From positions 1,736,001 to 1,800,000 of the forward strand of contig NZ_LJJF01000001.1 in NCBI RefSeq assembly GCF_001625365.1: a DNA stretch of 64,000 bases. Direction: 5' to 3'. Origin of the DNA: Streptomyces sp. MJM8645 (GTDB taxonomy: Bacteria; Actinomycetota; Actinomycetes; Streptomycetales; Streptomycetaceae). A program made the translations under genes and the position numbers. The notes below the pieces were generated by a model that saw only the letters and a program-made list of their open reading frames with translations, searched no databases and was not told the DNA's origin. Each line of letters opens with the position of its first letter. The first letter of the stretch is position 1. This document shows positions 1-64,000 of the stretch, one piece after another.

Positions 1-465
1 CACGCCAGGGCGCTCTACGAGATGCGCCGACCGTGGCTCTCGGTGGAGCAGATCGACCAGTGGGTGGCCGCCAGGTTGGCGCGCCAGGAGATCCTGACCA
101 AGTGGCCCTTGCCGGTCATGAGCTGGGTGCTGGACGAGAGCCTGCTGAGGCGCCCCCTCGGCGGCTGGGACACCCACCAGGAGCAGCTGCGCCACCTGCT
201 CAAGGTGGCCGAGATCCGCGGCCTCGAACTCCAGGTCATGCCCCTCGACAGGGTTCAGAACGCGGGCATGGGAGGGCCGTTCACGCTGCTCACCCCGCCC
301 GGGCGCCCTCAGATCGCGTACGTGGAGATCCAGCACGTCAATAGGCTGATCACGGACCCGGAGGAAGTCCGTAAGATGGCCGCACGGTACGGCACCCTCA
401 GGGCGCAGGCGCTCGACATGAGGGAGTCCTTGGCCTTGATCGAGATGATCCTGGGAGAGCGGTGA
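1..465 (+). CDS. DUF5753 (XRE-type regulator) C-terminal part, 5' end outside window
   Basis: The frame is open from base 1 and ends with TGA at 463-465, so 154 residues are visible and the N-terminus lies upstream of the window. The visible part starts with ARALYEMRR and matches the C-terminal DUF5753 domain that actinomycete XRE-type regulators carry behind an N-terminal helix-turn-helix; that HTH is not in view. The stop overlaps by four bases the GTG of the DUF397 gene that follows. This regulator/DUF397 pairing is the usual arrangement in streptomycetes (the WhiJ/BldB-like family setting), where the DUF397 protein is thought to modulate the DNA-binding partner. Which genes it controls cannot be read here. 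Confidence 0.85.
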   Translation, partial: HARALYEMRRPWLSVEQIDQWVAARLARQEILTKWPLPVMSWVLDESLLRRPLGGWDTHQEQLRHLLKVAEIRGLELQVMPLDRVQNAGMGGPFTLLTPPGRPQIAYVEIQHVNRLITDPEEVRKMAARYGTLRAQALDMRESLALIEMILGER

Positions 466-653
466 GCATGGCCGAGCTGGCGTGGTTCAAGAGCAGCTAC
501 AGCACCAACGAGGGCGCCGAGTGCGTAGAGGTCGCCGAGACCCCTGGCGTCGTCCACGTGCGTGACTCGAAGGACAAGAGCGGTCCGCAGCTGGCGTTCG
601 AGCCGGCCTCGTGGAAGGCGTTCGTCGGCTTCGCCGCGACCGCCGAGGTCTGA
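462..653 (+). CDS. DUF397 domain protein
   Basis: A 63-residue protein with the DUF397 signature: an aromatic-K-S-S-Y-S start (WFKSSYSTNEGAECVEV), then VHVRDSKD, then LAFEPASWKAFV. The GTG start overlaps the upstream DUF5753 stop (GTGA), so the two are translationally coupled; an in-frame ATG at 468 is an alternative. DUF397 proteins are small cytoplasmic partners of XRE/DUF5753 regulators in streptomycetes (WhiJ-type systems), with no known enzymatic activity. A strong hairpin follows directly, suggesting that the two-gene unit ends here. Confidence 0.85.
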   Translation: MSMAELAWFKSSYSTNEGAECVEVAETPGVVHVRDSKDKSGPQLAFEPASWKAFVGFAATAEV

Positions 654-661
654 GCAGTCCC

Positions 662-697
662 CCAACAGCCCACCGCTAGGCAGCGGTGGGCTGTTGG
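662..697 (+). terminator. Perfect 16-bp stem-loop behind the DUF5753/DUF397 pair
   Basis: The arms 662-677 and 682-697 are perfect reverse complements around a 4-base loop (AGGC). No T-tract follows, which is common for actinomycete terminators. It lies 8 bases after the stop and 16 bases before the next DUF397 gene, so it probably separates two transcription units or attenuates read-through. Confidence 0.75.
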
Positions 698-713
698 CGT
701 ACCGTCAGAAGGC

Positions 714-947
714 ATGGGACTCGCCTGGTTCAAGAGCAGCCGTAGCGGTAACGAAGGCGCCAACTGCGTCGAGGTCGCGTGGCGCAAGAGCAGCTACAGC
801 AGCAACGAGGGCGCCGCCTGCGTCGAGGTCGCCGAGACGACCGCCGCCGTCCACGTCCGTGACTCCAAGGACAAGGACGGCCCCCAACTCACCTTCTCCC
901 CCGCCGCCTGGCAGGCCTTCGTCGACTTCGCCCCGACGGCCGCCTGA
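714..947 (+). CDS. DUF397 domain protein with duplicated N-terminal motif
   Basis: A 77-residue protein. Residues 4-22 (AWFKSSRSGNEGANCVEVA) are repeated with changes at residues 22-40 (AWRKSSYSSNEGAACVEVA). After that the single-copy DUF397 core continues with VHVRDSKDKDGPQL and WQAFVDFA. The usual family length is about 60-65 residues, so the excess is explained by an in-frame duplication of the first motif. It lies immediately after the terminator of the preceding pair and has no HTH partner of its own, which suggests a tandem gene duplication of the first DUF397 gene. The start is the ATG at 714; no strong ribosome-binding site is seen. Confidence 0.8.
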   Translation: MGLAWFKSSRSGNEGANCVEVAWRKSSYSSNEGAACVEVAETTAAVHVRDSKDKDGPQLTFSPAAWQAFVDFAPTAA

Positions 948-1062
948 GAGCCGCCAGGGCGCACCGCTCGGGCCCGGCGGACCCGCCGCCGACCGGGCCG
1001 ACGAACAGGAGAGGCCGCGCGGGAGGACGTCCGCGGCCTCGTAGGCCCGGAACGAGTCGGCG

Positions 1063-2775
1063 TCATCCAGTAGGCCCGGAAGCAGTGGCAGCACCCTCCT
1101 GTGCATCGCCCTCAATTGCCCGGAGTGCGGCGACCGCAGCGGGCGCCACATTGGAGTTCACGGCCGCGCCGAGTGCGGCCAGCTCACGGATCACCGGCAG
1201 TGCGGGTGCCGCCGCCGGGCCGAACTGCCGCAACGCCGCCAGTGCCGAGCAGACGATCCCCCACTTCTCCGCCCGCACTGCCCGATCGAGTACCTCCTCG
1301 ACCGCCCCGAGCGCTGCCGTGCCCCCGAGGTGCCCCAGCGCCTGCAGCGTCGAGTTCACCTCCGTTTCGATCCACTGCTGGTCCAGGTCGAAGCCGAGCA
1401 GCCGCTCGACCAGACTGGGCACCAACTGCCCTGCCGCACCCGGAAGCCACTTCGCAGCCTGGACCGCCCGCCAGGCGTCGACCCCGCCGTCCAGCGCCAC
1501 CAGCAGACTCGGCAGCGCCCGCTCGTCACCAAGACGTGCCAACGCGAGGACGGCCTCCTGATGGGCCCGGCGCAGATGGCGCTGCGGGGAGGCCCACGCC
1601 TGTGGTCCGTACTGCGCGTGCTGGGCGGCGACGAAGGCGACCAGTACCGGGCGGGCCGGCTCGGGGACCGGATGGCAGGTGCCGAGGGCGGAGGCGGCCT
1701 CGGCGACGACCTCGGGGTACGGGTCCGCGAGTTGGGCGCCGATCAGCGCGACGAGCGGGCTATGGTCACCGCTCCGGGACTTGATGATCTCCGAGCCCAT
1801 CCGCAGGGCGTCCAGCCGGGTACCGGGATCGGCGCTGCGCAACTGTTCCGCCAGCAGCATCGTGCGCTCGGGCACCCGCGCGCCCAGAACCTCGTGGAAG
1901 GTGCGCAGCAGCCCGGTGACCGGTGAGTGGACCGTTGCGTGCCGGTCGAGGTCCTCGAACGCGGCGATGACCTCGACCGGTGCGCTGCCCGGCTCGATCG
2001 TGGGTGCCGGTGTCGCCGGGGTGGGGGTGAGCCACCAGTCGCCGGTCGGGGCCGTCTGTTCACGCAGCAGGGCGATCGCGGTGCGGGTCGCCTCCTGGGC
2101 GTGGAAGTCCGGTGTGCACCGGGCGTGCTGGATCAGGGCTGCCAGCCGGGTGGTCGGATCGAGCGCGGTGTCGTCGGCGAGGGAGGTGAGCCAGGCCGAT
2201 GCGGACGCCAGCATGTCCGGCCGGGGCAGAGCCAGCTCGGCCATCGCCTCGACCAGCAGCAGCCGTTCGACCACCCCCGGTGCTGCGGGAAGCCGTTCCC
2301 GCAGCACCGCGGCAGCGCGTTCCGCATCGTCGACCAACAGCCCGAGCGCGGGTATCGCCGCCTGCCGCACCAGCCGGTCGGAATCCGCGGCGAACCCGAT
2401 GAACGCCTCGGCCTGCTCCCGCATCAGCGCCGCGGCCTTGTAGTGGCCGGAGAAGTCCCAGCTGTTCTCCTCGGTCGCGCCGTACGCGAGCGCCGCGCTG
2501 CCGATGCCGACCAGCAGTTCGACCACCGCCGCCCGTACGGGCGCGGCGGCGTCGCCGGCCAGCTCGAAGAGGAACGGCACGCTTGCGGCCGTGCACTGGT
2601 AGACATCGCCCTGATGGTGGACGGCGCCGTAGAACCTGTCGAGCGCGTTCCTGCGCTCCTCCTCGTCGGAGGAGGCGAGCGCGTGCAGCAGCCCGGGCAC
2701 CTCCTCCGCGGTGCCGTAGGCGTGATGCATCTGCGACCAGTCGATGTCGTGGAGTCCGTCGAACATGACGAACAT
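1063..2775 (-). CDS. HEAT-like repeat protein
   Basis: A 570-residue soluble protein starting MFVMFDGLHDIDWSQMHHAYG; a second ATG at 2766 (MFDGL) is an equally good start. After a short N-terminal segment (about residues 1-60) the chain is made of Ala/Leu-rich helical pairs of the HEAT or PBS-lyase-like type, for example around VRQAAIPALGLLV and LGTCHPVPEPARPVL. Such proteins are protein-interaction scaffolds, and no catalytic motif is visible. Some family members in actinomycetes sit in tandem with immunity or polymorphic-toxin genes, but no toxin is seen nearby, so no function is proposed. It is transcribed convergently with the DUF397 gene. Confidence 0.7.
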   Translation of the reverse strand: MFVMFDGLHDIDWSQMHHAYGTAEEVPGLLHALASSDEEERRNALDRFYGAVHHQGDVYQCTAASVPFLFELAGDAAAPVRAAVVELLVGIGSAALAYGATEENSWDFSGHYKAAALMREQAEAFIGFAADSDRLVRQAAIPALGLLVDDAERAAAVLRERLPAAPGVVERLLLVEAMAELALPRPDMLASASAWLTSLADDTALDPTTRLAALIQHARCTPDFHAQEATRTAIALLREQTAPTGDWWLTPTPATPAPTIEPGSAPVEVIAAFEDLDRHATVHSPVTGLLRTFHEVLGARVPERTMLLAEQLRSADPGTRLDALRMGSEIIKSRSGDHSPLVALIGAQLADPYPEVVAEAASALGTCHPVPEPARPVLVAFVAAQHAQYGPQAWASPQRHLRRAHQEAVLALARLGDERALPSLLVALDGGVDAWRAVQAAKWLPGAAGQLVPSLVERLLGFDLDQQWIETEVNSTLQALGHLGGTAALGAVEEVLDRAVRAEKWGIVCSALAALRQFGPAAAPALPVIRELAALGAAVNSNVAPAAVAALRAIEGDAQEGAATASGPTG

Positions 2776-3001
2776 TCTGCCCGTCGCCACTGACCTCTGG
2801 GGGGCGGGGCAGGGGGCGGGACCTGACCTCTGAAGACGGTCTCTAGCCGGCGGCGCCGTCCTTCGAGATGACGGCCCCGGGCCTGCTGCGTCCGCGCGCT
2901 CAACCGCTGGGCGAAGCTCCGCAGGGAGTCGGCGTTCCTCGCGCCTTGATGCGGGCGAGCCGCCTCCGTGGCGCCGGGGCCCTTTCTGCCGTCCGTGCCG
3001 G

Positions 3002-3450
3002 TCAGGGGCGGGTGAAGGCCACCTCGGGGAAGTCCCGGCTGGGGCCGTTGAGCAACGGCTCGCAGGTTCCCTTGAGTTGGCGTTCGAAGAAGGCGCCGAC
3101 ATAGCTGGTGGTGATCGCGATCGACCGGGGAGCGTTCGGGATGGGCAGCACGCCGCTCTCGTTGACCAGGTAGTCCAGGTCGGTGAAGGTGTAGTGGTCG
3201 GCGCCGGCGACGGTGAGCCACCGCTTCCATCCGTCCAGGTTCGGCCAACTGCTGGTCCAGGACGGCACGATGTCCGGGCCGCTCGGGTCCGCGGCCGCGA
3301 TCAGCAGGACCGGGCGGCCGCCGATGCCGGTCGCGGGAACCGGTGGCGTGATGGCGCCGTCGAGGTCGACACCGGCCAGCACGCGTCGGTCCGCGCCCAT
3401 GGCGGCCAGGGTCGCATCGCCGCCGGCGGAGTGCCCGGACGGCGCGGCGC
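3002..3450 (-). pseudogene. Truncated alpha/beta hydrolase (PAF-acetylhydrolase/lipase-like), C-terminal remnant
   Basis: On the minus strand, about 146 residues of a lipase-like hydrolase can be read, from the nucleophile elbow GHSAGGDATLAAMGADRRVLA to the stop at 3002. A candidate catalytic histidine lies in AGADHYTFTD. In this family the GHSxGG elbow normally sits about 130-150 residues from the start, and that N-terminal half is missing here. The open frame runs further upstream, but its sequence there is Arg/Pro-rich shadow coding, not hydrolase. The break at about 3440-3465 coincides with the start of the oppositely oriented methyltransferase gene, suggesting a deletion or insertion that joined the two. 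The fragment is probably not functional. Confidence 0.7.
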
Positions 3451-3465
3451 GGCTAGCATGACCGC

Positions 3466-4275
3466 ATGGATCGAGATCAACGCTCACTCCACGCCTCGTC
3501 GTTCGGCGCGGCGGCGGCCGCGTACGCCGAGCACCGCCCGGACTACGCGCAGGACGCGGTGCGTTGGGCGCTCGAACCCGCTCCCGGCCCACGCGTGCTC
3601 GACCTCGGCGCCGGAACCGGCAAGCTGACCGGCGTGCTGGCCGCGCTGGGTACCGAGGTCATCGCGGTCGAACCCGACCCGGCGATGCTGGCCGAGCTGC
3701 GCCGTTCGCTGCCGGAGGTCCGTGCCCTGTCAGGGAGCGCGGAGACGGTTCCGCTGCCGGACGCCTCCGTCGACGCCGTGGTCGCCGGCAACGCCATGCA
3801 CTGGTTCGACATGGCCGTCGCGGGGCCCGAGATCGCCCGGGTCCTCGCCCCCGGCGGCGTCCTGGCCGGCCTGTGGAACGTGATGGACGACCAGGTCGCC
3901 TGGGTCGACGGGCTCGCACAGGTCAGCGGGGGCGAGGCCATCGGCCCGCGTGACACGCCCGCCGGCTGGCGCGCCGAGACGACCGGCATGCACCTTCCGA
4001 AGACCGGCGCGGCCGCCCGGTTCGGCTCGCCGGAGCAGGAGCAGTTCCCGCACGGGCAACTGCGCACCGCCGACGCCCTCGTCGCGACCCTCGCGACCCG
4101 CGCGGGCATGCTCGTCATGCCGGAGCAGGAGCGGGAGGCCAGACTCGGCCGGATCCGCGCGTTCCTCGCAGACCGACCGGAGACCGCCCAAGGCGAGTTC
4201 ACACTCCCGATGCTGACCGCCGTGCTGCGCGTCCGGCGACTGGATCCCGGCCCGGGGCCAGAGGCGCGGGGCTAG
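3466..4275 (+). CDS. Class I SAM-dependent methyltransferase
   Basis: A 269-residue cytoplasmic methyltransferase of the Methyltransf_11 kind. Motif I is VLDLGAGTGKLT at residues 44-55, the acidic residue at the end of beta-2 is in VEPDP (about 68-72), and motif II/post-motif is VDAVVAGNAMHWFD (about 102-115). The AxHWFD signature is typical of small-molecule methyltransferases related to UbiE/ubiquinone and of trans-aconitate-type enzymes. The substrate cannot be deduced. It stands alone, divergent from the truncated hydrolase, and may have arrived with the rearrangement that truncated that gene. Confidence 0.85.
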   Translation: MDRDQRSLHASSFGAAAAAYAEHRPDYAQDAVRWALEPAPGPRVLDLGAGTGKLTGVLAALGTEVIAVEPDPAMLAELRRSLPEVRALSGSAETVPLPDASVDAVVAGNAMHWFDMAVAGPEIARVLAPGGVLAGLWNVMDDQVAWVDGLAQVSGGEAIGPRDTPAGWRAETTGMHLPKTGAAARFGSPEQEQFPHGQLRTADALVATLATRAGMLVMPEQEREARLGRIRAFLADRPETAQGEFTLPMLTAVLRVRRLDPGPGPEARG

Positions 4276-4404
4276 GACCTATTTCGAAAGTTCTGGCCGC
4301 GAACGTGTAGCAGTCATGGACACCGCGCCGTCCGGGCACCCGGCATGCTTTCGGCCCGGATCTCACCGATGGACTCCGAGGCACGCCGGAATGAGGGTTC
4401 TACG

Positions 4405-5238
4405 TCACCGTGAGCACAACCGGTTCAATGCCGACTGGCTCTCATCGTCCGCGGCGCGGCAGATCATCAACCGCTGGTCCGGATCTTGGAGTGGCATGAG
4501 TACTTCGAAGTTCACGGCGATCACACCTGCGTCCGGATGCCGCATCACCTTGTGTCCGCGGCCGTTGACCTTCACGTCTCCCTCGGCCCACAATCGCGCG
4601 AATTCCTCGTTACGGGTGGTGCATTCGGTGATGAGGTCGGTCAACGCCCGGTCCTCCGGGTGCGCGGCCCACGCTGCGCGCAGGTGGGCGATTCCCTCCC
4701 GCACGACGCGCTCGCGGTCGACATAGAACTCGCGTATTTCCGGGTGTACCAGGCACAGCCACATGGCATTGCGTTGCGACGGCGGCAGGGTGTCGAAATC
4801 CAGCAGCAGCCTCGCCATTTCGCCGTTCCAGGCCAGGATGTCGTAGCGGTGGTTCATCAGCACGGCCGGCAGCGGCGACAGGTCGGCGACCAGCCGGGCC
4901 AGCGGGGGTGCTGCGGTGGTGGCGGGCTTGTCGGCGTTGCGGGGGCGCTGCTGGGCCAGGTTGAAGAGGTAGGCGCGTTCGTCGGGGGCCAGGCGCAGCG
5001 CCCGGGCCAACGCCTCCACCACGTTCGCCGAGGGCCGCAGTCCCCGGGCCTGTTCCAGCCGCGCGATGTAGTCGATGCTGACCCCGGCCAGTTCGGCGAC
5101 CTCTTCACGACGCAGCCCCGGGGTCCGCCGGGCCTGCTGACGCGACGGCAGGCCGAAGTCCTTCGGGTCGAGGCGCTCGCGCCGGGTCCGCAGGAACGCG
5201 GCCAACTCCTTTGCCGTGTCCACGGTGCGGGTCATCAT
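4405..5238 (-). CDS. HTH-type regulator with MmyB-like ligand-binding domain
   Basis: A 277-residue regulator. The XRE-type helix-turn-helix spans about residues 12-75, with LRREEVAELAGVSIDYIARL at its centre. The rest (about 110-270) is the MmyB-like PAS/ligand-binding domain, recognisable by YDILAWN and LVHPEIREFY. It is divergent from an aldo-keto reductase with 117 bases between the starts, which is a classic regulator/target arrangement. Actinomycete members often repress such a neighbouring oxidoreductase and may bind a fatty acid or other lipophilic ligand; that is family knowledge, not visible here. A second ATG at 5235 is an alternative start. Confidence 0.85.
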   Translation of the reverse strand: MMTRTVDTAKELAAFLRTRRERLDPKDFGLPSRQQARRTPGLRREEVAELAGVSIDYIARLEQARGLRPSANVVEALARALRLAPDERAYLFNLAQQRPRNADKPATTAAPPLARLVADLSPLPAVLMNHRYDILAWNGEMARLLLDFDTLPPSQRNAMWLCLVHPEIREFYVDRERVVREGIAHLRAAWAAHPEDRALTDLITECTTRNEEFARLWAEGDVKVNGRGHKVMRHPDAGVIAVNFEVLMPLQDPDQRLMICRAADDESQSALNRLCSR

Positions 5239-5355
5239 GTTCGATCCAACAGCCAGGGTAGGACTGGTGTTCCCAGGAACTTCTTTCCCTTATCCCCGAC
5301 TCGCGGCGGTCACAGACTTGTTCTCGACAACGGATGACAAGCACAGGAGGACACG

Positions 5356-6420
5356 ATGTCGCTCACCCTCGACACCTACCGGCTGCTGGGCCGCTCCGGG
5401 CTGCGGGTCTCACCGCTGGCGCTGGGCGCGGCGACCTTCGGCACCGAGTGGGGCTGGGGTGCCGAGCAGGACGAGGCGCGTAAGCTGTTCGACCTCTACG
5501 TCGAGCGCGGCGGCAACTTCGTCGACACCGCCAACACCTACACCAATGGCAGCTCCGAGCGCCTGCTGGGTGAATTCACCCGCGACAACCGCGAAAGCCT
5601 GGTGCTGGCAACGAAATACACCACGCTGCGCCGGCCCGGCGACCCGAATTCCGGGGGCCCTCACCGCAAGAGCCTGTTCGCGTCGGTGGAAGCCAGTCTG
5701 CGACAGCTGAATACGGACTACATCGATCTGCTCTACCTGCACGTGTGGGATTTCACGACACCGGTCGAGGAGATCCTGCGTGGCATGGACGATCTGGTCC
5801 GGCAGGGCAAGGTCTTGTACGTGGCGATCTCCAACGCCCCGGCCTGGCAGGTGTCGCGCATGCAGGCGATCGCCGACCTGCGCGGCTGGTCGCCGCTGGT
5901 CGCCCTGCAGATCGAATACAACCTGATCGAGCGTACCGGGGAACGTGACCTGATCCCGATGGCACGCGAGATGGGGTTGGGCGTGGTGCCGTACTCACCA
6001 CTTGCCGGCGGGGTGCTCACCGGCAAGTACAGCCGCGACGACCTGACCACGACGAACACCGCGGTCGACGACGGCACCCGTAAAAATTTCAATATCGCCA
6101 ACGGCGGGCTCACCGAACACAACCTGGACATCGCTGATGTCGTGAAGGAGGTCGCCGCGGAGCTGGGCCGCACAACCGCCCAGGTCGGGCTGGCCTGGAC
6201 CCTGCAGAACCCGGATGTGACGGCATCGCTCATCGGCGCCCGCACTCTCGCGCAGCTGGAGGACAATCTGGGTGCCCTGGAGGTCGACTTCACGGCCTCC
6301 CAACTGGCCCGCCTCGACGAGGCCAGCGCGATCGAACTCGGCTTCCCGCACGACCTGCTCGCCAGCGACAGGATGCGCACGGTGACCCACGGCGACCTGA
6401 AGGTCGAAACCCGCCGCTGA
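5356..6420 (+). CDS. Aldo/keto reductase
   Basis: A 354-residue NAD(P)H-dependent oxidoreductase with a TIM-barrel fold. The AKR tetrad can be followed: Asp in FVDTANTY, Tyr in the same stretch, Lys in VLATKYT and His in LLYLHVWDF. The GxSNxxxW-like segment appears as YVAISNAPAWQV and the C-terminal cofactor site as SLIGARTLAQLEDNLGAL. The ATG is preceded by AGGAGG at 5345-5350. It is divergent from the MmyB-type regulator, which probably controls it in response to a substrate or toxic aldehyde/ketone. The gene ends in a strong hairpin. Confidence 0.9.
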   Translation: MSLTLDTYRLLGRSGLRVSPLALGAATFGTEWGWGAEQDEARKLFDLYVERGGNFVDTANTYTNGSSERLLGEFTRDNRESLVLATKYTTLRRPGDPNSGGPHRKSLFASVEASLRQLNTDYIDLLYLHVWDFTTPVEEILRGMDDLVRQGKVLYVAISNAPAWQVSRMQAIADLRGWSPLVALQIEYNLIERTGERDLIPMAREMGLGVVPYSPLAGGVLTGKYSRDDLTTTNTAVDDGTRKNFNIANGGLTEHNLDIADVVKEVAAELGRTTAQVGLAWTLQNPDVTASLIGARTLAQLEDNLGALEVDFTASQLARLDEASAIELGFPHDLLASDRMRTVTHGDLKVETRR

Positions 6421-6432
6421 TACCCGATCGAG

Positions 6433-6464
6433 CCCCGAGGGCAGCACCACCGCTGCCCTCGGGG
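6433..6464 (+). terminator. 13-bp stem-loop between convergent genes
   Basis: The arms 6433-6445 and 6452-6464 are perfectly complementary around a 6-base loop. It lies 12 bases behind the aldo-keto reductase stop and 50 bases beyond the stop of the convergent methyltransferase gene, so it can serve both directions. Confidence 0.8.
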
Positions 6465-6514
6465 TGATCGCGGCGGCTGCTCGGACGTCCGTGGGCAGGG
6501 CTTCGCCGGCGAGG

Positions 6515-8956
6515 CTAGAGGCCCGACTCCCAGAGCGCGCGCCGCACCGTGTGCAGGGCGGTGGCGGACTGCTCCCAGCCGTGCCACCAGAACAGGCCGC
6601 CGCCGTGGCTCGCCTCTGCGGCGAGCGCCGTCAGGTGCGCCCACGGCCCGGCCGGGAGGCCGAACTGCGGGCGGGCGGCCAGGCGTTCGGCCTGTTCGGC
6701 GGCGACCGGCACCATGCCGACCACCGGCAGCCGTGGGCCGCCGGGCGCGCGGCCGGGGGCGGTGCCGGTGCCGGTGGTCGGCATGGTGCCGGTGCCGGTG
6801 CCGGTGCCGGTGAGCATCGGGTGCAGGGTGATCGGGTCCAGCAGCAGGGTCAGTTCGGCGGACGGCAGCGGCGCGGGGCCGTCGCGCCAGGTGAGGCGCT
6901 TGCCGGTGAACTCCGCATGGAGGAGAGGCTGTTCGTCGAGGGTGATGCCGTCCTCGGCCACCCTCAGCTCCGCGCCGCGGCCGCCCGGCAGCTGCACCCG
7001 GTAGCAGCCGTACAGATACGGCGGCACGGTCGATGCCGCCACGGCCTGGACGTAGGGGACGGCGACGCCGTCCACCTCGAAGCCCGCCGGGCCGACCACG
7101 ACGGCGGCCGCCGTGGGCACGCCGTCGACCGTGACGCGGACCCGCAGCGCCGGGCCGTCCTCGCCCGGCCCGACGGAGACGACCAGTTCGCGCCCGGCCT
7201 CGTCCGCCGCCCGGTAGTCGCCGACCAGGTCGGCGAGCGGCGGCACGTCCGGCAGGGCGTACTCGGCGAGTTGCACCGAGAACTCCGCCGCCGCCACCCG
7301 CCCGGCGGGCCACACCGCGCCGACCAGCCGGCGCCGCCCGTCCCGGCCGACCTCGGTGCGCAGTTCGCCGCCGCAGTCGTTGCCGTCCTCGACCCGCCAG
7401 CGCAGCACGCCGTGGTCGTGGCGCGGGGCGGTGATCCGCCGACCGTTGACGTGGATCCGGTGCCGGGGCGGGTCGGTGGCGCGGCCCAGGACGTAGACGT
7501 CGAGGTCGCCGTCCGGCGTGCCGTACAGGCCCGTCCACGGGTACAGGGCCTCGGCGAGGACGGTGTCCAGGTCGCGCCGGATGCTGCTCCCCCCGCCCGC
7601 GAGCCCGCCGCCCCCGGGCCCGCCGTCGCGCACCGATCGGAGCAGCGCGCGCGCCTCGGACTTGCGGGTGAGCAGGGTGCGCAGCCGCCGCGCCGCCTCC
7701 GGGGTCGGCCGCCGGTAGCGGCCCTTGGCGGCGGCCTGCATGGCCGCGTCCTCACGGCGGGCCAGCAGGGCGCGTTCGGCGTCGGCGAGGTCCGGCGGCG
7801 CCCAGGACGCCACCGCCGCCTCGGGCTCCCGGACGAAGCGTTCGCGCAGGGCGCCGTCCTCCCCCAGGGCGAGGACGAAGCGGGCGGCGGGCGTGTCCTC
7901 CTGCCAGTGGTAGCCGCCGGGGACGTGGAAGTCCGTGAAGCCGTCGAGGGCGGCGAGTTCGCGCGGCCCGTACTCGTCGATGTTCCGGACCGGGCCGGTG
8001 GGCGGCCGCACGGTCTGGCCGGGTCGGATCAGGCCCAGCCGTTCGAGCATCCGCGGATCGGCCGGGGCGGCGACGGCCGGGGGGAGGTACCAGGTGGAGG
8101 CGCTGGTGACGGTCCGCTGCACGGCCCGGTCCCGGAGCCCGGCGACGGTGTGCCGGTCGGTGACGGGGGCGGTGCCCCGGTAGCGGGCGCCGATGTAGTT
8201 GACCACGGGGTGGTCCGGGCCGTAGACCTCCTCCAGCCGGTCGACCAGGACGGGCAGCCGGTGGTTGAAGAACCCGGTGCGCTGGTAGCCGAGTTCGCCG
8301 ACCAGCCCGACCTGCCAGAGCACCAGGTGCAGGCCCGGGTCGATCCGCCGGCCGCGGATCAGCAGGTCCGAGGCCTCGAAGGTCTGCATGCCGGGGCTGC
8401 TCGGGTCCACGCCGAGGTCGGCGCACAGGACGTCCAGCGCGCTGATCCCCGGACGCATCACGGCCGCGTGACCCTCGCGGCGGGCGATCCGGACGGCGCG
8501 GTGGCTGGAGAGGACGAACACGCCCGGGTGGCCGTAGAAGACCGCCGCCACCCGCCGCCCGGCCCGGACGAAGTGCAGGATCGCCTCGGACATCTGCACG
8601 TACGTCAGATAGCGGTCCTTGGCGTCGTCGTAGAGGACGCCGAGGTCGTAGGAGTCGGGCCGCCAGGCCTTGATCCGCACCACCGTCACCGGGTCGGCGA
8701 CGCAGTGGAAGACGTGGTCCGCCTCGCGGAGCAGCCGCTCGTCGGCGCGGGTGAACCCGGCCGCCTCGATGCCGGAGCCGAGCACGGTCAACTCACCCTT
8801 GGGCATGGCCGGTTCGGCCGTCTCGCCGTCCCGCTCGGGGCGACGCGGCCCGGGGGCGGCGGCAATGGCCCGGGCCAGCTCCGCCCAGCGGTCCTCGTGC
8901 TCGCGGCGGGTCGGGAAGCGGTCGAAGGGGCGGCCGTACGGGCGGTTCGGGTCCAT
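6515..8956 (-). CDS. Borosin-type peptide alpha-N-methyltransferase homologue with large C-terminal extension
   Basis: An 813-residue protein. Residues about 54-295 form a tetrapyrrole-methylase (TP-methylase) fold like that of the omphalotin enzyme OphMA: ELTVLGSGIE (55-64), YDDAKDRYLTYVQMSE (109-124), FYGHPGVF (140-147), MRPGISALDVLCADLG (167-182) and TFEASDLLI (192-200). Tyr109, Arg115, Tyr119 and Tyr141 have exactly the 6-4-22 spacing of OphMA Tyr66, Arg72, Tyr76 and Tyr98, the residues used in backbone N-methylation. Residues about 357-400 (FVLALGEDGALRERFVREPE and onward) resemble the small helical borosin binding domain. The remaining ~390 residues are beta-rich and unrecognised, interrupted by a Gly-Thr repeat at about 715-735. 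The ATG lies 28 bases after the stop of a small peptide gene, the likely substrate. Activity is inferred, not shown. Confidence 0.85.
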   Translation of the reverse strand: MDPNRPYGRPFDRFPTRREHEDRWAELARAIAAAPGPRRPERDGETAEPAMPKGELTVLGSGIEAAGFTRADERLLREADHVFHCVADPVTVVRIKAWRPDSYDLGVLYDDAKDRYLTYVQMSEAILHFVRAGRRVAAVFYGHPGVFVLSSHRAVRIARREGHAAVMRPGISALDVLCADLGVDPSSPGMQTFEASDLLIRGRRIDPGLHLVLWQVGLVGELGYQRTGFFNHRLPVLVDRLEEVYGPDHPVVNYIGARYRGTAPVTDRHTVAGLRDRAVQRTVTSASTWYLPPAVAAPADPRMLERLGLIRPGQTVRPPTGPVRNIDEYGPRELAALDGFTDFHVPGGYHWQEDTPAARFVLALGEDGALRERFVREPEAAVASWAPPDLADAERALLARREDAAMQAAAKGRYRRPTPEAARRLRTLLTRKSEARALLRSVRDGGPGGGGLAGGGSSIRRDLDTVLAEALYPWTGLYGTPDGDLDVYVLGRATDPPRHRIHVNGRRITAPRHDHGVLRWRVEDGNDCGGELRTEVGRDGRRRLVGAVWPAGRVAAAEFSVQLAEYALPDVPPLADLVGDYRAADEAGRELVVSVGPGEDGPALRVRVTVDGVPTAAAVVVGPAGFEVDGVAVPYVQAVAASTVPPYLYGCYRVQLPGGRGAELRVAEDGITLDEQPLLHAEFTGKRLTWRDGPAPLPSAELTLLLDPITLHPMLTGTGTGTGTMPTTGTGTAPGRAPGGPRLPVVGMVPVAAEQAERLAARPQFGLPAGPWAHLTALAAEASHGGGLFWWHGWEQSATALHTVRRALWESGL
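6761..6813 (-). repeat. Hexanucleotide GGTGCC-type repeat coding for a Gly-Thr linker
   Basis: Two runs of a GGTGCC hexamer, interrupted around 6773-6785, encode the alternating TGTGTGTG and TGTGTA stretches in the C-terminal part of the borosin-type methyltransferase. This looks like a flexible, slippage-prone linker between the beta-rich region and the last ~75 residues. Confidence 0.7.
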
Positions 8957-8984
8957 CGGACGGCGTCAGTCGGTGTCGGCGGCG

Positions 8985-9248
8985 TCAGGCGACATCGACG
9001 GCGAAGTCCAGCTGGACGACCTGCGGCGGCGGGTCCATCAGGCCCGGGGCGTCCACCTCGAAGTCCATCTGGGTGATCTGCGGCGTGGGCTCCGTCAGGA
9101 TCGGGCTGGCCAGGTCGAAGTCCGTCCGGCCGACCTGGCGGAAGGGCCGGTCCGCGGCGGTGTCGGCGTCCAGCGCGAGATCGGCGTCCACGTCGATGTC
9201 GACGACGTCGAAGCCGAAGGCCAGGCTGCTTGCGGTCACGGTAGGCAC
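8985..9248 (-). CDS. Putative borosin-type RiPP precursor peptide with 19-residue repeats
   Basis: An 87-residue acidic, small protein directly upstream of, and in line with, the TP-methylase gene. It has no cysteine and no signal peptide. From residue 37 it consists of a 19-residue repeat: residues 37-55 (RQVGRTDFDLASPILTEPT), 56-74 (PQITQMDFEVDAPGLMDPP) and a shortened third copy 75-87 (PQVVQLDFAVDVA). Q38/57/76, D43/62/81, F44/63/82, P49/68, L51/70 and P54/73 recur exactly. The N-terminal part (AFGFDVVDIDVDADLALDAD) is a looser Val/Asp alternation and may be leader or a degenerate copy. The start GTG at 9248 is weakly supported; the in-frame GTG at 9239 is possible. The proposed role, substrate of the neighbouring N-methyltransferase, is inference from position and repeat structure. 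Confidence 0.7.
   Translation of the reverse strand: MPTVTASSLAFGFDVVDIDVDADLALDADTAADRPFRQVGRTDFDLASPILTEPTPQITQMDFEVDAPGLMDPPPQVVQLDFAVDVA
8988..9140 (-). repeat. 57-bp (19-codon) repeat inside the putative precursor gene
   Basis: Copies at 9084-9140, 9027-9083 and a 39-base partial copy at 8988-9026, read on the minus strand. The period is exactly 57 bases. The protein motif (Q-hydrophobic-x-x-x-D-F-x-V/L) is kept more strictly than the bases, which suggests selection on the peptide. Confidence 0.75.
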
Positions 9249-9479
9249 TCGACAGTCACTCGTCCCTTCGGAGCCACGGGCGTTCGCGTGTTCATGCTAC
9301 TGAACACCAGTTCGCGCCGACAGCCCCGCGGGTGCGGCTGCGGCCGGTCGGGATGGGGGCCGCAGAGGAACGCGGCCATCTCACCCGACACGTCGACGCC
9401 GAATGCCGACAGTCCCCAGCTGTCCGGGTGCGCCGCCCCCCTCGGACCGGCCCGCACCCGACGTCCTGGTCAGGCACGG

Positions 9480-10085
9480 TCAGCGGGCCGACGCCCGGGC
9501 GGCGCGGGCGGCGCGCTGGGCCCGCCGGGCCCGCTGGGCGAAGACGTCCTCCCGGCGGTCGGCGGTCTGGCGCAGGACGCGCTTGCGGTCCCGGCCGGAC
9601 AGCCGGTCGATGTACAGCTGCCCGTTCAGGTGGTCGGTCTCGTGCTGGAGGCAGCGGGCGAAGTAGCCGGCCCCCTCGATGGTGACGGCGGCGCCGTACT
9701 GGTCGAAGCCGTGCACCACCACCTCGGCCGGGCGGGCGAGTTCGGTGCTGGCGCCGGGGACGGAGAGGCAGCCTTCGGTGTCCTCGATCAGCCGGCGGCC
9801 GGGCTCGCGGGGCTCGACGACCGGGTTGAGCACGTGGCCGACATGCCGGACGCCCTGGTCGTCGCGGCAGTCGTAGACGAAGAGGCTCAGGTCCACGTCC
9901 ACCTGGTTGGCCGCGAGCCCGCAGCCGTCGGCGACCTGCATGGTGGCGAACATGTCCTCGATGAGACGGGCCAGCCGCTCGCTGCCGTAGTCCTCCCCGG
10001 TCGCCGGGCGGCAGGTGCGGCGGAGGATGTCCTCCCCCACCTCGGTGATCCGCAGGACGGTCGGGCGTTCACGCGGTTCGGACAT
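9480..10085 (-). CDS. def: Peptide deformylase
   Basis: A 201-residue metalloenzyme that removes the formyl group from the N-terminal methionine of new proteins. All three family motifs are present: motif I as GCGLAANQ, motif II as EGCLS (metal-ligand Cys) and motif III as QHETDH (HExxH, two metal-ligand His plus the catalytic Glu). The ATG at 10085 is preceded by GGGAG; an upstream ATG at 10139 would add 18 residues without similarity. The C-terminus ends in an Arg/Ala-rich tail. Streptomycetes carry several def genes, so this is probably an accessory copy. It is divergent from a winged-helix regulator and upstream of the putative borosin pair on the same strand, 231 bases away, so a functional link is only possible. 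Confidence 0.9.
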   Translation of the reverse strand: MSEPRERPTVLRITEVGEDILRRTCRPATGEDYGSERLARLIEDMFATMQVADGCGLAANQVDVDLSLFVYDCRDDQGVRHVGHVLNPVVEPREPGRRLIEDTEGCLSVPGASTELARPAEVVVHGFDQYGAAVTIEGAGYFARCLQHETDHLNGQLYIDRLSGRDRKRVLRQTADRREDVFAQRARRAQRAARAARASAR

Positions 10086-10141
10086 CGGCGCTCCCTCGTC
10101 GACACCGTCGACACGACGGCAAGGATGACGGCTTGTCATCG

Positions 10142-10170
10142 ACTTTGCAAAGTAGCAGACTTTGCAAAGT
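10142..10170. promoter_or_regulatory. Two copies of the palindrome ACTTTGCAAAGT, probable operator
   Basis: The 12-bp perfect palindrome occurs at 10142-10153 and again at 10159-10170 with a 5-base spacer, so the centres are 17 bp apart. The second copy runs into the GTG start of the winged-helix regulator. This placement between divergent genes is what an autoregulated operator would look like; the binding protein is inferred to be the downstream regulator. Confidence 0.7.
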
Positions 10171-10738
10171 GACCGAAGATGCCAAAGCCGCCGAGGAAGC
10201 CAAAGGCCTCACCGCGCCCGCCACCGGCCCCCTCCCCCAGCACCCCGTACGCACCGCGATCCTCGGCCTCCTCGCCGAGAAGGCCGCCCTCACCTCCACC
10301 GAGGCCGCCGCCGCCACCGGGTACAGCTCCGGCCTGTGCTCCTTCCACCTACGGCAGCTGGCCCGCCACGGCCTCATCGAGGAGGCCCCCGCCACCGACG
10401 GCCGCGCCCGCCCCTGGCGGCTCCCGCAGCAGCCGCACCAGCCCCACCAGACCGCCGCAGTCGACGAGTTCGGGGAACTCGCGCGCGGCCTGGAGGACGA
10501 GAGCTACCGGCGCTGGCTCGCCCACCGCGATACGGCGCCGGCCGACTGGCGGCAGGACGAGGCGTTCAGCGCCGTCCTCTACCTGACCCCCGCCGAACTG
10601 GCCGCCGTCGGCGAGGCCGTGCGCCAGGTGCTGGCCCGCTACCGCGACCGCGAGGCCGACCCGGCCGACCGTCCTGCCGGCGCCCGCCCGGTCGCCGCCG
10701 TGGCCCGCCTCTTCCCGCTCCTCCCGGACGAGCACTGA
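10169..10738 (+). CDS. Winged-helix (ArsR-like) transcriptional regulator
   Basis: A 189-residue regulator. The winged helix-turn-helix lies at about residues 22-85, with HPVRTAILGLLAEK, the recognition region AAAATGYSSGLCSFHLRQLA and the wing around HGLIEEAPATDGRARPW. The remainder is a helical domain containing DEAFSAVLYLTPAELAAVG; this arrangement is common among actinomycete repressors located beside exporters or accessory genes. The GTG at 10169 is preferred because the TTG at 10133 would place the start inside the palindromic region. Its start overlaps the second operator palindrome, consistent with autorepression and with control of the divergent deformylase. Confidence 0.8.
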   Translation: MTEDAKAAEEAKGLTAPATGPLPQHPVRTAILGLLAEKAALTSTEAAAATGYSSGLCSFHLRQLARHGLIEEAPATDGRARPWRLPQQPHQPHQTAAVDEFGELARGLEDESYRRWLAHRDTAPADWRQDEAFSAVLYLTPAELAAVGEAVRQVLARYRDREADPADRPAGARPVAAVARLFPLLPDEH

Positions 10739-10740
10739 CG

Positions 10741-10775
10741 GGCACTGGCGGGCACTGGCGGGCACTGGCGGGCAC
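10741..10775. repeat. Tandem 10-bp repeat
   Basis: Three perfect copies of GGCACTGGCG followed by a partial fourth copy (GGCAC), immediately behind the stop of the winged-helix regulator. No secondary role is visible; it may act as a weak structured 3' end. Confidence 0.7.
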
Positions 10776-10842
10776 GGAGGAGCGCCAGAGTCCGCCGCCC
10801 GGCGCTTCGCGGTGATCCTCCTCCGCTCCCGAACCCAAGCAA

Positions 10843-10868
10843 TGGTCAAGACCAAATGGTCGAGACCA
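10843..10868. promoter_or_regulatory. Two adjacent DasR-like (dre) sites
   Basis: TGGTCAAGACCA (10843-10854) and TGGTCGAGACCA (10857-10868) both match the TGGTCNAGACCA core of dre sites, bound by the GntR-family regulator DasR and also described as direct repeats in Streptomyces chitinase promoters. They lie about 100 bases upstream of the AAC(3)-like gene, with nothing else coded downstream before it. Regulation by DasR is inferred from the motif alone. Confidence 0.65.
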
Positions 10869-10964
10869 ATTTGGCGCCGCGTCAGAGACGGCACGCGGGC
10901 GGTGTCCAGGCGGGGGAGATAAACCCGCTGGCGCACCCGGCCCGCCGACCCGCAAGCTGGCCTG

Positions 10965-11756
10965 ATGCGCGTCAACAGCCCCCTCTGCACCCGCCAGTCC
11001 CTCGCCGCCGACCTGCGTGCCGCCGGGGTCGAACCCGGCGGCACGCTGCTCGTGCACTCCTCGCTGCGCTCCCTCGGCTGGGTCTCCGGCGGGCCGGTCA
11101 CCGTCGTCCAGGCCCTGCTCGACGCCCTCGGGCCGACCGGCACCCTCGCCGTCCCCACCCACACCGGGGACAACTCCGACCCCGCCGGCTGGTCCAACCC
11201 GCCGGTCCCGGAGGCCTGGTGGCCCGACATCCGAGCGTCCTGGCCCGCGTACGACCCGCACGTGAGCCCCACCCTGGGGATGGGCGCCATCCCCGAGACC
11301 GTCCGGATCTGGCCCGGCGCCCGGCGCAGCGCCCACCCGCAGACCTCCTTCGCCGCCCTCGGCCCGGGCGCCGCCGAGACCACCGACGGACACGCCCTCG
11401 ACTGCCTGCTCGGCGAGTCCAGCCCGCTCGCCCGGCTGGAGGACCGCGACGCCCAGGTCCTGCTGCTGGGCGCCGACTTCGGCTCCTGCACCTGCTTCCA
11501 CCTCGCCGAGTACCGCGTCCCGGGCCCGAGCGAGGACGTCTCCTTCGCCACCCTCACCCCCGAGGGCCGGCAATGGCTCACCGTCCGCGACCGGGCCATC
11601 AGCGCCGACGACTTCGCCGAACTCGGCACCGCCTTCGAGGCCGACCACCCGAAGGCCGTCCGCCACGCCACGGTCGGCGCCGCCACCACCCGCCTCTTCC
11701 GCCTCCGCGACGCCGTCGCCTACGCGCAGCACTGGCTGCCCGAGCACCGGGCGTAG
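10965..11756 (+). CDS. Aminoglycoside N(3)-acetyltransferase family protein
   Basis: A 263-residue AAC(3)-family acetyltransferase that uses acetyl-CoA to acetylate an amino group. Family landmarks are GTLLVHSSLRSLGWV near residue 25, GTLAVPTHTGDNS (about 61-73), the HPQTSFAALG segment (about 125-135) and the C-terminal FHLAEYRV. The length matches AAC(3) enzymes (about 260-290). In producers such genes can be self-resistance determinants, but chromosomal streptomycete homologues often act on unknown small molecules. It is preceded by paired DasR-like sites and convergent with a nucleotidyltransferase gene. The substrate is unknown. Confidence 0.85.
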   Translation: MRVNSPLCTRQSLAADLRAAGVEPGGTLLVHSSLRSLGWVSGGPVTVVQALLDALGPTGTLAVPTHTGDNSDPAGWSNPPVPEAWWPDIRASWPAYDPHVSPTLGMGAIPETVRIWPGARRSAHPQTSFAALGPGAAETTDGHALDCLLGESSPLARLEDRDAQVLLLGADFGSCTCFHLAEYRVPGPSEDVSFATLTPEGRQWLTVRDRAISADDFAELGTAFEADHPKAVRHATVGAATTRLFRLRDAVAYAQHWLPEHRA

Positions 11757-11774
11757 GACAGGACGTGTCCGACG

Positions 11775-12581
11775 TCAGGTCCGGGGCGTCTTCTCCCCGT
11801 GGACGGCGGTGTACTCGGCCGCCAGCCACGGCCCGAGGTCCTCGGTGAGCACCTTGAGGACGGTCGGGTCCGCCGTCGGCGTACGGGCCACGGTCGCCGC
11901 CAGACGCATCTGCTCGGCGCGCTCCGGGTAGTAGCGGGCGAACGCCCCGGCGGACTCGGTGAGATCGCTGGTCCAGCCACCCCACCGCGGCATCACCAGG
12001 GTGAAGCCCGTCCGCACGATCCGGCGGGCGACCGCGCGACTGAGCGCCCGGCGCTCGGCGGGCGTACCGGCCGAGCCCGCCCGCTCGCGCCAGCGCGGGA
12101 GGGCCAGGGCGAGATCGCCGTTGGTCTCGCGGGCGAGCGTGGAGGTGGGGCGGTAGCGCGGCAGTCCGGCGGCGAGGTCGTCACCGAGCAAAGGCGTGCA
12201 CAGGCAGGCCACGAACCAGCCCAGATCGTGACGTTCGAGCTCGCTCAGCAGCGTGTCCGCGCTGAACAGGAGGATTCCGACACCGTTGACCTGCGGGAAG
12301 GAAGCATCGAGCCGGGATTCGAGCGCATCGGCGTCAGCCCGGTCGGCGGCGGAGGGCTCCTGCCTCAGGGCGAGCAGGAGATCGAGATCGGAGACCTCGG
12401 GGATCGCGGTGCCGCGCGGGATGCTGCCGTAGAGGTAGGCGCTGTGCAGCCGGGGGAGGTCGAAGACCTCGGCGATCAGCGTCCGGGCGGCGGCGACCAC
12501 GGGTGCGAACGCCTCGGGCACCCGGCCCAACGAGCCCTCCCGTGCGATGAAGCCGTCGTCGTCCAGTCCCGCGGTAGTCAT
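11775..12581 (-). CDS. Nucleotidyltransferase-fold protein
   Basis: A 268-residue protein with the minimal nucleotidyltransferase signature: GSIPRGTAIPEVSDLDLLLAL at about residues 52-72, i.e. G-S-x-P-R-G followed by the D-x-D metal-binding pair. A third carboxylate plausibly lies near VNGVGILLF. The fold is shared with streptomycin/spectinomycin adenylyltransferases and with MNT-type antitoxins, but the C-terminal half is not recognised. It is convergent with the AAC(3)-like gene, leaving 18 bases between stops. Whether the two are functionally linked, for example in drug inactivation, is only a suggestion from the context. Confidence 0.75.
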   Translation of the reverse strand: MTTAGLDDDGFIAREGSLGRVPEAFAPVVAAARTLIAEVFDLPRLHSAYLYGSIPRGTAIPEVSDLDLLLALRQEPSAADRADADALESRLDASFPQVNGVGILLFSADTLLSELERHDLGWFVACLCTPLLGDDLAAGLPRYRPTSTLARETNGDLALALPRWRERAGSAGTPAERRALSRAVARRIVRTGFTLVMPRWGGWTSDLTESAGAFARYYPERAEQMRLAATVARTPTADPTVLKVLTEDLGPWLAAEYTAVHGEKTPRT

Positions 12582-12855
12582 GGGCGTACTCTGCCGGTTC
12601 GCGCACCCCCGAGCGAGCCGATTTCGGACGCCGGGCGTGGCCGATCGTCAACTCCCCGGCGATTCCCGGGCATCATTCCAGGCACGGACGCGCGGGGAAC
12701 GGCGTTGAACCCGGGAAGCACCTCGCGCCACCGTCGCCGCACTCCGACGAGCACGCTCCCCGGAACGACGAGCCGCAGGATGGGGAGCAGGGCCGCGCGC
12801 GGGCCCACGGAGGGGCGGCGCCCGTATGCGGCCTGCCCTCCGGAGGATGATCCCC

Positions 12856-13755
12856 ATGCAGCCCGACCCTCAGCCCACCCCTCAGCCCGCCCCGCAGGCC
12901 GTCAAGATCGGCCTCGGTCTGCCCCTCCAGGACCCCGTCCTGCTGTTCGAGTGGGCCCGACGGGCCGACGCCGGCCCGTTCAGCACGCTCGGCCTGGCGG
13001 ACCGGGTGGTGTTCGACAACCCCGAACCGCTGGTGACGCTGGCCGCCCTGGCCGGCGCCACGTCCCGCGTCCGCCTGCAGACCGAGGTGCTGCTCGCGCC
13101 GCACCACGTCCCCGCGCTGCTCGCCAAGCAGACCGCCACCCTGGACCTGCTCTCCGGCGGGCGTTTCACGCTCGGCCTCGGCGTCGGCGGCCGGGAGGAC
13201 GACTTCCTGGCCGCCGGCATCGACCCGCGCCGCCGGGGCCGGCTCCTGGACGAGCGGATGGCGGTGCTGCGCCGCCTCTGGGCCGGTGAGCCGTTCGGCG
13301 AGGGGGTCGGCCCGGTCGGGCCCGCGCCGGCGACGCCGGGCGGCCCCGAGGTGCTGTTCGGCGGCTTCGCCCCGGCCGCGCTGGACCGGGTCGGCCGGTT
13401 CGGGGACGGCTTCCTCGGCGCGGGAGTGCCGCCGGAGGCGATGGCCGGGCTGTTCCAGGACGTCGAGAGGTCCTGGCAGCGGCACGGCCGGGACGGCCGG
13501 CCCCGGCTGGTCGCCCAGGCGAACGCCGTCCTCGGCCCGGCGGAGACGGTCGAGCAGGCCCGGCGCAACATCCGCGCGTACTACGAGTCCAGCGGCCGCG
13601 CCGACCGGATGGAGGAGGGCCTGCTCACCACGCCGGAGGCGATCCGGGCCGCCGTGGCCGGTTTCACGGCCATCGGCGCGGACGAGGTGATGCTGTACTG
13701 CTGGTCCCCCGAGGTGGACCAGGTGGACCGCTTCGCCGAACTGCTGTTCCGGTAG
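12856..13755 (+). CDS. LLM-class flavin-dependent oxidoreductase
   Basis: A 299-residue bacterial-luciferase-like monooxygenase/oxidoreductase using FMN or F420. Family landmarks are KIGLGLPLQ near the start, LADRVVFDNPEPLVTLAALAGAT (the strand-helix after the first flavin contact), LLAPHHVPALLAKQTATLD and GRFTLGLGVGGREDDF, where the GLGVGG loop contacts the phosphate. The ATG at 12856 is chosen because GGAGG lies at 12842-12846, nine bases upstream; in-frame ATGs at 12847 and 12826 are less well placed. The substrate cannot be inferred; no operon partner is seen. Confidence 0.9.
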   Translation: MQPDPQPTPQPAPQAVKIGLGLPLQDPVLLFEWARRADAGPFSTLGLADRVVFDNPEPLVTLAALAGATSRVRLQTEVLLAPHHVPALLAKQTATLDLLSGGRFTLGLGVGGREDDFLAAGIDPRRRGRLLDERMAVLRRLWAGEPFGEGVGPVGPAPATPGGPEVLFGGFAPAALDRVGRFGDGFLGAGVPPEAMAGLFQDVERSWQRHGRDGRPRLVAQANAVLGPAETVEQARRNIRAYYESSGRADRMEEGLLTTPEAIRAAVAGFTAIGADEVMLYCWSPEVDQVDRFAELLFR

Positions 13756-13770
13756 CGGTCGGTCGCAGAG

Positions 13771-13860
13771 GCGGGGATCAGTTCGGGATGCTGGAGATCA
13801 GTGCGGGATGCTGGAGATCAGTGCGGGATGCCGGGGATCAGTGCGGGATGCCCGCGATCA
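13771..13860. repeat. Four tandem copies of a 20-bp unit overlapping the hemC 3' end
   Basis: The unit GTGCGGGATGCTGGAGATCA occurs at 13781-13800, 13801-13820, 13821-13840 and 13841-13860 with few changes, and 10 bases of a further copy lie at 13771-13780. The copy at 13841-13860 is coding (end of HemC), the next contains the TGA, and the others lie beyond the gene. It looks like slippage duplication of the gene's own tail into the intergenic space. Confidence 0.85.
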
Positions 13861-14773
13861 GCTCCTGTGCGCCCTGCCGCTTGAGCGCCAGCGCCGTGGA
13901 GGTGCCGAGGTCCTCGGGGCTGAGCGCGCCGGCCCACTCGTGGGCGTCCAGCACCTGCTTGCCGTCCGGGCTGAAGACCCGGCCGCGCATCGAGAGCCGG
14001 CCGTCCGGTTCGGCCCTGGCGTAGCCGGCGATCGGGCTGTTGCAGTGGCCCTGGAGGACGTGCAGGAACATCCGCTCGGCCGCCGCCTCGCGCCAGGTGT
14101 CGCGGTGGCCGAGCGCGGCGACCGCGTCGACGGTGACGACGTCGTCCTCGCGGCACTGCAGGACGAGGATGCCGGCGCCGATCGGCGGGCACATCGCGTC
14201 GAGGTCCAGGATCTCGGTGATCCGCGCCTGCTCGCCGATCCGCTCCAGCCCGGAGGCGGCGAGCAGCAGCGCGTCGGCCTCCCCGGCGGCCAGCTTGGCC
14301 AGCCGGCTGTTGGCGTTGCCGCGGATCGGCACGCACACCAGGTGCGGGTGGGAGGCGGCGAGTTGGGCGACCCGGCGGACGGAGGAGGTGCCGATCCGGG
14401 TGCCGGGCGGCAGTTCGGCGAGGGTCAGGCCGCCGGGGTGGACGAGGGCGTCGCGGATGTCGTCGCGGCGCAGGTAGGCGGCGAAGACGGTGCCGGCGGG
14501 CAGCGGGCGGTCGGCGGGCACGTCCTTGAGGCAGTGCACGGCGACGTCGGCCTCCCCGGCGAGCAGCGCGGCGTCGACCTCCTTGGTGAACGCGCCCTTC
14601 CCGCCGAGCCGGGCGAGGTCGCCCATCCAGCGGTCGCCGGAGGTGGTGACCGGCACCACCTCGGTGCGCAGGCCCGGGTGCAGGGCGGCGAGTTCGGCGC
14701 GGACCCGCTCGACCTGGGCGAGCGCCATGGGCGAGGAGCGGGAGACGATGCGGATCAGCTCAGCGGTGGCCAT
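13838..14773 (-). CDS. hemC: Hydroxymethylbilane synthase (porphobilinogen deaminase) paralogue
   Basis: A 311-residue HemC-family enzyme, which polymerises four porphobilinogen units into hydroxymethylbilane for tetrapyrrole synthesis. Conserved pieces are [16 protein letters not shown] (substrate/cofactor arginine), [22 protein letters not shown] with the catalytic Asp, [34 protein letters not shown] and the dipyrromethane-cofactor cysteine in [13 protein letters not shown]. That last site differs from the usual GGC(x)(x)P by a Gly-to-His change before Cys. It stands alone without hemA, hemB or hemD neighbours, so it is probably a second copy beside the main heme operon. Its 3' end overlaps a 20-bp tandem repeat. 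Confidence 0.9.
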
Positions 14774-14910
14774 GGCGCGATGATAGGCGCTCGAACGCCG
14801 GGCTCTGACCTGGCGTCAGCCATGCGGCGGAAGGCCCGCCGGACGGCACCCGGACGGCCGGGCGGCGAACCGTCCGACCATCCGTGTGCCGCCCGCGCGC
14901 CGCCCCCCGC

Positions 14911-17220
14911 TCACTCGTTGTGCAGCACCTCGGCGATCGGCAGCCGGGCCGCCGAGCGGGCCGGGACGAGGGCGCCGAGGACGGCGATCGCGACGCCCGC
15001 CAACGCGAGCCCGGCCAGCAGCGGGGCGCCCCAGACGTCGATCATGTGCTCCGGGAAGGCCAGGATCCTGACGTTCTCGGCGATCAGCCGGTGCACCACG
15101 ATCCCGACCGGGATGCCGATGACGCCGCTGAGCGCGCCCTGCCAGGCCACCGAGGTGACCGTCATCACGACGACCTGACGGGGCGTCATGCCGATGGACT
15201 TCAGCATGCCGATGTCCCGGCGGCGCTCGCGGATGGTGAGCAGCAGGGTGTTGAAGACGCCCAGCGAGGCGACCACCGACAGCAGGACGGTGAAGGTCGT
15301 GCTGAAGGTCTGGATAGCGACGACGGGCCCCGCCGAACTCTCGACGACCACCGAGGGCGTCAGGCTCGGGTCGGCGGCCCCGACCGCCTTCTGGTACGCG
15401 GCGGCGTCGGCGCCGTCGGCGAGCCGCACGTCGTACTCGACCGTGTGCGGGTCGGGGGTGAGCGCAGCCCGGGTGGCGTCGTTGGAGGTGATCGCGTTCG
15501 CGTTGCCCTGGATCTCCTCGCCGACGATGGTGACGGCCCGCTGTCGGCCCTCCAGGGTCAGGGTGATCCGGTCGCCGAGCCTGAGCCCGCGCTGGTCGAG
15601 GAAGGCCGGCCCGGCCTGGACCTCGTCCGGCCCGGTCGCCGGGCGGCCCTTGACCACCCGCAGCCACCTGGTGCCGGCGATGTCGTCGCCGCCGTAGAAG
15701 TCCATGAAGACGGGCTGGGTGTGGCCGACCACGCCCACTCGGACCAGCCCCCGGGTGACGACCTGCGCGGCCCCGGGGGTGGCGCGCAGCATCGCCTCGG
15801 TCTGGGCCGGGGTCAGCTGCGGCTCGACCGTGTTGCCCTGGAAGTGGCCGGTCTGCACGTTGACGTGGATCTTGTCGTCGACCGGGGCCATGCTCCTGGC
15901 CAGGGTGCTGCTCAGGCCGGTGGTGACCGTCACGGTGACCACGCCGAGCACGATCGCCGCCATGGTCAGCGCCGTCCGGCCCGGGCGGGCGAAGGGCTGG
16001 CCGAGGCCGAGGCTGACGGCGCGCGGCAGCCGGGTGCCGCTCAGCCGGCGCTGGACCTTCAGCCCGCGCCCGGTGCGCGGGGCGCTGCCGGCCGAGATCG
16101 CCTGGGCGGCGGACAGCCGGTGGGCGCGCGAGGCCGGGACGAACGCGGCGGCGACGACCAGCAGCGGGACGCCGACCAGGGTGGCGGCGGGCAGCCAGCC
16201 GGCCGGCTCGATCACGGCGGTGCCGGTCGAGATGCCGCTGAAGGCGGTCTCCAGGATCGGGTACGCCCCCGCCCAGCCGGCCGCCGTCCCGAGGACCGTG
16301 CCGACGACCGCGGGCACCGAGACCATGGTCAGGTAGACCGTGACCACCTGGCGCGGGGTGAAGCCGATCGACTTCAGCACGCCGATGTGCCGGTAGCCGG
16401 AGACCACCGCGCCGCTCACCACGTTGCCGACGATCAGTGCCGCGACGACCAGGCCGAGCACGCCGAAGACCGTCATCACCGGCAGGTAGGCGTCGGCACC
16501 GGCGGAGAAGGCCTGCTTGAGCACCAGGTACGACTGCGCGCTGGCGAGCGCGTCCTTGGGCAGGCCCTCGGTGGCCGTGCCGAGGGAGGCGGTCAGCTGC
16601 TGCTCGGTGTCCGCGTCGGCGAAGCGGTAGAGCATCTGACGGCTGGTGGGGTGCAGGGCGGCCGCCTGCTCGGGGACGACCCAGCCGCCGGCGGACTGGC
16701 TCATGCTGCCGGCGAAGCCGACGATGGTGAGCTTCAGCCCGGTGGCGGTGGTGAGCGACGTGCCGAGGAGCGTCGTCGCGGCGCCGCCGCCCGGTTGCTG
16801 GATGACCACCTCGCCGGGCGCCGTGGCCCAGCGGCCGCCCAGCAGCTGCACCCGGTCCACCGGCCCGGCCGGGTCGGCCCGGCCGACCAGGGTCAGCGGG
16901 CCCGGCGGGCGGCCGACCCAGTCGGTGGGGATCTCCACCACGGCCTGGTCGAACGGCCCGGCGGCCGCCTCGACGCCCGGCCGGTGGGCGGTGGCGGCCA
17001 GCTGCTCCGCCGAGGCCCTGGCCGGGTCGAAGGCCGCGACGACGTGGGCGCCGCGCTCGGCGGCGAAGGCGTCGTCGAAGGGCGCCCGGGCGGCGCTGAT
17101 CACGGCGAGGGCGAGCAGCACGGTCGTGGTGGAGCAGAAGACGACCAGGCCGATCACGAAGGTCTGCACCCGGCGGCGCTTCACGGCCGCCCGGGAGGCC
17201 CGCCACACGGCGCCGGTCAT
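14911..17220 (-). CDS. ABC transporter permease, FtsX/MacB type
   Basis: A 769-residue membrane protein with two FtsX repeats. It has an N-terminal transmembrane helix (about 15-40, VQTFVIGLVVFCSTTTVLLA) followed by a large extracytoplasmic MacB-like domain, a block of three helices (about 230-370), a second extracytoplasmic domain and a final block of three helices near the C-terminus (TTFTVLLSVVASLGVFNTLL and onward). The two FtsX blocks share LKSIGFTPRQVV and LKSIGMTPRQVV. Its ATG overlaps the stop of the ATPase gene (ATGA), so the two are coupled. Such exporters move lipids, peptides or antimicrobial compounds; the divergent two-component system probably senses the same signal. Confidence 0.9.
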   Translation of the reverse strand: MTGAVWRASRAAVKRRRVQTFVIGLVVFCSTTTVLLALAVISAARAPFDDAFAAERGAHVVAAFDPARASAEQLAATAHRPGVEAAAGPFDQAVVEIPTDWVGRPPGPLTLVGRADPAGPVDRVQLLGGRWATAPGEVVIQQPGGGAATTLLGTSLTTATGLKLTIVGFAGSMSQSAGGWVVPEQAAALHPTSRQMLYRFADADTEQQLTASLGTATEGLPKDALASAQSYLVLKQAFSAGADAYLPVMTVFGVLGLVVAALIVGNVVSGAVVSGYRHIGVLKSIGFTPRQVVTVYLTMVSVPAVVGTVLGTAAGWAGAYPILETAFSGISTGTAVIEPAGWLPAATLVGVPLLVVAAAFVPASRAHRLSAAQAISAGSAPRTGRGLKVQRRLSGTRLPRAVSLGLGQPFARPGRTALTMAAIVLGVVTVTVTTGLSSTLARSMAPVDDKIHVNVQTGHFQGNTVEPQLTPAQTEAMLRATPGAAQVVTRGLVRVGVVGHTQPVFMDFYGGDDIAGTRWLRVVKGRPATGPDEVQAGPAFLDQRGLRLGDRITLTLEGRQRAVTIVGEEIQGNANAITSNDATRAALTPDPHTVEYDVRLADGADAAAYQKAVGAADPSLTPSVVVESSAGPVVAIQTFSTTFTVLLSVVASLGVFNTLLLTIRERRRDIGMLKSIGMTPRQVVVMTVTSVAWQGALSGVIGIPVGIVVHRLIAENVRILAFPEHMIDVWGAPLLAGLALAGVAIAVLGALVPARSAARLPIAEVLHNE

Positions 17221-17942
17221 GCGGACGCCTCCAGGGCCCGCTCGCGCGCCACCTTTCCGTCCGCGACCTCGACCAGGCGGCTGGCGCAGCGGGTGGCCAG
17301 GTTGGGGTCGTGGGTGACGATCAGCAGGGTCTGGCCGATCTGGTTGAGGTCGATCAGCAGGTCCATCACCTGCTCGCCGGAGCGGCTGTCCAGTGCGCCG
17401 GTCGGCTCGTCCGCGAGCAGCAGCGCCGGGCGGTTCATCAGGGCCCGGGCCACCGCGACCCGCTGGCGCTCGCCGCCGCTGAGCGCGGCCGGGTAGGTGT
17501 CCTTGCGGTGCGCGACGCCGAGTTCGTCCAGCAGTTCCAGGGCGCGGCGGCGCGCCTGGCGGGCCGTGGTGCCGGTCAGCTGGGCGGCCAGGGCGACGTT
17601 GTCGAGGGCGGGCAGGTCGTCGATCAGGTTGAAGAACTGGAAGATCATGCCGATGTGGCGGCGGCGGAACAGGGCCAGCCCGGTCTCGTTCAGCTGCCCG
17701 AGGTCCTGGCCGTGCACCCGGACGGTGCCGGAGGTCGGCCGGTCCAGCCCGGCGACCATGTTCAGCAGGGTGGACTTGCCGCACCCGGAGGGGCCCATCA
17801 CGGCGACCGCCTCGCCCGCCCGGATCCGCAGGTCGACGCCGTCGAGCGCCTTGGCGTCGCCGAACTCCTTGTGGACCCCGGACAGCTCGACGACGGCCTG
17901 TGCGTCGTCCGGCGGGGTGGTCCCGTCGTGGTCGTTGCTCAT
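17217..17942 (-). CDS. ABC transporter ATP-binding protein (MacB/LolD type)
   Basis: A 241-residue ATPase that powers the adjacent FtsX-type permease. Walker A is GPSGCGKST, the Q-loop is GMIFQFFNLIDDL, the signature is LSGGERQRVAVARAL, Walker B is LLLADEPTGALD, and the switch histidine is in LLIVTHDP. The order of genes (ATPase first, permease coupled by an ATGA overlap) is standard. It is transcribed divergently from a histidine kinase/response regulator pair with 138 bases between the starts, the usual arrangement for antibiotic- or envelope-stress-responsive exporters in actinobacteria. The start is the ATG at 17942 (MSNDHDG). Confidence 0.93.
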   Translation of the reverse strand: MSNDHDGTTPPDDAQAVVELSGVHKEFGDAKALDGVDLRIRAGEAVAVMGPSGCGKSTLLNMVAGLDRPTSGTVRVHGQDLGQLNETGLALFRRRHIGMIFQFFNLIDDLPALDNVALAAQLTGTTARQARRRALELLDELGVAHRKDTYPAALSGGERQRVAVARALMNRPALLLADEPTGALDSRSGEQVMDLLIDLNQIGQTLLIVTHDPNLATRCASRLVEVADGKVARERALEASA

Positions 17943-18080
17943 GGTGGACGACGGTAGGCGCGGGCCCCCGGGCCAGGCGTCCCACCCGGGGTGTAGCCGG
18001 GGCGGCCGTAGTACCCGGGATGTACGCGGGCGGCACCCCCGGATGATGTCGATCATGGCCTGGGCTGGGAAACTGGCGGT

Positions 18081-18959
18081 GTGTGGGGAACGGGGACGAA
18101 CTGGGCCGCCGTAGCGGTGGCGAGTGCGGCGGTGGCGGGTACGGCGGTCGCGGCGGCCGGCTGGCTGGGCGTCGCGCTCGCCCGGGCGCGGCGGCTGCAC
18201 CGGGCGGCCATCGGCGAGCGCGGCTGGCTGCTGGAACGGGAGCGGGAGAGCGCCGCCCGTACCGCCGTGGACGCCGAACGGGCACGCATCGCGGCCGAGT
18301 TGCACGACATCGTCAGCCACAACGTGAGTCTGATGGTGGTCCAGGCCGGGGCCGCGCGCGAGGTGATCGCCACCATGCCCGCGGAGGCGGCGGCGGCGAT
18401 GGGCGCCGTCGAGGCCGCCGGGCGCGACGCGATGACCGAGCTGCGGCACCTGCTCGGGCTGCTCGCCCCCGCCGCCGACGGCACCGAGGAGGAGGCGGCG
18501 GACGGCTTCGCGCCGCAGCCCAGCCTGAGCCGGCTCGGGCCGCTGATCGACCGGTTCGCCTTCGCCGGGCTGCCGGTGGAGGTGCGGATCTCGGGCGAGC
18601 CGAGACCGCTGCCCGGCGGCGTCGACGTGACGGCGTACCGGATCATCCAGGAGGCGCTGACCAACGCGCTCAAACACGGGGACGGGGTGACGGCCGAGGT
18701 GACGGTGCGCTACGCGGACCACTACCTGCGGGTGGAAGTGCTCAACAGCGGGCCGAGCGTGCTGGCGGGCGCCCACGCCGCGCCCGCGCAACCCGCCGAC
18801 GCCGTGCCCGCGCAACCCGCCCGGCCGGCCGACGGCGCCGGGCGCGGGCTGCTCGGCCTGCGCGAGCGCGTCGCCGTGTACGGCGGCGACCTCGACGCCC
18901 GGCGCCGGCTCGGCGGCGGCTACCGGATCCGCGCCCGCATCCCGCTGGACCGGCCGTGA
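18081..18959 (+). CDS. Sensor histidine kinase (HisKA_3, NarL family)
   Basis: A 292-residue kinase. One hydrophobic segment at about 8-34 anchors it in the membrane and little extracellular sequence is present, so it may sense within or through the membrane. The phosphoacceptor His75 is in ELHDIVSHN. The ATP-binding domain has the N-box QEALTNALKHG and the G-box GRGLLGLRERVAVYGG. A low-complexity Ala/Pro insertion (about 230-258) separates them. The start is GTG at 18081. It overlaps the response regulator by four bases (GTGA) and is divergent from the ABC exporter, which is its likely target. Confidence 0.92.
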   Translation: MWGTGTNWAAVAVASAAVAGTAVAAAGWLGVALARARRLHRAAIGERGWLLERERESAARTAVDAERARIAAELHDIVSHNVSLMVVQAGAAREVIATMPAEAAAAMGAVEAAGRDAMTELRHLLGLLAPAADGTEEEAADGFAPQPSLSRLGPLIDRFAFAGLPVEVRISGEPRPLPGGVDVTAYRIIQEALTNALKHGDGVTAEVTVRYADHYLRVEVLNSGPSVLAGAHAAPAQPADAVPAQPARPADGAGRGLLGLRERVAVYGGDLDARRRLGGGYRIRARIPLDRP

Positions 18960-19702
18960 CCGGGGCCGAGGTGCAGCGGGGGCCGGAGCAGCAGCCGGAG
19001 CGGGAGCCGGAGCGGGAGCGCCGCCCCCGGGTGGTGATCGCCGACGACCAGGAACTCGTCCGCACCGGCTTCCGGATGATCCTCACCGCGCGCGGCATCG
19101 ACGTGGTCGCCGAGGCCGCCGACGGCGCCGAGGCGGTGGCGGCCGCCGTCGCGCACCGGCCGGACGTCGCGCTGCTGGACATCCGGATGCCCGGCATGGA
19201 CGGCCTGGAAGCCGCCCGCCGGATCCTCGCCCGGGCGCCCGGCTGCCGGGTGATCATGCTGACCACCTTCGACCTCGACCACTACGTCTACGCCGCCCTC
19301 GCCGCCGGGGCCAGCGGCTTCCTGCTCAAGGACGTCACCTCCGCCCATCTCGCCGCCGCCGTGCGCCTGGTGGACACCGGGGACGCCCTGCTCGCCCCCT
19401 CGATCACCCGGCGGCTGGTCGAACGCTTCGCGGCCGGCGCCCCGCGCCCCGCCCCCGGCGCCGACGGCCCGCCGCTGCACCGCAACCTCGCCCCGCTCAC
19501 CCCGCGCGAGGCGGAGGTGCTGGCGCTGCTCGGACGCGGGCTGTCCAACAGCGAGTTGGCGACCGAACTGACGCTCAGCGAGTCGACGGTGAAGACGCAC
19601 GTCGCCCGGATCTTCGCCAAGCTCGACCTGCGCGACCGGGCCCAGGCGGTCGTCCTCGCGTACGAGACCGGGCTGGTCTTACCAGGGGGCGGTGTCAAAT
19701 GA
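18956..19702 (+). CDS. LuxR/NarL-family response regulator
   Basis: A 248-residue regulator. After a 24-residue Glu/Arg/Pro-rich leader, the receiver domain carries the acidic pair in VVIADDQ, the phosphoacceptor Asp75 in ALLDIRMPGMDG, and the conserved Lys in FLLKDV. The DNA-binding domain is LuxR type: LTPREAEVLALLGRGLSN and then LSESTVKTHVARIFAKLDL. The GTG start overlaps the kinase stop. Together they form the two-component system expected to control the divergent MacB-like exporter. Confidence 0.93.
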   Translation: MTGAEVQRGPEQQPEREPERERRPRVVIADDQELVRTGFRMILTARGIDVVAEAADGAEAVAAAVAHRPDVALLDIRMPGMDGLEAARRILARAPGCRVIMLTTFDLDHYVYAALAAGASGFLLKDVTSAHLAAAVRLVDTGDALLAPSITRRLVERFAAGAPRPAPGADGPPLHRNLAPLTPREAEVLALLGRGLSNSELATELTLSESTVKTHVARIFAKLDLRDRAQAVVLAYETGLVLPGGGVK

Positions 19703-19815
19703 TGTTCAGTCAACTCCCTTGATTCGCATGACAATCATCTAGCTAACTCGTTAGAGGTAACTCCCGGTCCGATTCACATTTTTGCCAGTTCATGGGGGAA
19801 CATCTCTCTGTCCGC

Positions 19816-19842
19816 GCCCGAACGAGAAATGACCGTTCGGGC
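19816..19842 (+). terminator. 9-bp stem-loop in the leader of the P450 gene
   Basis: The arms GCCCGAACG (19816-19824) and CGTTCGGGC (19834-19842) enclose a 9-base loop, and the stem is followed by GGCATTTT. It looks like an intrinsic terminator or attenuator. The possible ATG start at 19829 sits inside the loop, which argues for the GTG at 19871 as the real start of the P450 gene. Confidence 0.6.
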
Positions 19843-19870
19843 GGCATTTTCAAGACATTTGGACAGGCCC

Positions 19871-21076
19871 GTGACTACCTCCGCCCCCGTGTGGGACTGC
19901 CCCTTCAACCACACCGACGGCCTGGAGTTCGACCCGCTCCTCAAGCGGCTGCTCACCGAGGCCCCGATCGCCAGGATCCGGCTGCCGCACGGCGAGGGCG
20001 AGGCCTGGCTCGCCACCCGCTACGAGGACGTCCGGATCGTCACCACCGACCGGCGGTTCAGCCGCGCCGCCGGCATCGGGCGCGACCTGCCCCGGATGAC
20101 GCCCGCCCCGATCGCCCAGGCCGAGGCGATCAACCTGATGGACCCGCCGGGCCACAACCGGCTGCGCCGCCTCGTCGCCCAGGGCTTCACCAACCGCCAG
20201 GTCGAGCGGATGCGCCCGGCCACCCAGCGGATCGTCGACGGCTACCTCGACGAGATGGCCGAACACGGCTCCCCCGCCGACCTGGTGCACTTCCTCTCCA
20301 GCCGGCTCCCGCTCACCACCATCTGCGAACTGCTGGACATCCCCGAGCAGGACCGCGCCGAACTGCGCGGCCACGCCGTCGCCATGATGACGATGGGCCC
20401 CGGCAGCCGGGCCGGCCAGGAAGCCGCCAAGGCCGCGCTGCGCGGCTACTTCACCGAGCTGACCGCCGCCCGCCGCGCCCACCCCGGCGAGGACCTGCTC
20501 AGCGCCCTCGCCACCGCCCGCGACGGCGACGAACTGCTGGACGACCAGGAGCTGGCCGTCATGGCGATGGTCCTGCTAGTCACCGGCCACGACACCAGCA
20601 CCTACCAGCTCAGCAACATCACCTACACCCTGCTCACCCACCCCGAACAGCTCGCCAAGCTGCGCGCCCAGCCCGACCTGCTGCCGCGCGGGCTGGAGGA
20701 GCTGCTGCGCTTCATCCCGTTCCGCCAGGGCGTCGGCATCGCCCGGGTCGCCACCGAGGACGTCGAGCTGGGCGGCGTGCTGATCCGGGCCGGCGAGGCC
20801 GTCCACGTCTCCTACCTCACCGCCAACCGCGACCCGGCGATGTACGAGCGCCCCGACGAACTCGACCTCGACCGCGGCGCCCCCACCCACATGGCCTTCG
20901 GCCACGGCCAGCACCACTGCCCCGGCGCGCACCTGGCCCGGATGGAGCTCCAGGTCGCCATCGGCACCCTGCTGCGGCGCTTCCCCGGCCTGCGGCTCGC
21001 CGTCCCGCCGTCCGAACTCGACTGGCACACCGGGTCGATCTGGCGCTACCCCCGCACCCTGCCGCTCGCCTGGTGA
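19871..21076 (+). CDS. Cytochrome P450
   Basis: A 401-residue soluble P450 (415 residues if the ATG at 19829 is used). The I-helix oxygen-activation motif is LLVTGHDTST, the K-helix ExxR is ELLR within EELLRFIPF, and the heme-binding loop is FGHGQHHCPGAHLAR with the Cys ligand. It lies 126 bases upstream of rppA on the same strand. In streptomycetes RppA is commonly paired with a P450 (CYP158A or P-450mel) that couples flaviolin or tetrahydroxynaphthalene into biaryl pigments, so the same oxidative coupling role is inferred here. GTG 19871 is preferred because the upstream ATG falls in a hairpin loop. Confidence 0.9.
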   Translation: MTTSAPVWDCPFNHTDGLEFDPLLKRLLTEAPIARIRLPHGEGEAWLATRYEDVRIVTTDRRFSRAAGIGRDLPRMTPAPIAQAEAINLMDPPGHNRLRRLVAQGFTNRQVERMRPATQRIVDGYLDEMAEHGSPADLVHFLSSRLPLTTICELLDIPEQDRAELRGHAVAMMTMGPGSRAGQEAAKAALRGYFTELTAARRAHPGEDLLSALATARDGDELLDDQELAVMAMVLLVTGHDTSTYQLSNITYTLLTHPEQLAKLRAQPDLLPRGLEELLRFIPFRQGVGIARVATEDVELGGVLIRAGEAVHVSYLTANRDPAMYERPDELDLDRGAPTHMAFGHGQHHCPGAHLARMELQVAIGTLLRRFPGLRLAVPPSELDWHTGSIWRYPRTLPLAW

Positions 21077-21202
21077 CCTCCTCCCCGCGCCACCGGCTCC
21101 GCCACGGAGCACCGCGCGGCGCCCGTCCGACGCATCCGTAGGCCGCCTGCCCGGGCCGCTCACCAGCCCGCCCGGCCAGGCCACCCAGGGGAGACCCGCA
21201 CC

Positions 21203-22360
21203 ATGGCAACACTCTGCCGCCCGGCCATCGCCGTACCCGAGAACGTCATCACCCTCGACCAGACCCTCGACCTCGCCCGCAGCCTGCACGCCGGCCACCC
21301 CCAACTCGGCCTCGCCCTGCGGCTGATCGAGAACACCGGGGTGCGGACCAGGCACCTGGTCCAGCCGATCGAGCAGACCCTCACCCACCCGGGCTTCACC
21401 GCGCGCAACGAGGTCTACGAGCGGGAGGCCAAGCTCCGCGTCCCCGAGGTGGTCGAACGGGCCCTGGGGCACGCCGAGTTGGGCGCCCGGGACATCGACC
21501 TGATCATCTACGTGTCCTGCACCGGCTTCATGATGCCGTCGCTGACCGCCTGGCTGATCAACGCCCTGGGCTTCCGCTCCGACACCCGCCAGCTGCCGAT
21601 CGCCCAGCTCGGCTGCGCGGCCGGCGGCGCCGCCGTCAACCGCGCGCACGACTTCTGCCGCGCCTACCCGGGCGCCAACGTGCTGATCGTGTCCTGCGAG
21701 TTCTGCTCGCTCTGCTACCAGCCGACCGACCTCGGCGTCGGCTCACTGCTCTCCAACGGCCTGTTCGGGGACGCCGTCGCCGCCGTGGTGATGCGCGGAC
21801 ACGGCGGCACCGGCGTGCACGTCGAGCGCAACGGCTCGCACCTCGTCCCGGACACCGAGAACTGGATCTCCTACGGGGTCAAGGACACCGGCTTCCACTT
21901 CCAGCTGGACAAGCGGGTGCCCGGCACCATGGAGATGCTCGCCCCGGCGCTGCGCGGCCTGGCCGTCGAACACGGCTGGGACGTCTCCGGGTTGGGCTTC
22001 TACATCGTGCACGCCGGCGGCCCGCGCATCCTCGACGACCTCTGCCACTTCCTGAACCTGGAGCCGGCCACCTTCCGGTACAGCCGCGCGACGCTGACCG
22101 AGCGCGGCAACATCGCCAGCGCCGTCGTCTTCGACGCGCTCGCCCGGCTGTTCGCCGACGGCGGCGTGGCCGACGGCACCACCGGCCTGATCGCCGGTTT
22201 CGGGCCCGGCATCACCGCCGAGATCTCGCTGGGGAGTTGGGTCGGCGAGCCGGTCGAGGCCGCCCGCCGACGGCCGCGGGCCATCTCCACCTCGGACATC
22301 ACACTCGTCCATCCGAGCGCCCCCCGGCGTTTCCCGGCCGGCACTACGATCACCGAATGA
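21203..22360 (+). CDS. rppA: Type III polyketide synthase RppA (1,3,6,8-tetrahydroxynaphthalene synthase)
   Basis: A 385-residue chalcone-synthase-fold enzyme that condenses five malonyl-CoA into tetrahydroxynaphthalene, which oxidises to flaviolin. The catalytic triad fits the S. coelicolor enzyme even in numbering: Cys138 in LGCAAGG, His270 in YIVHAGGPR and Asn303 in ERGNIAS. The second cysteine known from that enzyme, Cys106 in VSCTGF, is also kept. The ATG has GGGGAGA upstream in the gap after the P450. The stop overlaps the start of a Nudix hydrolase gene (ATGA). Together with the P450 it should make a melanin-like biaryl pigment. Confidence 0.95.
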   Translation: MATLCRPAIAVPENVITLDQTLDLARSLHAGHPQLGLALRLIENTGVRTRHLVQPIEQTLTHPGFTARNEVYEREAKLRVPEVVERALGHAELGARDIDLIIYVSCTGFMMPSLTAWLINALGFRSDTRQLPIAQLGCAAGGAAVNRAHDFCRAYPGANVLIVSCEFCSLCYQPTDLGVGSLLSNGLFGDAVAAVVMRGHGGTGVHVERNGSHLVPDTENWISYGVKDTGFHFQLDKRVPGTMEMLAPALRGLAVEHGWDVSGLGFYIVHAGGPRILDDLCHFLNLEPATFRYSRATLTERGNIASAVVFDALARLFADGGVADGTTGLIAGFGPGITAEISLGSWVGEPVEAARRRPRAISTSDITLVHPSAPRRFPAGTTITE

Positions 22361-22941
22361 CTGACACCACGCACCAGGCGGACACCGACGACAGATCCGC
22401 CGAACTCGCCACCCTCTTCCCCGCGTTGCACGCCCCGCAGTACTGGACCTGGGGCCGGTACGACGCGCTGTTCTCCACCGTGCTGCCGCCGGACGAGCTG
22501 GTGACCAACATCCACCTGGTGGGCTTCGCGGACGACAAGGTGGTCCTCTGCCGGGACGACCGGGACCACTGGTTCCTGCCCGGCGGCACCCGGGAGCAGG
22601 ACGAGAGCATCGCCACCTGCCTGGTGCGCGAGCTGCGCGAGGAGGCCGGCGCCCGGCTGCTCGGCGAGCCGGACTGGCTCGGCGCGCACCGCTGCCGCAC
22701 CGAGGACCCGACGCCGTACCGGCCGTGGCAGCCGCACCCGGAGAAGGCGTGGCTGTGGGGCTGGGCGGAGGTCGCGGTGGACTCGGCGCCGACCAACCCG
22801 GCGGACGGCGAGCAGGTGGTCGAGGTACGGGCGGTGCCGGCGGGCGAGGCGCAGCGGCTGCTGCTGGCCGGGCACGACGCCTGGTGGGGCGAGCTGATCG
22901 GGCTGGCCGTGGAGCTGCGGCGGCGGGCCGGGCGGGGCTGA
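22357..22941 (+). CDS. Nudix hydrolase
   Basis: A 194-residue Nudix protein. The Nudix box is complete: GGTREQDESIATCLVRELRE followed by EAGA, matching GX5EX7REUXEEXGU, the metal-binding catalytic helix. The preceding strand WFLPGG is also typical. Family members hydrolyse nucleoside diphosphates linked to another moiety; the substrate is not deducible. The ATG overlaps the rppA stop by four bases, so it is translationally coupled to the pigment genes. That tight coupling is notable because a Nudix enzyme is not a recognised part of flaviolin biosynthesis. Confidence 0.88.
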   Translation: MTDTTHQADTDDRSAELATLFPALHAPQYWTWGRYDALFSTVLPPDELVTNIHLVGFADDKVVLCRDDRDHWFLPGGTREQDESIATCLVRELREEAGARLLGEPDWLGAHRCRTEDPTPYRPWQPHPEKAWLWGWAEVAVDSAPTNPADGEQVVEVRAVPAGEAQRLLLAGHDAWWGELIGLAVELRRRAGRG

Positions 22942-23053
22942 TCCCCCGCCCCTCCGAGCCCCCCGCTCCGAGATATTCCCGCCAGGCCGGAAGACCACTG
23001 GAACGGCCGAACAACAGAGAGCATTGTCCGTTTTGCGGTGATATGACTCGGCC

Positions 23054-23476
23054 ATGGACACCAACATGCTGGCCGTGGACTACCCGGTGCTCAACATCTT
23101 CTGGACGATGCTGGAGCTGTTCCTCTGGATCCTCTGGTTCTTCCTGCTGTTCAAGATCATCACGGACATCTTCCGCAGCCACGACCTGGGCGGCTGGGCC
23201 AAAGCCGGCTGGCTGCTCCTGGTGATCGTGCTGCCGCTGATCGGTGTGCTGGCCTACGTGATCGCCCGCGGGAAGTCGATGAGCGAGCGGGACGCCGCCC
23301 AGGTCCGGCAGAGCGAGGCCGCCGTCAAGGCCTACATCCGGGAGGCGGCCGGAACCGGCACCCCCGGGGGCGGCGGCAGCCACGTCGACGACCTGGCGAG
23401 ACTGGCGGACCTGAAGGAGAAGGGCGCCATCTCCGAGGAGGAGTACCAGAAGGCCAAGGACAAGCTCCTGGCCTGA
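23054..23476 (+). CDS. PLDc_N/SHOCT membrane protein
   Basis: A 140-residue membrane protein. Two transmembrane helices (about residues 13-37 and 52-72) form a PLDc_N-type domain, recognisable by DLGGWAKAGWLLLVIVLPLIGVL in the second helix and its lead-in. A Gly-rich linker follows. The C-terminus is a SHOCT domain: LARLADLKEKGAISEEEY followed by QKAKDKLL. Such proteins are frequent in actinomycetes and probably oligomerise at the membrane; no enzymatic role is known. It is monocistronic and followed by a hairpin. Confidence 0.88.
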   Translation: MDTNMLAVDYPVLNIFWTMLELFLWILWFFLLFKIITDIFRSHDLGGWAKAGWLLLVIVLPLIGVLAYVIARGKSMSERDAAQVRQSEAAVKAYIREAAGTGTPGGGGSHVDDLARLADLKEKGAISEEEYQKAKDKLLA

Positions 23477-23501
23477 CCCGATCCGACCCGACCCGCACGG
23501 C

Positions 23502-23543
23502 GGCCGGGGCCGGCGGACGCGCAGACGTCCACCGGCCCCGGCC
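23502..23543. terminator. 17-bp stem-loop between convergent genes
   Basis: The arms 23502-23518 and 23527-23543 pair with one mismatch. It lies between the stops of the PLDc_N/SHOCT gene and of tex, so it can terminate both. Confidence 0.75.
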
Positions 23544-23582
23544 GCGGCGGTCAGCCGCTCAGCACCTCAGCGCCCCAGCCGC

Positions 23583-26090
<2,508 letters not shown>

Positions 26091-26257
26091 GAAGCCGGTC
26101 ACCTTCTCCTTCAGTGCTTTCGCCGTACGCCCTGCATTCTGGCAGGTGCCGGGGACAGCTCCCGGCCGCACCCGGGGCGGCCGGGCGTGGCGCCCTCCGC
26201 CCGCGACCCCAACCAGACTCAAGCAGTGCCCCGTTGCGCCTTCCTACGCTGACGCGC

Positions 26258-26674
26258 ATGGACACCTCCCCCGCACTGGACGCCTCCCGCCCGCCGGACG
26301 CCGCCCGGCTGGACGAACTCGCCGCCGCCAAGTACCTGCTGTTCACCACCCACCGCAAGAACGGCACCCCCGTGCCCACCCCGGTCTGGGTGGCGCGCGA
26401 CGGCGACGCGCTGGTCTTCACCACCGTCACCCGCACCGGCAAGGTCAAGCGGCTGCGCAACCGCTCCGACGTGCTGGTCGGGCCGAGCGACATCCGCGGC
26501 ACCCTGCTCGGCGAGCAGGTCCCGGCCACCGCCGTCCTCGACCCCGGCCGCGCGCCCGCCTACCGGAAGCTGCTGCGCCGCAAGTACGGGCTGCTGTGCG
26601 CGATCGCGCTGACCGCGAACGTGCTGCGCTTCGGCAAGGGCGGGACGATCGGCGTGCGGGTCACGCTGAACTGA
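26258..26674 (+). CDS. PPOX-class F420-dependent oxidoreductase-like protein
   Basis: A 138-residue split-barrel flavin/F420-binding protein. Recognisable pieces are AAAKYLLFTTHRKNGTPVPT, VWVARDGDALVFTTVTRTGKVKRLRN and VLVGPSDIRG, which are typical of the small PPOX-class enzymes abundant in actinobacteria that reduce or bind deazaflavin F420. The substrate is unknown. The ATG at 26258 is chosen over an upstream ATG at 26114, whose extra residues lie in the tex promoter region. It is divergent from tex. Confidence 0.85.
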   Translation: MDTSPALDASRPPDAARLDELAAAKYLLFTTHRKNGTPVPTPVWVARDGDALVFTTVTRTGKVKRLRNRSDVLVGPSDIRGTLLGEQVPATAVLDPGRAPAYRKLLRRKYGLLCAIALTANVLRFGKGGTIGVRVTLN

Positions 26675-26738
26675 GGCCGGCCGTACGCATTCCGGGAATC
26701 CGCTGAAGGGCACCGATCCGCGCTGTACGCTGCCGGGC

Positions 26739-27638
26739 ATGTGCGCTGCCACCCGGATGCACCCCGACGGACTGGTCATCGACGCGGCCCTGGTACGGCG
26801 GTTGATCTCCGCCCAGTTCCCGGACTGGGTCGGCCTGCCGGTCACGCCGGTCACCTCCACCGGGACGGACAACGCGATGTTCCGCCTCGGTCCCGAACTC
26901 GCCGTCCGGCTCCCCCGGGTGGAATGGGCGGCCGGGGACGTCCGCCGCGAGAAGCAGTGGCTGCCCGCGCTGGCCCCCCGACTGCCACGGCCGATACCCG
27001 CCCCGCTCGCGGTCGGCCGGCCCGCCGCCGGCTACCCCTGGGAGTGGTCGGTGCTCCGCTGGTTCGAGGGCGCCAACCCGGTCGTCGGCGCCCTCGCCGC
27101 CCCCGGCGCACTCGCCCGCGACCTCGCCGCCTTCGTCAACGCCCTGCGCGCCGTCAACCCGGCCGGCGGCCCGGCCGGCCACCGCAGCGTCCCGCTCGCC
27201 TCCCGCGACGGCGCCACCCGCGCGGCCATCGCCCAACTCGCCGGAGCGGTCGACACCCACGCCGCAACCGCCCTGTGGGACAAGGCGCTTCGCCTCTCCG
27301 AGTACGCCGGCCCGCCCTCCTGGATGCACGGCGACCTCACCCCCGGGAACCTCCTGCTCGACCGGTCCGGCCGGCTCGGCGCCGTCCTCGACTTCGGCCT
27401 GATGGGCGTCGGCGACCCCACCTCCGACCTGATCGTCGCCTGGAACCTGCTGCCCGCCTCGGCCCGCCCCGCCTTCCGCGCCGCCCTCCGCGCCGATGAC
27501 GCCATGTGGGCCCGCGGCCGCGCCTGGGCCTTCTCCATCGCGCTGGTGACGATCCCCTACTACCGTCACACCAACCCGGGCCTCACCGCCAACGCCCGCC
27601 ACGTCGTCCGCGAGGTACTCGCCGACCGCAGCACCTGA
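26739..27638 (+). CDS. APH-family phosphotransferase
   Basis: A 299-residue aminoglycoside-phosphotransferase-family kinase. The Brenner-type catalytic motif is SWMHGDLTPGNLLL with catalytic Asp and metal-binding Asn, and the DFG-like motif is VLDFGLMGVGDPTSDL. The N-terminal nucleotide-binding part has GTDNAMFRLGPELAVRLPR with the likely ATP-binding Lys replaced by Arg. The family phosphorylates antibiotics and many other alcohols; streptomycetes carry dozens, so resistance should not be assumed. It is monocistronic. Confidence 0.85.
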   Translation: MCAATRMHPDGLVIDAALVRRLISAQFPDWVGLPVTPVTSTGTDNAMFRLGPELAVRLPRVEWAAGDVRREKQWLPALAPRLPRPIPAPLAVGRPAAGYPWEWSVLRWFEGANPVVGALAAPGALARDLAAFVNALRAVNPAGGPAGHRSVPLASRDGATRAAIAQLAGAVDTHAATALWDKALRLSEYAGPPSWMHGDLTPGNLLLDRSGRLGAVLDFGLMGVGDPTSDLIVAWNLLPASARPAFRAALRADDAMWARGRAWAFSIALVTIPYYRHTNPGLTANARHVVREVLADRST

Positions 27639-27735
27639 CCGGGCACTGCCGCCCGACCAGCAGGGCGGCACTCCCGCCGCCGCCGTCGGCGACCGTTGCT
27701 ATGGTTCTCCCCGCCACTACGGGTAGGGGGACGAC

Positions 27736-28254
27736 TTGGCACGCAGAAGCAGTGTGATCGACGTCAGAGTGAGCCGGCGGGTGCTGTGGGTGGGCGGCGA
27801 CGCCTATCCGCTCCACAACATCGCCCGGGCCCGGCAGTTCCAGCTGCTGCCGCCCAAGCGCGCGCGGGTGATCATCCGGTTCGTCCGGCAGGTGATCGGC
27901 CTGCTGGTGGCCACCGCCCTCCTCGGTTCGCTGCTCGGGAGCGGCGCGAACCAGGAGACGACCAAGAACGTGATCGGCGTGGTGGCGCTCGTGCTCTTCG
28001 CGGCCAGCCTCTACCGGCTGGTCAAGCGGCTGCAGATGCGCACGGTCTACCAGCTGATCATCGAGACCTCCAGCTCCTCGAACACGGCGGTGGTCAGCCA
28101 CGACGCCCAGCAGGTCGGCAACCTGATCCAGCTGATCATGGAAGCGATCGACAACCCGCTGGCCGAGTTCGCGCTCCAGGTGGAGAACGTCCACATCGGC
28201 GACCAGATCAACCAGTACGGCGACCACAACACCGGAAAGAAGGTCAGCCTGTGA
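27736..28254 (+). CDS. DUF6232-family membrane protein with C-terminal GD/GDHN motif
   Basis: A 172-residue protein. The first part (VSRRVLWVGGDAYPLHNIARARQ) is the N-terminal beta region of DUF6232-like actinomycete proteins, followed by two transmembrane helices at about 50-70 and 76-94. The C-terminal part ends with VHIGDQINQYGDHNTGKK. The same GDxxxQxGDHNxG pattern opens the next protein, with which it overlaps by four bases (GTGA). The start appears to be TTG at 27736, preceded by a GGGGG stretch. The function is unknown; the shared motif suggests that the two proteins assemble with each other. Confidence 0.7.
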   Translation: MARRSSVIDVRVSRRVLWVGGDAYPLHNIARARQFQLLPPKRARVIIRFVRQVIGLLVATALLGSLLGSGANQETTKNVIGVVALVLFAASLYRLVKRLQMRTVYQLIIETSSSSNTAVVSHDAQQVGNLIQLIMEAIDNPLAEFALQVENVHIGDQINQYGDHNTGKKVSL

Positions 28255-28574
28255 GCGGCGGCATCCACTTCGGGGACTCGGTCACCCAGCACGGCGACCA
28301 CAACATCGGCATCATCAAGCACCAGGGCCCGGCCGACCCGCAGACTGCGATGCGCGAACTCATCGCCGCCGTACGCCAGTTGCGCGAGCAGGTGCCGGCC
28401 GAGGACCGCGAGGTGCTGGACGAGTCGCTGGCGGACCTCGGCAACGGGCAGGCCACCCCGCCCGCCACCCTGCGCCGCGCCCTGCGCAACATCTCCGGCG
28501 TCGCCGCCCTCGCCGCCGCCGGCGCCCCGGTGGTGGAGTCGATCCGCCGCATCCTGGACTCGCTGAGTTCCTGA
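28251..28574 (+). CDS. Small protein sharing the GDHN motif of its neighbour
   Basis: A 107-residue soluble protein. Residues 4-20 (IHFGDSVTQHGDHNIGI) carry the same GD-x3-Q-x-GDHN-x-G pattern as the C-terminus of the preceding membrane protein. The rest is helical: TAMRELIAAVRQLREQVP, then VLDESLADLGN, ending in RRILDSL. GTG overlaps the upstream stop (GTGA), so production is coupled. The architecture, a short repeat-like motif plus helical effector-like domain, recalls bacterial amyloid-signalling or homotypic-interaction pairs. That is inference, and no family assignment is certain. Confidence 0.65.
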   Translation: MSGGIHFGDSVTQHGDHNIGIIKHQGPADPQTAMRELIAAVRQLREQVPAEDREVLDESLADLGNGQATPPATLRRALRNISGVAALAAAGAPVVESIRRILDSLSS

Positions 28575-28653
28575 GCGGCGGCGGGCGGCCAGCCCGAAAG
28601 TCATACCGGGTCAGAGACCTTCCTCAGTCAAGGAATCCTGCTAGCCTGACGCC

Positions 28654-29325
28654 ATGAGCGGACTGCGGGAACGGAAGAAGGAGCGGACGCGGCGGGCGAT
28701 CTCCGAGGCCGCGATCGCGCTCTTCCTGGAGCGCGGCTTCGACCCGGTCTCGGTGGCGGACGTCGCGGCCGCCGCCGAGGTGTCGAAGCCGACGCTGTTC
28801 AGCTACTTCTCCACCAAGGAGGACCTGGTCGTCCACCGCTTCGCCGACCACCAGGACCAGGCCGCCGGCGTGGTCCACGGCCGGGCGGCCGGCGAACCGG
28901 TGCTGGCCGCCCTGCACCGGGACTTCCTGGACGGGCTCGCCCGGCGCGACCCCATCACCGGGCTCAACGACGACCCCCGGGTCCTGGCGTTCAGCGATCT
29001 CGTGCACTCCACGCCGAGCCTGAAGGCCCGGGGCGCCGAATACCTCGCCCGCGCCGAACAGTCCCTCGCCCGGGCGCTGCACGAGGCCCCCGACCTGGCC
29101 CCGCCCCGGCGCCTCACCGCACCCCTCCTCGCCGCCCAGGTCACCGCCGCCCAGCGGGTCCTCGCCGAACACAACTGGCACCGGATCCGGGACGACGGCC
29201 AGACCGCCGACGAACTCCACTTCGAGGCCGCCACCAACGCCGACCGCGCCTTCGAACTCCTCACCGCCGGCTACGAAGGCGCCGCCGGGCACCCGGGGCC
29301 CACCGGGCGCCGGGGCCCCGCCTAA
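28654..29325 (+). CDS. TetR-family transcriptional regulator
   Basis: A 223-residue regulator. The N-terminal TetR helix-turn-helix is intact: RRAISEAAIALFLERGFDPV, then VADVAAAAEVSKPTLFSYFSTKED. The C-terminal ligand-binding domain is divergent, with no assignable ligand, and ends in a Gly/Pro-rich tail. It lies upstream of a tyrosine-phosphatase-like gene on the same strand, but 67 bases of repetitive sequence separate them and co-transcription is uncertain. Confidence 0.9.
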   Translation: MSGLRERKKERTRRAISEAAIALFLERGFDPVSVADVAAAAEVSKPTLFSYFSTKEDLVVHRFADHQDQAAGVVHGRAAGEPVLAALHRDFLDGLARRDPITGLNDDPRVLAFSDLVHSTPSLKARGAEYLARAEQSLARALHEAPDLAPPRRLTAPLLAAQVTAAQRVLAEHNWHRIRDDGQTADELHFEAATNADRAFELLTAGYEGAAGHPGPTGRRGPA

Positions 29326-29392
29326 CACGGAGGCCCCACCGGGCATCGGGGGCCCGCCGGCCCCACGGGCACCGCTGGTTAGAGTGCCGCGC

Positions 29393-30127
29393 ATGACAAT
29401 GCGTCAGCTCACCTTCGAACGGCTGCACAACTTCCGCGACCTGGGCGGCCACCCCGCCGCCGACGGCCGGTCCGTCCGCCGGGGCCTGCTCTACCGCTCC
29501 GACTCACTCGGCAAGCTCACCTCGCCCGCCGACCTCGACCGGCTCCAGGCCCTCGGCGTGCGCACCGTGATCGACCTCCGCTACCCCTGGGAGATCGCCG
29601 CCAAGGGCCGGGTGCCCGACTACGAGGGGCTGGTCTACCACAACCTCTCGATCGAGCACCGCCCCTACGACCAGGCCGAGATCGACCCGGACGTCGACCC
29701 CTGGCGGCACCTCGCCGACCGCTTCGCCGAGGTCGCCGAGGACGGGGTGGAGGAGATCCACGAGGCCCTGGAGGTGATCGCCGCCGCCGAGGAGCCCGTG
29801 GCCTTCCACTGTGCCTCCGGCAAGGACCGCACCGGGCTCATCGCCGCCCTCGTCCTCACCCTGCTCGGCGTCTCCGAGGACGACATCGCCGCCGACTTCG
29901 CCCTCACCGAGCTGGCCACCCCGCACCTCATCGCCGAGTGGCACGCCGCCCACCCCGGCCGCACCCTGCGCTGGCCCGGCTACGGACGCGCCCCCGAGAC
30001 GGTCATCCGCCTCGCCCTCGCCGACCTCGCCGCCCGCCACGGCTCGGTCGAGGACTACGCCACCGTCACCCTCGGCTTCTCCCCCGCCCGGATAGCCGCC
30101 CTCCGCTCGCGCCTGCTCACGGCCTGA
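29393..30127 (+). CDS. Tyrosine-protein phosphatase (Y_phosphatase3, PtpB/LipA-like)
   Basis: A 244-residue phosphatase of the DSP-like Tyr/phosphoinositide family. The P-loop is FHCASGKDRTGLIAAL, i.e. HCxxGKDRTG with nucleophilic Cys and Arg. The N-terminal segment FERLHNFRDLGGHPAADGR and RRGLLYRSDSL is the family signature. The extra Lys/Asp in the loop is characteristic of the Mtb PtpB-type group, which can also act on phosphoinositides. The start is taken as ATG 29393 (MTMRQ); GTG 29384 would add three residues. Confidence 0.88.
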   Translation: MTMRQLTFERLHNFRDLGGHPAADGRSVRRGLLYRSDSLGKLTSPADLDRLQALGVRTVIDLRYPWEIAAKGRVPDYEGLVYHNLSIEHRPYDQAEIDPDVDPWRHLADRFAEVAEDGVEEIHEALEVIAAAEEPVAFHCASGKDRTGLIAALVLTLLGVSEDDIAADFALTELATPHLIAEWHAAHPGRTLRWPGYGRAPETVIRLALADLAARHGSVEDYATVTLGFSPARIAALRSRLLTA

Positions 30128-30275
30128 CCTTGCCCGACGGGCCGTCAACGGCCAAGAAGATGAAGGGAGTTCACTCGAACACAGGTTGACCTAAACATGT
30201 CATGTCGCATTGCCCCCGCCTTCGCCGCGCTGCCAGGATCGGGCCACTGCCCAGACGAACCAACGGGAGAAAACC

Positions 30276-30536
30276 ATGAGGATGCGTTCCGTTCTGCCCG
30301 TCGCCCTGCTGGCCGTGGCCGGCCTGTTCGCCGGCGTCAACACCGCCTCGGCGGCGGGGTACCCCGGCTACCAGTGCTTCAAGACCGCCGACCGCGTCGA
30401 GTACTGCAGCGACGCCAAGGTCAAGAACCACACGGCGGGCTCCAACTGGATCAAGACCTGCCCGGCCGACGTCGTGGCGCACATGGGCAAGCCGTACATC
30501 GCGGCGAAGCGCCCCTCCGCCGCGCACAGCTGTTAG
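30276..30536 (+). CDS. Small secreted four-cysteine protein
   Basis: An 86-residue protein with a clear Sec signal peptide: MRMRSVLPVALLAVAGLFAG and a probable cleavage after ASA (about residue 26). The mature part of about 60 residues has four cysteines (QCFKTAD, YCSDAK, TCPAD and the C-terminal SC), which could form two disulfides. GGGAG precedes the ATG at six bases. No family was recognised. The size and secretion suggest a signalling, inhibitory or cell-surface peptide, but nothing in the sequence decides this. It ends before a strong bidirectional hairpin. Confidence 0.8.
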   Translation: MRMRSVLPVALLAVAGLFAGVNTASAAGYPGYQCFKTADRVEYCSDAKVKNHTAGSNWIKTCPADVVAHMGKPYIAAKRPSAAHSC

Positions 30537-30556
30537 CACCGGGCACCAGGAACACC

Positions 30557-30590
30557 GAGCCCGCCCGGCAGACGCCTGCCGGGCGGGCTC
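30557..30590. terminator. Perfect 15-bp stem-loop between convergent genes
   Basis: The arms GAGCCCGCCCGGCAG (30557-30571) and CTGCCGGGCGGGCTC (30576-30590) surround a 4-base loop, 21 bases after the secreted-peptide stop and 22 bases beyond the stop of the convergent pentapeptide-repeat gene. Confidence 0.85.
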
Positions 30591-30611
30591 GACCGTTGGC
30601 GCGGGCGGCCG

Positions 30612-31541
30612 CTAGCGGCGGCGCGGGCCGCCCGGGCGGCCGCCGCTGCGCGGCTTGCGGGTGCCGCGCGCGCCGGTGGCGGCGGCGGCCGGGGCGGGGG
30701 CCGTGGCGGGCCAGTGGGTGGGCCGGGTGAGGGTGGCCGGCAGGCGGGTGGTCGCGTCGCCGCGGGCCGCGTTCAGCTGGGCCTGGGTGAGGAAGAGGGC
30801 CTCGGTGAGGTCGGCGCCGGAGAGGTCGGCGTCGCGCAGGTCGGCGCCGACGAGGTCGGCGAGGCGCAGGTCGGCGCCGCTGAGGTCGGCGGCGACGAGC
30901 AGGGCGCCGCGCAGGTTGGCCCCGCGCAGGTCGGCGCCGCGCAGGCGGGCACCGAAGAGGTCGGCGCCGCGGTGTTCGCGGCGGCGGGGGACGGCGGCGC
31001 GGACGAGTTCGCTGGCGCGCAGCAGCAGGTCGCTGACGCGCTGCCGGTGGGCGGGGACGTCGACGGCGAGGATCTCCTCGGGGGTGCCGCCGGCGAGCCG
31101 GTCGGTCTCCTCCAGGGCCTGCCGCAGGTCGGCGTGGACCGGGCGGGCGGGGGCGTAGCCGAGCGCCTCGGTGAGGTACCAGAGCAGTTCGTGGAGCTGG
31201 CGCACCACCGGGAAGACGTCGTACATGGGCTTGGCGTCGGCCGGCGCCTCGCGCCAGCTGCGGCCGCCGAAGGTGACCTGGGAGACGCGCTGCCCGGCGC
31301 CGAAGCAGTCGTAGACGGTGCAGCCCTGGAAGCCCCGGTCGCGGAGGCGTTCGTGGATGCCGCAGGTGAAGTCGGTCTGCAGGTTGCGGCACGCGCTGCC
31401 GGCGGCCTTGTCGACGGCGAAGTCGGTGCCGGCGCCGAAGGGCAGGGCGACGCAGCAGAGGCCGAAGCAGCTGGTGCAGTCGGAGCGCAGCTCGGTCGGC
31501 TGAGCCGCCGTGGGGTGCTGCGGCGGCTCGGTCTCGCGCAC
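30612..31541 (-). CDS. Pentapeptide-repeat protein with Cys-rich N-terminal domain
   Basis: A 309-residue protein. The N-terminal half has an unusual set of cysteines: [27 protein letters not shown] and GCTVYDCFG. These could bind metal, and the pattern is shared with other actinomycete pentapeptide proteins. From about residue 195 the chain is A(D/N)LXX repeats ([20 protein letters not shown] and onward), which fold as a right-handed quadrilateral beta helix. The C-terminus is Arg/Pro/Gly-rich. The GTG at 31541 is preceded by GGAAGGA. Known pentapeptide proteins mimic DNA or bind partners such as gyrase; no such role is evident here. Confidence 0.85.
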
Positions 31542-31649
31542 GTCGTGTGGTCCTTCCAGCGTGGGCACCGGCCGTCCGGTGCCTCGGACCGCCAAGCCTA
31601 CTTGGCGCTGGTCACACCCACCCCACCCCCGGTAAGGTGTCAATCGACA

Positions 31650-31671
31650 GTGCACCTATTACGAGGTGCAC
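31650..31671. promoter_or_regulatory. Perfect 8-bp inverted repeat upstream of the GNAT gene
   Basis: GTGCACCT (31650-31657) and AGGTGCAC (31664-31671) form an inverted repeat with a 6-base spacer, about 40 bases upstream of the GNAT start. It is the size of a dimeric-repressor site. The binding protein is unknown. Confidence 0.5.
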
Positions 31672-31708
31672 CCATGACGCAGTGCGCCCATGGCATACGG
31701 GGGTAGGA

Positions 31709-32428
31709 GTGCAGGACCCGAGCATCAACGAACTCGTCCGGATGTGGATCGCCGGCTGGAGCGTCTCGCGCGGCGCGGCCGAAGCGGTGGACGAGCCCTG
31801 GGGCTGGACGATCGACGTCGGTGTGGTCGGCCACGTCGCCCGGCACGTGCTGCCCGAGCCGGCCGAGCCCGACGTCCGCAAGATCGCCGAGGCCACCACC
31901 GCACCGGGCACCTGGCTGAAGCTGTTCACCGAGGAAGCCGTCGCCCGGCCCTGGCTGGGCCCGCAGTGGCGGCTCGACCAGCCGGGGTACCTGATGACCG
32001 CCCCGCTGGGCACCGAACGGCCCGAGGTGCCGGCCGGCTACACGGTGACCACCTGGACCCGGGGCGGGGTCGTCCGGACCCTGGTCCGCACCGAGGCCGG
32101 ACACCTCGCCGCACGCGGCCAGGCGGGCCTGGCCGGCCCCGTGGCCGTCCCGGACCAGATCGTGACCGCGCCCGAGCACCGGCGCCGAGGCCTGGGCGCC
32201 CTGGTGATGCGCACCCTCCAGAACGCCGGGCACCAGGCGGGCGCCGACACCGCCGTCCTGGTCGGCACCCCGGACGGCCGGGCGCTCTACACCGCGCTCG
32301 GCTGGACCACCCGCTCCCCGATGGCGAGCCTGTTCTACGAGCCCGCAGCCGAACCTGCGGCCGAACCCGTCGCAGAACCCGCAACCGAACCCGCCGTAGA
32401 ACCCGCAGCCGAGCCCGGAGCCGAGTAG
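31709..32428 (+). CDS. GNAT-family N-acetyltransferase with AEP-repeat tail
   Basis: A 239-residue protein. The GNAT core is recognised by DQIVTAPEHRRRGLGALVMR (the acetyl-CoA pyrophosphate-binding R-x-x-G-x-G/A motif) and by ALYTALGWTTRSPM near the end of the fold. The C-terminal ~28 residues are a tandem Ala-Glu-Pro repeat (PAAEPAAEPVAEPATEP and onward) encoded by a 12-bp DNA repeat. That repeat also codes, on the opposite strand, for the end of the convergent SGNH hydrolase. GTG at 31709 is chosen because upstream sequence is non-coding and a GGGGGTAGGA stretch precedes it. The substrate is unknown. Confidence 0.83.
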   Translation: MQDPSINELVRMWIAGWSVSRGAAEAVDEPWGWTIDVGVVGHVARHVLPEPAEPDVRKIAEATTAPGTWLKLFTEEAVARPWLGPQWRLDQPGYLMTAPLGTERPEVPAGYTVTTWTRGGVVRTLVRTEAGHLAARGQAGLAGPVAVPDQIVTAPEHRRRGLGALVMRTLQNAGHQAGADTAVLVGTPDGRALYTALGWTTRSPMASLFYEPAAEPAAEPVAEPATEPAVEPAAEPGAE

Positions 32429-33198
32429 GGCAGCAGCTCGGCCCGCTTCGGCGGCCGGCCGTCGCCGGAGGAGCGCCCGGTGAGCCGGCGGCCGATCCAC
32501 GGCCCCAGGTGGCCGCCCAGCCAGCGGGCGTCGGCGCGCAGCCGCTCGGCCCGGCCGGGCGGGGCGGCGGGCGGCAGCGGGGCGCGCCAGTCGAAGGCGA
32601 CGGGACGGCCGAGCGCCTCCAACACCCCTTCGGCGACCCGGCGGTGGCCCTCGGGCGACAGGTGCAGGCGGTCCTCGCCCCAGAGCCGGCGGTCGTCGAA
32701 GCAGGGGGCGGCGAACAGGTCGACGACGGCGACGCCCTCGTCCTGGCCTAGCTCGTGCACGAAGGCCTTCATCCGCAGGATGGCCGGGAGCAGCCGGGCG
32801 CTGCCCGCCATCCTGCGGGTCGGGTCGGTGCTGGTGAACAGCACCACGGTGGCGCCGGTGGCGCGCAGTTCCTCGGTGCAGCGGCCGAGCAGCCGCTCGA
32901 CCCGGGCGATGTCGCAGCCGGGGCGCAGCGCGTCGTTGAGGCCGCCGACGAGGGTCACCAGGTCGGCGCCCATCGCGGTGGCGGCGGGGAGCTGCTCGTC
33001 GTGGATCTGGCCGATGAGCTTGCCGCGGACGGCGAGGTTCGCGTAGCGGAAACCGCCGTCACCCCCGGCCTCGGCGGCGAGCGCGTCGGCGACCCGGTCG
33101 GCCCAGCCCCGGTAGTGGCCGTCGGGCAGCAGGTCGTCGCACATGCCCTCGGTGAAGGAGTCCCCGACGGCGACGTAACTGCGGTAGGTGGTGGGCAC
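32335..33198 (-). CDS. SGNH/GDSL hydrolase with Gly-Ser-Ala repeat tail
   Basis: A 287-residue SGNH hydrolase without a signal peptide. The four blocks are visible: block I YVAVGDSFTEGM (nucleophile Ser), block II around LAVRGKLIGQ, block III VGGLNDALRPG (Asn) and block V DRLHLSPEGHRRVAEG (Asp and His). The C-terminus is a GSAAGSTAGSVAGSATGS-type repeat. Its last ~94 bases overlap the 3' end of the convergent GNAT gene, with both proteins encoded by the same 12-bp repeat on opposite strands. The start is taken as GTG 33198, with GGAGAG upstream. The ester substrate is unknown. Confidence 0.88.
   Translation of the reverse strand: MPTTYRSYVAVGDSFTEGMCDDLLPDGHYRGWADRVADALAAEAGGDGGFRYANLAVRGKLIGQIHDEQLPAATAMGADLVTLVGGLNDALRPGCDIARVERLLGRCTEELRATGATVVLFTSTDPTRRMAGSARLLPAILRMKAFVHELGQDEGVAVVDLFAAPCFDDRRLWGEDRLHLSPEGHRRVAEGVLEALGRPVAFDWRAPLPPAAPPGRAERLRADARWLGGHLGPWIGRRLTGRSSGDGRPPKRAELLPYSAPGSAAGSTAGSVAGSATGSAAGSAAGS
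32340..32428. repeat. Degenerate 12-bp tandem repeat coding in both directions
   Basis: About seven units of the form CAGCCGAACCCG. Read forward they give the AEPA repeat at the GNAT C-terminus; read backward they give the GSAA/GSTA repeat at the SGNH hydrolase C-terminus. The repeat length, a multiple of three, keeps both frames open when units are gained or lost. Confidence 0.85.
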
Positions 33199-33300
33199 GG
33201 GCGGTCTCCGCTCTCCTCCGATGGCTCCGTGGCCCGACGATGCTACGCGGCCGGTCCGGGCACCGGCATCGGACCCCGGCACCGGCACGAGCACGGGTGC

Positions 33301-33696
33301 CTAACCCGCGACAGGCACCCCGTCGTCCGCCGTGCGGGGGGTGAACCAGTGCTCGCGGACGGCGTCGGTGGGCCGCTGCTCGCCGAGGGCGGGCAGGCCC
33401 CACTCCCCCAGCGCCTCGATCACCGGGCGCAGTTCGCGGCCGCGTTCGGTGAGCTCGTAGACCGTGGCGTTGGCGGGCCGTTCGAGCCGGCGGCGCAGGG
33501 CCAGGCCGTCGCCCTCCAGCTGCTTGAGCCGGGCGGCGAGGATGTCGGTGGAGACGCCGGGCAGGTCGGCGTGCAGGTCGGTGTAGCGGCGCGGGCCGCC
33601 GAGGAGTTCACGGACGATCAGGAGGCTCCAGCGCTCCCCCACCGCGTCCAGGGCGCGGGCGACGGCGCAGTACTGGTCGTAGCTTCGGCGTGACAT
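33301..33696 (-). CDS. HxlR-family transcriptional regulator
   Basis: A 131-residue winged-helix regulator. The HxlR signature is complete: YDQYCAVARALDAVGERWSL, LIVRELLGGPRRYTDL (recognition region follows in GVSTDILAARLKQLEGDGL) and the wing near RPANATVYELTERG. The start is ATG 33696 (MSRRSYDQY), as in other members; the in-frame ATG at 33708 is possible. A palindromic site lies 32-49 bases upstream, in the gap to the divergent aminotransferase gene, suggesting control of itself and of that gene. The inducing signal is unknown. Confidence 0.9.
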   Translation of the reverse strand: MSRRSYDQYCAVARALDAVGERWSLLIVRELLGGPRRYTDLHADLPGVSTDILAARLKQLEGDGLALRRRLERPANATVYELTERGRELRPVIEALGEWGLPALGEQRPTDAVREHWFTPRTADDGVPVAG

Positions 33697-33727
33697 GTGG
33701 ATCAGCATAGCCAAAAGGTTGGACTTT

Positions 33728-33745
33728 CCAAGTACCAACTTGGTA
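33728..33745. promoter_or_regulatory. Palindrome in the HxlR/aminotransferase divergent region
   Basis: CCAAGT-ACCA-ACTTGG (33728-33743) is a perfect inverted repeat, and it overlaps TACCAA-C-TTGGTA (33733-33745), a second perfect palindrome. Short palindromes of this size are typical HxlR-family operators. Binding by the adjacent HxlR protein is inferred. Confidence 0.6.
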
Positions 33746-33792
33746 GAACAAAGCATCAGCAACGATGCGGTGGTGACGGTCGGGAGGCCGCA

Positions 33793-35007
33793 GTGGAGTT
33801 TCGGCAGTCCAGCAAGCTGAACAACGTGTGCTACGAGATCCGCGGCCCGGTGGTCGACCAGGCCAACGCCCTGGAGGAGGCCGGGCACAGCGTGCTGCGG
33901 CTGAACACCGGCAACCCGGCGCCGTTCGGCTTCGAGGCGCCCGAGGAGATCATCCAGGACATCATCCGCAACCTGCCCAAGGCGCACGGCTACAGCGACT
34001 CGCGCGGCATCCTGCCCGCCCGCCGCGCGGTGGTGCAGTACTACCAGCAGCGCGGCGTGACCGGAGTCGGCGTCAACGACGTCTACCTCGGCAACGGCGC
34101 CTCCGAGCTGATCCAGATGGCCGTCACCGCGCTCGTCGACGACGGCGACGAGGTGCTCGTCCCGATGCCGGACTACCCGCTGTGGACGGCCGTGGTCCGG
34201 CTGGCCGGCGGCAAGGCCGTGCACTACCTGTGCGACGAGCAGGCCGACTGGTACCCGGACCTCGACGACATCGCCGCCAAGATCACCGCCCGCACCAAGG
34301 CCATCGTCGTCATCAACCCCAACAACCCCACCGGCGCGGTCTACCCGAAGGAACTGCTGGAGGGCATCCTCGACCTCGCCCGCCGCCACCAGCTGATGGT
34401 CCTGGCCGACGAGATCTACGACAAGATCCTCTACGACGACACCGAGCACCACTGCCTCGCCGCCCTCGCCGACGACGTCCTCACCCTCACCTTCAACGGC
34501 CTCTCCAAGGCCTACCGGGTGGCCGGCTTCCGCAGCGGCTGGCTGGTCGTCTCCGGGCCCAAGCAGCACGCCGCCGACTACCTGGAGGGCCTGACCATGC
34601 TCTCCGGCATGCGGCTGTGCCCCAACGTGCCCGCCCAGTTCGCCGTCCAGGCCGCGCTCGGCGGCCACCAGTCCATCAACGACCTGGTGCTGCCCGGCGG
34701 CCGGCTCACCGAACAGCGCGACGTCGCCTACAAGGCCCTCAACGAGATCCCCGGCGTCAGCTGCGTCAAGCCCAAGGGCGCCCTGTACGCCTTCGCCCGG
34801 CTCGACCCGGCGGTGCACCGGATCGTCGACGACGAGCAGTTCGTGCTGGACCTGCTGCTCCGCGAGAAGATCCACGTCGTCCAGGGCACCGGCTTCAACT
34901 GGCCCCGCCCGGACCACTTCCGCTTCGTCACCCTGCCCCGCGCCGACGACCTGGAGACGGCCATCAACCGCATCGGCCGCTTCCTCGCGACGTACCGGCA
35001 ATCCTGA
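33793..35007 (+). CDS. PLP-dependent aminotransferase class I/II (AlaA-like)
   Basis: A 404-residue fold-type I aminotransferase. Conserved features are RLNTGNPAPFGF, GYSDSRGILPARRAVVQYY, NGASELIQMAV, VINPNNPTGAVY (substrate/cofactor Asn), ADEIYDKILYDD, the PLP-lysine in FNGLSKAYRVAGFRSGWLV and the C-terminal Arg in DHFRFVTLP. It resembles the alanine/valine-pyruvate aminotransferases (AlaA) of streptomycetes, so it probably converts glutamate plus pyruvate to alanine plus 2-oxoglutarate. GTG 33793 follows GGGAGG at 33782-33787; longer starts have no support. It is divergent from the HxlR regulator. Confidence 0.92.
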   Translation: MEFRQSSKLNNVCYEIRGPVVDQANALEEAGHSVLRLNTGNPAPFGFEAPEEIIQDIIRNLPKAHGYSDSRGILPARRAVVQYYQQRGVTGVGVNDVYLGNGASELIQMAVTALVDDGDEVLVPMPDYPLWTAVVRLAGGKAVHYLCDEQADWYPDLDDIAAKITARTKAIVVINPNNPTGAVYPKELLEGILDLARRHQLMVLADEIYDKILYDDTEHHCLAALADDVLTLTFNGLSKAYRVAGFRSGWLVVSGPKQHAADYLEGLTMLSGMRLCPNVPAQFAVQAALGGHQSINDLVLPGGRLTEQRDVAYKALNEIPGVSCVKPKGALYAFARLDPAVHRIVDDEQFVLDLLLREKIHVVQGTGFNWPRPDHFRFVTLPRADDLETAINRIGRFLATYRQS

Positions 35008-35025
35008 CGCCTAGGCTTGTCGGCC

Positions 35026-35358
35026 ATGACCGTCCTGCGTTCCGTCGCCCTGTTCGTCGTCGCCGCCCTCGCCGAGATCGGCGGCTGCTGGCTGATCTGG
35101 CAGAGCGTGCGCGAGCAGCGGCCGTGGTGGCTGGCCGGGCTGGGGGTGGTGGTGCTCGGCGGGTACGGCTTCGTCGCGGCGCTCCAGCCGGACAGCCACT
35201 TCGGCCGGGTGCTGGCCGCGTACGGCGGGGTGTTCGTCGCCGGGTCGCTGCTCTGGGGCGTGGTCGTGGACGGCTTCCGGCCGACCCGCTACGACGTGGT
35301 GGGCGCGCTGGTCTGTCTGGCCGGGGTCGCGGTGATCATGTACGGGCCCCGGCGCTGA
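35026..35358 (+). CDS. YnfA/UPF0060-family membrane protein
   Basis: A 110-residue integral membrane protein with four helices (about 3-20, 29-46, 60-78 and 88-106), typical of UPF0060/YnfA. The landmarks are [37 protein letters not shown] and [19 protein letters not shown]. Members resemble small multidrug resistance (SMR) proteins and may export small cations, though evidence is limited. The ATG at 35026 lies 16 bases after the aminotransferase stop, so the two may be co-transcribed. No metal or drug resistance partner is nearby. Confidence 0.9.
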
Positions 35359-35413
35359 GCGCACTGGGCCCGCCACGCACTGGGCCCTCCACGCACGGGG
35401 TCGTCCACGCACG

Positions 35414-35455
35414 GGGCCCCGGCGTCGAGGTGCCGACTCCTCGACGCCGGGGCCC
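35414..35455. terminator. Perfect 17-bp stem-loop between convergent genes
   Basis: The arms 35414-35430 and 35439-35455 pair perfectly around an 8-base loop, between the YnfA-like gene and the convergent purple acid phosphatase gene. It is preceded by imperfect repeats of CCACGCACGGGG (35370-35420). Confidence 0.85.
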
Positions 35456-35473
35456 GGCAAGCCGGTTCGGGGA

Positions 35474-37141
35474 CTACCAGCCCCAGCCGCCGCCCTGACC
35501 GTCGTCGTCGTGGTCCGAGTCCCAGCCCTCGCCGACGTTGCGCAGGATCGTGTAGTTGTCGATCTGCGTGCCGTCCTCGGCCAGCGCGGTCACCTTCATG
35601 GACGACTTCTGGCCCAGGTGGGCCGGGGTGACGTCGACCTTGATGAAGGAGTAACCGGTGTAGCGCACCCGCGACCACTGGATGGTCTCGGGGACCTTCA
35701 CCTTGCCCTTCCCCCAGTAGTAGGTCTTCACCTCGTCCTGGTGGTTCTCGTGCCCCTCGTAGGTGTCCGGCACGTCGAACTTGTACAGGCTGCGGCCGGC
35801 CGCGCCCGCGGTCACGTAGACGACGCCGTCCTTCGCCGGCTCGATGGTGGCGCCGCTCGGCACCTGCTTCGAGACCTTGTTGCCGAGGATCGCGTCGGTG
35901 CGCTCGTAGATGTGGTTGTGGCCGTTGATGACCAGGTCCACCCGGAACTTCTCGAACAGCGGCACCCAGGCCTCGCGGACACCGCCCTCAGAGGCGTGCG
36001 CGACGGTGGTGGAGAAGGCGCAGTGGTGGAAGAAGACCACGACGAAGTCGATCGTCTCGTCGTTGCGCAGGTCCTTGAGGGTGCGCTCCAGCCACTTGGT
36101 CTGCTTGTTCGCCGAGATGCCCAGGTTGGCCGGGATCTCGTAGGAGACGTCGTTGGCGTCGAGCGAGATGACGCCGACGTTCTTGTAGCGGAAGGTGTAG
36201 ACGCCGGGGACCTTGCGCGGGTCCGGGCCGTTGTCCGGGAGGAAGAAGCGGGTGTTCTCGCCGCCGTACCCGTTGGGCGAGTACCAGGCCTCGATGTCGT
36301 GGTTGCCGTAGGCGACCATCCACGGCACGGTCGCCGCGACCGTCTCGGTCTGGACCAGGAAGTCGTCCCAGGTCCTGGCGTTGTACACGGACTTGTCGGG
36401 GTCCGTGCCGGAGCCCGCCGGGTCGGCGTAGCAGATGTCGCCGGCGTGCAGGTGGAAGGACGGCTTCTGGGCCAGGATGACGTGGTCGTTGCCGGCCGCG
36501 TGCGAGCTGACGCCCTGGTCGCCGAAGGCGGTGAAGGTGAACGGCTCGTAGACCTTGCCCCAGCGGTGGTCGCGGGAGGGCGCGGTGCGGAAGGTGTGCA
36601 GGGTGGAGATCTGCTGCTGCGAGGCCGGGTCGAAGCCCTCGTGGCCGACACCGTAGTAGTAGGTGGTGTCGGGGTGCAGGTCCTCCAGCGCCACGTGCAG
36701 GTAGTACTGGTCCACCGGCTGGCTGTTCGGGCTCAGCGCCGGGGTGTGCAGGGTGCGGACCTCGGCCTGGAGCTTGTGGCTGAGCTCCCACGGGGTCTTG
36801 CCGAAGCGCAGGAACGGCTTCTTGACCGGCGCCGGGACCTGCCAGGAGATGCGGAACTGGGTGTCGGGCTCGGGCCCGAACTGGAGGTGGCGCCCGATCG
36901 GCGCGACCAGAGAACCGTCGACACCGGCCGTCGTGGCACCGGTCAGCAGCTGCGGGCTCGCCGGCGCGGCGAAGGCCGTTCCACTGCCCAGCGCGCCGCC
37001 GACGGCGACGGCACCGACGGTCACGGCGCCGGCGCGCAGCATCCGGCGGCGGGAGAAGCGGGCCCGCAGGTACTCGTGCTGCTCGGCCGTGCTCATGCGG
37101 TCCGCGAGCTTGGCCGGTACGCCCATGTGAGGGATATCCAT
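35474..37141 (-). CDS. Tat-exported purple acid phosphatase-like metallophosphoesterase
   Basis: A 555-residue secreted enzyme. A twin-arginine signal is seen as FSRRRMLRAGAVTVGAVAVG with cleavage after AFA (about residue 60). A fibronectin-like domain follows, then the metallophosphatase domain with all five purple-acid-phosphatase motifs: FGDQG, GDICYADP, YGNHDIE, FFHHCAFS and GHNHIYER. It should hydrolyse phosphate esters outside the cell using a dinuclear metal centre. The C-terminus ends DSDHDDDGQGGGWGW. The start is ATG 37141; ATG 37096 (MSTAEQ) is possible. No PhoP box was identified, although such enzymes are usually phosphate-controlled. Confidence 0.92.
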   Translation of the reverse strand: MDIPHMGVPAKLADRMSTAEQHEYLRARFSRRRMLRAGAVTVGAVAVGGALGSGTAFAAPASPQLLTGATTAGVDGSLVAPIGRHLQFGPEPDTQFRISWQVPAPVKKPFLRFGKTPWELSHKLQAEVRTLHTPALSPNSQPVDQYYLHVALEDLHPDTTYYYGVGHEGFDPASQQQISTLHTFRTAPSRDHRWGKVYEPFTFTAFGDQGVSSHAAGNDHVILAQKPSFHLHAGDICYADPAGSGTDPDKSVYNARTWDDFLVQTETVAATVPWMVAYGNHDIEAWYSPNGYGGENTRFFLPDNGPDPRKVPGVYTFRYKNVGVISLDANDVSYEIPANLGISANKQTKWLERTLKDLRNDETIDFVVVFFHHCAFSTTVAHASEGGVREAWVPLFEKFRVDLVINGHNHIYERTDAILGNKVSKQVPSGATIEPAKDGVVYVTAGAAGRSLYKFDVPDTYEGHENHQDEVKTYYWGKGKVKVPETIQWSRVRYTGYSFIKVDVTPAHLGQKSSMKVTALAEDGTQIDNYTILRNVGEGWDSDHDDDGQGGGWGW

Positions 37142-37337
37142 GCGCGGGACTCTTCCAGCGGCGCGTTGACCGCACACGGACGCGGGGTGAACGGGCCGCA
37201 GCGCGCCGCCCATTCGAACGCCAATGTTCGACCATGATCAGGTAAAGGAGCGCGTCCGCCCCGGACCGACCCCGGATCATGGCCCCGCCCGGCGGCGCGG
37301 CCTGAGCCACCGTCGGCGCCGCCGCGGACGGGGGCGC

Positions 37338-37592
37338 TCAGCCGGAGGGCTCGTCCCAGGTGGAGGGGGACCGGTTGCCGGTGCCGTCGCAGGTGCGGCA
37401 GATCTCGTCCCGGTAGGCGTGCTTGGCGCCGGTCGCGTCCACCCGGTAGCGGACGTACACCCCGGTGCCGTCGCAGAGGAAGCAGTTGCCGCCCCCGCCG
37501 CCCACCTCGGTGGTCCCGGTGCCCTGACAGGTCCGGCAGCTGAGGCCGGCGGTCCGGCCGGTGCCCGCGCAGATCCGGCAGACCGTCGTCAT
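37338..37592 (-). CDS. DnaJ-type zinc-finger miniprotein (four CxxCxGxG motifs)
   Basis: An 84-residue protein that is almost entirely a DnaJ central-domain zinc finger. Four CxxCxGxG motifs occur at residues 5-12 (CRICAGTG), 19-26 (CRTCQGTG), 37-44 (CFLCDGTG) and 65-72 (CRTCDGTG). Four such motifs, paired, bind two zinc ions in DnaJ, yet no J-domain or substrate-binding domain is present. GGGAGG precedes the ATG. Free-standing versions may act in redox or protein folding, or bind RNA; none is shown here. It lies 150 bases after a [2Fe-2S] protein on the same strand. Confidence 0.8.
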   Translation of the reverse strand: MTTVCRICAGTGRTAGLSCRTCQGTGTTEVGGGGGNCFLCDGTGVYVRYRVDATGAKHAYRDEICRTCDGTGNRSPSTWDEPSG

Positions 37593-37742
37593 CGTCGTCC
37601 TCCCTGGGCGGAACCGCTGGCAGCCACCGGTCATGGTAGTGGGACCGCCGAGGGCGGCGTCCAGCGGATCCTGCTCGGCCGCCGGATCGGCCAACCCCGC
37701 TGCGTCCCAACCGTGATGAGGACGGATCGACTCCACCGTCCG

Positions 37743-38147
37743 CTACTCCGCCAGGCCCTCGCGGACCCGGCGGGACACCGAGATCAGCTGGAGGTCGAGC
37801 AGCCCGGGCGGGTCGGCCAGCCCGGGGCCGCCCGCGTGCACCCAGGCGGCTATCTCGTCGATCATGTCGTCCGCCAGCACGAAGCCCAGCCAGACCGGGC
37901 GCCCGCCCGCCGCCCGCCCCTCCCCGGAGGGGCCGACCACCACCACGTTGGACTGGGTGCACACGTCCAGGCACTTGACCGCGCGGACCCGGCCCGCCGC
38001 ACCCACCGCCGCCCGCAGCCGCTCGTACTGCCCGGCGTGGTCCACCCCCGGGTGCTTGGCCTCGGTGCCGCAGCAGCAGCCCCGGCAGACGGTGACGGTC
38101 ACCGGGGAGGCGGCCGCCTGCTTGCGGTCCCGGTCTCGGCGGCTCAT
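37743..38147 (-). CDS. Thioredoxin-like [2Fe-2S] ferredoxin-domain protein
   Basis: A 134-residue protein. Residues 17-75 resemble the thioredoxin-like [2Fe-2S] ferredoxin domain (as in the NuoE or CbiW-like family): TVTVCRGCCCGTEAK carries Cys21, 24, 25 and 26, and VKCLDVCTQSNVVVVGPSG carries Cys59 and Cys63. Four of these would hold the cluster. A C-terminal helical segment with ADDMIDEIAAW follows. It is divergent from an NmtR-like Ni/Co sensor gene with 118 bases between starts, so regulation by that sensor is a reasonable guess. An electron-transfer or metal-handling role is inferred from the fold alone. Confidence 0.75.
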   Translation of the reverse strand: MSRRDRDRKQAAASPVTVTVCRGCCCGTEAKHPGVDHAGQYERLRAAVGAAGRVRAVKCLDVCTQSNVVVVGPSGEGRAAGGRPVWLGFVLADDMIDEIAAWVHAGGPGLADPPGLLDLQLISVSRRVREGLAE

Positions 38148-38198
38148 CGGCTCTGGAACTCCTCCTGGTCACGGGGCACGCTGCACGCGCAGCCTACC

Positions 38199-38208
38199 TG
38201 GCATGCCA
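38199..38208. promoter_or_regulatory. 10-bp palindrome TGGCATGCCA in the NmtR-like divergent region
   Basis: This perfect palindrome lies 58 bases upstream of the ArsR-family gene and 52 bases upstream of the divergent [2Fe-2S] protein gene. Its position fits a repressor operator, but it does not match a metalloregulator consensus that I can name, so this is a weak assignment. Confidence 0.35.
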
Positions 38209-38265
38209 AGAGGCACTGCCGGGTACCGGGTGCCGGGGTTCGGCGGCGGTCCGTAGGATGCCCCC

Positions 38266-38616
38266 ATGGGACACGCGACCACCGAGAAAGCCGTACCGCG
38301 GATGCGCCTGGACGCCTCCAACGCGGCCAAGGTCGCGACCACCCTCCAGGCGCTGGCCACCCCCTCCCGGCTGCTGATCCTCGCCGAACTGCGCGAGGGC
38401 CCGCGCGCGGCCACCGAACTCGCCGACGCCGTGGGCATGGAGCAGTCCGCCTGCTCCCACCAGCTGCGGCTGCTGCGCAACCTCGGCCTGGTCGTCGGCG
38501 AGCGCCGGGGCCGCTCGGTGGTCTACTCCCTGCACGACGACCACGTCGCCGCCCTCCTCGACCAGGCCGTGTACCACGTCGAGCACCTGCGGCTGGGCCT
38601 CACCGACGAGCGCTGA
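38266..38616 (+). CDS. nmtR: NmtR-like Ni(II)/Co(II)-sensing ArsR-family repressor
   Basis: A 116-residue winged-helix metalloregulator. The DNA-binding region is LQALATPSRLLILAELREGP and AVGMEQSACSHQLRLLRNLGL. The alpha-5 metal site matches Mycobacterium tuberculosis NmtR residue for residue: Asp91, His93, His104 and His107 in DDHVAALLDQAVYHVEH. The N-terminal MGH, which supplies Gly2/His3 ligands in NmtR, is also present. It should repress genes for nickel/cobalt handling until metal binds. No metal-exporting ATPase (the NmtA target) is beside it; the nearest candidates are the divergent [2Fe-2S] protein and a nickel permease gene at 41628-42749. Confidence 0.88.
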   Translation: MGHATTEKAVPRMRLDASNAAKVATTLQALATPSRLLILAELREGPRAATELADAVGMEQSACSHQLRLLRNLGLVVGERRGRSVVYSLHDDHVAALLDQAVYHVEHLRLGLTDER

Positions 38617-38637
38617 GGCCACACCCGCCCCCGTCTC

Positions 38638-40293
38638 CTACGCGGTGGCCTGAGCCGCCGCGCGGCCGGCGGTGCGGCCGGAGAAGAGGCAGCCGCCGAG
38701 GAAGGTGCCCTCCAGGGAGCGGTAGCCGTGGACGCCGCCGCCGCCGAAGCCGGCGGCCTCGCCCGCGGCGTAGACGCCCGGGAGGGGTTCGCCGTCGGGG
38801 CGCAGGACGCGCGCGGAGAGGTCGGTCTCCAGGCCGCCGAGCGACTTGCGGGTGAGGATGTTGAGCCGGACGGCGATCAGCGGGGCGGCGCCCGGGTCGA
38901 GGATGCGGTGCGGCGGGGCCACCCGGATCAGCTTGTCGCCGAGGTAGCGGCGGGCGCCGTGGACGGCGGTGACCTGGAGGTCCTTGGCGAAGGGGTTGGC
39001 GAACTGCCGGTCGCGGGCCTCGACGGCGCGGCGCAGTTCGGCGGGGTCGATCAGCGCCTCGCGGGTCCTGGCGTTCATGCCGCGGGCGAGGTCGGCGAGG
39101 TTGCCCGCGACGACGAAGTCGGGCCCGTGCCGCAGGTGGCTTTGGACCGGACCGGGGGCGCCGGGCAGGGCGCGGCTGAGGACGCCGCGCACGGACTTCC
39201 CGGTCAGGTCCGGGTTCTGCTCGGAGCCGGAGAGGGTGAACTCCTTCTCGATGATGCGCTGGTTGAGCACGAACCAGGTGTGCCCGTACCCGGTGGACAT
39301 GATGTGGTCGAGCGTGCCGAGGGTGTCGAAGCCGGGGAAGAGCGGGACGGGCAGCCGGTTGCCGCGCGCGTCCAGCCAGAGCGAGGACGGGCCGGGCAGG
39401 ATGCGGATGCCGTGCCGGGCCCAGATCGGGTCCCAGTTCTCGATGCCCTCGGTGTAGTGCCACATCCGGTCGCCGTTGATGAGGCTGGCACCGGCGTCGC
39501 CGGCGATGCCGAGCATCAGCCCGTCGACGTGGGCGGGGACACCGGAGAGCAGTTTGGCGGGCGGGGTGCCGAGCCGGGCGGGCCAGGCCTTGCGGACGAG
39601 GTCGTGGTTGCCGCCGATGCCGCCGGAGGTCACGATCACGGCCTGGGCGCGCAGTTCGAACCGTCCGGCGGCCTCGCGCGAGCTGGCCTCGCCGCGGGCC
39701 GCCGAACTGGGCACCAGCACCTCGCCGGTGACGGTGTCGGTGACGCCCGCGGTGGCGGCCAGGCCGGTGACCCGGTGCCGGAAGCGCAGGTCGACCAGCC
39801 CACGGGCGGCGGCGGAGCGGACCCGGCGGACGAAGGGCTCCAGCAGTCCGGGCCCGGTGCCCCAGGTGATGTGGAAGCGGGGCACCGAGTTGCCCGGGCC
39901 GTCGGCGAGGAGGCCGCCGCGCTCGGCCCAGCCGACGACGGGGAAGAAGCGCACGCCCAGGCCGTGCAGCCAGGAGCGCTTCTCGCCGGCCGCGAAGTCG
40001 ACGTAGGCCTCGGCCCAGCGGCGCGGCCAGGCGTCCTCGGGCCGGTCGAAGCCGGCGGTGCCGAACCAGTCCTGGCGGGCGAGGGCGTGCGAGTCGCGGA
40101 TCCGCATCCGGCGCTGCTCGGGCGAGTCGACCAGGAAGAGGCCGCCGAAGGACCAGTGCGCCTGGCCGCCGAGCGAGGCCGCGGGCTCCTGGTCGAGCAG
40201 GATCACCTTCCGTCCGGCGTCGGCGAGTTCGGCGGTGGCGGCGAGTCCGGCGAGTCCTGCTCCGATGACGATGACGTCGGCGTCCAGGGCCAT
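38638..40293 (-). CDS. FAD-binding dehydrogenase (fumarate reductase/ketosteroid dehydrogenase-like)
   Basis: A 551-residue flavoprotein. The N-terminal Rossmann motif is VIVIGAGLAGLAATAELADAG with the acidic end of beta-2 in VILLDQEP. GSLxGQAHW-type features (AASLGGQAHWSFGG) and TSGGIGGNHDLVRKAWP are typical of the FAD-binding_2 family. The C-terminal GVYAAGEAAGFGGGGVHGYR and LEGTFLGGCLFSGR close the FAD site. It is related to 3-ketosteroid delta-1-dehydrogenases and to the large FAD-binding dehydrogenases of actinomycetes. The substrate is unknown. The ATG at 40293 is used; longer frames upstream run into non-coding sequence. Confidence 0.9.
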   Translation of the reverse strand: MALDADVIVIGAGLAGLAATAELADAGRKVILLDQEPAASLGGQAHWSFGGLFLVDSPEQRRMRIRDSHALARQDWFGTAGFDRPEDAWPRRWAEAYVDFAAGEKRSWLHGLGVRFFPVVGWAERGGLLADGPGNSVPRFHITWGTGPGLLEPFVRRVRSAAARGLVDLRFRHRVTGLAATAGVTDTVTGEVLVPSSAARGEASSREAAGRFELRAQAVIVTSGGIGGNHDLVRKAWPARLGTPPAKLLSGVPAHVDGLMLGIAGDAGASLINGDRMWHYTEGIENWDPIWARHGIRILPGPSSLWLDARGNRLPVPLFPGFDTLGTLDHIMSTGYGHTWFVLNQRIIEKEFTLSGSEQNPDLTGKSVRGVLSRALPGAPGPVQSHLRHGPDFVVAGNLADLARGMNARTREALIDPAELRRAVEARDRQFANPFAKDLQVTAVHGARRYLGDKLIRVAPPHRILDPGAAPLIAVRLNILTRKSLGGLETDLSARVLRPDGEPLPGVYAAGEAAGFGGGGVHGYRSLEGTFLGGCLFSGRTAGRAAAQATA

Positions 40294-40604
40294 GCGCAGT
40301 CCTCCGTCGCGGCGGGCGGGACGGCGCGCGCGGGGTGGGCGCCGTCGCTGTGCGCCCGATACTGCGGCCTGCGGTGACGTCCGGTCAACCGGCCGGTAAC
40401 AACCGAGTGCGGCAATTCCGCTCCACACCGTTTCGGAAATGTCTTCGATACACGGTGGAGCGAAATGCGAAATGCGATCTGACGGAATTTCGGAAATTTC
40501 CGCGCACGGCATGGACGTCCACGAAACCAACAAGTAACTTACCTGCGAGTAGCCGCGGCCCGGCACGACCCCCACCCGTCGTTTCTCTCCCCCCAGGAGG
40601 AACC
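40294..40604. promoter_or_regulatory. AT-richer divergent promoter region
   Basis: This 311-base gap between the FAD dehydrogenase and the secreted esterase is notably AT-richer than its surroundings from about 40400 to 40540. It contains the palindrome CGGAAATTTCCG at 40491-40502, a related TTCGGAAAT at 40429-40440, the direct repeat GAAATGCGAAATGCG, and an 8-bp inverted repeat CGCTCCAC/GTGGAGCG. No open reading frame is supported; promoters and operators of both genes are the likely content. Confidence 0.6.
40491..40502. promoter_or_regulatory. 12-bp palindrome CGGAAATTTCCG
   Basis: A perfect palindrome 103 bases upstream of the secreted esterase start, with a second partial copy (TTCGGAAAT) about 60 bases further up. 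It is a plausible operator for a dimeric regulator; the regulator is not known. Confidence 0.4.
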
Positions 40605-41543
40605 GTGCTCCGCCCTGCCCGGAAACCCCGATACCTGCGCAGCTCCACCGCGCTCGCCTCCGTCGCCCTGGGCGCCGCCCTCGCGCTCACCTCCACCAGC
40701 GCCCAGGCCGCCACCCCGGCGCCCAAGCACCTCGTGGCGCTCGGCGACTCCTACGCCGCCGGCGCGGGCGTGCCCGGCCAGTCGGCGGGCCTGTGCCTGC
40801 GCTCCGACCGCAACTACGGCCACCTGGTCGCCGCCGCCCTCAAGGCCGGCGCCTACACCGACGTCACCTGCGCCGCCGCCAAGGTCAAGGCCATGACGCA
40901 GCCGCAGTACGACGCCTTCATCCGGGTCAACGACCCGCAGCTGGACGCGGTGACCCCCGACACCGACCTGGTCACCCTCGGCATCGGCGGCAACGACCTC
41001 GCGGCCAGCGACCTCGGCCTCGGCGAACTCGTCGCCACCTGCATCGCCGGCGCGGTCGTCAACCCGCTCGGCACGCCCTGCAAGGACGTCTACCACCACG
41101 GCTACTGGGACTGGAGCAGCTGGTCCTGGCAGTACGGCAACGACGACCTGGCCGAGCGGATCACCAGCAGCATCGCGCCGCAGGTCGCCGACACGCTGCG
41201 GCGCATCCACGCCAAGGCGCCGCGGGCCCGGGTGCTGCTGGTCGGCTACCCGTCCGTGCTGCCCGCCGACGGCCGCTCGTGCATCCTGCGCCAGCCCGTG
41301 ACCCCGGGCGACGTCGAGTACATGCACGGCGTGCTCGACAAGCTGAACGCCGCACTCAAGAGCACCGCGGCGGCCGGCGGCGCGACGTACGTCGACACCG
41401 CCACGCCCACCGCCGGGCACGACGTGTGCTCGGACGACCGCTGGATCGAGGGCGCGCTGCCCGGCTCGCCCGCCGTGCCGTTCCACCCGAACGCCACCGG
41501 CGAGAAGGTGATGGCGGACGCGGTGCTCGCCGCGCTGCGGTAG
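40605..41543 (+). CDS. Secreted SGNH/GDSL esterase or lipase
   Basis: A 312-residue secreted hydrolase. The signal peptide has a long n-region (LRPARKPRYLRSSTALASVA) and hydrophobic core, with cleavage after AQA (about residue 38). SGNH blocks are HLVALGDSYAAGAGV (nucleophile Ser), TLGIGGNDLA (Gly and Asn) and VPFHPNATGEKVM (catalytic His, with the Asp often missing or three residues earlier as in Streptomyces esterases). Cys residues suggest disulfides. It resembles the S. scabies esterase and S. rimosus lipase group, which cleave ester bonds including suberin. The GTG at 40605 follows a perfect AGGAGG at 40595-40600. Confidence 0.93.
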   Translation: MLRPARKPRYLRSSTALASVALGAALALTSTSAQAATPAPKHLVALGDSYAAGAGVPGQSAGLCLRSDRNYGHLVAAALKAGAYTDVTCAAAKVKAMTQPQYDAFIRVNDPQLDAVTPDTDLVTLGIGGNDLAASDLGLGELVATCIAGAVVNPLGTPCKDVYHHGYWDWSSWSWQYGNDDLAERITSSIAPQVADTLRRIHAKAPRARVLLVGYPSVLPADGRSCILRQPVTPGDVEYMHGVLDKLNAALKSTAAAGGATYVDTATPTAGHDVCSDDRWIEGALPGSPAVPFHPNATGEKVMADAVLAALR

Positions 41544-41570
41544 GGCGTGTCTGACAATCCCTAGGCCCCG

Positions 41571-41625
41571 CAAACCCCGAGGGGGGCGGTGACCGGAGTC
41601 CGGTCACCGCCCCCCTCGGGGTTTG
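41571..41625. terminator. Perfect 27-bp stem with 1-base loop, bidirectional terminator
   Basis: The 27-base arms 41571-41597 and 41599-41625 are exact reverse complements around a single base (41598). It lies between the stops of the secreted esterase and the convergent nickel permease gene. Its length and perfection make it the strongest hairpin in the window. Confidence 0.92.
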
Positions 41626-41627
41626 TG

Positions 41628-42749
41628 CTACTCCGACTTGGCGGCCGCGGCGGCCAGGCCGGCCGACCACTTCTCCTCGACCTTGCCGAACTTCCAGTAG
41701 GCGATCGCCGCGACCCAGGTCAGCACGAACAGGCCGACGATCGCGTAGCCGACGAAGTTGAGGTCCAGCCCGCCGATCCAGGCGATCGGGCCGCTGGTGA
41801 TGTCCAGCTTCTCGCCGAGCAGGCCGATCAGCTCGACCAGGCCGATCACCAGCGCGACCAGCACCGACAGGCCGGTGACGGTCAGGTTGTAGTAGATCTT
41901 GCGGACCGGCTTGGAGAAGGCCCACTCGTAGGCGAAGTTCATGAACGAGCCGTCGATGGTGTCCAGCAGGCTCATCCCGGCCGCGAACAGGATCGGCAGC
42001 GTGAGCAGCGCGTACCAGGGCAGCGAGAACGCGGCCGCGCCGCCGGCCAGCACCAGCAGCGACACCTCGGTGGCGGTGTCGAAGCCGAGGCCGAACAGCA
42101 GGCCCACCGGGTACATGTGCCAGGGCTTGGTGACGGCCCTGGTCACCCGGCCGAGGATGCGGTTCATCAGCCCGCGCCGCTCCAACTGGCGCTCCAGCTC
42201 GGCCTCGTCGTACTCGCCCACGCGCATCCGGCGGAACACCTTGAGGATGCCGTTGAAGGCGCCCAGGTTGATCAGGCCGAGGAGCAGCAGGAACGTCCCG
42301 GAGACGGTGGTGCCGATCAGGCCGGTCATCGTGTGCAGGGTCGAGTCGTCCGCCTCCACCTGGTCGGCGAGCGAGCGGATGCCGAAGGCGAGCAGCGCGC
42401 AGAGGCCGAAGACGATCGAGGAGTGCCCGAGCGAGAACCAGAAGCCGACCGACAGGGGCCGCTTGCCCTGGCCCATCAGCTTGCGGGTGGTGTTGTCGAT
42501 CGCCGCGATGTGGTCCGCGTCGAAGGCGTGCCGCATCCCGAGGGTGTAGGCGGTCAGGCCCATGCCCGCGCCGAACACCTGCCCGCCGACGTTGTAGTGC
42601 TCGGGCGCGACCAGCGCGAGCAGGGTGAACCAGCCGACGACGTGCAGCACGAGGATGAAACCGCCCATCCCGGCCAGGCGCATCCACTCCTCCCGGGTGA
42701 GCCGGTCACGCCATCTGACGGGCGAGGCACCTGCGGCGGGGCTGGACAT
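41628..42749 (-). CDS. Nickel/cobalt permease (NiCoT family)
   Basis: A 373-residue membrane permease with eight predicted helices. The NiCoT signature is intact in the second helix: GMRHAFDADHIAAIDNTTRKL, the metal-selectivity motif (R/K)HAxDADHI. LGHSSIVFGLCALLA and LFGLGFDTATEVSLLVLAG are the other family signatures. It should import Ni2+ or Co2+ for enzymes such as urease, hydrogenase or Ni-superoxide dismutase. A possible Nur-like site lies about 65 bases upstream of the start, and an NmtR-like sensor gene is 3 kb away. Confidence 0.92.
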   Translation of the reverse strand: MSSPAAGASPVRWRDRLTREEWMRLAGMGGFILVLHVVGWFTLLALVAPEHYNVGGQVFGAGMGLTAYTLGMRHAFDADHIAAIDNTTRKLMGQGKRPLSVGFWFSLGHSSIVFGLCALLAFGIRSLADQVEADDSTLHTMTGLIGTTVSGTFLLLLGLINLGAFNGILKVFRRMRVGEYDEAELERQLERRGLMNRILGRVTRAVTKPWHMYPVGLLFGLGFDTATEVSLLVLAGGAAAFSLPWYALLTLPILFAAGMSLLDTIDGSFMNFAYEWAFSKPVRKIYYNLTVTGLSVLVALVIGLVELIGLLGEKLDITSGPIAWIGGLDLNFVGYAIVGLFVLTWVAAIAYWKFGKVEEKWSAGLAAAAAKSE

Positions 42750-43087
42750 CCTGTGGTCCTTTCGGGTGGTCCGGGCGAAGCTGGGCCATCTTTCCCCCCT
42801 CGGGGAAGTAGTTGCAAGTCATGTGCAAATGCCGGACGACGGCGAACGGGGGCATACGGGCGCGGACGAGGGGCGCGCGGCGGCGGGCACACGCCCGCTC
42901 GCGCCGGCCTCCACCCCGCCGCCCCGACCGGCCGCCCCGACCGGCGGGCCGCGACCACCGCGCAGCTTTCGTCAGGAAATCGGACGATTCCTCCCCTAGG
43001 GTCGAGATGCCGACGCCCGCAGCGCGCTCCCCGTACGCGCCGCGGGCCCACCGGCGCTCACCGGCCCGGGATCCGATGGGAGCGGCC
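42750..43087. promoter_or_regulatory. Divergent promoter region of nickel permease and CocE-like gene
   Basis: This 338-base gap contains the nickel-permease promoter side with the TTGCAA-N5-GTGCAA element at 42812-42828, and a GC-rich CocE-like side without recognisable operator. No open reading frame in it looks coding; frames of 80-165 codons here are GC-bias shadows. Confidence 0.5.
42812..42828. promoter_or_regulatory. Possible Nur-type nickel-repressor site
   Basis: TTGCAA-GTCAT-GTGCAA gives two (T/G)TGCAA half-sites with a 5-base spacer, 62 bases upstream of the nickel permease start. Nur, the Fur-family nickel repressor of streptomycetes, recognises TGCAA-like half-sites near nickel-uptake genes. 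The match is by eye and the exact consensus needs checking. Confidence 0.4.
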
Positions 43088-44956
43088 ATGCCGTCCTACC
43101 CCTTCCGCACCACCCGCGAGGACGTCCGCATCCCGCTGCCCGACGGCACCCGGCTGGCCGCCCGGCTGTGGCGCCCGGTCAGCGACGAACCCGTCCCCGC
43201 CCTGCTGGAGTACTCCGCCGGCCGGCTCACCGACCGCACCGCCGCCGAGGACGCCCGCCGCCACCCCTGGTACGCCGGCCACGGCTACGGCGCCCTCCGG
43301 GTCGACACCCGCGGCCACGGCAACTCCGACGGCCTGCCCGGCGAACCCGGCGGCGACCAGGAGCTCGACGACGGCGCCGCCGTCCTCGACTGGCTCGCCC
43401 GCCGCCCCTGGTGCAGCGGCCGGGTCGGCCTGCTCGGCGTCGGCGCCGCCGGCACCACCGCCCTGCTGCTCGCGGCCCGCGCCCCCGACACCGTCGGCGC
43501 CGTGGTCACCGTCTGTCCCGAAGGCGGCCACCGCCTCGGCGGCGCCCTGCTCGCCGCCGACCTGCACACCCGGCTCACCACCCTGGTCTCCGACGCCGCC
43601 CTCCCGCCCGACCCCCGGCACGTCGGCGACGCCTGGCGCACCGACTGGCTGGCCCGCCTCGAATCCCTGGACCCGCCCGTCGACGCCTGGCTCGCCGCCG
43701 GCGAGACCACCGTCCCCGTCCCCGCCCCCACCTTCGCCGTCGCCGGCTGGGGCGACCCCTCCTGCTCCTTCGTGCTGCGCCTGCTCGCCACCTCCCCCAC
43801 CGCCCGCGCCCTGCTCGGCCCCTGGCCGCACGGCCTGCCCGAGGACACCCTCCCCGAGACCCTGCGCTGGTGGGACCACTGGCTGCGCGACCTCGACACC
43901 GGCGCCCTGGCGGAGCCCGCCCTGCGCAGCTGGATCGGCACCCGCTGGACCGGCGAGGAGACCTGGCCCTCCCCCGACGTCCGGGAGATCCACTACGGCC
44001 TCGACGGCCCGCTGCGCACCGCCGGCACCGCCTCCGACGACCGCCACGTCCGCGTCCGCTCCCCGCAGCACACCGGCCTCAACGCCGGCGCCTACGTCCC
44101 GCTCGGCCGCCCCGCCGACCAGCCGCCCGACCAGCGCGAGGAGGACGGCCGCTCGGTCTGCTTCGACTCCCAGCCGCTGCCCGACCCGGTCGAACTGCTC
44201 GGCACCCCGACCGTACGGCTGCGCCTGCGCGAGGGCGGCCCGCCCGCCCAGATCACCGCCCGGCTCTGCGCCGTCGGCCCGGACGGCACCTCCACGCTGC
44301 TCACCCGGGGCGTCCTGGTCGCCACCGGCCCCGACGCGGACGTCGAGCTCGCCGCCTGCGCCGGCACCGTCCCGGCCGGGCACCGGCTGCGGCTCGCCCT
44401 CTCCTCGGTCTACTGGCCGTGGGTGTGGCCCACCCCGGACGACGCCGGCTACGCGCTCGACCCGTCCCGCTCCGCCCTCACCCTGCCCACCCGCCACCTC
44501 GCCGCCGACATGGGCGCCGCCCCCGTCGCCTTCGAGGCCCCCGCCCTGCCCGAGCCGCTCGACATCCACCGCACGGAGCCGCTGACCGCCCGGCCCGAGC
44601 ACGTCACCGTGCACGACATCGGCCGCCGGGAATGGCGTGCCGAACTCTCCCCCGCCACCGACGGCAGCCGCACCCACCCCGACGGCCTGGTCCGCGACGA
44701 GCACACCGTCACCGCCTACCGGGTGCTCACCGGCGCCCCGCTCAGCGCCCAGGCCCGCACCGACCACACCGTGCGCCTCGAACGCCCCGACATCGGCTGG
44801 GACGTCACCGTCCAGACCCGCACCCAACTGCGCTGCGACGCCGGGCACTTCCTCAGCATCGTGCAGCTGCGCGCGCTGGAGGCCGGCTCGGTGGTGTTCG
44901 CCCGGGAATGGCAGCACCGCGTGCCGCGCTGGATTCCACAGGGCGATTCCAAGTAA
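43088..44956 (+). CDS. CocE/NonD-family X-Pro-dipeptidyl-peptidase-like protein without the catalytic serine
   Basis: A 622-residue protein with the CocE layout: an alpha/beta-hydrolase domain (about 1-280) interrupted by a helical insertion, then a jelly-roll C-terminal domain (about 340-600). In CocE the nucleophile sits in G-V-S-Y-x-G. Here the same place reads LGVGAAGTT (residues 117-125), so the serine is replaced by Gly119. The Asp in AGWGDPS (Asp223) and the His in LLGPWPHG (His248) are kept. The start is ATG 43088 with GGGAG at 43078-43082. Without a nucleophile it is probably a pseudo-hydrolase with a binding role, unless another residue substitutes. It is divergent from the nickel permease gene. 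Confidence 0.82.
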   Translation: MPSYPFRTTREDVRIPLPDGTRLAARLWRPVSDEPVPALLEYSAGRLTDRTAAEDARRHPWYAGHGYGALRVDTRGHGNSDGLPGEPGGDQELDDGAAVLDWLARRPWCSGRVGLLGVGAAGTTALLLAARAPDTVGAVVTVCPEGGHRLGGALLAADLHTRLTTLVSDAALPPDPRHVGDAWRTDWLARLESLDPPVDAWLAAGETTVPVPAPTFAVAGWGDPSCSFVLRLLATSPTARALLGPWPHGLPEDTLPETLRWWDHWLRDLDTGALAEPALRSWIGTRWTGEETWPSPDVREIHYGLDGPLRTAGTASDDRHVRVRSPQHTGLNAGAYVPLGRPADQPPDQREEDGRSVCFDSQPLPDPVELLGTPTVRLRLREGGPPAQITARLCAVGPDGTSTLLTRGVLVATGPDADVELAACAGTVPAGHRLRLALSSVYWPWVWPTPDDAGYALDPSRSALTLPTRHLAADMGAAPVAFEAPALPEPLDIHRTEPLTARPEHVTVHDIGRREWRAELSPATDGSRTHPDGLVRDEHTVTAYRVLTGAPLSAQARTDHTVRLERPDIGWDVTVQTRTQLRCDAGHFLSIVQLRALEAGSVVFAREWQHRVPRWIPQGDSK

Positions 44957-45004
44957 TCCTTATACATTTGCTTTCAATTCCATCATTGCTTTATAAATGG
45001 CGGC

Positions 45005-45697
45005 ATGAAGACCCTCGGCCTGATCGGCGGCATGAGCTGGGAATCCACCGCCGAGTACTACCGCCTCCTCAACGAACTCACCCGCGACCGTCTCGGCGGC
45101 CTGCACTCCGCCCCGCTCGTGCTGTACTCGGTCGACTTCGCCGCCATCGAACGCCTCCAGGCCGACGGCCGCTGGACCGAGGCCGGCGAGGTCCTGGCCG
45201 GCGCGGCGCGGTCCCTGGAGGCCGCCGGCGCCGAACTGCTGCTGATCTGCACCAACACCATGCACAAGGTCGCCGACCAGGTCACGGCCGCGACCCCCGT
45301 CCCGCTGCTGCACCTCGCCGACGCCACCGCGGACGCCGTCCGGGCCGCCGGGCTGCACCGGATCGGGCTGCTCGGAACGGCCTTCACGATGGAACAGGAC
45401 TTCTACCGCGGCCGGTTGGCCGCCCACGGCCTCGACGTCCTCGTCCCCGGCCCCGACAGCCGCGCCCTGGTCCACCAGGTGATCTACCAGGAGCTGTGCC
45501 TCGGCCTGGTCCGCGAGGAGTCCCACGCGGCGTACCGCCGGGTGATCGACGAACTGGTGGCCGCCGGCGCCCAGGGGATCGTCCTCGGCTGCACCGAGAT
45601 CGAACTGCTCGTCCGCCCCGAGGACAGCCCCGTCCCCACCTTCCCCACCACCCGCCTGCACGCCGAAGCCGCCATCACCGCCGCCCTGACCCCGTAA
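45005..45697 (+). CDS. Aspartate/glutamate racemase family protein
   Basis: A 230-residue PLP-independent racemase. The two catalytic cysteines are in LLICTNTMHKVAD and VLGCTEIELLV, the standard Asp/Glu/hydantoin racemase pair, and the N-terminal LGLIGGMSWESTAEYYRLLN is the family signature. It likely interconverts L- and D-aspartate (or hydantoins), but the substrate cannot be settled. The upstream gap of 48 bases is AT-rich with a possible weak promoter. It has no D-amino-acid-using partner nearby. Confidence 0.9.
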   Translation: MKTLGLIGGMSWESTAEYYRLLNELTRDRLGGLHSAPLVLYSVDFAAIERLQADGRWTEAGEVLAGAARSLEAAGAELLLICTNTMHKVADQVTAATPVPLLHLADATADAVRAAGLHRIGLLGTAFTMEQDFYRGRLAAHGLDVLVPGPDSRALVHQVIYQELCLGLVREESHAAYRRVIDELVAAGAQGIVLGCTEIELLVRPEDSPVPTFPTTRLHAEAAITAALTP

Positions 45698-45728
45698 CGG
45701 CCCCGCGGCGGGCCCGCGACGACCCCGG

Positions 45729-46187
45729 TCAGAGGCGGTCGTAGATGGCGGCCAGCTGCCGGAGCACGTCGGTCGCGGCGTCCAGGGCGGGGGCGTCGTG
45801 GTGGGCGAGGGCGGTGTCGAGTGCCTGCGCCAGGGTGGTCTGGCGTTCGTCGTGGCGGCGGCGGCCCGCGTCGGTGAGGGCGACCAGGACGGACCGCTTG
45901 TCGCCCGGGGGGCGTTCCCGGGTGACGTAGCCGGCGGTGGCGAGGTTGTTGACCAGCTGGGTGGTGGCGGCGCTGGTGGTCTCGGTGGCGGCGGCGAGCT
46001 GGCCGATCGACAGCGGGCCCGCCTCGGCCAGGACGCGCAGGGCCCGGGCGTGGGTGAGGGAGAGCGCGCCGGGGGTGCGGGTGGCGCGTCCGCGCAGGCG
46101 GGAGTCGGCGGCGCTGAGGCTGTAGGCGGCGCGGGCGAGCTGGTCGAGGGCCTGCTCGCGGGCGGGAGTGGGCTGGGGCTGCGACAT
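45729..46187 (-). CDS. MarR-family transcriptional regulator
   Basis: A 152-residue winged-helix repressor. The HTH region is GPLSIGQLAAATETTSAATT, the wing is RERPPGDKRSVLVALTDAGR, and terminal helices form the dimerisation domain. It is divergent from an alpha/beta-hydrolase gene; a pair of identical TAAGTACTTA palindromes lies between them over a sigma-70-like promoter. The protein is therefore likely to repress the hydrolase and itself until an aromatic or phenolic ligand binds. Confidence 0.92.
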   Translation of the reverse strand: MSQPQPTPAREQALDQLARAAYSLSAADSRLRGRATRTPGALSLTHARALRVLAEAGPLSIGQLAAATETTSAATTQLVNNLATAGYVTRERPPGDKRSVLVALTDAGRRRHDERQTTLAQALDTALAHHDAPALDAATDVLRQLAAIYDRL

Positions 46188-46221
46188 GGGGGCGGCCTCC
46201 GTGGCTCGATCGATGGGCGGG

Positions 46222-46263
46222 TTGACAACAGAATATCCTAAGTACTTAATAGATAAGTACTTA
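46222..46263 (+). promoter_or_regulatory. Promoter and twin MarR operator
   Basis: TTGACA at 46222-46227 and TTAATA at 46246-46251 are spaced by 18 bases, a good -35/-10 pair for the hydrolase gene. Two copies of the perfect palindrome TAAGTACTTA lie at 46239-46248 and 46254-46263, overlapping the -10 and the start region. The centres are 15 bp apart. Binding of the adjacent MarR protein there would block RNA polymerase. Confidence 0.75.
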
Positions 46264-46316
46264 GCGACTCGGCGGCACCGCCACCGAGCCCCCTATCGAC
46301 ACGGAGGACACCCGTC

Positions 46317-47573
46317 ATGACCGTTCGTTCGACCGGACAGAGCTGGGCCCTGGACATCGCCCTCGCCCAGGGCGGCTTCGACGCCCTGCACCCCCAGGCC
46401 AAGGGCACCCTGGAGCAGCTCGGCCACGACCACACCGACTTCGACAAGGTCTTCGCGCTGGTGCAGAGCGGGGCGATGCTCCCCAAGGCCTGGGCCACCG
46501 TGGCCGGGCAGGCCGAGGAGCGCGCCGCCCACCACGAGCGGGGCGGCTTCGCCCAGACCGCCGCCGACCTGTACGTGCGCGCCGCGGTGATGTGGGGCCG
46601 CGCCCAGTACTCCGTCTTCGACGCCACCGACCCGCGCAAGCTCGCCTTCCGCGAGCACGCCAACCACTGCGTGGAGCGCCTCGGCGCGCTGCGCGACGAC
46701 CGGGTCCGCCGGGTGGAGCTGGACTTCGAGGGCGGCCGGATCTACGGCCTGCTGCACCTGCCGGCCGGCGAGGTGCGCAACGCCCCCGCGGTGATCCTCG
46801 GCCCGGGGATGGACATGATCAAGGAGGACTACATCTACGCCGCCGAGCGGTACTACACCTCCCGCGGCATCGTCGCCCTGTCCATCGAGGGCCCCGGCCA
46901 GGGCGAGACCCGGGCCAACGGGCTCACCGTCGACCTCACCAACTACGAGCGGGCGATCAGCCGTTACCTCGACCACCTGGCCTCGCTCCCGGAGGTCGAC
47001 CCGCAGCGGATCGGCATGTTCGGCATCTCTATGAGCGGCTACTGGGGCTCGCGCGCCGCCGCCGCCGACCGCCGGCTCGCCGCGCTGGCCGCCTTCGAGG
47101 CGGTCACCGGCGACTTCCAGACGATCTTCGAGCAGGCCCAGCCGACCTTCAAGAACAACTACATGTACATGGCCGGCTACACCGACGAGGAGGCCTTCGA
47201 CCGCGAACTGGTCGCCCGGATGCCGCTCGGCGACCTCGTCCAGGAGATCGACTGCCCGGTCCTGTACGGCATCGGCGAGTTCGACGAACTGACCCGGCTG
47301 GAGCAGGCCCTGGCCAACTACGAGCGCATCCGCGCGCCCAAGGAACTGCGCGTCTACGAGAACGAGTTCCACCCGCTGGGCGGGGTCGCCGCCGAGATCT
47401 TCCGCTTCGGCGCGGAGTGGATCGAGCGCGCCCTGAACGGCGAGTTCGCCGAGGCCGGGCGCGACGTGCGGCACTACGTGCACCACGACGGCCGCACCAC
47501 CGACGGCACCGCCAACCCCACCTGGTGGCTCGGCGCCGTCCCCGCCCAGATCACCGCCGCCCGCCGGGCGTGA
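46317..47573 (+). CDS. Alpha/beta hydrolase (DUF1100/FrsA-like, pseudooxynicotine-hydrolase type)
   Basis: A 418-residue hydrolase. An N-terminal helical part (about 1-130) precedes the core. The nucleophile elbow is MFGISMSGYWGSRAAA, the oxyanion region is VILGPGMDMIKEDY, the acid is probably in GIGEFDELTRLEQA, and the catalytic His is in YENEFHPLGG. The closest described relative by appearance is the 2,6-dihydroxypseudooxynicotine hydrolase/FrsA-like group, which cleaves C-C bonds or esters. It is regulated by the divergent MarR repressor, so a phenolic or xenobiotic substrate is likely. A 23-bp tandem repeat overlaps its stop. Confidence 0.88.
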   Translation: MTVRSTGQSWALDIALAQGGFDALHPQAKGTLEQLGHDHTDFDKVFALVQSGAMLPKAWATVAGQAEERAAHHERGGFAQTAADLYVRAAVMWGRAQYSVFDATDPRKLAFREHANHCVERLGALRDDRVRRVELDFEGGRIYGLLHLPAGEVRNAPAVILGPGMDMIKEDYIYAAERYYTSRGIVALSIEGPGQGETRANGLTVDLTNYERAISRYLDHLASLPEVDPQRIGMFGISMSGYWGSRAAAADRRLAALAAFEAVTGDFQTIFEQAQPTFKNNYMYMAGYTDEEAFDRELVARMPLGDLVQEIDCPVLYGIGEFDELTRLEQALANYERIRAPKELRVYENEFHPLGGVAAEIFRFGAEWIERALNGEFAEAGRDVRHYVHHDGRTTDGTANPTWWLGAVPAQITAARRA

Positions 47574-47611
47574 CACCGGGCGGCCTCCGGGCGTGACACC
47601 GGGCGGCCTCC
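47566..47611. repeat. Two tandem copies of a 23-bp unit across the hydrolase stop
   Basis: 47566-47588 and 47589-47611 are identical copies. The first contains the TGA stop at 47571-47573. It resembles the tail duplication seen at hemC (13771-13860). Confidence 0.85.
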
Positions 47612-47670
47612 GGGGGTGGCGGGGCGGCGCGCGCGTGGGGGGCGCGCCACCCCGTCACCCCCGGGGCCCC

Positions 47671-47716
47671 GCACGGTCCGGCCCCGGGGTATGGAAGCCC
47701 CGGGGCCGGACGGTGC
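47671..47716. terminator. 19-bp stem-loop between convergent genes
   Basis: The arms 47671-47689 and 47698-47716 pair with one mismatch around an 8-base loop. It lies between the hydrolase and the convergent serine-protease gene and can terminate both. Confidence 0.8.
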
Positions 47717-47750
47717 GCTGGTGCTGCGTCAGCTGGTCCGGACGGATGCG

Positions 47751-49301
47751 TCAGCTGGTCTGGATGGAGGTGTCGTCGATCACGAAGCTCGTCTGCAGCG
47801 AGGCGTCCTCGGTGCCGGTGAACTTCAGGGTGACGCTCTGGCCCGCGTAGGACGAGAGGTCGAAGGTCCGCTGCTGGTAGCCCGCCGCCGCGTCCACGTT
47901 GGAGTACGTCTTCAACGTGGTCCCGTTCACCGACACGGCCAGCTTGTCGTACGCGGTGCTGCCCGACTCAGCGGTGTCGATGTGCAGCCAGAAGCTCAGC
48001 GTCGCCTTGCAGCCCGCCGGGATCGTCACCGTCTGCGCCAGCGTGTCGGTGTGCGAGGAACCGTAGCCGTTCAGCCACGCCTTCCACGAACCACCGTGCG
48101 CCGCCTGCGAGGAGCTGTTGTCCACCACGCCGGAACTCGTCGTCCACGGCGCCGCCGAGCCCGTCTCGAAGCCCGCGTTGCCCAGCAGCTGCGCCGGCGT
48201 GCAGGTACCGCCACCGCCACCGGTCACCGTCCACGTGAAGCTCGCCGTACCGGACTTGCCCGCCGAATCCTTCACCGTCACCGTCACGCTCGACGAACCC
48301 GCCGCGGTGGCGGTACCGGTGATCGCACCGGTCGAGGCGTTGATCGCCAGCCCCGCCGGCAGACCCGTCGCACTGTACGACAGCGGCGCGGTACCACCGG
48401 AAGCGTTGATCTGGACGTTCACCGCACCGCCGACCGCCGTGGACTGGTCACCGGGGCTGCTGACGGAGACCGCGCCGCTGCCGGCCGGCTTGGTGAGCAG
48501 GCAGCCGGCCACGTTGAGGTCGATGACCCGGCCGTTGCCGAGGCAGGTGGTGAACCAGTAGGTCTCCTCACCGTAGCTCTGGCCCTTGGTGGCCGTGGTG
48601 GTGCCGTCGGCAGCGACCTCGCACGGGTTGTCCAGGGTGCACATCTCGCCGTTGTCGTTGCCGGTGTTGTTGATGCCGATGATCCGGCCGCTGGCGGAGT
48701 CGATGATCGGCGAACCGGAGGTGCCGTGCGTGGTGTTGCAGCCGGAGCTGTAGCGCAGCGAGTCGTGCCAGGTCCACTGGTCCTCGCGCAGGGTGGGCAC
48801 GAACCCGTTGACGGAGCAGTTCCACACCTGCTTCCAGTACGAGGAGGGTATGTACATCGCGGCGCCGTCGGTCGGGTGCGTGTCGTTGACGGTCAGCGCG
48901 GTCGCGCCGTACTTGGAGCTGATCGAGCCGTAGGTGTCGGTGAGTTGGTAGAGCGCGACATCGGTGCCGGTCATGGTCGCGTAGACGACCTTGTCGGCCT
49001 GGACGGTGCCGAGGCTGTTGCCGGCGCCGTCGAGCAGGGTGCCGCTGCGGCTCGCGCTCGCGTTCTGGATGACCTGGCCGGCCGTGGGCATGGTCGGCAG
49101 GCAGTGGCCGTTGGTGAGCATCAGGGCCCGGTCTCCGGCCACCGAGGTGGGGTAACGCACCAGCGAGGCCGAGCAGTTGCTCAGCGCGATGGTGGAGGTC
49201 AGGTCGCTGGCCTGGACGGCGTGCGCGGGGGCGGCGGCGAGGGTCAGTCCGCCCGCGACGACGGCGCCGACGCCGGCCATCGCGGCAAGTCTCTTGAACA
49301 T
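47751..49301 (-). CDS. Secreted trypsin-like serine protease with Ig-like and C-terminal beta-sandwich domains
   Basis: A 516-residue secreted protein. The signal peptide (residues 1-28, cleavage after AHA) is clear. The chymotrypsin-fold triad reads His66 (LTNGHCLP), Asp114 (GTDVALYQL) and Ser195 (HGTSGSPII). A putative Ig-like domain follows (about 300-390: [21 protein letters not shown] and onward). After a Gly linker comes a C-terminal galactose-binding-like beta-sandwich (about 395-516: [13 protein letters not shown]). AGGAGA precedes the ATG. It is likely an extracellular, surface-binding protease. Several cysteines suggest disulfides. Confidence 0.9.
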
Positions 49302-49563
49302 GGCTCTCCTTGTGGGGGATCGCGGGGTGTACGACTGGTCGCCGAGGCCCGCGCCGCACGAAAGTGCCATGGTCACTTCAAGTGGTCAACCGTATTGGCC
49401 GAACTCGCCGACGGCAATCGTCCGTTGCGGCCCGGGGCGGCAACCATCCGCCCCGGTATGCCCGTTAAGGGCGGGCGCAGTGGCACCCCACGGCACCGGC
49501 CGTGCCCGCCCGTCGGGGCGTCATATCCGCCCGCCCACCCGTCCGCTCGCCCGCTCGCGGGGG

Positions 49564-50523
49564 CTACGGCTGCGGGAAGGAGTTCTCGTCCACCTCGTCG
49601 GTCTTGGCGTTGCCGCCGACCGTCGGCTGGAGGGTGATCGACCAGGACGTCGCGGTGCGCCCGGTCTCGAACGCCAGCGTGTCCTGGAACTTGGTGAACC
49701 GGCAGCTCTGCGTGAACGCCTTCGTGTCGGAGTCCCAGTCCACCCCGCCCGCGAAGTACACCTCGTACGTGCCGTCCTCGACGCCCTCGATGCTGGCCTT
49801 CTGCCCCTTGGCCACGTACACCGAGTGCACCGACTTGCCGTTCAGCGCGAGCGAGACGACCGCGTCCCCCCTGCCGCCGTTGTCGACCTTGAACACGCCC
49901 TCGCCGCGCAGCCGCCCCTCGCGCACCAGGGTGCCGTTGTCCAGCGAACGGGACTGCTGCTTGGGGGTCTGCGGGACGGCGAAGGTCGTCGGGTAGCCGG
50001 CCGCCGCCATCTTGGCCAGGGCCGCCGACACCGCCGCCAGGCCCTCGGAGGCGCCCAGTTCGGCCTGCGCGGAGCCCACCGCGCAGACGCCCCTGCTCTT
50101 GATGTCGCCGCGGACCTTCGTCGCGTCGGTGGCCAGCGAGGTCAGCGCCCTCACCAGCTCGGTCTGCGCCGTCGCGACCGCGGCCGGCTCGTCCGCCAGG
50201 CCCAGGCTCCGCCCGGCCGTCCGCGCGCTGGTGGCGATGCCGCCGAGGACGCCGTCGAGGTCGCCCAGGGTCTTGGCCCCGGCCACCTGGCCGAGCGCGG
50301 TGTTCACCGGGTCGATGGTCGTGCCGAGCACCGGGCCGTACGGCGGCGGCGTCGGGGTGGGGGTCGGCGTCCGCGTCGGCGCGGGCAGGGCCGGGGCCGC
50401 GCCGGTGGACGGCCCGCCCGCGGCGCTCCCCCCGCCGCCCCCGCTCCCCCTGGTGCCACTGGAGCAGGCCGCGAGCAGCAGTACGGTGCCGACGGCCAGA
50501 CCGGCCTTGGTGATGGACTTCAT
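49564..50523 (-). CDS. Lipoprotein of unknown function
   Basis: A 319-residue lipoprotein. The signal peptide and lipobox are KAGLAVGTVLLLAACSSG with Cys20 as the lipidated residue. A Gly/Ser/Pro/Thr-rich linker (about 25-60) leads to a helical region (about 65-175) and then to a beta-rich C-terminal domain with SRSLDNGTLVREGRLRGEGV and GTYEVYFAGGVDWDSD. No family was recognised; the two-part layout would suit a cell-wall-spanning sensor or binding protein. The ATG at 50523 is used. It is divergent from a membrane esterase, with which it might share a promoter region. Confidence 0.75.
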   Translation of the reverse strand: MKSITKAGLAVGTVLLLAACSSGTRGSGGGGGSAAGGPSTGAAPALPAPTRTPTPTPTPPPYGPVLGTTIDPVNTALGQVAGAKTLGDLDGVLGGIATSARTAGRSLGLADEPAAVATAQTELVRALTSLATDATKVRGDIKSRGVCAVGSAQAELGASEGLAAVSAALAKMAAAGYPTTFAVPQTPKQQSRSLDNGTLVREGRLRGEGVFKVDNGGRGDAVVSLALNGKSVHSVYVAKGQKASIEGVEDGTYEVYFAGGVDWDSDTKAFTQSCRFTKFQDTLAFETGRTATSWSITLQPTVGGNAKTDEVDENSFPQP

Positions 50524-50679
50524 GAATCCCGCCCCGGTGACGCCCCGCGCACACAGCGTGCACGTGTCCGCCGCCATGCTGGCGGCCCCGCCCGGCGCGG
50601 TCAACCGGATTCCGAGGGCGTGCGGAGGGCGTGCAGGGGGCGCCCGGGGGCGCTGATCGAGGTCAACTACGATCGGGGC

Positions 50680-51798
50680 GTGCTCAGCCTCACCGGACTC
50701 CCCCTCCAGATCGTCGCCTCGGTCGTCGCGATCCTCGTCTTCGGCGCCACCATGTGGCTCTGGCCGCGCTTCGGCGGGAAGGGCTGGAAGTCCTGGACGG
50801 GCCGGATCGGCGCCTTCCTCGCCACCCAGATCGCCGTGCTGGTCGCCATGGGCCTGATCGCCAACGGCTACTTCGGCTTCTACAGCTCCTGGAGCGACCT
50901 GCTCGGCACCGACGGCAAGCCGGGCACGGTCGTCGACCACACGCCGAACGCCTCCGTGGCCGTCACCGGCGAGCAGAAGTTCTACTCGGCCCAGGGCTCG
51001 GACCGGGAGCGCTCCGGGCTGATCCAGCAGGTCGCCGTCAAAGGAGCCTCGACCGGCCTGAGCACCGAGGCGTTCGTCTACCTGCCCCCGCAGTACTTCC
51101 AGCCGGACTACGCGCAGCAGCGGTTCCCGATGGCCCTGGTGCTCACCGGCTACCCTGGCACGCCGGAGAAGCTGATCTCGCTGATGCAGTACCCGGCCTC
51201 CACCCTCACCGCGATCGAGCAGAAGAAGCTGCCGCCGACCGTCCTGGTGATGATGCGCCCCACGGTCGTCGGCAACCGGGACACCGAGTGCGTCGACGTG
51301 CCGGGCGGCCCCCAGGCGGAGACCTTCTTCACCACCGACCTGCCCAAGGCGCTCGCCACCACCTACCGGCTCGGCACCGACCCGGCGAGCCGCGCCGTCA
51401 TCGGCAACTCGACCGGCGGCTACTGCGCGCTCAAGTTCGCGATGCGCAAGCCCGACGCCTACCGCGCCGCGGTCGCGCTCTCCGGCTACTACAGCGCGGC
51501 GCACGACGAGACCACCGGCGACCTCTTCGGCGGCAACGACCAGCTGAAGCAGCAGAACGACCTGCTGTGGCGGCTGAAGAACCAGCCGGCCGCCCCCGTC
51601 TCCCTGCTGCTCACCACCAGCTACGACGAGAACAACTACGCCGACACCCAGGCCATGGTCGGCGCCTTCAAGGCCCCCACCAAGGTGTCCACCATCACCC
51701 TGGACACCGGCGGCCACAACTTCCACACCTGGACCCGGGAGATCCCCCCGGCCCTGGAGTGGCTCGGCCAGCACCTCACCATGCCGAAGGCCGCCTGA
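50680..51798 (+). CDS. Membrane-anchored esterase (esterase D/mycolyltransferase-like)
   Basis: A 372-residue protein. Two N-terminal transmembrane helices (about 10-28 and 42-62) anchor it. The rest is an alpha/beta hydrolase of the esterase/antigen-85 type: nucleophile in VIGNSTGGYCALKFAMRKP, acid probably in LLTTSYDENNYAD, and catalytic His in DTGGHNFHTWTREI. The FAMALVLTGYP region contacts the oxyanion. It probably acts on acyl esters at the membrane face. The start is GTG 50680, preceded only weakly by a GATCGGGG. It is divergent from the lipoprotein gene. Confidence 0.85.
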   Translation: MLSLTGLPLQIVASVVAILVFGATMWLWPRFGGKGWKSWTGRIGAFLATQIAVLVAMGLIANGYFGFYSSWSDLLGTDGKPGTVVDHTPNASVAVTGEQKFYSAQGSDRERSGLIQQVAVKGASTGLSTEAFVYLPPQYFQPDYAQQRFPMALVLTGYPGTPEKLISLMQYPASTLTAIEQKKLPPTVLVMMRPTVVGNRDTECVDVPGGPQAETFFTTDLPKALATTYRLGTDPASRAVIGNSTGGYCALKFAMRKPDAYRAAVALSGYYSAAHDETTGDLFGGNDQLKQQNDLLWRLKNQPAAPVSLLLTTSYDENNYADTQAMVGAFKAPTKVSTITLDTGGHNFHTWTREIPPALEWLGQHLTMPKAA

Positions 51799-51913
51799 CC
51801 GATCCCCCGGCGGCCCGCCCGATCACCCGATCACCCGATCGGCCCCGCAGATCACACCCGTCTCACAGCGTCGTCTCACGCTCCTCTCAGCCGCACCACG
51901 CACGGTATGGCGC

Positions 51914-54391
51914 ATGACCACGACCAGCTACTCCACTCCGGCCGGCGAACCGTGGCCCGAGGCCGCGGACTTCCCGCCGCCGGAGGTGCCGCAGCCGGAC
52001 CCAGCCCGGCCGGACCCGGCGCCGCTCTTCCCCGAGCAGCCCCTGCCGCCCGCCCGCCCCAAGGGCCCTGCCTCCTGGTCCGGCCGGCTGCGCACCCTCC
52101 CCGCCCGCGCCTGGCGCGGCCGCGCGGACGACCCGCGCTGGGTGCGCCCGGCCCTGCTGGCACTGCTGGCCGCGACCGTCGTCCTCTACCTCTGGGGCCT
52201 GAGCGCCTCCGGCTGGGCCAACGCCTTCTACTCGGCCGCCGTCCAGGCCGGCAGCCAGAGCTGGAAGGCCTTCTTCTTCGGCTCCTCCGACGCCGGGAAC
52301 TTCATCACCGTCGACAAGCCCCCCATGTCGCTGTGGCCGATGGCCCTCTCGGTGCGGGTCTTCGGCCTGTCCTCCTGGTCCGTGCTCGCCCCGCAGGCCC
52401 TGATGGGCGCCGCCACCGTCGGCGTCGTGTACGCGACGGTGCGCCGGCGCTTCTCCCCGCTCGGCGGCCTGCTCGCCGGGGCCGCCCTGGCGCTCACCCC
52501 GGTCGCGGCGCTGATGTTCCGCTTCAACAACCCCGACGCGCTGCTGGCCCTGCTGCTCACCCTGGCCGCGTACGGGCTGGTGCGGGCCATCGAGGCGGCG
52601 GGCACCCGGTGGCTGGTGTTCACCGGGGCGATGTTCGGCCTGGCCTTCCTCACCAAGACCCTGCAGGCCTTCCTCGTGCTGCCCGCCTTCGCGCTGGTCT
52701 ACCTGGTCGTCGCGCCCACCGGCCTGTGGCGGCGGGTGCGGCAGCTGCTGCTCGCGGGCGCGGCCATGGTGGTCGCGGGCGGCTGGTGGGTCGCGGTGGT
52801 CGAACTGCTGCCGGCCTCGGCCCGCCCGTACGTCGGCGGCTCGCAGGACGACAGCTTCCTCTCCCTCACCTTCGGCTACAACGGCCTCGGCCGGATCAAC
52901 GGCGACGAGACCGGCAGCGTCGGCGGCGGCGGGCGGCTCCCGGCCGGGCTCGACCTGCCGGCCGGGGCGATGCGCGGCGGCCGCGGCTGGGGCCAGACCG
53001 GCCTCACCCGGCTGTTCGGGAGCGACATCGGCGGGCAGATCGCCTGGCTGCTGCCGGCCGCGCTGATCCTGCTGGTCGCCGCCCTGTGGGCGACCCGCCG
53101 CTACGCCCGCACCGACACCGCCCGCGCGGCGTTCCTGGTCTGGGGCGGCGCGATGCTGTCCACCGCGCTGGTGTTCAGCTTCATGTCCGGGATCTTCCAC
53201 CAGTACTACACGGTGGCGCTCGCCCCGGCCGTCGCGGCGCTGGTCGGCATGGGCGTGGACGGCCTGTGGCGGGCCCGGCACCGGCTTCCGTGGGCGCTGG
53301 TGCTGGCCGGCACCCTCGCGGTGACGGCGGTGTGGGCGTTCGTCCTGCTCGGGCGGAGCTCGGAGTTCCTGCCCTGGCTCCGCTGGGCGGTGCTGGTCGG
53401 CGGGCTGGTGGCGGCGGCCGCGCTGGTCGCCGGACAGCTGGCCGGGCGGGCCGACGGGCGGCTCGGGGCCCGGATCGCCTCGGTCGCCGGCCTGGTCGGC
53501 CTGGCGGCGGCGCTCGGCGGGCCCGCCGCGTACGCGGTGGACACCGTCGGCACGGCACACAGCGGCTCCATCGTGACGGCCGGGCCGGCCGTCCAGGGCG
53601 CCTCCGGTCCGGGCGGCGGCGGCCGGCACGGCGGGCAGGGCTTCGCGGGCAACGGGCGGACGTTCCAGCCCGGCCAGAACGGCGGCGGGCAGAACGGCGG
53701 CGCACCCGGCTTCCCCGGCGGCGGCGGGCAGCACGGCGGCTGGCCGGGCGGCCAGGGCGGCGGCAACGGGTTCAACGGCGGCAACGGCGGCGGCCAGGGC
53801 GGCTTCAACGGCGGCAACGGCGGCTGGTCGGGCGGCGGTTCGGGCAAGGGCCCGGGCGGCGGCAACGGTCACCGCGAGCGCGGCACGGGCGCCAACCCCG
53901 GCACCGGCAACCCGGGCAACCCCGGCAACCCCGGCAGCGGCGAGGACCCCGGCGCCTTCGGCCCCGGCGGCATGGGCGCCACGGGCGGCATGGGCGGCCT
54001 GCTCGGCGGCACCAAGGTGAGCGAGGAGGCCTCCGCCCTGCTCAAGGAGAGCGCCGGCCAGTACACCTGGGCGGCCGCCACCAGCGGCTCACAGAACGCC
54101 GCCAGCTACCAACTCGCCACCGGAGAGCCGGTGATGGCCCTCGGCGGCTTCAACGGCACCGACCCCTCGCTCAGCCTGGCCGGCTTCCAGAAGTACGTCC
54201 AGGAGGGCAAGGTGCACTGGTTCATCGCCGGCGGCTCCCACCGCGGCTTCGGCGGGGCCGAGAGCGGACGGGGCGACACCGGGGAGAAGGAGTCGGAGAC
54301 CTCCCAGATCGAGAGCTGGGTGACGAGCCACTTCACCGCGAAGACGGTCGGCTCCACCACCTTCTACGACCTGACGGCCCCGACCTCCTGA
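51914..54391 (+). CDS. PMT/ArnT-like (GT39/GT83) membrane glycosyltransferase with Gly/Asn-rich linker
   Basis: An 825-residue polytopic protein. A Pro-rich cytoplasmic leader (about 1-80) is followed by roughly 12 membrane helices (about 85-545). The catalytic region near FITVDKPPMSLWPMALSVRV and FRFNNPDALLALLLT is characteristic of the GT-C fold, which uses polyprenyl-phosphate sugars. From about 560 to 700 there is a low-complexity Gly/Asn/Gln-rich linker. The last ~125 residues form an extracytoplasmic domain (EEASALLKESAGQYTWAAAT and onward). It transfers sugars to lipids, proteins or wall polymers; the acceptor is unknown. ATG 51914 is chosen by frame; the shadow frame at 51907 is not coding. 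Confidence 0.88.
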   Translation: MTTTSYSTPAGEPWPEAADFPPPEVPQPDPARPDPAPLFPEQPLPPARPKGPASWSGRLRTLPARAWRGRADDPRWVRPALLALLAATVVLYLWGLSASGWANAFYSAAVQAGSQSWKAFFFGSSDAGNFITVDKPPMSLWPMALSVRVFGLSSWSVLAPQALMGAATVGVVYATVRRRFSPLGGLLAGAALALTPVAALMFRFNNPDALLALLLTLAAYGLVRAIEAAGTRWLVFTGAMFGLAFLTKTLQAFLVLPAFALVYLVVAPTGLWRRVRQLLLAGAAMVVAGGWWVAVVELLPASARPYVGGSQDDSFLSLTFGYNGLGRINGDETGSVGGGGRLPAGLDLPAGAMRGGRGWGQTGLTRLFGSDIGGQIAWLLPAALILLVAALWATRRYARTDTARAAFLVWGGAMLSTALVFSFMSGIFHQYYTVALAPAVAALVGMGVDGLWRARHRLPWALVLAGTLAVTAVWAFVLLGRSSEFLPWLRWAVLVGGLVAAAALVAGQLAGRADGRLGARIASVAGLVGLAAALGGPAAYAVDTVGTAHSGSIVTAGPAVQGASGPGGGGRHGGQGFAGNGRTFQPGQNGGGQNGGAPGFPGGGGQHGGWPGGQGGGNGFNGGNGGGQGGFNGGNGGWSGGGSGKGPGGGNGHRERGTGANPGTGNPGNPGNPGSGEDPGAFGPGGMGATGGMGGLLGGTKVSEEASALLKESAGQYTWAAATSGSQNAASYQLATGEPVMALGGFNGTDPSLSLAGFQKYVQEGKVHWFIAGGSHRGFGGAESGRGDTGEKESETSQIESWVTSHFTAKTVGSTTFYDLTAPTS

Positions 54392-54421
54392 CCGTCCGAC
54401 CTCCTGACCGTCCCACCCCAG

Positions 54422-54450
54422 GGGGCGCACCGCAGCCGGCGGTGCGCCCC
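54422..54450. terminator. 12-bp stem-loop between convergent genes
   Basis: GGGGCGCACCGC (54422-54433) and GCGGTGCGCCCC (54439-54450) flank a 5-base loop and the stem is followed by TTCGCGTTG. It lies between the glycosyltransferase and the convergent hydrolase gene. Confidence 0.85.
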
Positions 54451-54496
54451 TTCGCGTTGCCCCCGGGAAAGCCCCCGTCGGCCCCGGCAGTCCCCG

Positions 54497-56068
54497 TCAG
54501 GCGGACGGGCAGTGCGTCCCGGCGGCGGGCAGCGTGCCGTCCACCAGGAACGCGGCCACCGCGTCCCGCACGCACCCGCTCTTGTCGTAGCCGGTGTGCC
54601 CGTCGCCGTCCCGGGTGAGCAGGACGGCGTCGGCGAGGTTGGAGGCCATCCGCTGCGCCCACGGGTACGGCGTGACCGGGTCGGCGGTGGAGCCGATCAC
54701 CAGGATCGGGGCGCTGCCCTCGGCCCGGATCCGGGCGGGCCGTTCGGCGGTGCGGTACGGCCAGGAGCGGCAGTCCGGGGCGAACAGCGCCGCCGAGGTG
54801 TCGTGCCGGCTCATCAGCGGGGCGCGGGCGGCGAGTTCGGTGCGGTCGGTGCGCAGGTCCCCGGCGCCGGGGGCCATCAGGGCGTCCGCGCAGCTGATGG
54901 CGGCGAAGGCGTCCGCCGCGGTGGAGTAGCCGCCGTCCTCGCCGCGGCCGTTGGCGCCGTCGGCGAGGGCGAGCAGTTCGGCGGCGTCGCCGCGGGTGAT
55001 CGCCGGGTCGAGGGCCTGGCGCAGCCGCTCCCAGGAGCGGTGGCCGTCGTAGAGGGTGTCGAGGGTGCCGTTCCAGGCCAGGGTGGCGGTGAGGCGGCGG
55101 CCGTCGGCGGCGGGCAGCGGGTGTGCGCGCAGGCCGTCCAGGAAGTCGGCGAGCCGCTGCGGGGCGGCGGCGCGGTCGCGGCCGAGGGGGCAGTCGTCGC
55201 GGCCCGCGCAGTCGGCGGCGAAGTCCCGCAGCGCGGTCTCGGTGGCGGCGGCGGCCTCGACGTTCAGCCGGACCGGGTCGAGGCTGCGTTCGAAGGCGCC
55301 GTCCAGGGCGAGGCGGCCGGTGCGGGCGGGGAACTCCTCGGCGTAGAGGGCGCCCAGGTAGGTGCCGTAGGAGCTGCCGAGGAAGTCGAGCCGCCGTTCG
55401 CCCAGGGCGCCGCGCAGCACGTCGAGGTCGCGGGCGGTGTCGCGGGTGGAGAGGTGGGGCAGCAGCGTGGCGTACCGGGCCTGGCAGGCGTCGGCGAGCA
55501 CCCGGCCGCGGTCGTAGCCGGGGTCGTCGGTGCTGGTCCACTCGTCCCGGGTGCGGTCGTCGAGGCAGTGCACGGGGGTGGTGCGGCCGGCGCCGCGCGG
55601 GTCGAAGCCGACCAGGTCGAAGTGGTCGGAGAGGGTGCCGCGGTAGTCCTCCCAGCCCCAGACCACCCGGTCCACGCCGGAGTTGCCCGGCCCGCCGGGG
55701 TTGAGCACCAGTGACCCGATCCGCCGGTCGGCCTCGGTGGCGCGGATCCGGGAGACGGCGACGTCGATCGTCTCGCCGCCCGGATCGGCGTAGTCCAGCG
55801 GGACCTTGAGTCCGGTGCACTGCGCGACCGGCTCCCCGGCCGGGCGCTCAGGCCGGTCCGGGCAGTCCTTCCAGTCCAGCGGCTGGAGGTACAGGGCCGC
55901 GAGCGCGGGGGCGGCCGTGCCGGGCACCAGGTCCTGGGGCCGGGCCGCGGCCGCGGTGCCGGGCCGGCGGGCGCCCGGGTCCGAGGGCCCGGTGCAGCCC
56001 GCGGCGAGCACGAGGAGGGCGACGGTGAGCAGGGCGCGGAGCGGGCGGCGGGGGTTCGACGAGTGCAC
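54497..56068 (-). CDS. TAP-like (tripeptidyl aminopeptidase) alpha/beta-hydrolase lipoprotein
   Basis: A 523-residue secreted hydrolase. A lipobox-type signal LLTVALLVLAAGCTGP makes it a probable lipoprotein. The alpha/beta core has LVLNPGGPGNSGVD (oxyanion), the nucleophile elbow FLGSSYGTYLGALYAEEFP, the acid in VIGSTADPVTPYPWA, and the catalytic His in RDGDGHTGYDKS. A TAP C-terminal domain is present. It likely cleaves N-terminal peptides or hydrolyses esters outside the cell, as Slp/TAP proteins of streptomycetes do. GTG 56068 is used; the ATG at 56104 is possible. Confidence 0.9.
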   Translation of the reverse strand: MHSSNPRRPLRALLTVALLVLAAGCTGPSDPGARRPGTAAAARPQDLVPGTAAPALAALYLQPLDWKDCPDRPERPAGEPVAQCTGLKVPLDYADPGGETIDVAVSRIRATEADRRIGSLVLNPGGPGNSGVDRVVWGWEDYRGTLSDHFDLVGFDPRGAGRTTPVHCLDDRTRDEWTSTDDPGYDRGRVLADACQARYATLLPHLSTRDTARDLDVLRGALGERRLDFLGSSYGTYLGALYAEEFPARTGRLALDGAFERSLDPVRLNVEAAAATETALRDFAADCAGRDDCPLGRDRAAAPQRLADFLDGLRAHPLPAADGRRLTATLAWNGTLDTLYDGHRSWERLRQALDPAITRGDAAELLALADGANGRGEDGGYSTAADAFAAISCADALMAPGAGDLRTDRTELAARAPLMSRHDTSAALFAPDCRSWPYRTAERPARIRAEGSAPILVIGSTADPVTPYPWAQRMASNLADAVLLTRDGDGHTGYDKSGCVRDAVAAFLVDGTLPAAGTHCPSA

Positions 56069-56128
56069 CGCCCACGAATACCACCCGGCGCCCGCTCCCG
56101 TCACACCAGCATCTGCCGTAACGATTCC

Positions 56129-56887
56129 TCAGCCTCCGCACTGCTGCAGCATGGCCTGCTTGTCGGCCACGGTGACGGGGAGCTGGTACTTCAGGGAGAC
56201 CTGGGCGAAGCGGACGGCGTACGAGCAGCGGACGGCGGTGTTGGCGGGGAGCCAGGAGGCCGGGCCGGAGTCGCCCTTGGAGGCGTTCTGCGAGCCGTCG
56301 GCGGGGATCAGGTTGAGCGGGTCGTTGGCGATCTGGACGCGCTTGGCCTTGTCCCACTTGGCGGCGCCCAGCTGCCAGTCGTAGGACAGCGGCATCACGT
56401 GGTCGATCTGGATCTTCGTGGCCTGCTGCTTGGTCCACTGGACGTTCTTGCCGGTGTACGGGTCGTAGATGGTCATCGCGGTGACGACGCAGTTCGAGCC
56501 GTCCTTGCGCTCGACGGCGGTGCCGTCGCGGGCGAGCAGGTCGTTGCGGGTGTCGCAGTTGTTGTGGCCGAGCGGGACGCCGTCGACGTTGTCCGTCCAG
56601 GCGGGGCCGAACTCGTTGCGGTCGTAGCCGTCCTTGGGGCCGGCGGCGGCGGTGGCGACCTTGGCTATCACGTCGCGGCCCGCCTTCTGCTCCTCCGGCG
56701 TGGTCAGCGGGGCCAGGCCGGGCTTGGTGCCGTCCGGGTTCTGCAGCGGGCTGGTGCCCAGGCCCCCGGCGGGCGCGGCGGAGTCGCCGCTCTTGTGGTC
56801 ACGGCCGCCCAGCAGCCAGCCGGCCAGCGCGAGCGCGCATATCAGGAACACGGTGGCGGCGGACAGGGCGGTGCGGCGGGCGGGCAC
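56129..56887 (-). CDS. Secreted HNH-type endonuclease (DUF1524/GmrSD C-terminal type)
   Basis: A 252-residue protein with an N-terminal signal/anchor helix (about 7-26). The HNH/beta-beta-alpha-metal nuclease core is IQIDHVMPLSYDWQLGA (the ID-H motif) and NDPLNLIPADGSQNASKGD, where the second Asn and the downstream K/D form the metal site. Cys residues (DTRNDLLARD region, NCVV, RCSY, QQCGG) suggest disulfides, consistent with export. Secreted nucleases of this type are common in streptomycetes and probably degrade extracellular DNA. The ATG at 56887 is used; a divergent partner is not present. Confidence 0.88.
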   Translation of the reverse strand: MPARRTALSAATVFLICALALAGWLLGGRDHKSGDSAAPAGGLGTSPLQNPDGTKPGLAPLTTPEEQKAGRDVIAKVATAAAGPKDGYDRNEFGPAWTDNVDGVPLGHNNCDTRNDLLARDGTAVERKDGSNCVVTAMTIYDPYTGKNVQWTKQQATKIQIDHVMPLSYDWQLGAAKWDKAKRVQIANDPLNLIPADGSQNASKGDSGPASWLPANTAVRCSYAVRFAQVSLKYQLPVTVADKQAMLQQCGG

Positions 56888-57007
56888 GGATAACTCCCGG
56901 GATCTGGGGCGGGTTGACGGCGAACCAGCAGATCAGCCACCCCGAGAGCAGGTCAAGGCGGCGCCACGCGAACCCCGCCCACCATGTCGAAGCTCACACC
57001 CCGGGCG

Positions 57008-58003
57008 TCAGCCGCCGATGGCGGACATCGGGCGGTCGGGCCGGACGAAGTCGGCGGAGTTGACGGCGTGTCCGGGCCCCTTCCCGGCCACCGAGGCCCG
57101 CCAGGCCGCCTCGATCCGGTCGTCGTCCGCGCCGCCGCGCAGCAGCGCGCGCAGATCGGACTCCTCCGTCGCGAACAGGCAGTTGCGCAACTGGCCGTCG
57201 GCGGTGAGCCGCACCCGGTCGCAGCCCCCGCAGAACGGGCGGGTCACGGAGGCGATCACCCCGATGACGGCGTCCGTGCCCGCGACCCGCCACTCCTCCG
57301 CCGGGGCGCTGCCCCGCCGGCCCACGGGCAGCAGGTCGAAGCGCTCCCCGAGCCGCTCCAGGACCTCCGCGGCGGTGACCATCGCCGAACGGTCCCAGGC
57401 GCCCTGCGCGTCCAACGGCATCGACTCGATGAACCGCATCCGGTACCCGTGCTCCACCGCGAAGGCCGCCAGCTCCGGGATCTCGTCCTCGTTCACCCCG
57501 CGCACCGGCACCGCGTTCACCTTCACCGGCCCCAGCCCCGCCGCCCGCGCCGCCGCCAGGCCCGCGAACACGTCCGCGATCCGGTCCCGCCGCGTGATCC
57601 GCGCGAACCGCTCCGGGCGCAGCGTGTCCAGACTGACGTTCACCCGCTCCAGCCCCGCCGCCCGCAGCGCCACCGCCGTGCGGGCCAGCCCGATCCCGTT
57701 CGTCGTCAACGACACCTCCGGCCCCAGCGCGGCGATCCGCCCCACCAGGTCCGGCAGGCCCCGCCGCAACAGCGGCTCCCCGCCGGTCAGCCGCACCGAG
57801 GCGATCCCCAGCCGCCCGACCGCGATCCGCACCAGCCGCACCACCTCGTCGTCGCCCAGCGCCTGCGCCCTCGGCAGCCAGTCCAGGCCCTCGGCCGGCA
57901 TGCAGTAGGTGCAGCGCAGGTTGCAGCGGTCGGTCAGCGAGACCCTCAGGTCGGTGTGGACCCGGCCGAAACGGTCCAGCAGCGGGCGCGGTGCGGTGTT
58001 CAT
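57008..58003 (-). CDS. moaA: GTP 3',8-cyclase MoaA (molybdenum cofactor biosynthesis)
   Basis: A 331-residue radical SAM enzyme. The N-terminal cluster motif is DRCNLRCTYCMPAEG (CxxxCxxC), the C-terminal [4Fe-4S] ligands are in CGGCDRVRLTADGQLRNCLF, and the chain ends with MSAIGG, the diglycine needed for activity. RLTGGEPLLRRG is another signature. It forms 3',8-cyclo-GTP, the first step to precursor Z/cPMP. The other moa genes are not in view; divergent 146 bases away is a MobA/MocA-like nucleotidyltransferase gene. The start at 58003 is strongly supported by the family length; the long opposite-strand frames in this region are shadows. Confidence 0.95.
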   Translation of the reverse strand: MNTAPRPLLDRFGRVHTDLRVSLTDRCNLRCTYCMPAEGLDWLPRAQALGDDEVVRLVRIAVGRLGIASVRLTGGEPLLRRGLPDLVGRIAALGPEVSLTTNGIGLARTAVALRAAGLERVNVSLDTLRPERFARITRRDRIADVFAGLAAARAAGLGPVKVNAVPVRGVNEDEIPELAAFAVEHGYRMRFIESMPLDAQGAWDRSAMVTAAEVLERLGERFDLLPVGRRGSAPAEEWRVAGTDAVIGVIASVTRPFCGGCDRVRLTADGQLRNCLFATEESDLRALLRGGADDDRIEAAWRASVAGKGPGHAVNSADFVRPDRPMSAIGG

Positions 58004-58149
58004 CGACCCAGTACAGGGGCCGGCGGGCCGCAGGACCAGCGGCCGAACCGCCGGGGGGCGGCCACCACCTGCGGGTTCCCCTTGTGCATTCGTACAACTG
58101 TGGGTTCGTACGGCTGCGCGGCGGCGGCCCCGGCGGGCAGGCTGGGCCC

Positions 58150-58761
58150 ATGCAGACCACCGAAGACCGAACCGGGCCCGTCGCCGCACTGGTGCTCGCC
58201 GCCGGGGGCGGGCGACGCCTCGGCGGGCGGCCCAAGGCCCTGATCCGGTACGCGGGCCGCCCGCTGGTCGAGCACGCGGTGGCGGTGGTGCGGGCGGGCG
58301 GCTGCGCGGACGTCACGGTGGTGCTGGGCGCGGCCGGCGAACGCGTCCGCTCCACGGCACACCTGCCGGGCTGCCGGCTGGTGGCCAACCCGGACTGGGC
58401 GGGCGGCATGGGCTCCTCGCTGCGCGTCGGGCTGGCCGCGCTGGCGCCGGAGGTGTCGGCGGTGCTGGTGATGCTGGTGGACACCCCGGGCGTCACCGCG
58501 GCCGCGGTGGCCCGGCTGCTGGCCGCGCACCGGGCCGGCGCGGAACTGGCCGCGGCGGCCTACGCAGGGCGGCGCGGGCACCCGGTGCTGATCGGCGCCC
58601 GGTACTTCGCGCAGGCGGCCGCGGGCGCCTGCGGCGACGCCGGGGCCCGCACCCTGCTGGCCGCGCACCCGGACGCGGTCACGCTGGTCGAGTGCGCCGA
58701 CGTCGCCGCCCCGGACGACCTGGACACCCCCGCCGACCTGGCCCGCTGGTCCGCCGGCTGA
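58150..58761 (+). CDS. MobA/MocA-like nucleotidyltransferase
   Basis: A 203-residue NTP-transferase-fold protein. The N-terminal nucleotide-binding motif is ALVLAAGGGRRLGGRPKALI (LAAGxxxRxGxxK), and the metal-binding Asp is in VMLVDTPGV. The remainder includes GRRGHPVLIGARYF, typical of MocA/GlmU-like enzymes that attach CMP or GMP to molybdopterin. Being divergent from moaA, it is best read as molybdenum cofactor nucleotidyltransferase (cytidylyl or guanylyl), the choice not being clear from sequence. ATG 58150; no strong ribosome-binding site is visible, and it may be leaderless. Confidence 0.88.
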   Translation: MQTTEDRTGPVAALVLAAGGGRRLGGRPKALIRYAGRPLVEHAVAVVRAGGCADVTVVLGAAGERVRSTAHLPGCRLVANPDWAGGMGSSLRVGLAALAPEVSAVLVMLVDTPGVTAAAVARLLAAHRAGAELAAAAYAGRRGHPVLIGARYFAQAAAGACGDAGARTLLAAHPDAVTLVECADVAAPDDLDTPADLARWSAG

Positions 58762-58925
58762 CCGCACCCCGCCGGCCCGGGTGCCCGAAGCACCCGTGGC
58801 GGGCACCGGCCGGGCGCACACCCCTGATCCGACCCTGAGGATTGCCCCATTCCGCGCCAAGGACCCACCGTTTCGGGGAGCATGGAAACCGTTCCACCAC
58901 CCGACTCGAACGGACGGAGCCCGCG

Positions 58926-59777
58926 ATGGCCGGACTGCCCGACGACTTCACCGGACACGACCCCGCGAGGCCAGGGCACGGGGCGGGCGGTGGCGCCCGG
59001 GCGATCCGCTGCCCCGCCTGCCGCCGCGAGCACCTCTACGAGCCGCCGTCGCTGCCCTGTCCGTGCGGCGCCTCGCTGAAGGTGCCGCTGCTGCGCGGCG
59101 GGGTGCCGGTGCAGGTGCGGTTCCGCTCCTGGGAGGACTCCTGGCTGAGCATGCGCTGCCCGCACTGCGGCCGCTCCGACCAGTGGCCGCAGCCCGAGTT
59201 CACCTGCAACTGCGGCGCCACCGTCCGGCTGCCGGTGGACCGCACCACCCGGCTCGGCGGCGGCACGGCCGGCCCGCTCGCCACCCCCGGCCCGCAGGCC
59301 TCCCGCCCGTACCCGGCCCACCCGATGAGCACCCCGGTGCCCGCCCCGCCCGGCGGCTCCGGCGGCCAGCCCAAGCCGTTCCGCCACCGCGCGCCGTTCC
59401 GCCCGCACCCGGTGCGCACCTCGCAGGACGCGGTCTTCACCGCCGCCCGCTACCTGGAGTGGCTCGGCTTCGACGACCTGGAGCTGACCGAGGCCCAGGA
59501 GCGCGACGGGGTGACCCTGCTGGGCAGCCGGATGGTCGCCCAGGTGGACACCTGGACCGAGCCGGCCGACGTGAAGTCGGTCGAGTGCCTGTGGCTGCAG
59601 ACCCTGCACGCCGAGGAGATGGCCGCCGCCATGTTCACCCTGGCCGGCTACTCCCACCAGGCCACCGTGCGCGGCGAACAACTGCTGGTCGCCCTGTTCA
59701 GCCTGGACCTGGCGGGGGTGCCGCAGCCTGCCAACGGCGCCGCCGAGGCCCTGATGGAAACCGGCTGGACGTCCTGA
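58926..59777 (+). CDS. Zinc-ribbon protein with degenerate Mrr-like restriction-endonuclease domain
   Basis: A 283-residue protein. The N-terminal part holds two zinc-ribbon modules: RCPACRREHLYE with CPCG (Cys29/32/45/47) and MRCPHCGRSDQ with TCNCG (Cys78/81/94/96). A Pro/Gly-rich linker (about 105-160) follows. The C-terminal ~120 residues look like an Mrr-type PD-(D/E)xK fold: TAARYLEWLGFDDLELTE, then RDGVTLLGSRMVAQVDTW, then MAAAMFTLAGYSHQATV. The catalytic QxK is changed to Gln206-Val-Asp208. It is therefore probably a nucleic-acid-binding protein without nuclease activity, or one using a different site. GGAG precedes the ATG. The family assignment is by eye. Confidence 0.65.
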   Translation: MAGLPDDFTGHDPARPGHGAGGGARAIRCPACRREHLYEPPSLPCPCGASLKVPLLRGGVPVQVRFRSWEDSWLSMRCPHCGRSDQWPQPEFTCNCGATVRLPVDRTTRLGGGTAGPLATPGPQASRPYPAHPMSTPVPAPPGGSGGQPKPFRHRAPFRPHPVRTSQDAVFTAARYLEWLGFDDLELTEAQERDGVTLLGSRMVAQVDTWTEPADVKSVECLWLQTLHAEEMAAAMFTLAGYSHQATVRGEQLLVALFSLDLAGVPQPANGAAEALMETGWTS

Positions 59778-60024
59778 CCGACAGGAGGCCACCGGGGCGC
59801 ATCCGCCAGGGCGCGCCCTGCGGATCAGGCCGGACAGGGCCTAGATCATTTCCCCCGCGAATGCAAGAACCTCCGCTCGTGATCTGGTGCACAAGCTCAC
59901 CCCCGTGTTGAATTGCCGCCACAGCGCGGGCCCTTGCGCTGCCGTCGCCGTGCCGCCGACAGTCGACGGCGGCGACGCCGGGCAGGGCCGCGCCCCGCTG
60001 GATGGCGCACACAAGGAGGTGGCG

Positions 60025-60897
60025 TTGTCAGAGCACGGATGGGGCCCGAACGGCCCGAACGGGCGGGGGCGGGCGGCAGCGGAGGAGCCGGGCGACACCG
60101 TGTGGCGACTGAGGTCCCGGGGGTGCTGGCAGGAGGCGGCCGAACTGCTGCGCCCGGCCGCCGAACAGGACCCGACAGCGGCCCTGGCACGGGCCGAACT
60201 CCTCATCGAGCAGTGCCTGTTCACCGCCGCACAGTGGACCCAGGCGGAACAGGCGCTGCGCCTCGCGGAGGCCGTGGTGGCCAGCACCGAGCAGCGCGCG
60301 GCCGCAGCCTGCGCCCGCGGCTTCCTGGCGTACGTGGCCAGCGTGCTCGGCCCCCGGGACCGACTGGACGAGGCGCAGGCCGCGCTCGGACGCACCTCGG
60401 CACTGCTGCCGCCGGACGCGCCGGGCCGCCCGCTGCTGGACTTCCGGCGCGGACTGGTCGCCGAGAACCTGCTGCGCGACCGCGGCGCCGCCTGGATCGC
60501 CTACCGCCGGGCGCACGACGGCGCGGGCGAACGCGGGGACGAACTGCTGCGCTCGTACACCTGGCGCCACCTGGCGGCGCTGGCCCTGGCCCGCGGGGAA
60601 CGCGACCACGCCCGCGAGGGCTTCGACGCCTCGCTGCGGCTGCGCGAGCAACTCGGCTTCACGGTGGGGGTGGCGCCGGCGCTCGCGGCGCTCGCCGAGG
60701 TGTCCGAACCGGCCGAGGCCGCCCGGTTGCGCGCCGAGGCGGCCCGGCTCGTCCACGCCCTGGGCGGCGTACCGGTCTGGCTCGCGCGCCAGTTGGGCAC
60801 CACCCGCACGCCGGGGCTCCCCCCGGACGGGGCCCACACGCCGGGGCCTCCCCCGGACGGGCGCATCACCCGCGAGACCTGGGGGACAATCAGCTAA
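60025..60897 (+). CDS. TPR-like helical-repeat protein
   Basis: A 290-residue soluble protein of helical pairs with TPR-like character: WQEAAELLRPAAEQDPTAAL and ARAELLIEQCLFTAAQWTQAEQALRLAEAVV, then AAWIAYRRAHDGAGERGDELL and AREGFDASLRLREQLGFTVG. No catalytic motif is present. TTG at 60025 is chosen because a near-perfect AAGGAGGT lies at 60013-60020, five bases upstream; longer frames have no such site. A Pro/Gly-rich tail ends the protein 8 bases before an iron box, so the two units are separate. Role unknown. Confidence 0.7.
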   Translation: MSEHGWGPNGPNGRGRAAAEEPGDTVWRLRSRGCWQEAAELLRPAAEQDPTAALARAELLIEQCLFTAAQWTQAEQALRLAEAVVASTEQRAAAACARGFLAYVASVLGPRDRLDEAQAALGRTSALLPPDAPGRPLLDFRRGLVAENLLRDRGAAWIAYRRAHDGAGERGDELLRSYTWRHLAALALARGERDHAREGFDASLRLREQLGFTVGVAPALAALAEVSEPAEAARLRAEAARLVHALGGVPVWLARQLGTTRTPGLPPDGAHTPGPPPDGRITRETWGTIS

Positions 60898-60911
60898 GGT
60901 GAGCCTAACCT
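60893..60911. promoter_or_regulatory. Iron box (DmdR1/IdeR-type operator)
   Basis: On the minus strand it reads AGGTTAGGCTCACCTTAGC, which shares the AGGTTAGGCTCACCT core with the actinomycete iron-box consensus TTAGGTTAGGCTAACCTAA. It lies directly upstream of the FhuF-like gene and 155-174 bases before its chosen start. It implies derepression of that gene under iron limitation by the DtxR-family repressor (DmdR1 in streptomycetes). Confidence 0.75.
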
Positions 60912-61065
60912 GGCCGGGGTGAGCAGTACCCCGGCCGGGTTCGCCTTGCCGTTCCCCGGGCACCGCCATGCCCCGGTCCGGCCGGGCCCGGGCGGGCCAC
61001 CACCCCGACCGGGCACCGCCGGGCGGTCCATGGGCGGTCCCCGGTCGACCCGATGGGGCCCGCCC

Positions 61066-62001
61066 ATGACCGCGAGCAGCACCCGGCCCGGCCCCACGCC
61101 GTGCGCCCCCCGCACCACCGAGGCGCACGCCCTCACCCCCGCGCCGGCCGCCACCACCCCCGGCGCGACCTCGTACCACCGGCTCACCGCGCTCGCCCCC
61201 GTCCTGCGGGTGCGCTGCGCCCCGCCCCGCCGCGGCGACGGCTGGATCCCCGCCGCCGACCTGACCACCCGGCCCGAGGCGGTCCGCGAGCTGATCGCCC
61301 ACGACGCCCGGCAGGGCCTCGCCCACTACGGGCGGCCGCTGCGCCCGGACGTGGCGGCCGGCTTCGGCCTGCACCGCGTCGTGTGGCCGCTCTCGCTGCT
61401 GTTCACGCTGCCGTGGTTCCTGGAGCGCCGGGTCCCGCTGCTCGTCCCGGAGGACGTCTCGGTGCGCCGCGGCACCGACCGGGTGGAGCTGACGGTCCGC
61501 CCGGAGGCGTTCGCCTGCCTGCCGGACGACCCGGCGGCCGGCGTGCCGCAGGCCCGTACGGTGCCGGACGGGAACGCGTTGGCCGCCGAACTGCGGTGCG
61601 CGCTGGGCGGGTTCCTGGAACCGGTGCTGGCCGCCTTCCGGCCCGAGGTGCGGCGCGGGCCGCGGGTGCTGTGGGCGATGGCCACGGACGCGGCGGTGGA
61701 GGGGCTCTGGTACGCCGGCGGGCTGCTCGGGGAGCAGGAGCGGGCGCGCGCCGAGCTGTCCGCGCTGCTGGAGCCCCCGCAGGCGGGCGGCGCGACGGCG
61801 GCACCGGCGTGCGCGCCCGGCGTGACCGGCGGCCCCACTCCGGCCCCGTCCCCCTTCACCCCGGGTGCCGGTTTCGCCGCACCGGCGCCCGGGTGCGGGG
61901 ATGCTTCGGGCACCGACCGGGCCCGGGCCAGCTGCTGCCTCGTGTATACCGCCCAACCGGAGGACATCTGCGGCGGCTGCCCCCGCGTCATGCGGGGTTG
62001 A
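61066..62001 (+). CDS. FhuF-like ferric-siderophore reductase ([2Fe-2S])
   Basis: A 311-residue protein. The C-terminus carries the FhuF cluster signature Cys-Cys-x10-Cys-x2-Cys (CCLVYTAQPEDICGGCPR), the unusual [2Fe-2S] site of ferric-siderophore reductases. The middle includes SLLFTLPWFLERRVPLLVPEDV, typical of the family. It should reduce ferric siderophore complexes to release Fe2+ in the cytoplasm. An iron box lies directly upstream, consistent with iron-starvation control. The start is uncertain: ATG 61066, ATG 61030 and GTG 60919 are all in frame; the most upstream lies too close to the operator, so 61066 is used. Confidence 0.85.
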   Translation: MTASSTRPGPTPCAPRTTEAHALTPAPAATTPGATSYHRLTALAPVLRVRCAPPRRGDGWIPAADLTTRPEAVRELIAHDARQGLAHYGRPLRPDVAAGFGLHRVVWPLSLLFTLPWFLERRVPLLVPEDVSVRRGTDRVELTVRPEAFACLPDDPAAGVPQARTVPDGNALAAELRCALGGFLEPVLAAFRPEVRRGPRVLWAMATDAAVEGLWYAGGLLGEQERARAELSALLEPPQAGGATAAPACAPGVTGGPTPAPSPFTPGAGFAAPAPGCGDASGTDRARASCCLVYTAQPEDICGGCPRVMRG

Positions 62002-62215
62002 CGAAAATACGTGCGAAGCCGGATCCGGAAAGCCCGGAATTCCGGGAATAGCCCGCTTCAAATGCATAAGAAAATGCGATTGTCGCGGGGTCAGAAATCC
62101 CTCTACTCAGCGCATTGGCACCGAATCGGCCATTCCCCCGCCGAGCATCCGCCATGATGGTCCCCGCCATCACGACGCAGGAACGCGACGCAGGAAAGCG
62201 AGGCTGGTTCCGGCG

Positions 62216-63274
62216 ATGAAATTGTCCGACATACCGCTTGGCTGGGCCGTCACCGGAGGTGCGGGGCTGCTGGTCAGCGCGCTCCTGGTGGCCCTGGTCC
62301 GGAGCCGGGGATCCGCCGCCGCCGGAGGGCCGGATTCCTGGGAGCGTTCCGAGGAACGGCGCCGCCGCAAGGAATCCCTGTACGGCGGCGCCTCGTACAC
62401 GCTGCTGTTCTGCTGCGCGGGTGTCGCCGCCGCGCTGTCCTTCCACGGGCTGGTCGGCTTCGGGGTGCAGAACCTCGGACTGTCCGGCGGCTGGGAGTAC
62501 CTCGTGCCGTTCGGCCTCGACGGCGCCGCGATGTTCTGCTCGGTGCTCGCCGTGCGCGAGGCCAGCCACGGCGACGCCGCGCTCGGCTCCCGGCTGCTGG
62601 TCTGGCTGTTCGCCGGCGCCTCGGCCTGGTTCAACTGGGTGCACGCCCCGCGCGGCTTCGGCCACGCAGGCGCCCCGCAGTTCTTCTCCGGCATGTCCCT
62701 CTCGGCGGCCATCCTGTTCGACCGGGCGCTCAAGCAGACCCGCCGGGCCGCGCTGCGCGAGCAGGGGCTCGTCCCCCGCCCGCTGCCGCAGATCCGCATC
62801 GTGCGCTGGCTGCGCGCCCCGCGCGAGACCTACGCGGCCTGGTCGCTGATGCTCCTGGAAGGCGTCCGCAGCCTCGACGAGGCGGTGGACGAGGTCCGCG
62901 AGGACAAGCGGGAGAGGGCCGTGGAGCGGGAGCGCCGCAGGCTCGCCGGCCGCCGCGAGCGGGCGGAGATCCGGGCGATCAGCCGCAGCAACAGCGCCTG
63001 GCGCGGACGCGGCGGCGCCGCACGGCAGTTGGAGTCCGGCTCGGAACCCGCCATAGCCGGCGGGCCCGCGGCGGAGCGGCCCGCCGGGCCGCGCGAGGTC
63101 GAGGCCGCCGAGGGCGCGGTGGTGCCCGCCGAGGGCACGGTGGCCCAGCCGGGCCTGCCCGCCCGCCCGGAGCGGCGCACCATCGACCTGACCATCGACG
63201 AGGACACCGTGACGCTGCCGCGGCTGGACTCGCTGGAGCGCAAACTGAAGGACCTGGAGCAGCAGTTCGGGTAG
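62216..63274 (+). CDS. DUF2637 membrane protein (SpdB-like)
   Basis: A 352-residue protein. Four hydrophobic segments (about 8-27, 58-80, 97-113 and 123-140) form the DUF2637 domain seen in Streptomyces spread (Spd) and related proteins. The sequence YTLLFCCAGVAAALSFHGLV and GLSGGWEYLVPFGLDGAAMFC are typical. The C-terminal part is a charged coiled-coil-like region (about 225-275, REDKRERAVERERRRLAGRR) followed by a Pro/Ala-rich stretch and a short helical end (LERKLKDLEQQF). Many chromosomal copies exist apart from conjugative elements and no transfer genes are seen here. Function is unknown. Confidence 0.82.
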   Translation: MKLSDIPLGWAVTGGAGLLVSALLVALVRSRGSAAAGGPDSWERSEERRRRKESLYGGASYTLLFCCAGVAAALSFHGLVGFGVQNLGLSGGWEYLVPFGLDGAAMFCSVLAVREASHGDAALGSRLLVWLFAGASAWFNWVHAPRGFGHAGAPQFFSGMSLSAAILFDRALKQTRRAALREQGLVPRPLPQIRIVRWLRAPRETYAAWSLMLLEGVRSLDEAVDEVREDKRERAVERERRRLAGRRERAEIRAISRSNSAWRGRGGAARQLESGSEPAIAGGPAAERPAGPREVEAAEGAVVPAEGTVAQPGLPARPERRTIDLTIDEDTVTLPRLDSLERKLKDLEQQFG

Positions 63275-63280
63275 CCGGAT

Positions 63281-64000
63281 CTAGGCCGCGGGCGTGCCGC
63301 TGAGCTCGAACCACATCCGCTTGCCGGAGCCACGCGGCTCCACGCCCCAGGCGTCCGCCAGCGCCTCGACGAGCATCAGCCCGCGCCCGGAGGAGGCCTG
63401 CTCCCCCGGGGTCCGGCGGGTCGGCCACAGGTCCGACTCGTCCTCCACCTCGACCCGCAGCCGGGCCCGGCCGCCGTCCGAGGCCGGCTCCCGGTAGAGC
63501 CGGGCGGTGAACATGGCGTCCCGGTCGGTGTGCCGGATGGCGTTGGTGACCAGTTCGGAGGAGAGCAGTTCGGCGGTGTCGATGAACTCGGCGACGCCCC
63601 AGCGGCGCAGCGCGTCGCGCAGCTCCGCCCGGACCTCGGAGATCCGCGCCAGGTCGGCCTGGCCGATCCGGCGGCGCAGCTGCTGGGCGGCCAGGCCGCC
63701 GGCCGGACCGTCCCAGCGCAGGAGCAGCAGCGCTATGTCGTCCTCGCGCTCGCTGGAGTCGGCGGCCTGGGAGGCGATCCGGTCGGCCAGGTCCTCCAGC
63801 GGGTCGCGGGCCGCCTCCTCGGCGCGCGGCAGCGGGCGGGCGAGCGCCCGGGTGAGCCGGGCGATGCCCTCGTCCAGGTCCATGCCGCGCGCCTCGACCA
63901 GGCCGTCGGTACAGAGCAGCACCGTCTCGCCCGGGTCCAGGCTGAACCGGGTGACCCGGTACTCCTGGTCCGGGTCGATGCCCAGCGGCAGCCCGCCGGC
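63281..64000 (-). CDS. SpoIIE-type PP2C phosphatase with anti-sigma-factor-like kinase domain, 5' end outside window
   Basis: The frame is open from 64000 to the stop at 63281; the start lies beyond the window. The visible N-terminal part is the end of a PP2C/SpoIIE domain: GLPLGIDPDQEYRV, then DPGETVLLCTDGLVEARGMD and REDDIALLLLRW. A linker leads to a C-terminal HATPase_c_2 domain like RsbW/SpoIIAB: ELLSSELVTNAIRHTDRDA and SSGRGLMLVEALADAW. Such proteins regulate sigma-factor cascades through serine phosphorylation and dephosphorylation and often carry PAS or GAF sensor domains upstream (not in view). The convergent DUF2637 gene ends 6 bases before its stop. Confidence 0.9.
   Translation of the reverse strand, partial: AGGLPLGIDPDQEYRVTRFSLDPGETVLLCTDGLVEARGMDLDEGIARLTRALARPLPRAEEAARDPLEDLADRIASQAADSSEREDDIALLLLRWDGPAGGLAAQQLRRRIGQADLARISEVRAELRDALRRWGVAEFIDTAELLSSELVTNAIRHTDRDAMFTARLYREPASDGGRARLRVEVEDESDLWPTRRTPGEQASSGRGLMLVEALADAWGVEPRGSGKRMWFELSGTPAA

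What the first reader, a model, noticed from the sequence alone, without database searches (positions are those of the whole stretch)
6515..9248. Candidate split borosin system: precursor peptide plus TP-methylase in an actinomycete
The 813-residue enzyme carries a TP-methylase core with the four OphMA catalytic residues at exactly the same spacing (Tyr109, Arg115, Tyr119 and Tyr141 versus Tyr66, Arg72, Tyr76 and Tyr98). The blocks FYGHPGVF, TFEASDLLI and the YDDAKDRYLTYVQMSE region also match, which is far beyond general similarity to CobA-type methylases. Directly upstream, on the same strand with a 28-base gap, is an 87-residue acidic peptide with a repeat. Fungal borosins fuse precursor and enzyme and bacterial split systems separate them. 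This case has a separate peptide together with a binding-domain-like segment still inside the enzyme. If real, it would make backbone N-methylated peptides in a streptomycete. Catalysis and substrate are inferred.
Basis: partly seen in the sequence, partly recalled or inferred. Interest (0 to 1): 0.93.

Follow-up and report, generated by a model that had tools for sequence, protein, structure and literature searches.

The report
Two-gene peptide backbone-methylation (borosin) cassette
A Kitasatospora-type actinomycete carries a short acidic peptide gene next to a borosin-family enzyme gene, and the enzyme is predicted to add methyl groups along the peptide's backbone; this looks like a new member of a known class of bacterial peptide-modifying systems.

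Summary
An 87-residue acidic peptide (9248-8985, minus strand) lies 28 bases upstream of an 813-residue enzyme (8956-6515). The enzyme matches borosin backbone N-methyltransferases (OphMA E 2e-70, SonM 4e-39) and not precorrin methylases (0.07). The four catalytic residues sit at OphMA spacing and are invariant in 69 of 69 aligned sequences. The OphMA-type clasp is kept in the enzyme, which ends without a core.

The peptide is a conserved partner: homologues lie upstream of the enzyme in three relatives read at DNA level (adjacent in two, 2 kb away in one), and two more were found as proteins. Its DVVDIDVDADL block resembles the core of KchMA, a fused borosin from the same genus whose core methylation is published (PMC11395268). 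That paper's 'Class 2' (enzyme plus binding domain in one protein, core separate) describes this layout, so this is a new member of a known kind.

Extra findings: a tandem beta-domain that sits in the enzyme here but in the neighbouring repeat protein in Burkholderia arboris; a 19-residue repeat in the peptide; a LexA-box-like site in the promoter. Methylation itself is untested, and overall dN/dS of the peptide shows only weak constraint.

The parts
8985..9248 (-). Precursor (core) peptide gene, 87 aa, GTG start; no helical leader domain recognised
   Evidence: ORF; homologues P0124, P0125 and L003:5660-5980, L002:5509-5982, L004:3754-4083
9162..9209 (-). Acidic/hydrophobic alternating block, peptide residues 14-29 (DVVDIDVDADLALDAD): likely methylated stretch
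   Evidence: Invariant D14 V15 D17 I18 D19 V20 D21 D23 L24 L26 in 6 of 6 precursors; resembles KchMA core; 1 of 526 window frames
8994..9107 (-). Two tandem 19-residue units, peptide residues 48-66 and 67-85
   Evidence: Self-comparison, 0 of 1000 shuffles; also two units at this spacing in L003
6515..8956 (-). 813-aa borosin-type backbone N-methyltransferase
8072..8797 (-). Methyltransferase (TP-methylase) domain, residues 54-295, with Y109, R115, Y119, Y141
   Evidence: Pfam PF00590 9.5e-11; phmmer to MroMA, OphMA, SonM
7721..8059 (-). Clasp / borosin-binding-domain segment, residues 300-412
   Evidence: OphMA alignment continues to query 412 = OphMA 376; helices in the model
6788..7546 (-). 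Tandem beta-domain module, residues 471-723
   Evidence: Model strands, high pLDDT; profile also matches KchMA and the B. arboris repeat protein
6518..6751 (-). Conserved C-terminal helical tail, residues 736-813; no core-like sequence
   Evidence: Model, relatives end alike, tail profile
9290..9305 (-). 16-base palindrome GTTCAGTAGCATGAAC upstream of the peptide gene; holds -10-like TAGCAT
   Evidence: Exact in L002 and L003 promoters too; only exact copy in the own genome
9302..9314 (-). LexA-box-like CGAAC-N4-GTTC, overlapping the palindrome
   Evidence: consensus from PMC9380542 passages

Best explanation
This is most likely a split borosin cassette, in which the 813-residue enzyme, built from a borosin-type methyltransferase, a clasp segment and a tandem beta-domain, is predicted to N-methylate the backbone of the separate 87-residue acidic peptide encoded 28 bases upstream. 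Shown by sequence: the enzyme family, the catalytic residues, the clasp inside the enzyme, the absence of a core at the enzyme's end, and a conserved partner peptide. Inferred: SAM-dependent, iterative methylation of the Val/Ile/Leu/Ala amides in the DVVDIDVDADLALD block (the residues that KchMA prefers in its similar core), possibly also in the 19-residue repeats; a clasped homodimer as in OphMA; the tandem beta-domain as a docking scaffold for the leaderless substrate. No protease or transporter belongs to the conserved unit, so release of a product, if any, would depend on other genes.
Against: No methylation data. The peptide as a whole is only weakly constrained: dN/dS 0.69 to 0.88 in three pairwise comparisons and no excess of third-position changes. 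The direct BLAST match of the peptide to KchMA is short and low-complexity (E 0.004 with filters off). Only 8 of 70 genomes of the genus have a match, several of them fragments, so the cassette is dispensable and often decays. The monomer model does not reproduce the OphMA domain arrangement (rmsd 13 to 20 A).
Confidence: 0.88

Rival explanations
1. The enzyme is a borosin-type methyltransferase whose true substrate is another protein or peptide encoded elsewhere, and the 87-residue ORF is an unrelated or remnant small gene.
For: Weak overall constraint on the peptide; in CBMA156 (L004) the two genes are about 1.9 kb apart with two antisense ORFs between them, and a second copy of the upstream leader now precedes the enzyme.
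Against: Six homologous peptides share TA.SL...DV.DIDVD.DL.L and P.L..P.PQ..Q; a peptide gene was found in each of the 3 relatives of this subfamily read at DNA level; the own genome has no second convincing match (next E 0.096); the peptide resembles a proven core.
Confidence: 0.07
2. The enzyme is self-modifying, a fused (type III) borosin like KchMA, and the small ORF plays another role.
For: KchMA in the same genus is fused and shares the methyltransferase, clasp and tandem beta-domain.
Against: The enzyme ends in a conserved helical tail with no acidic/hydrophobic run; the core-like sequence is in the separate ORF.
Confidence: 0.03
3. The system is decaying and no longer active in this strain.
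For: Fragments of the enzyme in G003, G007 and others; 62 of 70 genomes without a match. The ATG-led frame that runs into the peptide in L002 and L003 is out of frame in the window.
Against: Both window ORFs are intact; near-identical intact enzymes and peptides exist (P0001 98%, P0124); the peptide GTG start and the conserved AGGGGACGA-type upstream sequence are kept.
Confidence: 0.05

Closest known systems
KchMA (WP_084224105.1), fused bacterial type III borosin, PMC11395268
   Same: Methyltransferase, clasp and tandem beta-domain homologous; same catalytic set; similar DVVDVDID-type core; same genus by the tool's grouping (G008).
   Different: KchMA carries the core at its own C-terminus; here the enzyme ends in a helical tail and the core is a separate ORF. 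37% identity over 514 columns. A tree of 25 hand-picked rows leaves KchMA outside the 800-residue split clade, on a long branch.
Split borosins of 'Class 2' (methyltransferase + binding domain in one protein, core separate) and types VII/VIII as described in PMC11395268
   Same: Layout agrees with the Figure 1 legend; a Pseudomonas mosselii protein of 806 residues (P0070, 42%, 98% coverage) is in the family. That it is that paper's PmoM is my guess from the name.
   Different: Type VIII is said there to have about 160 residues after the core; the window peptide has none. The Azospirillum and Mycetohabitans neighbours (L016, L017) do, with 187 and 178. The defining papers for types V to X are not held.
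SonM/SonA, type IV split borosin (Shewanella), PMC8429565
   Same: Separate enzyme and precursor; homologous methyltransferase (4.3e-39).
   Different: SonM is 263 residues and its binding domain sits in SonA; here the enzyme is 813 residues with the clasp inside.
OphMA / dbOphMA / MroMA, fungal fused borosins
   Same: Methyltransferase plus clasp align over residues 53-412, E about 2e-70.
   Different: Core fused at the C-terminus; no tandem beta-domain in the aligned structures (alignment stops at 412).
Burkholderia arboris plasmid locus L018 (unannotated)
   Same: 442-residue methyltransferase beside a 308-residue protein with a (TTEV)n run; that protein holds the tandem beta-domain (8.6e-9).
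   Different: The beta-domain is on the repeat protein, not on the enzyme.

Membership tests
Split borosin, Class 2 of PMC11395268 | Borosin-type TP-methylase, nearer OphMA/SonM than CobA/CysG | tested here: met
Split borosin, Class 2 of PMC11395268 | Catalytic Tyr/Arg/Tyr and SAM-site Tyr | tested here: met
   Y109, R115, Y119, Y141; 69 of 69; equivalents Y73/R79/Y83/Y105 mutated in KchMA (PMC11395268: Y73F kept most activity)
Split borosin, Class 2 of PMC11395268 | Clasp / borosin-binding domain in the same protein as the methyltransferase | tested here: met
   Sequence alignment to OphMA 376, helices at 330-410 in the model; binding itself not tested
Split borosin, Class 2 of PMC11395268 | Core peptide encoded as a separate protein | tested here: met
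Split borosin, Class 2 of PMC11395268 | Backbone N-methylation of the peptide | not testable with these tools
   Needs mass spectrometry
Split borosin, Class 2 of PMC11395268 | Clasped dimer | not testable with these tools
   Only a monomer was modelled
Type III (fused) borosin | Core at the C-terminus of the enzyme | tested here: not met
   Helical conserved tail, no acidic/hydrophobic run
Type III (fused) borosin | Core with alternating acidic and other residues | tested here: met
   In the separate peptide
Type IV split borosin (SonM/SonA) | About 263-residue enzyme without clasp; binding domain in the precursor | tested here: not met
   813 residues, clasp in the enzyme
Type VIII split borosin | About 160 residues after the core in the precursor | tested here: not met
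   Window peptide is 87 aa in all
Type VII split borosin | Definition in the original paper | not tested
   Paper not held
LexA (SOS) regulon | tCGAAC-N4-GNNCGa box at the promoter | tested here: inconclusive
   CGAAC-N4-GTTC core present, the outer t, G and a are not in the window; 89 rows for CGAACNNNNGTTC in the genome against 18 for the reversed control, so not rare
LexA (SOS) regulon | LexA binding and induction by DNA damage | not testable with these tools
   -

The most novel reading that the evidence does not exclude
A DNA-damage-inducible borosin: a mobile two-gene cassette in which LexA (or a dedicated repressor) holds down a leaderless multi-unit core peptide, and the enzyme carries, on its own chain, the tandem beta-domain scaffold that other borosin systems keep on the substrate. 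The scaffold would be an exchangeable docking module that has moved between enzyme, fused enzyme-core and substrate during borosin evolution.
Probability: 0.2. Interest if true: 0.75.

Novelty: new member of a known kind. Interest (0 to 1): 0.5.

Why it matters
PMC8429565 (2021 passage) says that none of the split borosin pathways was yet tied to a final natural product. A compact two-gene actinomycete system, in the same genus as the fused and biochemically proven KchMA, gives a natural fused/split pair with a similar core to compare side by side. The exchangeable beta-domain module is a testable clue to how enzymes without a leader on their substrate hold it, which bears on using these enzymes to make N-methylated peptides. 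The promoter element offers a first testable hint of when such a peptide is made.

Tried and rejected
CobA/CysG-type methylase: rejected. Core at the enzyme's own end: rejected. Accessory oxygenase: the Azospirillum and Mycetohabitans loci and B. arboris carry a StrG/PhyH-like gene beside the enzyme (Pfam PhyH below its cut-off); a search of 5 genomes gave 1 weak match (E 0.0038, L030), which by eye is a frame of an unrelated secreted protein; so no such gene was found for the window cassette. Conserved flanks: L002 and L004 share only the enzyme with the window at the threshold used; L003 also shares a block with window 1-941. Fold of the tandem beta-domain: whole-model searches are filled by the methyltransferase; the domain model from 6 sequences was poor (pLDDT 56.5) and was not searched; PDB sequence search of the C-terminal part gave nothing better than E 0.066. 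Viral library: nothing useful. The tandem beta-domain profile does not significantly match the large Azospirillum and Mycetohabitans repeat proteins. A mixed alignment put the B. arboris protein on the wrong columns and was dropped (A2). Exact 16-base palindrome: no excess of near copies in the genome over control (3 against 3). An early notebook line says that the CBMA156 peptide was deleted; some searches showed that it lies about 1.9 kb upstream. Papers: PMC11395268 read for parts 1 to 3 of 5 plus figure legends; PMC8429565, PMC11285071 and PMC9380542 passages only; others listings only. Three key papers are not held.

Full report
What is there. On the minus strand an 87-residue acidic peptide (9248..8985, GTG start) is followed after 28 bases by an 813-residue protein (8956..6515). 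The closest enzyme is 98% identical, from Kitasatospora sp. NPDC058397.

The enzyme is a borosin methyltransferase by sequence. Pfam gives only TP_methylase (9.5e-11). Against the PDB, residues 53-412 match OphMA at 1.8e-70, MroMA at 1.7e-70 over 53-379 and residues 54-309 match SonM at 4.3e-39; a precorrin methylase follows at 0.07. The residues of the finding are at the stated places and spacing and are invariant in 69 of 69 aligned sequences, window included; I aligned 68 of the 120 listed relatives, chosen by hand. The family of about 800-residue enzymes spans Kitasatospora, Streptomyces, Paenibacillus, Gynuella, Nannocystis, Burkholderia, Pseudomonas, Aeromonas, Massilia and Azospirillum.

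The peptide is a real partner. Homologues lie directly upstream of the enzyme in L003 (107 aa) and L002 (158 aa). In CBMA156 (L004) it lies about 1.9 kb upstream with two antisense ORFs between. Two more, P0124 and P0125 (82 and 85 aa), came from the protein search; P0124 and the nearest enzyme P0001 report the same longest-contig length, 191114. The six share TA.SL...DV.DIDVD.DL.L and P.L..P.PQ..Q. In the genomes with no intact member of this subfamily, the peptide search gave nothing (G003, G007) or only chance-level matches (G008 0.048, G027 0.289). Against this, dN/dS over the whole peptide is 0.69 to 0.88 in three pairs, with no excess of third-position changes: the two blocks are kept, the rest drifts.

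Why the peptide should be the substrate. The ORF of 814 residues in L009, from an unnamed genus-mate (G008), agrees with KchMA at 12 of 12 residues that PMC11395268 gives by number (one Methods line of that paper, 'T746', does not fit, its Results and Figure 4 do). That paper reports up to 11 methylations between residues 742 and 796. In L009 this stretch reads ...TDLDVVDVDIDAVDVDTIDVNAIEVDIDAD... The window peptide reads FGFDVVDIDVDADLALDAD. The match is one of pattern (BLAST E 0.004 with filters off), but only 1 of 526 frames in the window has an alternating run of 8 or more, and it is this one. KchMA prefers aliphatic residues in its core (PMC11395268), which here would be the Val, Ile, Leu and Ala between the Asp residues. 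The second half of the peptide holds two 19-residue units (0 of 1000 shuffles); L003 has the same unit with PQ..Q at 58, 77 and 97.

A module that changes places. A profile of the tandem beta-domain matches, at E 0.01 among 736 frames and 400 shuffled sequences, only enzymes of this family and their fragments, KchMA (1.9e-13) and the 308-residue protein beside the 442-residue methyltransferase of Burkholderia arboris (8.6e-9); no shuffle passes. So the module sits on the enzyme here, on the fused enzyme-core in KchMA, and on the (TTEV)n repeat protein in B. arboris. In Azospirillum lipoferum and Mycetohabitans endofungorum the enzyme (with the module) follows 632- and 618-residue proteins with long (V/I/T-D)n stretches and tails of 187 and 178 residues. 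My inference is that the module helps to hold the substrate near the clasp.

Promoter. Upstream of the peptide, window, L002 and L003 share CTGTN2GN2... more exactly CTGT, then CGAAC-N4-GTTCAGTAGCATGAAC, with all three differing in the 4-base spacer (TGGT, GCCC, AGGG); the CBMA156 copy has one change in the left half-site and a changed right end. The exact palindrome GTTCAGTAGCATGAAC occurs once in the own genome. CGAAC-N4-GTTC fits the core of the Streptomyces venezuelae LexA consensus tCGAAC-N4-GNNCGa (PMC9380542, passages), and the own lexA region holds TCGAACGTGTGTTT, identical to the lexA-2 box listed there. But the pattern is common in the genome (89 rows, some of them one site on both strands, against 18 for the reversed control), and the outer consensus bases are not met. 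It is a lead, not a result.

Distribution. 8 of 70 genus genomes and 6 of 101 family genomes (drawn evenly; overlapping sets) have a match; several are fragments. A tree of 25 hand-picked rows puts the window in an actinomycete clade (6 rows, 100/99); KchMA and B. arboris are on long branches outside the 22-row clade, whose support is 85/97, so their exact place is open.

Novelty. PMC11395268 (Figure 1 legend) already has a class with methyltransferase and binding domain in one protein and a separate core, and PMC8429565 reports a validated split borosin of a Streptomyces strain (passages). The window is therefore a new member of a known kind. What I did not see in the texts read is the leaderless peptide with two blocks, the movable beta-domain and the promoter element; the original surveys of split borosin types are not held, so these may be known.

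Noticed in passing
window 9302-9314 and 9290-9305: LexA-box-like CGAAC-N4-GTTC and a 16-base palindrome in the peptide promoter, half-sites kept and spacer varied in L002 and L003.
   Followed up: partly
L004:3754-5956: In Streptomyces sp. CBMA156 two antisense ORFs lie between peptide and enzyme, and a second, degenerate copy of the promoter/leader precedes the enzyme.
   Followed up: partly
L016:411-9119, L017:2160-8923: Borosin-type enzymes on Azospirillum and Mycetohabitans megaplasmids preceded by large proteins, one each with long (V/I/T-D)n stretches, and followed by a gene annotated StrG.
   Followed up: partly
L018:5989-8950: Unannotated Burkholderia arboris plasmid locus: 442-aa methyltransferase, 308-aa protein with tandem beta-domain and (TTEV)n, and a PhyH-like gene.
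   Followed up: partly
window 6740-6830: Low-complexity (TG)n stretch in the enzyme, pLDDT under 50, present in P0001 and absent from P0003: a strain-level repeat expansion.
   Followed up: no
window 9236-9305: The ATG-led frame that runs into the peptide in L002 and L003 is shifted by two bases in the window, so the GTG start is the likelier one.
   Followed up: partly
L027, L029 (G107), L012 (G027), L028 (G145): More distant borosin-like or TP-methylase genes in other members of the family, not characterised.
   Followed up: no
window 9480-10139, 10965-11756, 11775-12581: Peptide deformylase, aminoglycoside 3-N-acetyltransferase-type and nucleotidyltransferase-type genes nearby; none found beside the cassette in L002 or L004.
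   Followed up: partly
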